A stretch of DNA of 36,877 bases, from NCBI GenBank assembly GCA_027348385.1, contig DAIEPO010000004.1, positions 1 through 36,877 on the forward strand, written 5' to 3'. The notes below the pieces were generated by a model. That model was not told the origin of the DNA. It ran no database searches and saw only the letters and a list, made by a program, of their open reading frames with translations. Numbering within the stretch: the stretch's first letter is position 1; each line of letters begins with the position of its first letter. The DNA comes from a bacterium (GTDB taxonomy: Bacteria > Patescibacteriota > Doudnabacteria > UBA920 > VMFF01). Of the stretch, positions 1 to 36,877 are shown one piece after another. Position numbers and translations under genes: made by a program.

Positions 1-2
1 AA

Positions 3-1022
3 ACAACTAGAAGGTTTTTAAATATTTTCCTTAAACATACAGAAAGAATAGAGAAATACAGTATTGATGAGGCTTTTTTAGATTTAACAGATAATGTTAA
101 GAGCTTTAAAGATCCCTGGGCAGAAGCTTCTAGAATAGCAGGAGAGATAAAGGAAGAGATGAGGGTCTATGTTGGAGACTGGATTAAATGTTCAATAGGT
201 ATAGGGCCTGACAAACTCATTGCTAAAATCGCTAGCGATCTGAAAAAACCTGATGGTTTAACAGTTATTCGTCCAAAAGACAAAGAAAGTCTGTATCAAA
301 AACTTTCTTTAACAGATATTCCTGGTATTGGTAGACAGACAGAGAAAGCACTAAATCTCATGGGCATTAAATCACTTCAGGATTTAAGAGATTTTCCAGA
401 ATCAAAATTAATTGCGCACTTTGGAATACAGGGCCATCACCTCTATCAGATGGGACAGCTCCAAGGAAGTTGGCAAGAGGACTTTGCAGAGGAGGGTCAG
501 GAAAACCAAGAAGCTCCCAAATCAATGGGACACGCATATACATTACCGAGCGTAAGTACAGATGCTAAGATTGCCTTACAGGTTCTTTACAAGCTTTCAG
601 AAATGGTTGGTAGAAGACTTCGGGAAGCAAAGCTTTGTGGTAATATTGTTCATTTCATTCTTACAGATCGAAAAAATGAATATTTTAACAAACAACATAA
701 GCTTGGTAGATATATACAAGATGGCAGAGAGATTTTTCTTGAAGCAGCAAAGATTTTTGAAAAGAGCGAGCATTACAAAAAAAACTTTAAGTTAATTGGT
801 GTAACAGTTTCTGGACTTAAAGAAGAAACTAATCAGCTTTCTTTGTTTGATATTGATCAAACAAAGAGTAGATTAGTTAAATATCTTGACCAAATTAATG
901 ATAAATACGGGGAGTTTACCATTAGTAGGGTTCCTGCTTGGGAAGCTCGGAATTTAATTCGCGATTCTGTGGGTTTTGGACGAATGAAGGAATTTAAAGT
1001 AAAATACAAGACAGGTAAATAA
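3..1022 (+). CDS. dinB: DNA polymerase IV / Y-family DNA polymerase, 5'-truncated by window edge
   Basis: Frame 3 is open from the window start; reads ...IEKYSIDEAFLDLTD... (Y-family catalytic SIDEAFLD motif), then CSIGIGPDKLIAKIASDLKKPDGLTVI and the helix-hairpin-helix DIPGIGRQTEKAL. The listed ORF at 159 is an internal ATG. Confidence 0.95.
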   Translation, partial: TTRRFLNIFLKHTERIEKYSIDEAFLDLTDNVKSFKDPWAEASRIAGEIKEEMRVYVGDWIKCSIGIGPDKLIAKIASDLKKPDGLTVIRPKDKESLYQKLSLTDIPGIGRQTEKALNLMGIKSLQDLRDFPESKLIAHFGIQGHHLYQMGQLQGSWQEDFAEEGQENQEAPKSMGHAYTLPSVSTDAKIALQVLYKLSEMVGRRLREAKLCGNIVHFILTDRKNEYFNKQHKLGRYIQDGREIFLEAAKIFEKSEHYKKNFKLIGVTVSGLKEETNQLSLFDIDQTKSRLVKYLDQINDKYGEFTISRVPAWEARNLIRDSVGFGRMKEFKVKYKTGK

Positions 1023-1036
1023 CTGAAAGATTTTAA

Positions 1037-1576
1037 ATGAAAGTATATTTTGTAAGACACGGCGAGACTAAATACAACTTTTTGCATATCTTAATGGGTA
1101 GAAGAATAGACGAGGTTTTGGATAAGCACGGGGTAGAGCAAGCCAAAGATATTGCTAGACAGCTGGACCATAACGTTGATATTATTTTTGCTTCCCCAAT
1201 GAAAAGAGCACAACAAACCGCATTCATTATTAGTAATGAATTAGACCTATCAGTGCATACCAGAGATGAACTTGCTGAAAGAGATTTTGGTAAGTTAACC
1301 GGAAAGACATGGGCTGAAGTAGAACAGCTTACAGGATCAAGTTTGCAATACATCGAAGAACACTTAAGCGTTGATTTAAAGAAATACAATGTTGAACCAG
1401 GTAGCGCTGTTAAAATGCGACTGCTACACTTTTTAAGCGATTTAAAACATGATTATGCTTCAAGGTTTCCTTTGGTTGTTTGTCATTCAGGAATAATCAA
1501 CTTGATGTATCAACTGTTTCCCGAAACAAAGAAAAACAAAACCCAAAATGCTTCTGTGCATGTTTTTGAAATTTAA
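1037..1576 (+). CDS. Histidine phosphatase (phosphoglycerate mutase-like) family protein
   Basis: N-terminal VYFVRHGETKYN (RHGE motif), later VCHSGIINLM. Confidence 0.9.
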   Translation: MKVYFVRHGETKYNFLHILMGRRIDEVLDKHGVEQAKDIARQLDHNVDIIFASPMKRAQQTAFIISNELDLSVHTRDELAERDFGKLTGKTWAEVEQLTGSSLQYIEEHLSVDLKKYNVEPGSAVKMRLLHFLSDLKHDYASRFPLVVCHSGIINLMYQLFPETKKNKTQNASVHVFEI

Positions 1577-2055
1577 TGTCCAAGTCTACTAAAAAAGAAT
1601 TTTACGTCATCTGTCAAAACATCCGCAGTCTTTTTAATGTAGGCTCAATATTTAGAACTGCTGATGCGTTTGGAGTAGATAGAATATATTTAACGGGGAT
1701 AACTGGTAGACCTCCAAGAAAAGAAATTTCAAAAGTTGCTTTAGGTGCTGAAAACTATATTCCTTGGGAATATCACAAGCAACCGGCAAGACTCATAAAG
1801 AGTTTAAAGAAACAGGGGATTAGAATAGTTGCACTAGAACAAGTTAAAGGTAAAAGCATTATTCTTTCTAAATGGAAACCAAAATTTCCGGTTGCTTTGA
1901 TTTTAGGATATGAACCCAAAGGTTTACCAAAGGCATTGATTAAATTATCTGATGATGTTGTAGAGATTCCAATGTTTGGTAAAAAAGAAAGTTTAAACGT
2001 AGGAGTAGCGTTTGGTGTTGCTGCAAACCACATTGCGGGACATAAGTTTGCTTAA
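1576..2055 (+). CDS. SpoU/TrmH-family RNA 2'-O-methyltransferase
   Basis: NIRSLFNVGSIFRTADAFGVDRIYLTGITGRPP ... LILGYEPKGLP ... IPMFGKKESLNVGVAFGVAANHI: SpoU motifs 1-3. Confidence 0.92.
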   Translation: MSKSTKKEFYVICQNIRSLFNVGSIFRTADAFGVDRIYLTGITGRPPRKEISKVALGAENYIPWEYHKQPARLIKSLKKQGIRIVALEQVKGKSIILSKWKPKFPVALILGYEPKGLPKALIKLSDDVVEIPMFGKKESLNVGVAFGVAANHIAGHKFA

Positions 2056-2129
2056 AAGGGTAAAATTCAGTGAAATGTTTAAAAGGGTTGGGGATAACTA
2101 GCTGAAACAAAAATAACAGATCTACGTCT

Positions 2130-2158
2130 AAAACCGCTTGAAAATGCGGTTTTTTATT
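2130..2158 (+). terminator. Rho-independent terminator after the SpoU gene
   Basis: aaaaccgc-ttgaaaat-gcggtttt followed by T-rich tttattt. Confidence 0.8.
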
Positions 2159-2204
2159 TATCTTTATTTTAAAACCACTAGATATAGTGGTTAGAATAGA
2201 TGTT

Positions 2205-2233
2205 TTGACCAATGGGAACAGGTGGAATATAAT
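2205..2233 (+). promoter_or_regulatory. Promoter of mraZ/dcw cluster
   Basis: TTGACC (2205-2210), 17-nt spacer, TATAAT (2228-2233). Confidence 0.75.
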
Positions 2234-2241
2234 AGTTTTGT

Positions 2242-2276
2242 AGTGGTAAAAAGTGGATGTAAGTGGGGATAAGTGG
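2242..2276 (+). promoter_or_regulatory. MraZ-box-like direct repeat array (4 x AGTGG at exact 10-bp spacing)
   Basis: AGTGG at 2242, 2252, 2262 and 2272 with 5-nt spacers, just downstream of the promoter and upstream of mraZ. Matches the known MraZ operator style (short G-rich repeats with 5-nt spacers). Confidence 0.8.
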
Positions 2277-2331
2277 AGCCTTATCCACAGACTGCATTCC
2301 GCCTCTCTTTATCATCAATAATCCAGAATAA

Positions 2332-2763
2332 ATGTTTATCGGTGAATATACATTAAGCATTGATGAAAAGGGCAGGTTATCAATACCGGTTAAGTTTAGA
2401 AATGACTTAAAAGGTAAGGCCGTTGTTACCCGCGGCTTAGATAGCTCTCTTTTTTTGTACTCTCAAAATGAATGGCTTAAATTAGCAGAAAAGCTTGCAG
2501 CTCTGCCAATCTCCAAAGCAAACACTAGAGCTTTTTCTCGTTTAATGCTTGCTGGTGCTATGGATTGTGAGATTGATAAAGCTGGGAGAATAAACATCCC
2601 AGATTACTTGCGAGAGTTTGCTAAGATCAACAAAAAAGTTGTTTTAGCAGGACTTTACAATCGTATTGAGATCTGGAGTGAACAGGCTTGGGCTAAATAC
2701 AAGAAGGCAACAGAAAAAGATAGCAATGACATAGCTGAACAATTGGGAGAGATTGGAGTTTAA
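2332..2763 (+). CDS. mraZ: Transcriptional regulator MraZ
   Basis: MFIGEYTLSIDEKGRLSIPVKFR...: classical MraZ/AbrB-fold N-terminus, directly upstream of rsmH. Confidence 0.95.
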   Translation: MFIGEYTLSIDEKGRLSIPVKFRNDLKGKAVVTRGLDSSLFLYSQNEWLKLAEKLAALPISKANTRAFSRLMLAGAMDCEIDKAGRINIPDYLREFAKINKKVVLAGLYNRIEIWSEQAWAKYKKATEKDSNDIAEQLGEIGV

Positions 2764-2764
2764 G

Positions 2765-3739
2765 ATGCAAGAGAAAAAAAGTTTCCATGTCCCAGTTTTG
2801 CTAAAAGAAGTTTTAGAGTACTTAGATCCAAAACCAGGACAAACAGTTATTGATGGAACTTTGGGCGGTGGTGGACATGCATTGGCTCTGGCAAAGGCAA
2901 TTGAACCTAAAGGAATACTTGTTGGTATTGATTTAGATCCAGCTGCTCTTACAGAAGCAAGCGCCAAAGCAAAAGATGCAGATATAAAAACAGAACTGCA
3001 CTTTGTTAAGGGGAATTACAGAGATATAAAAAAGATTGTTAATGATTTAGCTTTAAGTGAAGTAAATGCCATTATTATCGACATCGGTATATCAAGTTAT
3101 GATCTGGAAGGATCTAATCGTGGATTTTCTTTCCAGAAGCATGAACCTCTAGACATGCGCTTTGACCCTGAAGCAAGACCAGCGCATAAAGAGAAAGAAC
3201 CATTTACAGCACGTTTCATCTTAAACCACTATTCTGAAAAAGATTTAAAGAAAACATTTGAAGAATACGGAGAAGAAAAGTTTAGTTCAAGAATTGTTCG
3301 GGGGATAATCGAACATAGACAGCAACAGAGTATAGAAACAACAGAAGATCTTTTTAACATCATTAAACACAGCTTACCAGCAGCCTTTCGTTTCAAAGCA
3401 GGTGACAGCGCTAGAAGAGTTTTCCAAGCCTTGAGAATAGAAGTAAACAAAGAGCTTGAAAATTTAGAAAAGTTTTTACCAGATGCATTTGAAGTATTGG
3501 CAAAAGGTGGAAAACTCGCAGTGATTAGCTTCCATTCCCTTGAAGACCGAATAGTAAAACACTTCTTCTTAGAAAAAGCCAAAGGATGCATTTGTCCACC
3601 AGATTTTCCACAGTGTGTTTGCGGCAAAGAACCACTAGCAAAGATATTAACCAAGAAACTAGTCTCAGCAAGTGAAGAAGAACAAAAAGAAAACAGTAGA
3701 AGCATACCAGCTAAATTAAGAGTTATTCAAAAGATTTAA
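2765..3739 (+). CDS. rsmH: 16S rRNA (cytosine1402-N4)-methyltransferase
   Basis: HVPVLLKEVLEYLDPKPGQTVIDGTLGGGGHALALA...; C-terminal AVISFHSLEDRIVKHFF. ATG at 2765 preferred over the in-frame ATG at 2753, which overlaps mraZ. Confidence 0.95.
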   Translation: MQEKKSFHVPVLLKEVLEYLDPKPGQTVIDGTLGGGGHALALAKAIEPKGILVGIDLDPAALTEASAKAKDADIKTELHFVKGNYRDIKKIVNDLALSEVNAIIIDIGISSYDLEGSNRGFSFQKHEPLDMRFDPEARPAHKEKEPFTARFILNHYSEKDLKKTFEEYGEEKFSSRIVRGIIEHRQQQSIETTEDLFNIIKHSLPAAFRFKAGDSARRVFQALRIEVNKELENLEKFLPDAFEVLAKGGKLAVISFHSLEDRIVKHFFLEKAKGCICPPDFPQCVCGKEPLAKILTKKLVSASEEEQKENSRSIPAKLRVIQKI

Positions 3740-3759
3740 ACAAAGGAAAACAAAAACAA

Positions 3760-4125
3760 ATGGGAAGATACTTCGCACTATCAATGAACTTGCCAGCTCA
3801 ACAAAGAGTCTCAAGAGAGAGCAGGGTTAAAACAGCAAAACACAACCTGCTTACAAATAACAGAGCGGGACTGCTTCTTTTCACTGCTTGCTGCTTAATG
3901 CTTTTGGTATACTTGGTACAAGTAAACAGCTATTCTACAAAAGGTTTTGAAATAAAAAGTTTAGAACAGAAAATTTCCCAACTAAAAGAAGAACAAAAAC
4001 AGCTTCAAATTCAATCAGCAGAATTGCAGTCTTTCCAAAGAATTCAAGGCGATGCTGCGGTTGTGAACATGGTTCCTGTATCAACAATTTCATACATACA
4101 AACCACAGCACTTTCTGAAAGATAG
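3760..4125 (+). CDS. Small single-TM septum protein, FtsL/DivIC-like
   Basis: Position between rsmH and ftsI; one hydrophobic segment (GLLLFTACCLMLLVYLVQV) followed by a coiled-coil-like KSLEQKISQLKEEQKQLQIQSAELQ. Confidence 0.6.
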   Translation: MGRYFALSMNLPAQQRVSRESRVKTAKHNLLTNNRAGLLLFTACCLMLLVYLVQVNSYSTKGFEIKSLEQKISQLKEEQKQLQIQSAELQSFQRIQGDAAVVNMVPVSTISYIQTTALSER

Positions 4126-4145
4126 CAACTAACCTACTTGCATGC

Positions 4146-5870
4146 ATGAACAAAGAACAACAAAAAGATTTCTCGCATAGGATCGTATTTTTAAAATCTA
4201 TTTTAGTCTTGTCCGCAGCCTTAATGCTTTTAAGGCTTTTTATTATCTCTGTTGGTCAACATTCCTATTACATTGCTCAAGCAGAAAGCCAACATGGTTA
4301 CTACCAAAAGTTAATTCCTACCAGAGGTGAAATATTCATCTCAGACAAGTATTCACAAAAACCATACCCTATCGCAACCAATTCCAAAAAAGACTTGGTA
4401 TATATTGTGCCTCAAAACATTCTCAAAACTGCTGAGACTGCAGAAACACTAGCGCGTATTACAAACCTTGATTCCACAGAGCTACTAGTTAAGATTTCTG
4501 ATCAATCAAGAAAATACATTGTCATAAAAAAAGGGCTTACTGTAGAAGAATCAAAAGCTATTGCAGAAGCAAAGCTTGCGGGGGTTTTCTTAGATCAGGA
4601 AAATACCAGATATTATCCTGAAGGCCAGTTTTTAAGTCAGGTCTTGGGTTTTTTGGGATACAAAGATAAATCTGATGAGAGAACTGGACTCTATGGTTTA
4701 GAAAAGTACATGCAAAAAGAACTCGCTGGCATACCCGGTGAAATATCAGCAGATGTCAGTGTTAACGGTGCTGCAATTCCAGGAACTCAAAAACAATTTA
4801 CTCCAGCAGTTGATGGTACCTCATTATACTTAACAATTGATCGAGCCATACAATTTAAAGCCGAAACAGTTATTAGAGAATCAGTGCAAAAACATGGTGC
4901 TGATTCAGGCACGATTATTGTTGCAGATCCAAAAACTGGCGCAATACTTGCTATGGCAAACTTTCCAAGCTTTGATCCTAATGCATACAACAAAGCTACA
5001 ACTCCTGCTGTATATATCAATGACGCAACCACAGAAAACTACGAGCCAGGGTCAACCATGAAAACAATCACCATGGCCACAGGCATTGATCTAGGCGTGG
5101 TTAATCCATCGACTACCTACAATGACACGGGTGTTGTTGAAGTCGATGGCTACAAGATCAAAAACTCAGACGGCAAAGCATCTGGTGTTGTGCCAATGAC
5201 CCAAGTTATTAACCAGTCTTTAAACACTGGTGCAATCTTTGTTCAAAAACAAATTGGTAATGAAAGATTTTACCAATCCTTAAAAAACTTTGGTTTTGGA
5301 ACAGCAACAAACGTTGAATTACCAGAAGCCATAGGTAATTTAAGCAATTTAAAAACCAATATCACTGTCAACTTCTATACCGCAGCTTTTGGACAAGGTA
5401 TTACTGTAACGCCACTGCAAATGCTTCAGTCATATATTCCACTAGCAAACAAAGGTAAACTGATGCAACCATACATCATTGATTCAAAAGTTTTACCTGA
5501 TGGAACAGTTATCAAAACAGAGCCAAAGATGTTAAGAGAAGTTGTCTCAGAAAAAACAGCAACCTTAATTTCTGGGATGCTAGTTGATAACGTTGAGAAC
5601 GGGCATGGCAAACAAGCTGGTGTTAAAGGATATTACATTGGTGGTAAAACTGGAACAGCACAAGTTGCTTCAGGCGGAGTTTATGTGCAAAATGATAATA
5701 TCGGATCATTTGTTGGCTATGGACCAACAGAAGATCCAAGATTTGTAATGATAGTTGATGTAAAACACCCTAGAGATGTTAAGTTTGCAGAAAGCACAGC
5801 AGCACCTGCTTTTGGTAGGATGGCTGAGTTCATTTTAGGGTATTACGATATTCCACCAACAAGGAAATAG
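4146..5870 (+). CDS. ftsI: Penicillin-binding protein 2 / FtsI-type transpeptidase
   Basis: N-terminal TM; PBP dimerization domain; SxxK (YEPGSTMKTIT), SxN (NQSLNTGA), KTG (GGKTGTAQ). Confidence 0.93.
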   Translation: MNKEQQKDFSHRIVFLKSILVLSAALMLLRLFIISVGQHSYYIAQAESQHGYYQKLIPTRGEIFISDKYSQKPYPIATNSKKDLVYIVPQNILKTAETAETLARITNLDSTELLVKISDQSRKYIVIKKGLTVEESKAIAEAKLAGVFLDQENTRYYPEGQFLSQVLGFLGYKDKSDERTGLYGLEKYMQKELAGIPGEISADVSVNGAAIPGTQKQFTPAVDGTSLYLTIDRAIQFKAETVIRESVQKHGADSGTIIVADPKTGAILAMANFPSFDPNAYNKATTPAVYINDATTENYEPGSTMKTITMATGIDLGVVNPSTTYNDTGVVEVDGYKIKNSDGKASGVVPMTQVINQSLNTGAIFVQKQIGNERFYQSLKNFGFGTATNVELPEAIGNLSNLKTNITVNFYTAAFGQGITVTPLQMLQSYIPLANKGKLMQPYIIDSKVLPDGTVIKTEPKMLREVVSEKTATLISGMLVDNVENGHGKQAGVKGYYIGGKTGTAQVASGGVYVQNDNIGSFVGYGPTEDPRFVMIVDVKHPRDVKFAESTAAPAFGRMAEFILGYYDIPPTRK

Positions 5871-5872
5871 CT

Positions 5873-7129
5873 ATGAAAAAAATCTTTCAAAAAATCTTAC
5901 TTAAATATTCCCGAGAAATACTGCATAAATACAAACCTGAAGTTATTGCAGTTTCAGGCAGTGTTGGTAAGACTTCTGCAAAAGAAGCGATATTTTCAGT
6001 TCTACGTGCAAAATATCCCAAAGCAGGAGTTATCAGGAAAAATGACAAGAACTACAACAATGAATTTGGTTTGTCTTTTACAATCATTGGTGTTGATGCA
6101 CCCAAAAGAAATCCTTTTAAATGGATCTTTGTTTTCTTGAAAGCTTTCATCATCTCAAGATTCTTTGCACATTACCCAAAAGTTTTAATCTTAGAATTAG
6201 GAGTTGATAGACCAGGGGACATGGATGTTTTAACAGATGTTGTTAAACCACACATTGCTGTTTTAACAACCATTGGTATTTCACATCTTCAGAATTTTAA
6301 GAACGAACAACAAATTTTTGATGAAAAAAGAAAGATTTTCAAACACTTAGGAAGCAATGATTATGCAATCATAAACCAAGATGATCCTAAAGTCAGAACT
6401 GCAAGCTCTTCATTAAAATCAAAGATTTTAACTTATGGCTTTGATAGTTCAGCAGACCTTTGGATTGATGGGTATACTGCAATATATGAAAAGGGCGGAA
6501 ACTACGGCAGTATTTTCACATTAAAATATCTTGGAGAAAAAGAAGAAATTTTTCTGCCAAACACAATAGGTATTCAACATGTTTCAGCAGCAGCCTGTGC
6601 TGCAGCAGTTGGAGTTGCTTCAGGCATGGATCTTTCACAAATATCAGCTGCTTTAAGATACTACAAAGCAGAACCAGGAAGAATGCGTCTCTTAGCAGGA
6701 GAATACGGCACAATAGTCTTAGATGATACTTACAACGCAGCCCCACTTTCAACACATGCTGCATTAAGAGAGCTTGCTAACTTTCCAGCAGCACATAAAA
6801 TCGCGGTGCTTGGAGACATGCTTGAACTAGGTGCTGAATCAGAAGCAGCGCATGTTAATATTGCCAATGAACTGAGTAGATTAAGTTTAGATTCAGTAAT
6901 TTTTGTTGGTCCAGAAATGCGTTTAGCTTATGAGCACTTAAAAAAGACAGGTTTTGAAAGTCAAAGCATCCAGTGGTTTAAGAGCGCAGTGCTCGCAATT
7001 GCAGAAGCCAGAAGATTACTTGCAGGTAGCACAGTAATGCTTGTTAAGGGCTCTAGGGGTATGCAGATGGATAGGGTTGTTAGAGCAGTTATGCGAGACA
7101 AAGAACAGGCAAACAGGCTTTTGGTTTAG
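5873..7129 (+). CDS. Mur ligase, MurF-like (lacks the usual N-terminal Mur_ligase domain)
   Basis: VIAVSGSVGKTSAKEAI P-loop ~28 aa from the N-terminus; NYNNEFGLSFTI; LDDTYNAAPLSTHAAL; AVLGDMLELGAESEAAH (MurF-typical). Confidence 0.85.
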   Translation: MKKIFQKILLKYSREILHKYKPEVIAVSGSVGKTSAKEAIFSVLRAKYPKAGVIRKNDKNYNNEFGLSFTIIGVDAPKRNPFKWIFVFLKAFIISRFFAHYPKVLILELGVDRPGDMDVLTDVVKPHIAVLTTIGISHLQNFKNEQQIFDEKRKIFKHLGSNDYAIINQDDPKVRTASSSLKSKILTYGFDSSADLWIDGYTAIYEKGGNYGSIFTLKYLGEKEEIFLPNTIGIQHVSAAACAAAVGVASGMDLSQISAALRYYKAEPGRMRLLAGEYGTIVLDDTYNAAPLSTHAALRELANFPAAHKIAVLGDMLELGAESEAAHVNIANELSRLSLDSVIFVGPEMRLAYEHLKKTGFESQSIQWFKSAVLAIAEARRLLAGSTVMLVKGSRGMQMDRVVRAVMRDKEQANRLLV

Positions 7130-7131
7130 CA

Positions 7132-7160
7132 TTGATTTGAAGCGCCAAAATTGCTAAGAT
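7132..7160 (+). promoter_or_regulatory. Promoter of tRNA-Glu
   Basis: TTGATT (7132-7137), 17-nt spacer, TAAGAT (7155-7160), about 22 bp before the tRNA 5' end. Confidence 0.55.
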
Positions 7161-7182
7161 TATCGGGCTAAACATAAATTAT

Positions 7183-7257
7183 GGCGCTATCGTCTAGTGG
7201 CTAGGACGGCTGGTTCTCATCCAGTAAACCGGGGTTCGATTCCCCGTAGCGCTACCA
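7183..7257 (+). tRNA. tRNA-Glu, anticodon CTC, CCA encoded
   Basis: Manual cloverleaf: acceptor ggcgcta/tagcgct, D-arm gtctagtggctaggac, anticodon stem gctgg/ccagt with loop ttCTCat, T-arm cgggg-ttcgatt-ccccg, A73, CCA. Confidence 0.93.
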
Positions 7258-7267
7258 GAAATTTAAT

Positions 7268-7774
7268 ATGACTTTTAAAAATATTCCCTTTGGTTCTCCT
7301 GATTCCTTTAATGTAATTCTAGAGATTCCAAAAGATAGCCCGCTTAAATATGAATATGACCCTGAGAAAGATGCCATTGTTGAAGATTTTGTCTTTAAGA
7401 ATGGTTTTCTTTTTAAATACAATTATGGTTTTGTTCCGCAAACAATCTGCGGAGACAATGATCCCCAAGATGTTATGATTTTAAACAGTAAGTCTTTAGA
7501 ACAAGGAAAAGTATATCAGTGCAGAGCTGTTGGTATAATCGAGTTGCTGGATAGAGGTGAAGAAGATAACAAGTTGATTGCTGTCTTAACAGATGATCCA
7601 GAAACAAAAGATATGGAGCTTTCAGATTTAACAGAACAAGACTTACAAGACTTCCGTGACTTTTACGCAGAGATTGGAAGACAAAAAAACAAAACCATGG
7701 AAATTTTAGGTTTTCATGGGCAAGAACGAGCTTTAGCAGAGCTTTCTAAAGCGCACCGAGCATTTAGAGCTTAA
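7268..7774 (+). CDS. ppa: Inorganic pyrophosphatase
   Basis: FNVILEIPKDSPLKYEYDPE ... YNYGFVPQTICGDNDPQDVMIL ... AVGIIELLDRGEEDNKLIAVLTDDP. Confidence 0.92.
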   Translation: MTFKNIPFGSPDSFNVILEIPKDSPLKYEYDPEKDAIVEDFVFKNGFLFKYNYGFVPQTICGDNDPQDVMILNSKSLEQGKVYQCRAVGIIELLDRGEEDNKLIAVLTDDPETKDMELSDLTEQDLQDFRDFYAEIGRQKNKTMEILGFHGQERALAELSKAHRAFRA

Positions 7775-7792
7775 TTAGGATATAATAAGGGT

Positions 7793-9088
7793 ATGGAAAT
7801 AATTGCTTTACCTATCTGGGTCATATTCTTTTTGGTATTTGGTATTTTAGCCTTGGTGACCACACTAACGGCTTTGTTTTTTCCAATTGGTTTAAGACCT
7901 AAAAAGCATACTAATAGTGAAGTTCCAGCAGTTGATTCAGATGATTTCTTGCAAGCACTGGCAGGTGTTGCCAATGCACCGGTTCAAAGCGGGGGACAAG
8001 CAAAGCTTTTGAATAACGGGGAACAGTTTTTCCCTGAAATACTAGATGCTATAAACCAAGCGCAAAAAACTATCAACTTCATGACCTACATCTGGACCAA
8101 AGGTAAGATGAGTGATTTTGTTTTTGATGCTTTAATCAATGCCTTACACAGAAAAGTAGAGGTCAGGATCGTTTTAGACGGTTTTGGGGGAACTGGTGTT
8201 GATGAAGAAAAACTAGAACTCTTTGAAAAAGCAGGAGGCAAGGTTTGTTGGTTTAGACCAGCTCGTTTAGGAAAATTAACTCGTTTTTACAAGAGAAATC
8301 ATAGAAGAGCAATTGTCATAGATGGTTCCATTGGTTTCATCGGTGGCGCTGCTATTGAAGACAAGTGGCTTGGTAATGCAGAGAGTCCAGAACACTGGCG
8401 CGACTCAATGGTTAAAGTAACTGGATCCATGGCAGAGAATTTACAATCTGCTTTTGTTCAGGTCTGGACTGATACATACGGAGAATTCTTGGTTGGTCAT
8501 AAGTTCTACCCACATCAAGGAACAGCAGAAACAACGCCTTCAAAGCACGTTTCGATTATAAGCTCGCCGTCTTCAGAGTTTCATCCGATAAGCAATGTTT
8601 TCTGGCTTTCCATAAAAGCAGGTAGAGAAAAGATATATTTAACATATTCTTACTTTGTTCCTGACAAGACTTTAAGAAATATCCTAAAAGAAAAAGCAAA
8701 AGAAGGCATAGATGTGAGAATTCTTTTACCTAATGATTACATTGATGGAAACACTATTCGTTGGGCAAGCCACCGTTACTTTGAAGAACTTCTAAAAGCA
8801 GGCGTTAAAATTTATGAATACCAACCAACAATGATCCATTCTAAAACCATTGTTATTGATGGTAAGTTTTCAATTGTTGGTTCTGCAAACTTTGATATTC
8901 GTTCAACGGAATTAAACAAGGAAAACATTCTTTGTATCGCAGAAGCTGACTTTGCGTCAGAATTAGAAAAGACTTTTTTTGAAGACCTAAAACTCGCCAG
9001 GCAAATGAGGCTTGGGGCATGGAAAAAACGTTCTTTCTTCAGACGTATTAGAGAGCGTTTTGCTTCGTTGTTTGAAGAACAATACTAA
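7793..9088 (+). CDS. Phospholipase D superfamily / cardiolipin synthase-like protein
   Basis: N-terminal TM; two HKD-type motifs: NHRRAIVIDGSIGFIGGAAIEDKW (first, Lys replaced by Arg) and HSKTIVIDGKFSIVGSANFDIRS (second). Confidence 0.9.
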   Translation: MEIIALPIWVIFFLVFGILALVTTLTALFFPIGLRPKKHTNSEVPAVDSDDFLQALAGVANAPVQSGGQAKLLNNGEQFFPEILDAINQAQKTINFMTYIWTKGKMSDFVFDALINALHRKVEVRIVLDGFGGTGVDEEKLELFEKAGGKVCWFRPARLGKLTRFYKRNHRRAIVIDGSIGFIGGAAIEDKWLGNAESPEHWRDSMVKVTGSMAENLQSAFVQVWTDTYGEFLVGHKFYPHQGTAETTPSKHVSIISSPSSEFHPISNVFWLSIKAGREKIYLTYSYFVPDKTLRNILKEKAKEGIDVRILLPNDYIDGNTIRWASHRYFEELLKAGVKIYEYQPTMIHSKTIVIDGKFSIVGSANFDIRSTELNKENILCIAEADFASELEKTFFEDLKLARQMRLGAWKKRSFFRRIRERFASLFEEQY

Positions 9089-9112
9089 GAAATTAAATAG
9101 TTATTAAATTTC

Positions 9113-9142
9113 TTGCATCCCTTTTTGCTAGCGTGTTAAGAT
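9113..9142 (+). promoter_or_regulatory. Promoter of the coiled-coil gene
   Basis: TTGCAT (9113-9118), 18-nt spacer, TAAGAT (9137-9142). Confidence 0.5.
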
Positions 9143-9172
9143 GTAGACTCTAAAATATTAAAAGGGATTCAA

Positions 9173-9694
9173 ATGGGGAAAACTACAGTAAAAGATAGGC
9201 CTTTGATTAAGAAGGTCGATTATTTAGGTGTTAAGGTTAGTCACCTAGATGTAAAAGTTGGTCATTTAGATACAAGAGTTGGTAATCTAGAGGTTAAAGT
9301 CGATAATCTGGATACTAAGGTTGATAATTTAGAAGTGAAAGTAGACCACATAGACACTAAACTCGACCGTTTAGAAGTAAACTTTGTGCATCTGACAGCA
9401 AAAGTGGATAACTTAACGGATAATCTAAGCAATTTAACGGATACAGTAGGTAACTTAGCGGGTACAGTTGATCGTCTGACTATGACGCTGGATGATTTAG
9501 CTGCAATGGTTGCGCGTGGCTTTGAGCACATGGCCACAAAAGACGATATTGCTTTTCTTTCAAAAAGAATTGATCTATTAGAAGATGGACATGAACAAAT
9601 ATTGTTGCGTCTTGAAAACACTGTTTACAGGTTTGAACATCAAGATTTAGAAAAACGTGTTATTAAGCTAGAAAACAAACAAGCCAAGATTTAA
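9173..9694 (+). CDS. Heptad-repeat coiled-coil protein of unknown function
   Basis: Tandem 7-aa pattern (VKVSHLD VKVGHLD TRVGNLE VKVDNLD TKVDNLE VKVDHID TKLDRLE ...), then GFEHMATKDDIAFLSKRIDLLEDGHEQIL. Confidence 0.75.
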   Translation: MGKTTVKDRPLIKKVDYLGVKVSHLDVKVGHLDTRVGNLEVKVDNLDTKVDNLEVKVDHIDTKLDRLEVNFVHLTAKVDNLTDNLSNLTDTVGNLAGTVDRLTMTLDDLAAMVARGFEHMATKDDIAFLSKRIDLLEDGHEQILLRLENTVYRFEHQDLEKRVIKLENKQAKI

Positions 9695-10248
9695 TCTGTT
9701 GCTTGTGTTTCTAAATTTGTTTCAGGTATTTCTGGTAAAGAGATTTTTTTAACCAATTCTTCAAAGTCTGGTAATTCCTGGTTGTTTTTTAGCCCCATAT
9801 GTTCTAAGAACTCAAGAGTCGTTTCATAAAGTATTTGCCTCGAATCTTTTGGGTTCGGGGTTTTTTGAACCAAACCCCTGATTAACAATGCTCTTAAGCT
9901 GTATTGGCAGTTAACACCTCGTATCGCCTCTATTTCAGCCCTTGAGATTGGCTGCCTGTAAGCAACAATCGCAAGAGTTTCAATGGTTGCATCAGAAAGC
10001 TTTTCCCTTAAATCAGCATTCAGATAGTTTTTAACAACAGTGCTATTTTTAGCATTCGTTGCAAATTGCCAGGTGCCGTTTGATTCTAGTAAAACAATGC
10101 CTGAATTTTCATGAAGCTTAGAAAGCTCACGTAGTGCTTTCTCAACTTCTTCTTTTTCAACTTCTAAAATCTTTGCAATGTTTTGAGGACTTAATGGTCT
10201 TGATGCAACAAAGAGAATACTTTGGATTGTGCTTTGGAGTTGGTCCAT
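9691..10248 (-). CDS. scpB: Segregation and condensation protein B
   Basis: MDQLQSTIQSILFVASRPLSPQNIAKIL ... DATIETLAIVAYRQPISRAEIEAIRGVN ... LLIRGLVQ. Confidence 0.93.
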   Translation of the reverse strand: MDQLQSTIQSILFVASRPLSPQNIAKILEVEKEEVEKALRELSKLHENSGIVLLESNGTWQFATNAKNSTVVKNYLNADLREKLSDATIETLAIVAYRQPISRAEIEAIRGVNCQYSLRALLIRGLVQKTPNPKDSRQILYETTLEFLEHMGLKNNQELPDFEELVKKISLPEIPETNLETQATD

Positions 10249-10252
10249 AACT

Positions 10253-10960
10253 TTAATCTTGGTTTTCTGTTTTCTTAATAATTATCTCTGAGAAAATTTG
10301 TTCTTGTTCTACTGTTAAAATGCGCTGTTTTATTAATTCAAGCAAAGCTAGAAAAGTAACAATGACCTCTGTTTTATCCTTTGCTGTTGCAATCAGGTCA
10401 GACATTTTAGTTTGAATCTTTTCAGTGAGAAGGTTTTGTAAGGAATTAATCTTTTCCTGAATTGAAATTGCTTCTTTAACTGTTGCTTTAGGAAGATTGT
10501 TGATTTCTTCTAAAGACTTCAAAGTATTCAAAATACAGTTTTTTAAAGTATCTGCAGAAACGTCGGGATCTGGATAGAAGGAAACCTTTTCATCAAAAGA
10601 AACCTCTCTCTCAAAGGATTGTTTTCTTTTGTTGTCTAAAGTCTTTAGGTATTTAGCAGCTTCTTTAAACTTTTTGTAAAGCAAAAGCTTTGCTTCTAAA
10701 TCTATTGCAATTTCTTCTTCCTCTTTTTCTAATTCCAAGGTTGGCAGAATTGCTTTGGATTTAATAACCAAAAGCTTTGCGGCAACTGAAAGATAGTCCG
10801 CAAGAGAGGTTGGTTCAATGGTCTCAAGGTGTTTGATGTGCTGCAAGAACTGTTCTGTAACAGTTGCCAGTGCAATCTGAGTTATATCCATTTTCTGCTC
10901 TTCAATCAATTGCAGCAGCAGGTCTAGTGGACCATCGAATTGTTGTACTTTTATTTGCAT
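10253..10960 (-). CDS. scpA: Segregation and condensation protein A
   Basis: MQIKVQQFDGPLDLLLQLIEEQKMDITQIALATVTEQFLQHI ... VTFLALLELIKQRIL. Confidence 0.93.
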   Translation of the reverse strand: MQIKVQQFDGPLDLLLQLIEEQKMDITQIALATVTEQFLQHIKHLETIEPTSLADYLSVAAKLLVIKSKAILPTLELEKEEEEIAIDLEAKLLLYKKFKEAAKYLKTLDNKRKQSFEREVSFDEKVSFYPDPDVSADTLKNCILNTLKSLEEINNLPKATVKEAISIQEKINSLQNLLTEKIQTKMSDLIATAKDKTEVIVTFLALLELIKQRILTVEQEQIFSEIIIKKTENQD

Positions 10961-10971
10961 TAAAGAACTAA

Positions 10972-12762
10972 CTATTTTTTCTTCTGCACATCTAATTTGA
11001 TGTGCACGTCTTTTAGTTGTTGCTCAGTTACTTCTGAGGGAGCGCCAAGCATTGGATCTTCTGCTCTACCATTTTTAGGAAAAGCTATGACCTCGCGGAT
11101 ATTTGGTTCATCCCACAAAACCATTAAAATACGGTCAATTCCAGGAGCATTACCAGCATGCGGAGGAGCGCCATAGGAAAAGGCTTCAATCATATGTCCG
11201 AATTTAATATCGACTTCAGCTCTGGTGTATCCGGCAAGTTCAAAGGCCTTGTACATTGTTTCTGGTTGGTGGTTTCTAACAGCACCTGAAGAAAGCTCTA
11301 AGCCATTACCAACTAAGTCGTATTGCTGCGCAATTATTTCATACGGATCTTTTGTTTCTAGAGTTTCAATACCGCCATATGGCATTGAGAAAGGGTTGTG
11401 CTCAAAGTCCAGCTTATCAAGCCATTTGTTCCAGGAATACATTGGAAAGTCATAGACCCAGCACCAGGCCATAATGTTTGGATCTTTTAGATTCAGGATT
11501 GATCCAAGCTCGCTTCTGACTTTACCCAAAGTTTTGTTGGCAGTATCAGCCTTGTCAGCTGCAAAGAAAATGATGTCGCCAGATTGAGCACCAACTTCTT
11601 TAATTATCTTCTGGGTTAATTCTTCTCCAAGAAACTTAGTTATTGGAGACTTTACTTCTTTTCCTTCTAAAACAATATATGCTAAACCCTTAGCACCTTC
11701 TTCTTTTGCAATTGCTGTGAGTTGATCAATTTGGGATCTACTAAAGCTTGAAGCATTAGGTGCAACTATTGCTTTAACGATTCCACCATCTAAAATAGCT
11801 TGAGAAAAAACACTAAAACCACAATCACGAACAAGCTCAGTAACATTTTGTAATTTCATCTCAAAACGCAAGTCTGGTTTGTCAGTACCATACATGTCCA
11901 TGGCGTCAGCATACTTAATCTTTGGGAAAGGGAATTGCTGAATCTTTTTGGTTGAAAACTTTTCTGTGACTTCTTTAAACAAATCTTCCATTTCTTTCCA
12001 GACTTCTTCTTGAGTAGCAAAAGACATTTCCATGTCTAGTTGATAGAACTCACCGGGTGAGCGGTCTGCTCTAGCATCTTCATCACGGAAGCAAGCAGCA
12101 ATTTGATAATATCTTGGGATACCACCGACCATCAAAAGTTGTTTAAACTGTTGTGGTGCTTGGGGTAGAGCATAGAATTTACCAGGATGTAGTCTTGAAG
12201 GCACTAAGAAGTCACGAGCTCCTTCAGGAGATGAGTTTGCTAGTATTGGCGTAGTTATTTCCCAGAAACCTCTTTGATCCATGAAGTTTCTGATATGTTT
12301 GATTACTTGAGCTCTTTGTTTTAAATACTTTTGAATTTTTGGGCGTCTTAAATCAATGAAGCGATATTTTAAACGAATATCTTCATTTGCCAAATCTTCG
12401 TCTCTAGCAACAGGGAATGGCGGTGTTTTTGCTTGGGTTAAGACTTCAATGCTTTTCGCCTTTATCTCTACCTTTCCTGTTTCTAAGTTTGGATTGATCA
12501 ATTCAGCAGCTCTGTTCTCAATGGTTCCGGTAATTGCTAAAACCCACTCATCGCGGATTTTTTCAGCCACTGACAAGACCTCAGGTCCTGAAAGATCTTT
12601 GTTTACAGTAACTTGAATTAGACCAGTATGGTCTCTTAAGTCTATGAAAATGAGGTTGCCATGGTCTCTGCGGGAATGTACCCAACCTTTTACTAAAACC
12701 TCTTGTCCTTCTTTAGATCCTGTCTCTGCTGCTAGTGTTCTCTGCATAATATATTCTTTCAA
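10972..12762 (-). CDS. aspS: Aspartyl-tRNA synthetase
   Basis: Class II aaRS: GWVHSRRDHGNLIFIDLRDHTGLIQV; FRDEDARADRSPGEFYQLDMEMSF; GAPPHAGNAPGIDRILM. Confidence 0.95.
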   Translation of the reverse strand: MKEYIMQRTLAAETGSKEGQEVLVKGWVHSRRDHGNLIFIDLRDHTGLIQVTVNKDLSGPEVLSVAEKIRDEWVLAITGTIENRAAELINPNLETGKVEIKAKSIEVLTQAKTPPFPVARDEDLANEDIRLKYRFIDLRRPKIQKYLKQRAQVIKHIRNFMDQRGFWEITTPILANSSPEGARDFLVPSRLHPGKFYALPQAPQQFKQLLMVGGIPRYYQIAACFRDEDARADRSPGEFYQLDMEMSFATQEEVWKEMEDLFKEVTEKFSTKKIQQFPFPKIKYADAMDMYGTDKPDLRFEMKLQNVTELVRDCGFSVFSQAILDGGIVKAIVAPNASSFSRSQIDQLTAIAKEEGAKGLAYIVLEGKEVKSPITKFLGEELTQKIIKEVGAQSGDIIFFAADKADTANKTLGKVRSELGSILNLKDPNIMAWCWVYDFPMYSWNKWLDKLDFEHNPFSMPYGGIETLETKDPYEIIAQQYDLVGNGLELSSGAVRNHQPETMYKAFELAGYTRAEVDIKFGHMIEAFSYGAPPHAGNAPGIDRILMVLWDEPNIREVIAFPKNGRAEDPMLGAPSEVTEQQLKDVHIKLDVQKKK

Positions 12763-12820
12763 TTAAAGTATTTGAATTTTATCAGAAAACCTTGAATTTT
12801 TCAAAGTTTTAGTTTTTAGA

Positions 12821-12829
12821 TGGTATAAT
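12821..12829 (+). promoter_or_regulatory. Extended -10 promoter element for maf
   Basis: TGGTATAAT; the -10 ends 7 bp before the ATG at 12837, implying a leaderless or near-leaderless mRNA. Confidence 0.55.
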
Positions 12830-12836
12830 TAAAGAT

Positions 12837-13424
12837 ATGCAAAAAGTAATCCTAGCCACCAGGTCAGCACAACGAAAGAATCTCATGTCTGGACTGAGTA
12901 TCCCTTTTGAAATACAAAGTGCTGATATTGATGAAAAAGCAATACGCGATCCTGACTTAAAAGTGCGAGTAACAAAGATTGCCAGAGCTAAAGCCGAGGC
13001 AGTGGCAGCAAAGAGACAAGGCATCATCATTGCTGCAGATACTTTTGCTGTTTGTAATGGAAAAGTCTTAGAAAAACCAAGAGATTTAGATGAAGCACGC
13101 GAAATGTTAAAAGAACAGCAGGGCAAGGAAGTTTTCATGTACACTGGTCTCTGCTATCTCGATCCTGAAAATAACATAGACTTCTCGGAAGTTTCAATAA
13201 CCAAATTAAAGCTACGTCAGTTAGAAGATTATGAAATACAAGCATACGTAGAAAATGCTCCGGTAACAACATGGGCTGGTGCTTTTGCAATTAGTTATGC
13301 CTATGGCACTAGTTTAGTAGAATACATTGAAGGTTCGCTTTCTGGTACTGGTGGTCTGCCGATGGAGTTATTAATACCTCTTTTAAAGAAATCAGGATTA
13401 AAACCACAAGCAACAGGTGCATGA
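12837..13424 (+). CDS. maf: Maf-family nucleotide pyrophosphatase
   Basis: VILATRSAQRKNLMSGLSIPFEIQSADIDEKA ... IIAADTFAVCNGKVLEKPRDLDEAREMLKEQQGKE. Confidence 0.9.
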   Translation: MQKVILATRSAQRKNLMSGLSIPFEIQSADIDEKAIRDPDLKVRVTKIARAKAEAVAAKRQGIIIAADTFAVCNGKVLEKPRDLDEAREMLKEQQGKEVFMYTGLCYLDPENNIDFSEVSITKLKLRQLEDYEIQAYVENAPVTTWAGAFAISYAYGTSLVEYIEGSLSGTGGLPMELLIPLLKKSGLKPQATGA

Positions 13425-13449
13425 TATAATCAGGAGAGAATAAACAAAA

Positions 13450-14031
13450 ATGGCGATTAAAAAAATTGTCCTAGATTTAGAAACACAAAAACTATTCGAA
13501 GAGGTTGGAGGCCGTGGTAAAAACCATTTGCTTAAGGTTTCGGTTTGTGGAGTTTGGGAATCAGTAAATGATAGGTTTTCAATATTTACAGAACAGGAAC
13601 TTCCTAAACTAGCTGAACTGTTGCAAAGTGCTGATCAAATCATTGGTTTTAATATTAAAGATTTTGATTTTGAAGTTTTGCAACCTTACTTAAACTTTGA
13701 TGTACACGCGCTTCCTTTCTTAGACATTATCCAAGATGTACATAGGCATTTAGGTAGAATAGTAAGCTTAAACTCCATTGCAGAAGCAACCCTTGGAAAA
13801 GGAAAAAGTGGTAATGGTAAAGAAGCAATCCTTTTTTGGAGAAACAATCGTTTAGATCTTTTAAAGAAATATTGTTTAGATGATGTAAAAATTACTCGAG
13901 ATGTCTATCACTACGGACTTGCTAATGGCAAGATCCTTTATAAAGATTTTTTTGAAATTAAGGAAATACCGGTAAAATGGACAGAACCAGAACCAAGAAT
14001 TGCTATGCAAAAACAAACAGCGCTTTTTTAA
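13450..14031 (+). CDS. DnaQ/RNase H-fold 3'-5' exonuclease-like protein
   Basis: IVLDLETQKLFEEVGGR (DxE) ... IIGFNIKDFDFEVLQPY ... YCLDDVKITRDVY (terminal YxxxD-type motif). Confidence 0.75.
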   Translation: MAIKKIVLDLETQKLFEEVGGRGKNHLLKVSVCGVWESVNDRFSIFTEQELPKLAELLQSADQIIGFNIKDFDFEVLQPYLNFDVHALPFLDIIQDVHRHLGRIVSLNSIAEATLGKGKSGNGKEAILFWRNNRLDLLKKYCLDDVKITRDVYHYGLANGKILYKDFFEIKEIPVKWTEPEPRIAMQKQTALF

Positions 14032-14819
14032 GCTCTAGGATAATCGGTTTTCCGGTTGTAGCCCAATCTTTTAAGGTTGGTTTTTTTACGGTTCGATATT
14101 ATAGTTTGTTTTTTGTTGCTGGTGTTGTTCTTGCATATTTTCTAGCTAAGGCAAGAGCTTTTAAAAAGGGGATTGGTGCACTGCTTTTTGATGAGATTAT
14201 ATTCTGGACAGTTCTTGTTGGTTTCATCAGCGCGCGTCTCTATTATGTCCTCTTCTATTTTGATCAATACAAGTTGAACCTTTCTGAGGTATTTATGATC
14301 TGGCATGGTGGTTTAGCAATCTATGGTGGTTTGATTGGCGGGATAATTACACTTTATTTTCTTTCAAAAAAACACCAGCTAAACTTTTTTTCAATTACAG
14401 ATGCAATTGTTTTTGCTCTGCCCCTAGCTCAAAGCATTGGTCGACTTGGTAATTACTTTAACTACGAAGCTTTTGGTAATCCAACTAATCTGCCCTGGAA
14501 AATGTATGTTCCAGAACAGTTTAGACCCGAAGGCTTTAATGCTTACAGTTTTTTTCATCCAACCTTCGCTTATGAGATACTGTTCAATCTTTTCGTTTTT
14601 CTATTGCTTTGGAGAATCGAAAAAAAGTCATACAGTGCTGGCGTTTTAACTGGATCGTATTTAGTGTTGTATAGCGTTGGACGTTTTTTCATAGAACAGG
14701 TTCGTTTAGACAGCGCATACTTGGGAACTTTCAGAGTTGACCAAATTGTCGCGCTATTACTAATTTTTGCTGGTTTGGGTATAATAATAAACAGATATGT
14801 CGCACAAAGTAGTAAGTAG
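13977..14819 (+). CDS. lgt: Prolipoprotein diacylglyceryl transferase (start uncertain)
   Basis: TVRYYSLFFVAGVVLAY ... MIWHGGLAIYGGLIGGI ... GRLGNYFNYEAFGNPTNLPW ... HPTFAYEILFNL: Lgt signature. N-terminus overlaps the upstream CDS by 55 bp. Confidence 0.9.
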   Translation: MDRTRTKNCYAKTNSAFLSSRIIGFPVVAQSFKVGFFTVRYYSLFFVAGVVLAYFLAKARAFKKGIGALLFDEIIFWTVLVGFISARLYYVLFYFDQYKLNLSEVFMIWHGGLAIYGGLIGGIITLYFLSKKHQLNFFSITDAIVFALPLAQSIGRLGNYFNYEAFGNPTNLPWKMYVPEQFRPEGFNAYSFFHPTFAYEILFNLFVFLLLWRIEKKSYSAGVLTGSYLVLYSVGRFFIEQVRLDSAYLGTFRVDQIVALLLIFAGLGIIINRYVAQSSK

Positions 14820-15519
14820 TATTATCGCTTTACTATTCCTCGTCTTGATTCAATCATTTGGCGGGGTTTTTAGGTTTTTACTGCCAGTAATGGCTTTGTA
14901 TGTTTTGGGCTTCCTAGCCTACAATTATTGGTATTTAAAAAAGAATAATGTTTTAAACAACTGGTCTTTAATCCGTCCAATGTTGTTCATATTCTCAATG
15001 ATTGGTTTGTTTTTTGTAGTTCCCGATGGTTTTCTTGAGGGCTTATTTCTGATCTTCTCAGTTATAGTCATATACTTCTTAGAGGTTGGTTTGCTAGTTG
15101 TTTCTGAGCAGGTTGTTTTCTTAGAAACGTTAGTTTCTTACTTTGCTTTGAGCATGGCAATCTTTGCCTGGAACTTTTATCTCCTACCAAAAAGCACACT
15201 GACCTTGTTGCTTTTAGGAGCAATGACTTTTTTAATAGCCAGAGCATCTCTTGACTATGTCCCGCAAAGTGACCAAAAGAAAAACTTTTGGGCTGCATTA
15301 ATCACGCTTTGTCTTTTAGAAGTTAGCTGGGCTTTAGTTTTTCTACCTTTCCACTTCACAGCTCTTGCTGTAATTCTCTTTAATGTTTTTTATGTTCTTT
15401 GGATCATTATATATTTCTATCTTTTTCACAATCTTAATCGGCAGAAGGTTTCTTTTCATGTAATCTTTTCTGCGATACTGATTGTTCTAATAATATTAAG
15501 CACTCCTTGGAAAGCATAA
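14797..15519 (+). CDS. Hypothetical polytopic membrane protein
   Basis: Multiple hydrophobic segments; ATG overlaps the end of lgt. Confidence 0.7.
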   Translation: MSHKVVSSIIALLFLVLIQSFGGVFRFLLPVMALYVLGFLAYNYWYLKKNNVLNNWSLIRPMLFIFSMIGLFFVVPDGFLEGLFLIFSVIVIYFLEVGLLVVSEQVVFLETLVSYFALSMAIFAWNFYLLPKSTLTLLLLGAMTFLIARASLDYVPQSDQKKNFWAALITLCLLEVSWALVFLPFHFTALAVILFNVFYVLWIIIYFYLFHNLNRQKVSFHVIFSAILIVLIILSTPWKA

Positions 15520-15523
15520 AGCT

Positions 15524-16645
15524 ATGAATGAAAAAATATCTACAAAGCTCATAACCATAATAATTTTAAGCTCGTTAATAGTTGGCGGAGTTGGTAGTTG
15601 GGTTTTTAACAGATTCTTAATCCCAAAGATCAACACGATTCCGTTTTTTATGAAATACAATCTCAGCCCAAGTGGCTCTCCTTTAGTAATTAACACTAAG
15701 CAGGAAATCCGAGTTAACGAAGGTTCTGATACAGTAGCTGTAGTTTCTAAAGTCAGGCCGTGGGTTGTTGGTTTAGCTTATGGTAATGATTTCAACAACG
15801 CTGACTTTAGAGGATCAGGAATAATTTTGACATCTGATGGCTTAATCGCAGTTCCGGCACAAAGCTTGTATGCTCAATCGAGCAAGCAGCAGCTAAAAAT
15901 AGTTTTTGATGATGGTAAGGTATTACCAGCAACACTAAAAGCCATGGACACTGATTCAAACCTTGCTTTTGTTAAGGTTGATGCAAACAACTTGCCGACA
16001 GCATCAGTTGGTTTGTCTGCTGACTTACAGCTTGGACAAAGAATAATCGTGGTTGCAAAGACTCTCAATGAGTTTAATCCAAATGTTTTTGTTTCTTTCG
16101 TTTCTTCACAAACACACAACCACCCAGCTCAGAGCTACTTTGCTGATGATTTTAACCAAGTTTTTAAGTTCAGCCCTGATGAAGCACCAAATAACTCAAT
16201 AATATTCTCACTTGAAGGAAACATTGTTGGAATTAAAACTAGAACTGGTATAGTCACGGCAGAAGCTTTAAAAAACGCACTGAATTCATATTTTAAAAAT
16301 GGCGCAATAGTTAAAAATGTTTTTGGTTTCTTCTACTTACCAATTTCTCTTTCAGATGCCACAGCCTTCAATGGCACTCAGGGAGCTTGGGTGCATAACA
16401 CTGACTACTCCAGAAACTTCTCTCTCATTGAAGGAAGTCCAGCTGCAAAAGCAGGTTTACAAGCAGGGGATATAATCACAGCGGTTAATGATGAAAAAGT
16501 AACTCTACAAAACAGTTTTGAAGACTTAAGCTTGAAATATTCTCCTGGGGAAATCATTCGTCTAGAAGTAAAAAGAGGCAAGATAACCAAGACTATAAAC
16601 TTAACCATTGGAGCAAAGAAATATGGTACTGGTCCTGGGTTCTAA
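15524..16645 (+). CDS. HtrA/DegP-like protein with PDZ domain; catalytic triad appears degenerate
   Basis: N-terminal TM, trypsin-like fold remnants (GSGIILTSDGLIAV ... LKAMDTDSNLAFVKVDANNLPTASVGLSADLQLGQRIIVV), C-terminal PDZ (EGSPAAKAGLQAGDIITAVNDEKV). Confidence 0.75.
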   Translation: MNEKISTKLITIIILSSLIVGGVGSWVFNRFLIPKINTIPFFMKYNLSPSGSPLVINTKQEIRVNEGSDTVAVVSKVRPWVVGLAYGNDFNNADFRGSGIILTSDGLIAVPAQSLYAQSSKQQLKIVFDDGKVLPATLKAMDTDSNLAFVKVDANNLPTASVGLSADLQLGQRIIVVAKTLNEFNPNVFVSFVSSQTHNHPAQSYFADDFNQVFKFSPDEAPNNSIIFSLEGNIVGIKTRTGIVTAEALKNALNSYFKNGAIVKNVFGFFYLPISLSDATAFNGTQGAWVHNTDYSRNFSLIEGSPAAKAGLQAGDIITAVNDEKVTLQNSFEDLSLKYSPGEIIRLEVKRGKITKTINLTIGAKKYGTGPGF

Positions 16646-17459
16646 GGGAATGCTTGGTAGTGAATTAGTACGCCAGTTAAAAGCAAAAGGGATTGAAGTT
16701 GCTGCTTTTGATAGTGATTTAGATGTCAGAGACAAAGAAGTACTGCAAACTAAGGTTCAAGAATTAAAACCCGAAGTGATATATAATTGTGTGGCATACA
16801 ATGCTGTTGATCTTGCAGAGGAAGAAAAAGAAAAGGCTACGAGCTTAAATGTTTCAGCTGTTTCAAACATTGTTCAAGCTGCAAACAGCATTGGAGCAAC
16901 CTTAGTTCATTTCAGCACAGGTTTTGTTTTTGACGGACAAAGCACTAAAAGCTATACCGAATCAGATCAGCCAAATCCTCAAAGCGTTTATGCCCAAACA
17001 AAATATCAGGGAGAGGTAGAAGCATTGAAATGCCCAAAAAGTTATGTGATCCGTTTAAATCTTTTGTTTGGAAAGTCTGCAGCAAGCGATAATGCAAAAA
17101 AAAGCTTTCCAGAATTAGTTTTAGAGCTTGCAAAAGATCAAAAAGAGTTTGCTTTTGTAACAGATGAGATTAGCACACCAACCTATGCTCTGGATTTAGC
17201 TAAAGCAACCCTAGAGTTAGTTGATGCGAAATATCCATATGGCATATATCATCTGCCAAACGAGGGTCAGGCTTCATGGTTGGATTTTGCTGAAGAAGTG
17301 TTTAGAATAAAGGGGGTGGAGGTTAAACTTAATCCAGTAAAGGGAGATGTGTTTAAAAGACCAGCAAAAAGACCCAAAAACTCAGTTATTGCAAATACTA
17401 AGTTTCCTAAGTTACGCCCATGGCAGCAAGCATTACAAGAATTTTTAAGCAGTAATTAA
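16623..17459 (+). CDS. rmlD: dTDP-4-dehydrorhamnose reductase-like
   Basis: MVLVLGSKGMLGSELVRQL ... FSTGFVFDGQSTKSYTESDQPNPQSVYAQTKYQGE; adjacent to rmlA-like gene. Confidence 0.85.
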   Translation: MVLVLGSKGMLGSELVRQLKAKGIEVAAFDSDLDVRDKEVLQTKVQELKPEVIYNCVAYNAVDLAEEEKEKATSLNVSAVSNIVQAANSIGATLVHFSTGFVFDGQSTKSYTESDQPNPQSVYAQTKYQGEVEALKCPKSYVIRLNLLFGKSAASDNAKKSFPELVLELAKDQKEFAFVTDEISTPTYALDLAKATLELVDAKYPYGIYHLPNEGQASWLDFAEEVFRIKGVEVKLNPVKGDVFKRPAKRPKNSVIANTKFPKLRPWQQALQEFLSSN

Positions 17460-17468
17460 AGAAATACA

Positions 17469-18185
17469 ATGAAAGGTATCATACTCTCAGGAGGCAGTGG
17501 CACAAGACTATACCCCTTAACAAAAGTTACTTCCAAGCAGCTTTTGCCGGTTTATGATAAACCGATGATTAATTATCCTTTACAGACTTTGCTTTCCGGA
17601 GGAATTACGGACATTTTAATCATAGTTGCTCCTGATCATGCTGGTGACTATCTAAAATATCTCGGTTCAGGAAAAGACTTTGGCGCAAAGTTCACCTATG
17701 AAATTCAAGATAAACCAGAGGGTCTTGCACAAGCTTTCTTAATCGCTGAAAGCTTTATGGATCAAGAACCAGTTGCTTTAATTTTAGGTGATAATATCTA
17801 CGAGGATGATTTTTCTGATATTATAAAGAACTTTAAAAATGGAGCACAGATATTTGTTAAAGAAGTTTCTGATCCTGAAAGATTTGGTGTTGTTCGTTTT
17901 GATGACCAGATGAATGCTTTAGAAATTGTTGAAAAACCAAAAGATTTTGTTTCAAACTATGCGCAAACTGGTTTGTATCTCTACGATCGCACAGTTTTAG
18001 AGAAAGCAAGAAGCTTAAAGCCTTCCCCAAGAGGTGAATTAGAAATAACTGACTTAAACAACTTGTATCTAAAAGAAGGTAAGTTAAAAGTTGGAGTTGT
18101 TAAAGGGGAGTGGGTTGATGCTGGAACTATTGATGCGTTATATAAAGCAAGCGAGTTGATATATAAAAAGAAGAACAAAAAATAA
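17469..18185 (+). CDS. rmlA: Glucose-1-phosphate thymidylyltransferase-like
   Basis: MKGIILSGGSGTRLYPLTKVTSKQLLPVYDKPMINYPLQTLL ... LILGDNIYEDDF ... GEWVDAGTIDAL. Confidence 0.9.
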   Translation: MKGIILSGGSGTRLYPLTKVTSKQLLPVYDKPMINYPLQTLLSGGITDILIIVAPDHAGDYLKYLGSGKDFGAKFTYEIQDKPEGLAQAFLIAESFMDQEPVALILGDNIYEDDFSDIIKNFKNGAQIFVKEVSDPERFGVVRFDDQMNALEIVEKPKDFVSNYAQTGLYLYDRTVLEKARSLKPSPRGELEITDLNNLYLKEGKLKVGVVKGEWVDAGTIDALYKASELIYKKKNKK

Positions 18186-19085
18186 ATGACAGAGCCAAGA
18201 GTTTTCTCAAAAGGTCATAAGATCATTGCCATCGGGGTAATCTCGCTGATAGCTTTCTTCGGGCTTGAATCCTTGGCATATATCAGCAACCTCTATCAGA
18301 TGCAGTTGTTTTTACAGGTAAGTGCTTTCATTTATCTTTTCATGCTGATCTGGTTACATTTTCTTTTTGACATGCATTTTAAAGATCAGTCGTTAATACC
18401 AAAAAACCTAGCGCATGCAGTTGCCATCAGAATACGACACTTTACTAGATGGGAACATTTTAGATACTTTCAGAACTATTTAATTCTTCCCGGGATACTT
18501 TACTGGGGAGCAGTTATTTTAATCGGGATTAACTTTCAGCAATACAAACTACAGCAGTTTGTTATATTTGCAACATCTATTTCTTTAATCATCTGTTACA
18601 CTTTTTTCAAAGAGATTTTTCATAGACGTGAAGTTAACACCAACCATTTCATTATCTTAACCTATGTTAAGCTTTATGCCTCTTGGTTAATTTACGCTGC
18701 CAGTTTAGGTATCATTTGGTATTACTGTTTTAGCCCAACAATCTTCTATATAGTTATTTTCCTTGTTACTTTCATGCTTTTGTACCAGGCACTATTTCAA
18801 TTTGCGGCTCTTTCTTTAAAGCACGTTTTCCATATTTTAATAATCTCAGTGTTGCTTTCAGCTTCTTCTTACTTTGTTTACAAGCTATGGAATGTTAATT
18901 ACTTTTCAGCAGGCTTGTTTATGACCGCTGTGTATAACTTCCTCTGGAATGTTTTCTATCATAGAATAAATAAAACCCTAAATCTTAGGGTTCTTGGGGA
19001 ACAGCTAACCATATTCATTTTGATAGTCGTAATGGTCTTGGGAGTTACTAACTTTAAAGCAAGAATAGATCGTTGTCAGTTCTAA
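18186..19085 (+). CDS. Hypothetical polytopic membrane protein
   Basis: Many hydrophobic segments; no recognised motif. Confidence 0.7.
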   Translation: MTEPRVFSKGHKIIAIGVISLIAFFGLESLAYISNLYQMQLFLQVSAFIYLFMLIWLHFLFDMHFKDQSLIPKNLAHAVAIRIRHFTRWEHFRYFQNYLILPGILYWGAVILIGINFQQYKLQQFVIFATSISLIICYTFFKEIFHRREVNTNHFIILTYVKLYASWLIYAASLGIIWYYCFSPTIFYIVIFLVTFMLLYQALFQFAALSLKHVFHILIISVLLSASSYFVYKLWNVNYFSAGLFMTAVYNFLWNVFYHRINKTLNLRVLGEQLTIFILIVVMVLGVTNFKARIDRCQF

Positions 19086-19090
19086 AGAAA

Positions 19091-19116
19091 AACACCCCAG
19101 CAGAGGGTGTTTTTTA
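19091..19116 (+). terminator. Rho-independent terminator
   Basis: aacaccc-cagcaga-gggtgtt followed by tttt. Confidence 0.8.
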
Positions 19117-19314
19117 ATAGTTTTCATGTTTTTACTTTTGTCTATCTTGTGGTGTCTATGGGTTCAGTATCACCTAATAGCAATATTGTAGATTTTTTGT
19201 CTAGATAATTTTAAGGAAAGAGGCTTCGGAACAAGCAAGAGGTACTTGCTATTAATATTCAATAAATATAGGATGTATTTAGGTATCGTTCAAATCAAAA
19301 TTTAATTCATATCA

Positions 19315-20724
19315 ATGCGTATAAATATTATTGGCAAAGTAGTTATTAGTTTAACTATTCTTATCGTCAGTTCATCTCCTTTTGTTAGTAAGGCTTTTAA
19401 TGATGGTGATCTAATAAATGACCACGGAACTATTTATACAATTGAGTTCGGAGCAAAGCGCGCTTTTACTTCATTGAAGATTTTTAAGAGCCTTGGTTAT
19501 CAGCTTAAGAATGTAAAGAGTGGGGATACTTCTTCTTTGAGTAAAGCATCAAATATTTCTAGCGCTTTAACACGGCATCCACGGGGTACTATTGTGAATG
19601 ATCATGGCACGCTTTATTTTATGGGTAGAGATTATCGCTATGGTTATGCTTCTGAAGCAGTATATTTCTCTTGGAATAGTAATTACAAGATCGTTGTATC
19701 TATCAATGCAGCTGATTTACAAGTTCCTGTGGGGCCATTATCAGAAATGAATCCAAATGCTAGCTCAACTAGTCAATCGACGGCACAGAAAAATCAAAAT
19801 CAACAAACAAATTCAACTCCAGCGGCAAATAATTCTGTAAGTCTTGACCCCACAAGCTTAGCGTCAAATAATATTTTCGTTATAAATGATGATGGAACTT
19901 TAATAAAAGGAGACGCGGTTGATGATGCAACAGTTGCAAAAAAGTTTTACACTTTGTATCCTTCACGAACAGATTATGATTTTTTGAATATATTTACAAC
20001 ATCACATGGTTCTGCTAGTGTGGAGCATCATAACATCATTAATAATGGTGTGACAGGAGTTGGTGGACCACAGACCGTTTCAGACGGTCAGCTCCCGAGT
20101 CAGCTAAAGGGTATTAACGTTTTGAATGATACTTATTCAGATAAAAATGTAAATCCAAGTCAGATTTCCAATGACCTATACTTAATAAGCCATGAGACTG
20201 GTCATCAATGGCTCGCATACATTGGAGTCGCAGAAGGTATTTCAGATGGGGTTCATTATACCAAATGGTTTGATTCTAGTTTTGTTAGGAATGGGCAGAT
20301 ATGGGGTGATACTATGGGTGGTTTTGCATGGAAGGATAATGGCAATGGAACATTAAGTGTTCTTCCAATGCAAAAACAGGCCTTTTCACCGCTGTCATTA
20401 TATCTAATGGGTTTTTTGCCTGTTTCTTCTGTACCGGATTTAAAATTAGTTATTCCAGCCAACTCTCAAGATGATGGTTATCAGGATGTCAAAGGAACTT
20501 TGAAAACTATAGCTATCAGTCAACTTATTTCCACATACGGAGTTAGGAATCCTTCATACCAGAGTTCTCAGAAGAATTTTAAAATGGCTTACATTCTTGT
20601 TGTTAAGAGCGGTGAAACTGCCTCGCAGTACCAGGAATATTTAAAAAATATAAATACTATTACTCAAGATTTTCCTATTGAATGGAATTCTATAACAAAT
20701 GGAGTGTCAACTATAGTTAAATAA
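19315..20724 (+). CDS. Secreted zinc metallopeptidase-like protein with N-terminal surface-repeat modules
   Basis: Signal peptide; HExxH in LISHETGHQWLAYIG; FSPLSLYLMGFLP downstream; two N-terminal repeats (NDHGTIYTIEFGAKRAFTSLKIFKSLGY, NDHGTLYFMGRDYRYGYASEAVYFSW). Confidence 0.7.
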   Translation: MRINIIGKVVISLTILIVSSSPFVSKAFNDGDLINDHGTIYTIEFGAKRAFTSLKIFKSLGYQLKNVKSGDTSSLSKASNISSALTRHPRGTIVNDHGTLYFMGRDYRYGYASEAVYFSWNSNYKIVVSINAADLQVPVGPLSEMNPNASSTSQSTAQKNQNQQTNSTPAANNSVSLDPTSLASNNIFVINDDGTLIKGDAVDDATVAKKFYTLYPSRTDYDFLNIFTTSHGSASVEHHNIINNGVTGVGGPQTVSDGQLPSQLKGINVLNDTYSDKNVNPSQISNDLYLISHETGHQWLAYIGVAEGISDGVHYTKWFDSSFVRNGQIWGDTMGGFAWKDNGNGTLSVLPMQKQAFSPLSLYLMGFLPVSSVPDLKLVIPANSQDDGYQDVKGTLKTIAISQLISTYGVRNPSYQSSQKNFKMAYILVVKSGETASQYQEYLKNINTITQDFPIEWNSITNGVSTIVK

Positions 20725-20882
20725 TAAATAAGGCAATAAAAAAGTTTCCGAACGTACATTTTCTATCTGCGGAGAGGGTTAGAAGTTTTGAAACTCTTTT
20801 GCAATTGCTTCGTTTCCAAACTGAAAAGAGCATGAGATTTAAGAAAGCAAAACTAGAATTCTCATGACGCCCAAAAGGAAAC

Positions 20883-20910
20883 CACGGACGAAGCGTTAAC
20901 GTCGTCCGTG
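20883..20910 (-). terminator. Probable terminator hairpin of the minus-strand CAP gene
   Basis: Perfect 9-bp arms CACGGACGA/TCGTCCGTG; on the minus strand followed by GTTTCCTTTT. Just downstream of the CAP stop. Confidence 0.5.
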
Positions 20911-20921
20911 TAGGAGGTCAA

Positions 20922-22061
20922 TTAATGCCACCAAGAGACCAAAAGAAGGGTGCTCATAAGCAGAAACATCAGGATTACATTTGAACCAATCCTTAGTTTA
21001 TCTATGTCTGAGTATTGTTTGTTCCTTAAATGCAAAGCGTCAAAAAGCATAAAGAGGATAAACAAACCACCAAAACCAACAACTACGTATTTAAAAGTAT
21101 TGTAGAGGTCGGGTGCTGCTGCTTTTTCTGCAATACCAGAAAGTTTCTTTGGATCATCTTCTTTTGGTAGAGCGTATGCTTTCAAAGGAACCTCTATTTT
21201 TGACTCTAATCCTTTGCTGTCTTTGGCCACAATAATTAAATTGTAAGCACGGTAGTTAAAATATTTTTCAGCAGTTAAATATCCACCATAGCCAATCCCT
21301 GAAGCTGTAAGCGGAACAGTCTTGCCCTGCACTGTTGCTGTTATTGAACTTGGTTTACCAAATGTTTTAACAAAGATTCCCAACTTTAATTTATCATTTT
21401 CAATACTTGGGTTGATGATTACACTATTGCTATCAATTTCAACGCTTGGTTTTTCTGGTGTTGTTTGCGGAGCTGTTACAGCAACTGGTTTAGGAGTTGG
21501 TGCAGGTGCTTCTGAAACTGGTTTTGGTACAGGCTCAGTAACTGTTTTTTGAGTTACTTGAATACTTGGTTGCGCGCCAAAAGTATTTGCTATTGCCATG
21601 CTGTATTTTCCACCATTACCGTCAGCCACACCAATGCCTTGATCTTTGAAATCAGCATTTAAAATATTTGCTCGGTGTGTTGGGCTTTCAATCCATGCAG
21701 CCATCAATCCTTCAGTGCTAAAAAAATCAACTGCCAAGTTTTCACCAAGCACTGTATATGGTTTGTATCCTTCTTCAGATATTTTGTCCCAGATATATTT
21801 TCCATCAGGATCAGTATGTGAAAAATAGCTCCGCGTAATCATGTCGTGAGCTTTAAAATCTGCGGCTGCAGCCAATCTCAGGTTGTATGCAAGGGTTGAA
21901 ATATTTCTTTGGGAGCGTGCTTTGTTTACAGCACTAGCAATGTTATCAGGACTTAAATCTGTTGCTGAACTGTAACTAAAACCCAACCCAATACGTATGG
22001 TAAGGAGTGTAATAATGGCCAAGATTATTGTCTTCTGACTATTGGTTCTTTGTAAAGCCAT
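20922..22061 (-). CDS. CAP-domain (SCP/PR1-like) secreted protein with C-terminal TM segments
   Basis: ARSQRNISTLAYNLRLAAAADFKAHDMITRSYFSHTDPDGKYIWDKI ... GENLAVDF ... WIESPTHRANILNADFKDQGIGVADG (CAP signatures). Confidence 0.9.
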   Translation of the reverse strand: MALQRTNSQKTIILAIITLLTIRIGLGFSYSSATDLSPDNIASAVNKARSQRNISTLAYNLRLAAAADFKAHDMITRSYFSHTDPDGKYIWDKISEEGYKPYTVLGENLAVDFFSTEGLMAAWIESPTHRANILNADFKDQGIGVADGNGGKYSMAIANTFGAQPSIQVTQKTVTEPVPKPVSEAPAPTPKPVAVTAPQTTPEKPSVEIDSNSVIINPSIENDKLKLGIFVKTFGKPSSITATVQGKTVPLTASGIGYGGYLTAEKYFNYRAYNLIIVAKDSKGLESKIEVPLKAYALPKEDDPKKLSGIAEKAAAPDLYNTFKYVVVGFGGLFILFMLFDALHLRNKQYSDIDKLRIGSNVILMFLLMSTLLLVSWWH

Positions 22062-22134
22062 AGGCGGGTAATTCCTTAATATTATACCCTTTTTAGGCTA
22101 TTTTTGCTAATCGTTGAGTATGTTAGAAGAGGAC

Positions 22135-22163
22135 TTGACAAAACCATCCTTTGAGGCTATAAT
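22135..22163 (+). promoter_or_regulatory. Consensus sigma-70-type promoter of the sortase gene
   Basis: TTGACA (22135-22140), exact 17-nt spacer, TATAAT (22158-22163). Confidence 0.85.
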
Positions 22164-22185
22164 AGTTAGTCTTAAGTAAAAATAT

Positions 22186-23349
22186 ATGGAATTACCACAA
22201 GGCGCTCAAGACCTATATCAACAATTAGGAGCTCACAGTCACGATGACCATGATGCTTCTTCTGAGCATGTAACAACAAATCACGAAGCACATGTTGCTT
22301 CAGAACATGCCCAAGAAGTTAAAACTCCATTAATTGAACATGATCCTGAAAGCAAAATAACAACAGTTAGAGTATCTCAGATTCCTTTTGGGAAAATAGC
22401 TAAGAAAGTATTACCATATTTACTCGTCTTCATAGTTGCGATCGGATTATTCATGCTTCTTTTAACAAACTTTTCTTTGAAATCAATGTTTGGTAGTACA
22501 AGCAAGCCTCAAACAAAAGTTGTTACTCAATACACTAACTTGGAAGGTTACAGCAAGTGGATTAATTCATATTTCTATGAAGTAACCGATGCTTCAATCC
22601 TTGCTCCTGATTATGATATCTCAGGAAACGGTTTAACTAACTATCAAAAATTCATCTTGGGATTAAATCCAAAACGCAGAGATACTTTAGGTTTAGGCAT
22701 TACAGATACCCAAGCTTTGATTGCTGGAATAAACCCATTAACAGGTAGTGCTATGACAGAAGAACAAAAGAAACTAGTTGCAACATACATAGACTTAGAA
22801 TCTGTTTCAAACAAACTTTCTTTAGCTGTTGCTCAAGCAAGTGGAATGGTTGCAGGTGCTAATTCAAGTGTCAATGAAACTAGAAGTAATACAGCAGTTA
22901 AACAAACAGAAAATGCTTTGTTAAGTATTCCATCACTTGGAATTACAGTTCCAGTAGTTTGGACAACTAGTGTCAAAAACTTTGATAAGGATTTGCAAGC
23001 AGGAGTTGTGCACTATCCAGGAACAGCCATGCTAGGTGAAATCGGTACCTCATATATTTCAGGTCACTCTTCAAACTATTCTTGGGCCAAAGGTGATTAC
23101 AACAAGATTTTTGAAAAGTTAGGCAATTTAAAACAATATGATTCTTTCTCAATTACAGCAAATGATGAATCTGGAAAGAAAATAATCTTCCACTATGTAG
23201 TAACCAGCTCATCTGTATTTAAAGCAGATGATCAAGCACAGTTTGCAAACCAAGGTAAGTCAATTGTTGCGCTTTCAACATGCTGGCCAATCGGAACAAC
23301 TTCAAAAAGATTAGTTGTTTTTGGAGAACTGAGTCAGACAGAGAGATAA
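22186..23349 (+). CDS. Sortase with His-rich cytoplasmic N-terminus and EF-hand/TSP3-like segment
   Basis: LSIPSLGITVPVVW ... GTSYISGHSSNYSWAKGDYNKIFEKLGNLKQYDSFSI ... ALSTCWPIGTTSKRLVVFGEL (catalytic His and Cys context). One TM; DYDISGNGLTNYQKFILGLNPKRRDT. Confidence 0.88.
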   Translation: MELPQGAQDLYQQLGAHSHDDHDASSEHVTTNHEAHVASEHAQEVKTPLIEHDPESKITTVRVSQIPFGKIAKKVLPYLLVFIVAIGLFMLLLTNFSLKSMFGSTSKPQTKVVTQYTNLEGYSKWINSYFYEVTDASILAPDYDISGNGLTNYQKFILGLNPKRRDTLGLGITDTQALIAGINPLTGSAMTEEQKKLVATYIDLESVSNKLSLAVAQASGMVAGANSSVNETRSNTAVKQTENALLSIPSLGITVPVVWTTSVKNFDKDLQAGVVHYPGTAMLGEIGTSYISGHSSNYSWAKGDYNKIFEKLGNLKQYDSFSITANDESGKKIIFHYVVTSSSVFKADDQAQFANQGKSIVALSTCWPIGTTSKRLVVFGELSQTER

Positions 23350-23355
23350 TCTGAC

Positions 23356-23390
23356 AGCTTAGATCCATTGTGGATCTGCTCTGGATTTTT
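23356..23390 (+). terminator. Hairpin/terminator candidate after sortase
   Basis: AGC-tt-AGATCCA-TTG-TGGATCT-GCT followed by ctggattttt. Confidence 0.5.
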
Positions 23391-23502
23391 AAAGAATATT
23401 TAAAAAAACAGAGCTGGTCCAGAATTAAGGCTCAGATTTTAAAGAAAGGGCAATCGCCACTAGAGGCGAGCCCAAAGCACACTACAATCCGTTGGAGGAT
23501 TT

Positions 23503-24555
23503 GTGAGATTCATTCAGTGGTGCCTCGTTGTTGTTTTGAGCGCTGCCGTTACATTGGTGGCCTCAGGACAACAGGCGCGTTACGAACGTGGCAAGGACAG
23601 CTTCGTGTTGTCACTGCCGCGCTTTACAAGCGCCGCCGAGCAGGACACGATCATGCGTTTTGTCGGGCTTGATAACGAGCTCGCAACGCGGATCGCTTGT
23701 ACCAAGGATTCAGTCGTTGCTGCGCTGGTCTCGAAGAACAGCACTGCAACTTCCGTCCTTGCATCACTCAGGGCGTTGCCTGAGGTGCGCGACTGCCGGC
23801 TGAAGCTGGTCGGGAGCGTAAGACCCCAGGTCTTCATCCTCGAGGGACAGGAGAACGCGCAGGGTTACACCGATATTTCATCGAAGGTGTTCCTAACCAA
23901 CGTTTCGCCCGTCATTGCGACTGGGTGCGACTCGGCGAACTACAAGGTTTGCTTCGCGACTCATGCTGCCACGGACACGGTTTTCCAAAACCGGATTCGG
24001 AAGGTAGCACTCGGCAACACAGACAAGGCTCTGGAATACCTCAAGAGCTGGGATACTTCGCACGTGTCGCTCGTTCGCACGAACGATCGGCTCGTTGACG
24101 AAGATCTTGGGCTGCGAGGAGTTCGCCGGATGGTACGAGTTCGTGGGGATGTGACGACTGTCCACGTTGTCTATGATGACGGGGGATCAATCGATCTCAA
24201 GATGACTTGCGGTAACCCGGGAAGGCAAGCTCAACACGTGGTCTACTCCGTCAAGATTGAGGAGCCGACACCGACGTTGCGCCAACAGGTGATGTACCCG
24301 CCGCCGGAAAAGAAGGAGCCGTGCAACTGCCCGCCTCCGAAAGTTATTAAGGTCAAGCAACCCATCGCTTGCTTTAGCAGCTTCTGGAGCTTCAGCTTCA
24401 CCAAGCTCAACAAGGTCGGCGGGCTTCAGTGCCTGCTCTTTGCGGGGCTGACCTGGGGAGGCATCGAGCTTTCCAAGGGACATCCAGCCCAAGCTGAATC
24501 ATCCAAGAGCGGTGGACCGCCGCAGGGACCTCCCGGGGTTCCCAGAGGACCATGA
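23503..24555 (+). CDS. GC-rich orphan: predicted secreted/TM protein of unknown family, atypical composition
   Basis: GTG start with SD TTGGAGGA 5 nt upstream; signal-peptide-like VRFIQWCLVVVLSAAVTLVASGQ; multiple Cys; C-terminal hydrophobic segment LQCLLFAGLTWGGIEL and Pro/Gly tail. Hand-counted 60-nt lines are 55-60% GC, versus 35% for a sortase line. Confidence 0.7.
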   Translation: MRFIQWCLVVVLSAAVTLVASGQQARYERGKDSFVLSLPRFTSAAEQDTIMRFVGLDNELATRIACTKDSVVAALVSKNSTATSVLASLRALPEVRDCRLKLVGSVRPQVFILEGQENAQGYTDISSKVFLTNVSPVIATGCDSANYKVCFATHAATDTVFQNRIRKVALGNTDKALEYLKSWDTSHVSLVRTNDRLVDEDLGLRGVRRMVRVRGDVTTVHVVYDDGGSIDLKMTCGNPGRQAQHVVYSVKIEEPTPTLRQQVMYPPPEKKEPCNCPPPKVIKVKQPIACFSSFWSFSFTKLNKVGGLQCLLFAGLTWGGIELSKGHPAQAESSKSGGPPQGPPGVPRGP

Positions 24556-24569
24556 CATCTCACGTATAC

Positions 24570-24647
24570 GAGGGCCCGGAAGCCCTCTAACAAGGTGGGG
24601 GTGTGCAGGTCAAGCATTCGCTTGTCTGTACGCCCCTCACCACCTTG
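24570..24647 (+). other. Two consecutive strong hairpins at the right end of the GC-rich island
   Basis: GAGGGC-ccggaa-GCCCTC (24570-24587), then CAAGGTGG+GGGTGTGCAG ... CTGTACGCCC+ctca+CCACCTTG (24591-24647) with inner CAAGC-attc-GCTTG. Confidence 0.7.
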
Positions 24648-24739
24648 AAACTTTAACTGGTGAAATTAGTAAGCTCTTAACTTCCTAATTTTACTAGTGA
24701 AAGCTAGTAGTTAATCGAGAATTAAGATTAGGGACACAT

Positions 24740-27700
24740 ATGACAAAATTAATAGGAGTTATAAAGTCTAGATACTTCGTAGCAGCAGTGGTTGTACTTG
24801 CTGTTGCAGTTTTTGGATTTGCAAAGGTCTACAAACAGGCACAAGCAGATATTGCTTGTACTGGATACAACACAAATAGTCCGGCATTAAACATCTGGCC
24901 ACTAACATGGTCTGGTGAAGCTTGTCATGACTATGCATTGGTCGATGCAAAAAATTTAAATGGCGGACGTTATGCGCTTTCTCAAGCAGAACATGATGCA
25001 GGGTTTTTCGTAAATCCTGGTGATCGTGTGCGTGTCAGCGTATATTTCCACAATGGTGCTAATCAAGCTCCAGCATCTGACCCTTATGCAAACATTGCAA
25101 GAAATGTAACTGCTTTCAGCTATTACGATACAAACTTAGGTACATCTCACGCTGTTAATGGTGCTTTGATGTCTTCAAATGCAGGCGTTGCAAGTAGCTC
25201 CAATCATGGTGGCGATGTAACTGTAAAAAGCAATATTCCAACAACCTTGTCATATGTTCCTCAATCTACACAAATGTGTGTCAGCCAAGCATATATCCAA
25301 GCAACACACATCTCGGCTAATACTAGCTCAAGCAATGTTTGTGGTTATACCTTTGATAATCAGCCAATGTATTTGGTTAACTTACCAGATGGTATCAGCA
25401 CAAACAGAGGAGTAGATCTCGGCGATCTCCCAGCATGTTTCCCATACGCAGGATTTGTCATTTACACCTTACAAGTTAATGGTGTCGCTGGTCCTGCTCA
25501 AACAAATCTTTCATTAACAAAAACAGTTAGTCTCTCAGGACAAAACTCTTTTTCTAAATCTGTAAACACTAAAAACGGTGATGTTGTTGATTTTAGAGTA
25601 ACAGTTGTAAACAATGGTCCTGGGGTTGCGAATAATATAAACATCAGGGATATTTTGCCTGTTGGTTTAAGCTTGATCTCTGGAACTGGCAGATTAAACG
25701 GAGTTGGCGGTTATGACTCAGTTGTTACAAGTTCAAACGGATATAGTACAGGCATGAATTTACAAACAGGCGCTCAAATGGTTTTTACATTCTCGGCAAC
25801 TGTTAATGTAGCTTCAGGTTCTTTGATAAATAACGCGTCAGCACAGGGCTCAAATACAAATTATACTTCAGATTCAGCAACTGTTAATGTCTCTTCAGGC
25901 ACAGCCAATGCTTGTATCATAGACAGCTTTACAGCAGACAGCTCAACTGTTACTGCGGGTAGTTCAACAATCCTTCGCTTCAGTGCATCAAACGTTGTCT
26001 CTGGTTCAATGTATATCAGCGGTGGACGTTTCAATGGATATTCATTGAACGGACTTTCAAGTATTGATACAGGTACATTGAATACAACTACTACATATAC
26101 AATCACAGCAAATGGCATTGGTGGTTCATGTTCAAGAAGCGTAACGGTTACTGTCAGTGGCACACCTCCTGTTTCAGGAACTGCTTGTGCTATTGATACA
26201 TTCACAGCTAACAATCTCATTGTAAATTCAGGATCCTCAACAACACTTAATTGGACTACATCAAATGTTGGTTCAAATGGGTTGTATCTTTCAGGCGGAA
26301 GATTTAACGGTCAATTAGTTGCTAATAACGGCAGCATTGATACTGGTGCAATTAATGGCACAGTAACATATACACTCTTTGGTAGTGGCACTAATGGTTC
26401 ATGTTCAAGAAGCGTAACGGTTACTGTCAGTGGCACACCTCCTGTTTCAGGAACTGCTTGTACTATTGATACATTGACCGTTGATTCAGCCACAGTAAAT
26501 TCTGGTAGTGCAACAACACTTAATTGGACTACATCAAATGTTGGTTCAAATGGACTATATCTTTCAGGTGGTGGTTTTACAGGTCAACCAGTTGCAAACA
26601 ATGGAAGTATGGTTACTAACCCCTTGTTTAACACAGCAACTTTTACCTTGTTTGGTACAGGAACCAATGGTTCATGTACAAGAAGTATTACCGTGAGTGT
26701 TGCAGGAACACCAGGAACTTCAGGAACAGCATGTTCTATTGATTCATTTTCAGCAGATAGCTTTAATGGTACATACGGAAATTCAACAACTCTTCGCTGG
26801 AGTGCTTCAAATGCAAACAGCTTATATCTTTCAGGCGGAAGATTTAACGGTCAATTAGTTGCCAATGGTGGTAGTATTGATTCCGGGGCCTTGTACGGTT
26901 CAACTACATTCACCTTGTTTGGTAATGGTAATAACGGGTCATGTACTAGAAGTATTTCTTTAGGAACTTCAGGATACTATTACCCACCATATAATTCAGG
27001 AAATACTTACTGCAACATTGATTCTTTTGTGGCTGATTCATACAGCGTCAGTTATGGTTCTTCAACAACTCTTCGCTGGAATGCAAATAGCTCCAACACA
27101 CTTTCAATCTATGGTGGCAGATTTAATGGTCAGTCTGTAAGTGCTTCTGGTTCGATGGATTCAGGTCCTATTACAGGAACCACAACATTTACACTCAGTG
27201 GGTATATTTTTGGTTCCAATTGTAGCAGAAACTTAACAGTTAATGTTTCAACAGGCGCTGTAGCAGGTGCAAGTATTGGTTTAAGCTATTCCAAGAGCGC
27301 CTTTAACAACACCAAGAACATGGATGCAACAACAGTTCTTGCTGAAAAAGAAAATTATATTACCTACACCCTTGTAACAACAAATACAGGTGGTAATACA
27401 GTGTATAATTTTGTAGTAGCTGATGACCTCTCCGGAGTATTAGCGTATGCAGATATAGACGGTAGTGATCAATTGAGCAAAGGATATATTCTTTCAGGAA
27501 ACACCATTTCTTTCCCAGCTCAAACAATCTATGCTAACAGTTCTGTAACAAATACCTTTAAGGTTAGGGTAAAGTATAACCTACCAAGTGCTTCTAATTT
27601 GAGCATGGTAAATACATACGGAAACACTGTTACTGTAAGACTAACTGCGCCCCAAGTTTTGGGTGCAACTTTTGTCGCTCCTAAAACCGGAGCAGGAGCA

Positions 27701-27811
27701 ACCCTTGCGGTTCTCTTTGCAGCTTTAGTAACTTTGCTCTTTGCATATGCAAAAAGAAAAGGAACCTTTAAATCACTCTTAGAGAAAATGCTTAAAGTAA
27801 GGATTGAATAA
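24740..27811 (+). CDS. Large surface protein: DUF11-like domains, five ~91-aa Ig-like repeats, C-terminal PKTG-type sortase sorting signal
   Basis: Signal/TM N-terminus; LSLTKTV...GDVVDFRVTVVNNGPGVANNINIRDILPVGL (DUF11-like); five repeats with ACxIDxF ... LYLSGGRFNGQ ... NGSCxRSxTV; C-terminus FVAPKTGAGATLAVLFAALVTLLFAYAKRK. Confidence 0.88.
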   Translation: MTKLIGVIKSRYFVAAVVVLAVAVFGFAKVYKQAQADIACTGYNTNSPALNIWPLTWSGEACHDYALVDAKNLNGGRYALSQAEHDAGFFVNPGDRVRVSVYFHNGANQAPASDPYANIARNVTAFSYYDTNLGTSHAVNGALMSSNAGVASSSNHGGDVTVKSNIPTTLSYVPQSTQMCVSQAYIQATHISANTSSSNVCGYTFDNQPMYLVNLPDGISTNRGVDLGDLPACFPYAGFVIYTLQVNGVAGPAQTNLSLTKTVSLSGQNSFSKSVNTKNGDVVDFRVTVVNNGPGVANNINIRDILPVGLSLISGTGRLNGVGGYDSVVTSSNGYSTGMNLQTGAQMVFTFSATVNVASGSLINNASAQGSNTNYTSDSATVNVSSGTANACIIDSFTADSSTVTAGSSTILRFSASNVVSGSMYISGGRFNGYSLNGLSSIDTGTLNTTTTYTITANGIGGSCSRSVTVTVSGTPPVSGTACAIDTFTANNLIVNSGSSTTLNWTTSNVGSNGLYLSGGRFNGQLVANNGSIDTGAINGTVTYTLFGSGTNGSCSRSVTVTVSGTPPVSGTACTIDTLTVDSATVNSGSATTLNWTTSNVGSNGLYLSGGGFTGQPVANNGSMVTNPLFNTATFTLFGTGTNGSCTRSITVSVAGTPGTSGTACSIDSFSADSFNGTYGNSTTLRWSASNANSLYLSGGRFNGQLVANGGSIDSGALYGSTTFTLFGNGNNGSCTRSISLGTSGYYYPPYNSGNTYCNIDSFVADSYSVSYGSSTTLRWNANSSNTLSIYGGRFNGQSVSASGSMDSGPITGTTTFTLSGYIFGSNCSRNLTVNVSTGAVAGASIGLSYSKSAFNNTKNMDATTVLAEKENYITYTLVTTNTGGNTVYNFVVADDLSGVLAYADIDGSDQLSKGYILSGNTISFPAQTIYANSSVTNTFKVRVKYNLPSASNLSMVNTYGNTVTVRLTAPQVLGATFVAPKTGAGATLAVLFAALVTLLFAYAKRKGTFKSLLEKMLKVRIE
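25910..27260 (+). repeat. Five tandem ~273-bp coding repeats
   Basis: Units start near 25910, 26183, 26456, 26729 and 27008. Exact 67-bp identity between 26122-26188 and 26395-26461 (offset 273); a further near-identical ~38-bp block at 26285 and 26825. Confidence 0.9.
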
Positions 27812-27823
27812 CAAAAAGATTTT

Positions 27824-27856
27824 AAAACCCGCCTAATTCTGGGCGGGTTTTTTGTT
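27824..27856 (+). terminator. Strong Rho-independent terminator
   Basis: AAACCCGCC-taattctg-GGCGGGTTT followed by TTTTG. Confidence 0.9.
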
Positions 27857-27937
27857 ATTTCATATTTTGAATATACTCCCAGTGATGGTATAATGAAGGA
27901 AGTTTTGGAGACTTAAATATAAAAAAAGTAAAATAAA

Positions 27938-28675
27938 ATGAAACTATCAGTAGTAATTCCGGCATATAACGAAGAAAAAAGAATTCCTGCAACATTACAT
28001 GCCATTGATACGTATTTAAAAAAGCAGGAGTTTGAGTATCAAATTATTGTTGTTGTGAATGGAAGCCATGACCAGACCTACGAGGTCGTTAGAGGACTAG
28101 CTGAAAAAGAGATTGCTAATTTAGTAGCAGTTAACCTAGCAAAAGGAGGCAAAGGTTATGCTGTTAAAAAAGGGATCTTAGAATACGCAGATGGTGATGT
28201 AATTATGTTTATGGATGCAGATAACGCTACGCCTATTTCTGAAGTTTCTAAGTTTTTTCAGTATTTTGAAAAAGGTTATGACATAGTTATTGGCTCAAGA
28301 TATTTGGATCCTGACAAAGTAAAAGTACACCAACCTTTCTACAGAATTCTTTTAAGCAGGGCCTCAAACCTTTTGATTCAGATGATGGCAGCTCCGGGAA
28401 TTAAAGATACACAAGTTGGTTTTAAAGCTTTTAACAAAAAAGCTGCAAAGGATATTTTCCGGTTTGTAACTATTAGTCGTTGGGGGTTTGATTTTGAAGT
28501 TTTAAAAATAGGTTTTGATAGAGGGTACAAAATTAAAGAAGTTGCTCTTTCGTGGACAGAACACGGGGGTGGACATGTTCCACTCAAAGCATACCTTGAA
28601 TCATTGCTTGATTTGTTTAAGATAAAGTTTAGATCTTTGCGTGGAGATTATACAAAAGCGTTAAGAGAAAATTAA
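27938..28675 (+). CDS. Family 2 glycosyltransferase (dolichyl-phosphate-glucose/mannose synthase-like)
   Basis: MKLSVVIPAYNEEKRIPATLHAID ... GKGYAVKKGILEYADGDVIMFMDADNATPISE. Confidence 0.9.
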   Translation: MKLSVVIPAYNEEKRIPATLHAIDTYLKKQEFEYQIIVVVNGSHDQTYEVVRGLAEKEIANLVAVNLAKGGKGYAVKKGILEYADGDVIMFMDADNATPISEVSKFFQYFEKGYDIVIGSRYLDPDKVKVHQPFYRILLSRASNLLIQMMAAPGIKDTQVGFKAFNKKAAKDIFRFVTISRWGFDFEVLKIGFDRGYKIKEVALSWTEHGGGHVPLKAYLESLLDLFKIKFRSLRGDYTKALREN

Positions 28676-28679
28676 AACA

Positions 28680-30509
28680 TTGAAAAGAAATATTAAATCA
28701 ATCATTTTAAGCATTATATTAGCAAGCCAGTTTGGCTTTGCTTTTGTTGTCTATGCAGCACCGCTGCAGCAATATGTTGCACAGCTTAACTCTGATTCAA
28801 AAGCACTAGCAAGTATAAGGCCGCAGAATCTAGAGGAGGTTTTTTCTGGATCTGAAAATGCCAAACTTAAAAATACTTTTAGTTTTAAATCCGAATATTC
28901 ATTTAATGAGATACTACAAAAACTTGGATCAAGTTTAATATACTTGCAACAAGACCATGTCTTTAAAACAGATGCAGTTGTTGTAAATGATCCTGGTTTT
29001 AGTACAGATGGCAGCAATGTGGACAGAGAATGGGGTCTGATAAAAGCGAGATTTCCTGAAGCTTGGGAAAAGACCCAAGGTAGCAATAGCGTTGTTGTTG
29101 CAATAATTGATACTGGAGTTGATGCCTTACATGAAGATCTATCCGCAGGACAGATTGCTTCAGGTTATGATTTTTTGAATAAGACAATTATTCCTTTTGG
29201 GATGAACTCTGATGATAATGGACATGGCACACTTGTTGCCGGAGTTATAGCAGCAACTCCAAATAATTTTAGAGGGATTGCTGGCGCAGCTTTTACCGTT
29301 ACATTAATGCCCTTGAAAGCTTTGGATAACACTGGTTCTGGAAATTCTTCGGATGTTGCAGCTGCAATTGTCTGGGCTGCAGATCATGGCGCAAATGTCA
29401 TTAACATGAGTTTAGGTGGGGTTGGTTTTGCCAATGATATTGTTCTTTCAAATGCCATTTCCTATGCTTTTAAAAAGAACGTTGTCATTGTAGCGGCAGT
29501 TGGAAATGATGTTGCTGTAACGGGTGGAGATTTAGACGTTGCTCCTGTTTTTCCTGTATGTAATGACAACGGGGAAAATATGGTTATTGGTGTTGCTGCG
29601 ACTGATGTTTATGATTTTAAAGCTGTTTTTTCTAACTATGGTAAATCCTGTGTTGATGTTACAGCTCCGGGAAAACGTATTCTTTCAACAATAAATTATG
29701 ACCCTAATACAAAGCAACCAACCCCAAGCGCTTATGCTTATGCTTCAGGAACTTCACTCGCAGCGCCACTTGTTTCCGCAGAAGCAGTTTTACTCAAGGC
29801 TTTTAATGCTAATTTGAGCAACAGAGACATTAGAGACAGGATTATACAGTCAGCAACCCCAATAGATTCGCTAAATAGTAACCAATGCAGCAGCAGGTCT
29901 TGTGATGGTTTAATTGGTTTTGGCAGAATTGATGTGATGAATGCTCTTAACCAAGTTATTAACAGAGTTTCTTTAATTGAAGAAGGGGATTTAGTTTCTG
30001 TTTCTGAAACCGGTTTAATATATTACATTTCTGGAGGTCAGCGTCAGAGAGTTTCAGAGAGCATTCTAAAACAGCGTTTTAACAATCAGACACCAAAACA
30101 GGTCAATGAGTATGAGATAGCTAGTTTTGCATCAGGCCCTTGGGCTCTGCCTTTAACTGGTAGCTTAGTTAAAACCATTAATGATCCCACCGTATACTAT
30201 ATTTCCGAAGGGTTGAAACGTCCTGTAACAGCTTCTGTATACGGTCAGATGAAAGTAGATCAGAACACAATCCTTTTTGTTACAACAGAAGAGCTTAATT
30301 CTTGGGTTTCAGGGAAGTTCTTAGCACCAATTGAAGGAACATTAGTGAAAGGAAATAGGTTGCAGACCGTCTATTGGGTAGTGGATGGATCCCTACATCC
30401 GATTAACTATGCTTTTTGGAAAGATCGTGGTTTAGACATTTTCCCAATCCTTTATGTTCCTGAATCAGATCTTCCTAATTATCCAATCGGTGGGGCATAT
30501 ATTAGATAA
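28680..30509 (+). CDS. Secreted subtilisin-like S8 protease with C-terminal surface-repeat modules (TTG start)
   Basis: Asp VVVAIIDTGVDALHEDL, His DDNGHGTLVAGVIAA, Ser YASGTSLAAPLVSAEAVLL; three C-terminal ~58-aa repeats. Confidence 0.92.
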   Translation: MKRNIKSIILSIILASQFGFAFVVYAAPLQQYVAQLNSDSKALASIRPQNLEEVFSGSENAKLKNTFSFKSEYSFNEILQKLGSSLIYLQQDHVFKTDAVVVNDPGFSTDGSNVDREWGLIKARFPEAWEKTQGSNSVVVAIIDTGVDALHEDLSAGQIASGYDFLNKTIIPFGMNSDDNGHGTLVAGVIAATPNNFRGIAGAAFTVTLMPLKALDNTGSGNSSDVAAAIVWAADHGANVINMSLGGVGFANDIVLSNAISYAFKKNVVIVAAVGNDVAVTGGDLDVAPVFPVCNDNGENMVIGVAATDVYDFKAVFSNYGKSCVDVTAPGKRILSTINYDPNTKQPTPSAYAYASGTSLAAPLVSAEAVLLKAFNANLSNRDIRDRIIQSATPIDSLNSNQCSSRSCDGLIGFGRIDVMNALNQVINRVSLIEEGDLVSVSETGLIYYISGGQRQRVSESILKQRFNNQTPKQVNEYEIASFASGPWALPLTGSLVKTINDPTVYYISEGLKRPVTASVYGQMKVDQNTILFVTTEELNSWVSGKFLAPIEGTLVKGNRLQTVYWVVDGSLHPINYAFWKDRGLDIFPILYVPESDLPNYPIGGAYIR

Positions 30510-30513
30510 CTTT

Positions 30514-32388
30514 ATGAAACAAAGAATTTTTAAAAAAACTTTCGCTGTTATTTTCTCTTTTGCAACATTACTTTTGCCTTTTTCTGCAGTGCTTGCTGAT
30601 TTTAACCCAAACAAACTAATTGAAGACAAAACCTTTTCTGATCGAGAGACCTTTGGTTCAGCTTTGGGTATTCAGCAATTTTTAGACTCCAAGAAAAGCG
30701 TTTTAGCAAACACTAATCCAAGCTTTTTGCAGAAACTTCGTGAACCAACAGACGTTAATTTAAAAACAAATCTAACAGATCCAGAAGCAAACCTTGGTAG
30801 ATTAAGATCAGCCGCAGAACTCATCTGGGATGCTGCTGTTAAAACCGGAATAAATCCACAAGTAATAATCGTTACTTTGCAAAAAGAGCAAAGTTTAATT
30901 ACAGGATCTTTCCAAACAGATGCTAAATTACAAAGCGCCCTTGATCATGCGATGGGTTTTGGTTGTCCTGACAGTGGTGGTTGTGATTCTTTATTTTTAG
31001 GTTTCTATGCTCAGCTCTTTGGCGCATATGATGCTCAGGGAAATAAATATATCGGAGGACCTGGTTCTTTAATGCGAAGTTTTACTACGCCAAATGGCAG
31101 AGGTCCAGGTGTTACTGCACAGAACGAAGCATTTGGCACACCGATTATCCGTATATCAAAGATTAATGACACCATTGTTTTTAAGAATACAACTGGTGGT
31201 CCTCAAAACCCACAACCAACCCAGACCGTCACTATTCTAAACGCAGCGACAGCAGCTTTGTATCGATATACCCCGCATGTGTATAACGGTAATTACAATT
31301 TCTGGAAGTTTTTTGACCAGTGGTTTAGATATCCAAATGGAACCTTGATTAAACTTTCTTCAGATACAACCACATATATTATTAACAATGGTTTACGTTC
31401 AGTTATTCCTTCTTTTGTCATTTCAGCACGAGGTTTGAATGCTGCAGGCACAATCATAGTTTCACCAACAGAGCTTTCAACTCTAGATCAAGGACCAATA
31501 TACGGCCCTGCTGACAATACAGTTATTAAAACAAGCACTGATCCAAGCGCAAAACTCTTTGTTTTTCAAAACAGCGAGAAACATCCGGTTTCAGCTTTTG
31601 TTTTAAAGCAAAGGGGATTAAAAGCAGAGAATGCTTTAACAGTAAACCAAACAGAAGCAGATATGTTTCCGACCTTAGCTTTACTTGCTCCTAAAGATGG
31701 TACTTTAATTCAAGGGGATGCTTCAAAAACCGTCTACCAAATTAAAAATGGTAAGCGTATGAGTGTTAGTGCTTTTACTTTCAAACAGTATGCTTTTAAA
31801 AGCAAAGACGTTAACAGGCTACCTCAAGCAGAGGTTGATGGTTACACGCAAGGAGACTTTCTGCTTCCTAAAGATGGTACTTTAGTTAAGACTCCAGACA
31901 GTAGTATGGTTTTCTTAATCCAAAATGAACTTTTAAGACCAATCTCTGCAACAGTTTTTAAGTTACACAAGTTCCAACAATCAAGAATTGTTACGCTTTC
32001 AATAAACGAGTTGGCAGCTGCAAACTTGGGAGCATTTCTGGCACCACCTGAGAACACATACTTGAGATTGCCTGATGGCGCGGTGTTCCTTTACAGCAAT
32101 GGTGCAAAACATCCTGTTTCTGCTTTTGTCTTTAAGCAGAGGAATATTAAGTTTGTTGCTATGGAAACAAGTGAAGCGATGATGTTAAACGACGGTTTGC
32201 CTTTGCCACCTAAAGACGGTACGCTAATAAGAGGGGATAAGTCAGCTACAATATTCGTGATTACTAAAGGCCTTAAAGTTCCTTTAGATGCAGCGACTTG
32301 GGTATCTAAATACAAAAAACAAAAACCAAATGTCTTGTCTCAAGCCGAAGTAGATTCATACCCGGCAGTTTCTGATATTGAGCAGTAA
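30514..32388 (+). CDS. Secreted lysozyme/transglycosylase-like protein with six C-terminal surface-repeat modules
   Basis: Signal peptide; AAELIWDAAVKTGINPQVIIVTLQKEQSLITG resembles a lytic-transglycosylase catalytic Glu region; then six GTLIKxxxxxxVYxIxxGxxxPVSAxxFK repeats. ATG at 30514 chosen because the ORF at 30454 overlaps the upstream gene. Confidence 0.7.
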   Translation: MKQRIFKKTFAVIFSFATLLLPFSAVLADFNPNKLIEDKTFSDRETFGSALGIQQFLDSKKSVLANTNPSFLQKLREPTDVNLKTNLTDPEANLGRLRSAAELIWDAAVKTGINPQVIIVTLQKEQSLITGSFQTDAKLQSALDHAMGFGCPDSGGCDSLFLGFYAQLFGAYDAQGNKYIGGPGSLMRSFTTPNGRGPGVTAQNEAFGTPIIRISKINDTIVFKNTTGGPQNPQPTQTVTILNAATAALYRYTPHVYNGNYNFWKFFDQWFRYPNGTLIKLSSDTTTYIINNGLRSVIPSFVISARGLNAAGTIIVSPTELSTLDQGPIYGPADNTVIKTSTDPSAKLFVFQNSEKHPVSAFVLKQRGLKAENALTVNQTEADMFPTLALLAPKDGTLIQGDASKTVYQIKNGKRMSVSAFTFKQYAFKSKDVNRLPQAEVDGYTQGDFLLPKDGTLVKTPDSSMVFLIQNELLRPISATVFKLHKFQQSRIVTLSINELAAANLGAFLAPPENTYLRLPDGAVFLYSNGAKHPVSAFVFKQRNIKFVAMETSEAMMLNDGLPLPPKDGTLIRGDKSATIFVITKGLKVPLDAATWVSKYKKQKPNVLSQAEVDSYPAVSDIEQ

Positions 32389-32391
32389 TTC

Positions 32392-33822
32392 ATGAGTAAA
32401 GTTTCTAGAAACATCTTGAGCCTAGTTTTTTCAAGGGTGCTTGCAGCAGCCTTGGTTTTTGTTGGTTATGCCAGCATGTTTAGATACCTAGGAACATACG
32501 CTTCAGGACAATATCAGTTTATTCTTTCTTATGTTTTGCTTTTTTCTGTAGTAGTAGATTTTGGTATTCAACAGTTAGTAATTAAAAAGGTCTCTGAAGA
32601 CAAAGAAGAGGGGAAGAAATACCTTGGGCATTTTTTTGCTGTTGAGTTTGTTCTAGCTTTCACAATTTGGATTGTTTTAGCAGTCATCGCTGTTTGGGCA
32701 GGATTTGATCCATTGGTACGAAATGGAATATTTGTAGCTGGTTTTGGTATGTTTTTAAATGCCTTAACTATCCCACACAAGTCTATTCTTTCAGCACACG
32801 AAGACATGCATCATATTGCGATCATAAATTTCTTGGATTCAGTTATTAATGTCGCGGTGATATTCGCAGCAATATTCCTGGGTAAGTCAGTTGTCTTCCT
32901 GGCTTTGGTGCAGGTTTTTAATGGTATTATGCACATCCTGGCTTATGAATATCTAATTAAGCGTTATGTACCAAAACCAGAGCTATTTAATTTTCTCAAG
33001 GGTTTAGATTTTTCTCTGATTAAGAACATGGTTAAAGCAGCGTTGCCTTTTGGGATGCTTGTTGGTTTTAGTATTGTTTACAACAAGATTGATATTATCA
33101 TTCTGACGCATTTTAGAGGTTATGCAGAAACTGGTTTATACACTGCAGCTTACAAGTTTGTTGATCTATTGGCTTTTGTACCCGCAGTTGTTTCTTCATC
33201 ACTCTATCCGTTTATTTCATCCAGGTTGGTGTCTCAAGATAAAGGGGCGATCAGCGCTTCTTTGGAAAAATATACTAGGATGATGTTAGCACTAGCAATT
33301 CCTTTAATTGCCGGAGGTGTTGTTTTGGCAAAGAAATTAATTGTCGTTGTTGGTGGAGCTGATTTCTTTGGTGGCTATGTTGCTTTAGAGATATTAGTTT
33401 TTGCTTCTGGAATATTGTTTATCTACGCCGCTGTAAACAGCGTCATGGTTAATCAATTAACCAAGATTGCTGTGAAGATTACTTTTAGCAATATTGTTTT
33501 GAATATAGTCGGCAATGCAATTTTAATTCCTATTTATGGTTTAAAAGCAGCTGCAATTATGACAGTGGTTTCAGAGTTAATACAAGCCTCACTCTACTTC
33601 TACTTTGTTAGAAGCAGAATTGTTAACTTTAGGTTCTTTAGATATATTTGGCAACCTTTGTTTGCTGCTCTTTTGATGGCTGCGGCATTATGGCCAATAC
33701 GAGAGATGACTTTAGCTATCTCATTACCCGTTGGTTTAATTGTTTACTTTGTTGTTTTGAGTGTCAGTGGTTTTGTTAAGAAAGAAGACTTTCTTTTTAT
33801 CTCTAATTTAAGGAACAGTTAG
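32392..33822 (+). CDS. Polysaccharide flippase (Wzx/MATE-type oligosaccharide transporter)
   Basis: Polytopic membrane protein; LSLVFSRVLAAALVFVGYASMFRYLGTYASGQYQFILSYVLLFSVVVDFGIQQLVIKKVSE. Confidence 0.85.
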   Translation: MSKVSRNILSLVFSRVLAAALVFVGYASMFRYLGTYASGQYQFILSYVLLFSVVVDFGIQQLVIKKVSEDKEEGKKYLGHFFAVEFVLAFTIWIVLAVIAVWAGFDPLVRNGIFVAGFGMFLNALTIPHKSILSAHEDMHHIAIINFLDSVINVAVIFAAIFLGKSVVFLALVQVFNGIMHILAYEYLIKRYVPKPELFNFLKGLDFSLIKNMVKAALPFGMLVGFSIVYNKIDIIILTHFRGYAETGLYTAAYKFVDLLAFVPAVVSSSLYPFISSRLVSQDKGAISASLEKYTRMMLALAIPLIAGGVVLAKKLIVVVGGADFFGGYVALEILVFASGILFIYAAVNSVMVNQLTKIAVKITFSNIVLNIVGNAILIPIYGLKAAAIMTVVSELIQASLYFYFVRSRIVNFRFFRYIWQPLFAALLMAAALWPIREMTLAISLPVGLIVYFVVLSVSGFVKKEDFLFISNLRNS

Positions 33823-34926
33823 ATGAGGATAGGAATTGAAGCAGAAAGAGCGAATGTAACAAATCCAACGGGTGTTGAGCATTATGCGCAACAACTAATC
33901 TTGTCTTTCGCTAAGGAAAATTCTCAAGATGAATTTGTCTTGTATTTAAGAACCAAGCCTGTTTTTTGGATGCAGCAGTTACCAAAAAACTTTAAGCTTA
34001 AAGTAATTCCTTTTCCTGTATTTTGGACACAGCTACGAATTTCTTGGGAAATGTTAGTTGCTCCTGTTGATGTTTTATTTATCATGGCCTCAGCATTACC
34101 TTTGATCCATCCTAAAAATTCAGTTGTAACAATCCATGATCTTGCTTGGGAGTTTTATCCCGAAACTTTTACAACCTTTATGCGTTGGTATTTACGCTTT
34201 TCTACTTGGTTTGCCTGTAAGTTTGCCAGATCAATTATTGCAGTTTCAGAACAAACTAAAAAAGATATTGTTCAAAGATACAAAATTTCTAAAGACAAAG
34301 TTTCAGTCATATATCATGGTTTTGATTTAAGCACGGAAATACATACCAAGGCATCTCCTGAACAACTATCAGAAGAGCAAGAGAAAGTTGCTGCTTTACC
34401 AGAAAAATATATTTTGTATATAAGCACACTGCAGCCAAGGAAAAATGTTTCTGGTCTGATTGAAGCATTCATAGAACTTAAAAGAGAAAAACAGATTCAA
34501 CACAGTCTAGTTTTAGTTGGTGGCAAGGGTTGGCTTTTTGAAAATATTATGCAACAAATACAAGATCACCCTGAGGTTATCTATTGTGGTTATGGTTATG
34601 ACCGTTTTGCATATTTAAAACGTGCAGATCTCTTAGTACAACCTTCTTTTTACGAAGGTTTTGGTATGAGTCTCCTAGATGCTTTTGAGGCAGGAGTTCC
34701 GGTTGCTTGTTCAAATGTTTCTGCTTTGCCTGAGGTTGCAGGAGATGCTGCAATATATTTTGATCCGAAAAACAAGCAAGAGATGAAGAGTGCAATTTAT
34801 GCAGCAATTACAGACAGGTCTTTGCATGACGTTTTGATAGCAAAAGGCAGAGAGAGGTTAAAGCTTTTTACTTGGACTAAATCTGCTAAACAAACCTTAA
34901 CTCTTTTGAAAGGGGAACATGTTTAA
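33823..34926 (+). CDS. Family 4 glycosyltransferase (GT-B)
   Basis: VTIHDLAWEFYPETF ... YISTLQPRKNVSGLIEAF ... QPSFYEGFGMSLLDAFEAGVPVACSNVSALPEVAGDAA. Confidence 0.92.
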   Translation: MRIGIEAERANVTNPTGVEHYAQQLILSFAKENSQDEFVLYLRTKPVFWMQQLPKNFKLKVIPFPVFWTQLRISWEMLVAPVDVLFIMASALPLIHPKNSVVTIHDLAWEFYPETFTTFMRWYLRFSTWFACKFARSIIAVSEQTKKDIVQRYKISKDKVSVIYHGFDLSTEIHTKASPEQLSEEQEKVAALPEKYILYISTLQPRKNVSGLIEAFIELKREKQIQHSLVLVGGKGWLFENIMQQIQDHPEVIYCGYGYDRFAYLKRADLLVQPSFYEGFGMSLLDAFEAGVPVACSNVSALPEVAGDAAIYFDPKNKQEMKSAIYAAITDRSLHDVLIAKGRERLKLFTWTKSAKQTLTLLKGEHV

Positions 34927-36445
34927 ACAAAGTTTTTGGTTAGTTATATTTTTCATTTTCCAGTTGTTTTCAACTAGTTTAATCGCAACAGGTGTTGTCA
35001 ATCAAAACTGGTCATATTTAAATCTTGGTTTGCAGTTGCTAGCAATTATATTCTTTGATCTTGAGAATGCATTAGCCAGCGTTATTTTAAGTATCCCATT
35101 GTATTTAGTTCTGCCGAATCCAAAGCTAGACACTCTTTCTGCCTGGCGTTTTACTTTTCTAGCTTTGTCTATTAAATATTGGTGGCAAATTAAAAAGTCT
35201 GGGTTGAAGATTAAGTTTGCGCCTTGGGACAAGTATCTAGGGTGGTTTGTTGTAGCTATTTTAGTTTCATTGATTTTTTCAAATACAGATTTAACACTTG
35301 GTTTAAAGAAGCTTGTTTTCGGTTTAAATATTTATCTTTTGTATTTGGTTGTATACAATTTTTTGGATGGGCAAAAGGAAAAGATCTTTAGAGTTATTAA
35401 AACAATGCTCTTTTCATTATCCGCCATAGTTATCTTTGGTTTTGTACAACTCTTGATTAGTTCTTTTACAAACATCTACTATTTCTGGCAGTACTGGGCA
35501 ACGTACATTTCTAGAACTTTCTACGGTACAAGCTTTGCTGAATCAGCTGTGTATTCAAATTCTTGGTTTAGTTTTTCGGATCAAGGTCAAACATTAAGGA
35601 TGTTTTCAACTTTGCCTGATTCACACGCTTTTGCAGTCATTTGTATTTTTGCCTTAACAGCAATAGTTCCTTTGTTGGTTTTAGAAAAAGAAAGAAGAAA
35701 CAAGGGCGTCAGAATTGGGTTGTGGCTTTTAATGATTCTATCAGTTCTTGGAATTATTTTTTCAGGAACTAGGGGAGTTTGGGTTGGGATAGCGGCACCG
35801 GTTGTTTTGCTTGGTTTCTTTTATTTCAAGCATTATGGCAGAAAGTTGCTTAAACCAGTTGCTATTCCTGTATTAATCTTTTTTGTTTTTTTAGCATTTG
35901 CTCCGTTAATTCAAAAAGGAATGCATAGCTTTGGACAAAACGCGGGTGCAAATTTTTTGCAACGCGCTGGCAGTATCTATGACTTAGGTGAGACTTCTAA
36001 TGCTGGACGTTTAGAAATTTGGAAGTACACTATTTCCAAAGTTATCTTACCAAATCCAATACTCGGTGTTGGTTATGGTAACTTTGTATCTGTATTAAGC
36101 TCTGGTTTTGAAAAGGCTTTCAATTTACCAAAACAATATATTAGCGCACATAGTTTTTACCTGGATGTTTTTTCCGAACTAGGTATCTTGGGATTGTTTG
36201 CTTTATTTGCTTTTTTGAAGTCTTTGTTTACCAAGCTTTACATGTTCTTTAAAAAGCACTATCTCTTCTCTGAAGATGCTCTTGTTTTGTTTGTGGTTTG
36301 CACTGGCATTAATTTTGCCTGGCTTTTTACGTATTCTTTAGTAGATGGAACAATTATGAATGATCGAATTTTAATGTATTTTTTCGTAATTTTAGGTATT
36401 TCTGGTAGTATATTCAGGCAATATATTGAGGAAAACAATGCCTAA
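34919..36445 (+). CDS. O-antigen ligase/polymerase-like membrane protein
   Basis: Polytopic; FSGTRGVWVGIAAPVV; LGVGYGNF ... SAHSFYLDVFSELGILGL (Wzy/WaaL-like). Confidence 0.85.
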   Translation: MFKQSFWLVIFFIFQLFSTSLIATGVVNQNWSYLNLGLQLLAIIFFDLENALASVILSIPLYLVLPNPKLDTLSAWRFTFLALSIKYWWQIKKSGLKIKFAPWDKYLGWFVVAILVSLIFSNTDLTLGLKKLVFGLNIYLLYLVVYNFLDGQKEKIFRVIKTMLFSLSAIVIFGFVQLLISSFTNIYYFWQYWATYISRTFYGTSFAESAVYSNSWFSFSDQGQTLRMFSTLPDSHAFAVICIFALTAIVPLLVLEKERRNKGVRIGLWLLMILSVLGIIFSGTRGVWVGIAAPVVLLGFFYFKHYGRKLLKPVAIPVLIFFVFLAFAPLIQKGMHSFGQNAGANFLQRAGSIYDLGETSNAGRLEIWKYTISKVILPNPILGVGYGNFVSVLSSGFEKAFNLPKQYISAHSFYLDVFSELGILGLFALFAFLKSLFTKLYMFFKKHYLFSEDALVLFVVCTGINFAWLFTYSLVDGTIMNDRILMYFFVILGISGSIFRQYIEENNA

Positions 36446-36877
36446 AATATCTATTAATCTATTAAATTACAACACTCCTTGGCAGGAGATTAAAAAGTGC
36501 TTGGAACATGCTTTGTTCCAGGATTTTGATGATTATGACGTGTATTACATGGATAATGCAGCTAAAGGCCAACCAAACTTAGTTGCTGAAGTAACAGAAA
36601 GTTTTGGTAGCAATCCTAGATTGAAAATAGTTAACAACGGACAGAACTTGGGTTATGCTGGGGGCCACAACAAGTTTTTTAAAAACACAGACAGTAAGCT
36701 TTTAATGGTCTTAAATCCTGATGCTCTTTTAGAAAGAAATTTTGTTTCAGAAATTGTTAAAGCCTTTGAAGATCCTTTGGTGGGTCTTGCTACTGGTAAA
36801 ATGGTAAAACCAGGAAAAAACGAAAATGGAGAATATATTTTGGATGGCACTGGTATAGTAGTATCAAAGAGCAGGAG
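36438..36877 (+). CDS. Family 2 glycosyltransferase (rhamnosyltransferase-like), truncated by window end
   Basis: MPKISINLLNYNTPWQEIKKCLEHALFQDFDDYDVYYMDNAAKG ... NNGQNLGYAGGHNKFF ... LMVLNPDALLERNF. Open to the window end, so absent from the ORF track. Confidence 0.85.
   Translation, partial: MPKISINLLNYNTPWQEIKKCLEHALFQDFDDYDVYYMDNAAKGQPNLVAEVTESFGSNPRLKIVNNGQNLGYAGGHNKFFKNTDSKLLMVLNPDALLERNFVSEIVKAFEDPLVGLATGKMVKPGKNENGEYILDGTGIVVSKSR

Follow-up and report, generated by a model that had tools for sequence, protein, structure and literature searches.

A probably long-resident, moron-like surface-protein gene with maintained GC-rich composition beside a sortase gene in Doudnabacteria

Between a sortase gene and a large surface-protein gene of a member of the Ca. 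Doudnabacteria (Patescibacteria), a tiny, probably host-dependent bacterium, lies a slot with a single GC-rich gene, which we consider likely to be a long-resident, moron-like surface-protein unit with a GC content that is maintained as a property of its class. The high GC content spans the whole transcript, leader and 3′ hairpin included, and is a maintained property, not a foreign signature. The slot is conserved and its gene is modular and replaceable, the compositional borders are sharp and lie at the gene edges, and the proteins encoded by this class of GC-rich islands are under purifying selection.

Within the window (the whole stretch of 36,877 nt analysed here), the GC content steps from about 36% in the surrounding DNA to about 57% in the island (Table 1), with 500-bp windows across 23501–24500 at 0.566–0.568 and both flanks at about 0.35–0.40, in agreement with the abrupt change reported in the first-pass annotation of this DNA. 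The island has a single convincing ORF (350 aa), which shows features first ascribed to it, namely a GTG start with GGAGGA close upstream, a signal peptide, and a C-terminal hydrophobic stretch followed by a Pro/Gly tail (SGGPPQGPPGVPRGP). A comparison of GC3, as had been proposed, gave 0.66 for the slot gene, versus 0.24 for the sortase gene and 0.25 for the downstream gene. No family had been recognised for the product and Pfam was likewise empty, and searching Rfam and the phage and plasmid records with the gene gave nothing either; the protein had no match in scans of close relatives in the 85k-species genome collection or in IMG/VR, and AlphaFold on the single sequence gave a model too poor for use (mean pLDDT 37).

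The location between a sortase gene and the gene of its probable substrate also held up, as the upstream gene matched Pfam PF04203 (E=1.4e-20), and the downstream gene encodes a DUF11 protein with the LPXTG-like motif APKTG, a transmembrane segment (TM) and a basic tail at its C-terminus, the combination that marks sortase substrates. An [AS]PKTG sorting signal was present in 14/14 of the corresponding downstream genes of relatives. The C-terminus of the slot protein has no LPXTG-like sorting motif and does not qualify as a sortase substrate. The hairpins noted at both edges are real: the 5′ hairpin is clear, with a hairpin of differing sequence at the equivalent position in the two sister species, and the stretch holding the second 3′ hairpin has a folding z of -6.5. 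An automatic three-sequence consensus fold of the leader did not recover the 5′ hairpin, probably because the leader lengths differ. No U-tract was found at the second 3′ hairpin, which is therefore not a canonical intrinsic terminator, and neither a clear promoter nor a canonical U-tract terminator was seen for the unit in the window.

Table 1. Coordinates of the features at the slot locus (positions in the window)
Feature	Position	Strand	Basis or remark
Sortase gene, product with N-terminal extension and TM; conserved on the 5′ side of the slot	22186..23349	+	PF04203; orthologues across the order
GC-rich island, 57% GC, 5′ leader to 3′ hairpin	23440..24650	+	G001 and G002 have equivalents at this junction
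5′ leader hairpin GGGC..TCGCC/GGCGA.GCCC	23448..23473	+	z=-3.35 for 23430-23502
Shine-Dalgarno sequence GGAGGA	23494..23499	+	Sequence
Slot gene, predicted secreted product: signal peptide, variable ectodomain, hydrophobic segment, Pro/Gly tail	23503..24555	+	Homology to the G004 slot protein
3′ hairpin 1, GAGGGC/GCCCTC	24570..24587	+	Stem identical across three species
3′ hairpin 2, long stem, without U-tract	24591..24647	+	Kept in three species, one compensatory pair
Large DUF11 surface protein, probable sortase substrate	24740..27811	+	APKTG at about 27677-27691, then TM and basic tail

Sortase matches were found in 55/60 related genomes. When the window's genome (G000) was compared with two genomes of the same genus (G001 and G002), DNA homology covered the sortase gene (79–81%), broke off, and returned at 85–88% some ~40 nt before the end of the slot gene, continuing through the 3′ hairpins as far as the start of the downstream gene. 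Between these blocks both relatives contain a different GC-rich (0.57) gene, again with a GTG start, a strong Shine-Dalgarno sequence and a 5′ hairpin. The slot proteins of these two sister genomes (p3 and p4) are 73% identical and both have a lipobox, and the similarity of the window protein to them is limited to the C-terminal hydrophobic segment and the Pro/Gly tail (E about 1e-8). The window protein also shares homology with the slot protein of G004, from a different genus in the family (E about 1e-11), and this homology together with the C-terminal kinship to p3 and p4 indicates that the slot gene is an old, mosaic resident. The 3′ hairpins are kept across the three species, with one pair fully compensatory and 1/30 pairs broken in any sequence.

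Since the same junction is GC-rich and carries near-identical 3′ hairpins in both same-genus genomes, an assembly chimera or mis-binned fragment, which the first-pass annotation wanted excluded first, is for practical purposes excluded: the draft genome comprises 50 contigs, but the arrangement and the matching 3′ UTR recur in other drafts of the genus. An origin suggested in that annotation, recent horizontal transfer from a high-GC donor, would fit the GC contrast and the lack of Pfam, phage and plasmid matches for the window gene. However, in both sister species, as elsewhere in the order, the slot is occupied by genes that are just as GC-rich, a homologue is present in another genus of the family, and there is no trend or decay toward the GC content of the host chromosome, which makes such an event very improbable, and it was rejected. 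The comparison of occupied and empty junctions in sister genomes, which had been proposed as a check, thus showed a GC-rich single gene at the junction in both. Residence of the same gene in close relatives at host-like composition had been named as the sign of an old resident; the gene is indeed old at this site, but its composition is GC-rich and not host-like, and a gene that is old yet still GC-rich was an outcome not foreseen.

The slot can be followed across the order, represented by 49 genomes of relatives of Ca. Doudnabacteria, with long sortase orthologues (E<=1e-40) in 38. At the about 38 loci inspected downstream of the sortase gene, most slots with both flanks visible contained between one and three genes for secreted proteins whose architecture varies, including products with collagen repeats, PKD or weak beta-barrel similarity and, by eye, CsgG-like and peptidoglycan-binding-like segments, often with a Pro/Gly-rich tail at the end and occasionally on the opposite strand. 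Two slots in the order were empty (G014 at L070 and G031 at L085). In the 27 slots measured, the cargo had a GC content of 0.568 +/- 0.028 versus 0.447 +/- 0.044 for the sortase gene, with the cargo being the GC-richer in 27/27 (Wilcoxon 1.5e-8), and cargo GC was independent of host GC (slope -0.03, p=0.82). The sortase GC3 values of L068 and L069, taken in a wrong frame, are disregarded.

Silent sites allowed the history of this composition to be assessed. Fourfold distance could be estimated as a finite value for 12 island pairs between sister species and was 0.62–1.86, compared with 0.64–1.18 for ordinary genes, and fourfold GC in the pairs was mostly 0.56–0.77 in both species, versus 0.12–0.35 in ordinary genes; silent distances that equal or exceed those of ordinary genes, combined with high fourfold GC, indicate that the composition is maintained in place and is not fading. 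Lineage-specific fourfold changes in islands were 0.217 for S->W and 0.589 for W->S, which implies an equilibrium GC of about 0.73, whereas those in ordinary genes were 0.374 and 0.144, with an implied equilibrium of 0.28 (Fisher, island versus ordinary: p=0.004 for S->W, p=1.6e-13 for W->S). These changes were polarised approximately, by two-against-one majority among three species at dS~1 in 4 island and 5 ordinary genes, and because polarisation is rough at such divergence, the result is the contrast between the two gene sets, not the exact value. The dN/dS ratios of 0.09–0.23 for islands (0.04–0.10 for ordinary genes) show that the islands encode real, constrained proteins that evolve faster than ordinary ones. 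Codon use differs throughout, for example with Lys AAG at 0.89 in islands versus 0.31. The AT-rich, reduced genome of the window retains C34-anticodon tRNAs (Leu CAG, Ala CGC, Val CAC, Thr CGT, Gly CCC and Glu CTC; located at L109, L122, L135, L197 and window positions 7183–7257), which suit the codon usage of the islands.

Some islands diverge discordantly, with G002 at 42–48% identity versus 68–73% for the G000/G001 pair, which points to allele replacement, and for this reason the main rival explanation is continual re-import, in which a shared GC-rich pool, posited to reside in other Patescibacteria or their elements, keeps supplying the slots through homologous or illegitimate recombination, and genes never stay long. 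The occupied and empty junctions between sister species described below, the window core, which is unlike p3 and p4 despite the shared 3′ UTR and tail, and the presence of a ComEC competence gene are also consistent with this explanation. However, silent distances in the L134, L132, L200 and p3/p4 pairs match those in ordinary genes, as expected under vertical descent, with GC undiminished, and we therefore consider re-import rather unlikely, though the strongest of the alternatives.

Islands of this kind are not confined to the slot. Scanning the window's draft genome in full (555,027 bases) and 526 kb of sister G001 gave 41 and 54 stretches, respectively, with GC >= 0.49 over 300 bp. Some of these are tRNA clusters or ordinary genes, or lie on a contig (C7) that is probably mis-binned, leaving an estimated two to three dozen GC-rich single protein genes in the window's genome. 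Most of the stretches are single, fast-evolving, moron-like units that vary in presence and absence. Among 56 island ORFs there were few PHROGs matches, and the few Pfam matches were to cytidine deaminase, response-regulator-like and Big_1 domains. Parts of L096 (G000:C7) are 99–100% identical to sister contigs L152 and L196, with other genes at about 80%, so L096 is probably mis-binned or very recently shared.

Averaged around 32 island genes, GC was 0.32–0.42 upstream of position -80, 0.44–0.53 from -60, about 0.57 within the ORF and 0.52–0.54 up to +60 past the stop codon, followed by 0.33, a profile in which the GC-rich part corresponds to the inferred transcript, with the promoter excluded. 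At several islands an own promoter and terminator were visible by eye. Such sharp edges fit badly with a local bias toward GC, whether in mutation or in gene conversion, at hot spots of recombination: the islands are variable accessory loci at which recombination may be frequent, but the raised GC does not extend past the transcript, its edges lying about 60 nt beyond the ORF, and the adjoining promoters and genes remain AT-rich, making this explanation improbable.

For three islands the sister species has an empty counterpart (occupied versus empty: L094:12101-13130 versus L146:3459-3487, L147:17351-18130 versus L092:5315-5344, and L190:181-1070 versus L130:14576-14579). In the last of these the resident terminator hairpin is retained, and the island gene is located between this hairpin and the next promoter. 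Another locus of the sister genome (L169) is distantly similar to the L094 island, which is absent from the equivalent site there. None of the three junctions showed an obvious target-site duplication or terminal inverted repeat, and an all-against-all BLAST of the islands revealed no common terminal DNA sequence.

Several further arrangements were observed among the islands. L122:5361-7460 contains three tandem GC-rich genes with an own hairpin after each, two of which are also present at the equivalent sister locus L189, and the equivalent locus in G002 (L233) has several GC-rich segments. A Shine-Dalgarno-like AGGAGGA is located soon past the stop codon and before the hairpin in several island genes (L122:18408, L157:9347, L143:15413, L184:12079, L147:17500 and L095:8472). 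Three island genes unlike in sequence (L091:5859 and L094:12235 in G000, L169:1050 in G001) are preceded by a common leader, TTGGGCTTaGGGTTTTAG..ATATAT..CTTAGCTCA..CGAGC, which is possibly a regulatory RNA.

Beyond the order, island family A2/A3 was present in 14/287 Patescibacteria genomes, and the 85k-species collection yielded 18 records, the closest being Ca. Doudnabacteria Gr01-1014_77, with other carriers among Parcubacteria, Buchananbacteria, Howlettbacteria, Kazan, Berkelbacteria and Kerfeldbacteria, as well as one MAG labelled Chloroflexota. The GC content of these genes was mostly 0.56–0.61, in surroundings of 0.32–0.46, and was independent of the surroundings in the first 8 genes measured (slope 0.008), with moderate dependence in the 18-record set (slope 0.33, p=0.046). 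It is conceivable, and we are evenly divided on this, that Patescibacteria have a compositional compartment of dozens of dispersed, fast-evolving single-gene units actively held at about 57% GC, with a silent-site equilibrium of about 0.7, largely regardless of the GC content of the surrounding genome.

Morons have been defined as single coding regions with their own transcription signals, located between genes that are adjacent in relatives and differing in composition (PMC4378225). The islands resemble them in being single genes between genes adjacent in relatives, as seen from the empty slots in the order and the three empty sister-species counterparts, and in having a composition unlike that of their neighbours. 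Unlike phage morons, dozens are scattered over a cellular chromosome, their composition is maintained over species divergence instead of fading, and no related protein was found in IMG/VR viral contigs for the two queries searched (island family A3 and the window protein). The term phage moron used in the first-pass annotation is therefore a good structural analogy, but the gene does not reside in a phage or prophage genome: residence there was rejected, as the surroundings in the window are chromosomal housekeeping genes and the unit matched neither viral contigs nor phage records. The anatomy is phage-moron-like but chromosomal, numerous and compositionally stable.

Genes of the accessory genome and of genomic islands share variable presence, mostly unknown function and atypical composition with the islands described here. 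On average, accessory genes have a lower GC content than core genes (PMC5303225), whereas these islands are far GC-richer and have their own equilibrium. Integron gene cassettes are likewise single genes with an imperfect 3′ hairpin, but the attC site (RYYYAAC ... GTTRRRY; R′/R″ motif pair) was absent from seven island 3′ ends, and the Phage_integrase family matched once in the genome, to a protein that is XerC/D-like by eye, so an integron cassette was rejected. As in LPXTG/sortase surface-display loci, the sortase gene adjoins that of a surface protein with [AS]PKTG, TM and basic tail; the slot protein differs in having a hydrophobic segment and Pro/Gly tail instead of a sorting signal. Targeted literature searches with partial coverage of journals yielded no description of such islands.

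Another GC-rich island of the window's genome is the target of a diversity-generating retroelement (DGR). At L091 (G000:C2) we found an RT gene (3402–4400, minus strand), a TR (4805–4903) and a VR (5242–5340), with the target gene (5224–5859, minus strand) being the island, and 17/18 mismatches between the 99-nt TR and VR are at TR adenines. An RT in a sister genome (L150:5317-6279) is 52% related to the L091 RT and located about 0.9 kb from a GC-rich island gene (L150:3723-4463). In contrast, the window gene is unmatched to the template and differs from its relatives across the whole core, and neither TR nor VR had a match in the window, so the slot gene was rejected as a DGR target.

Returning to the slot as a long-resident unit, a signal peptide or lipobox and a hydrophobic segment were read from the sequence of the slot proteins, and the window gene product is predicted to be secreted and membrane-tethered. 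The signal peptide and the context suggest that it would most likely be displayed beside the sortase-anchored DUF11 protein, where it may play a part in host contact or evasion. The ectodomain would be swapped or rewritten between species, with the leader, C-terminal TM/tail and 3′ hairpins persisting, and GC may be held up by selection on transcripts or codons together with allele exchange within the gene class.

Atypical GC content is a standard sign of recent gene transfer. With a class of accessory genes that holds an atypical, near-constant GC content in place, this reading would mislead in the lineage studied here. The GC-rich islands provide a sequence tag for a fast-evolving, probably host-facing gene set in organisms whose host-interaction genes are largely unknown, and raise the testable question of what holds these transcripts GC-rich. 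If a compositional compartment does exist in Patescibacteria, host-contact proteins and other accessory genes would be subject to a selective force, or belong to a shared circulating pool, that leaves the remaining chromosome unaffected.
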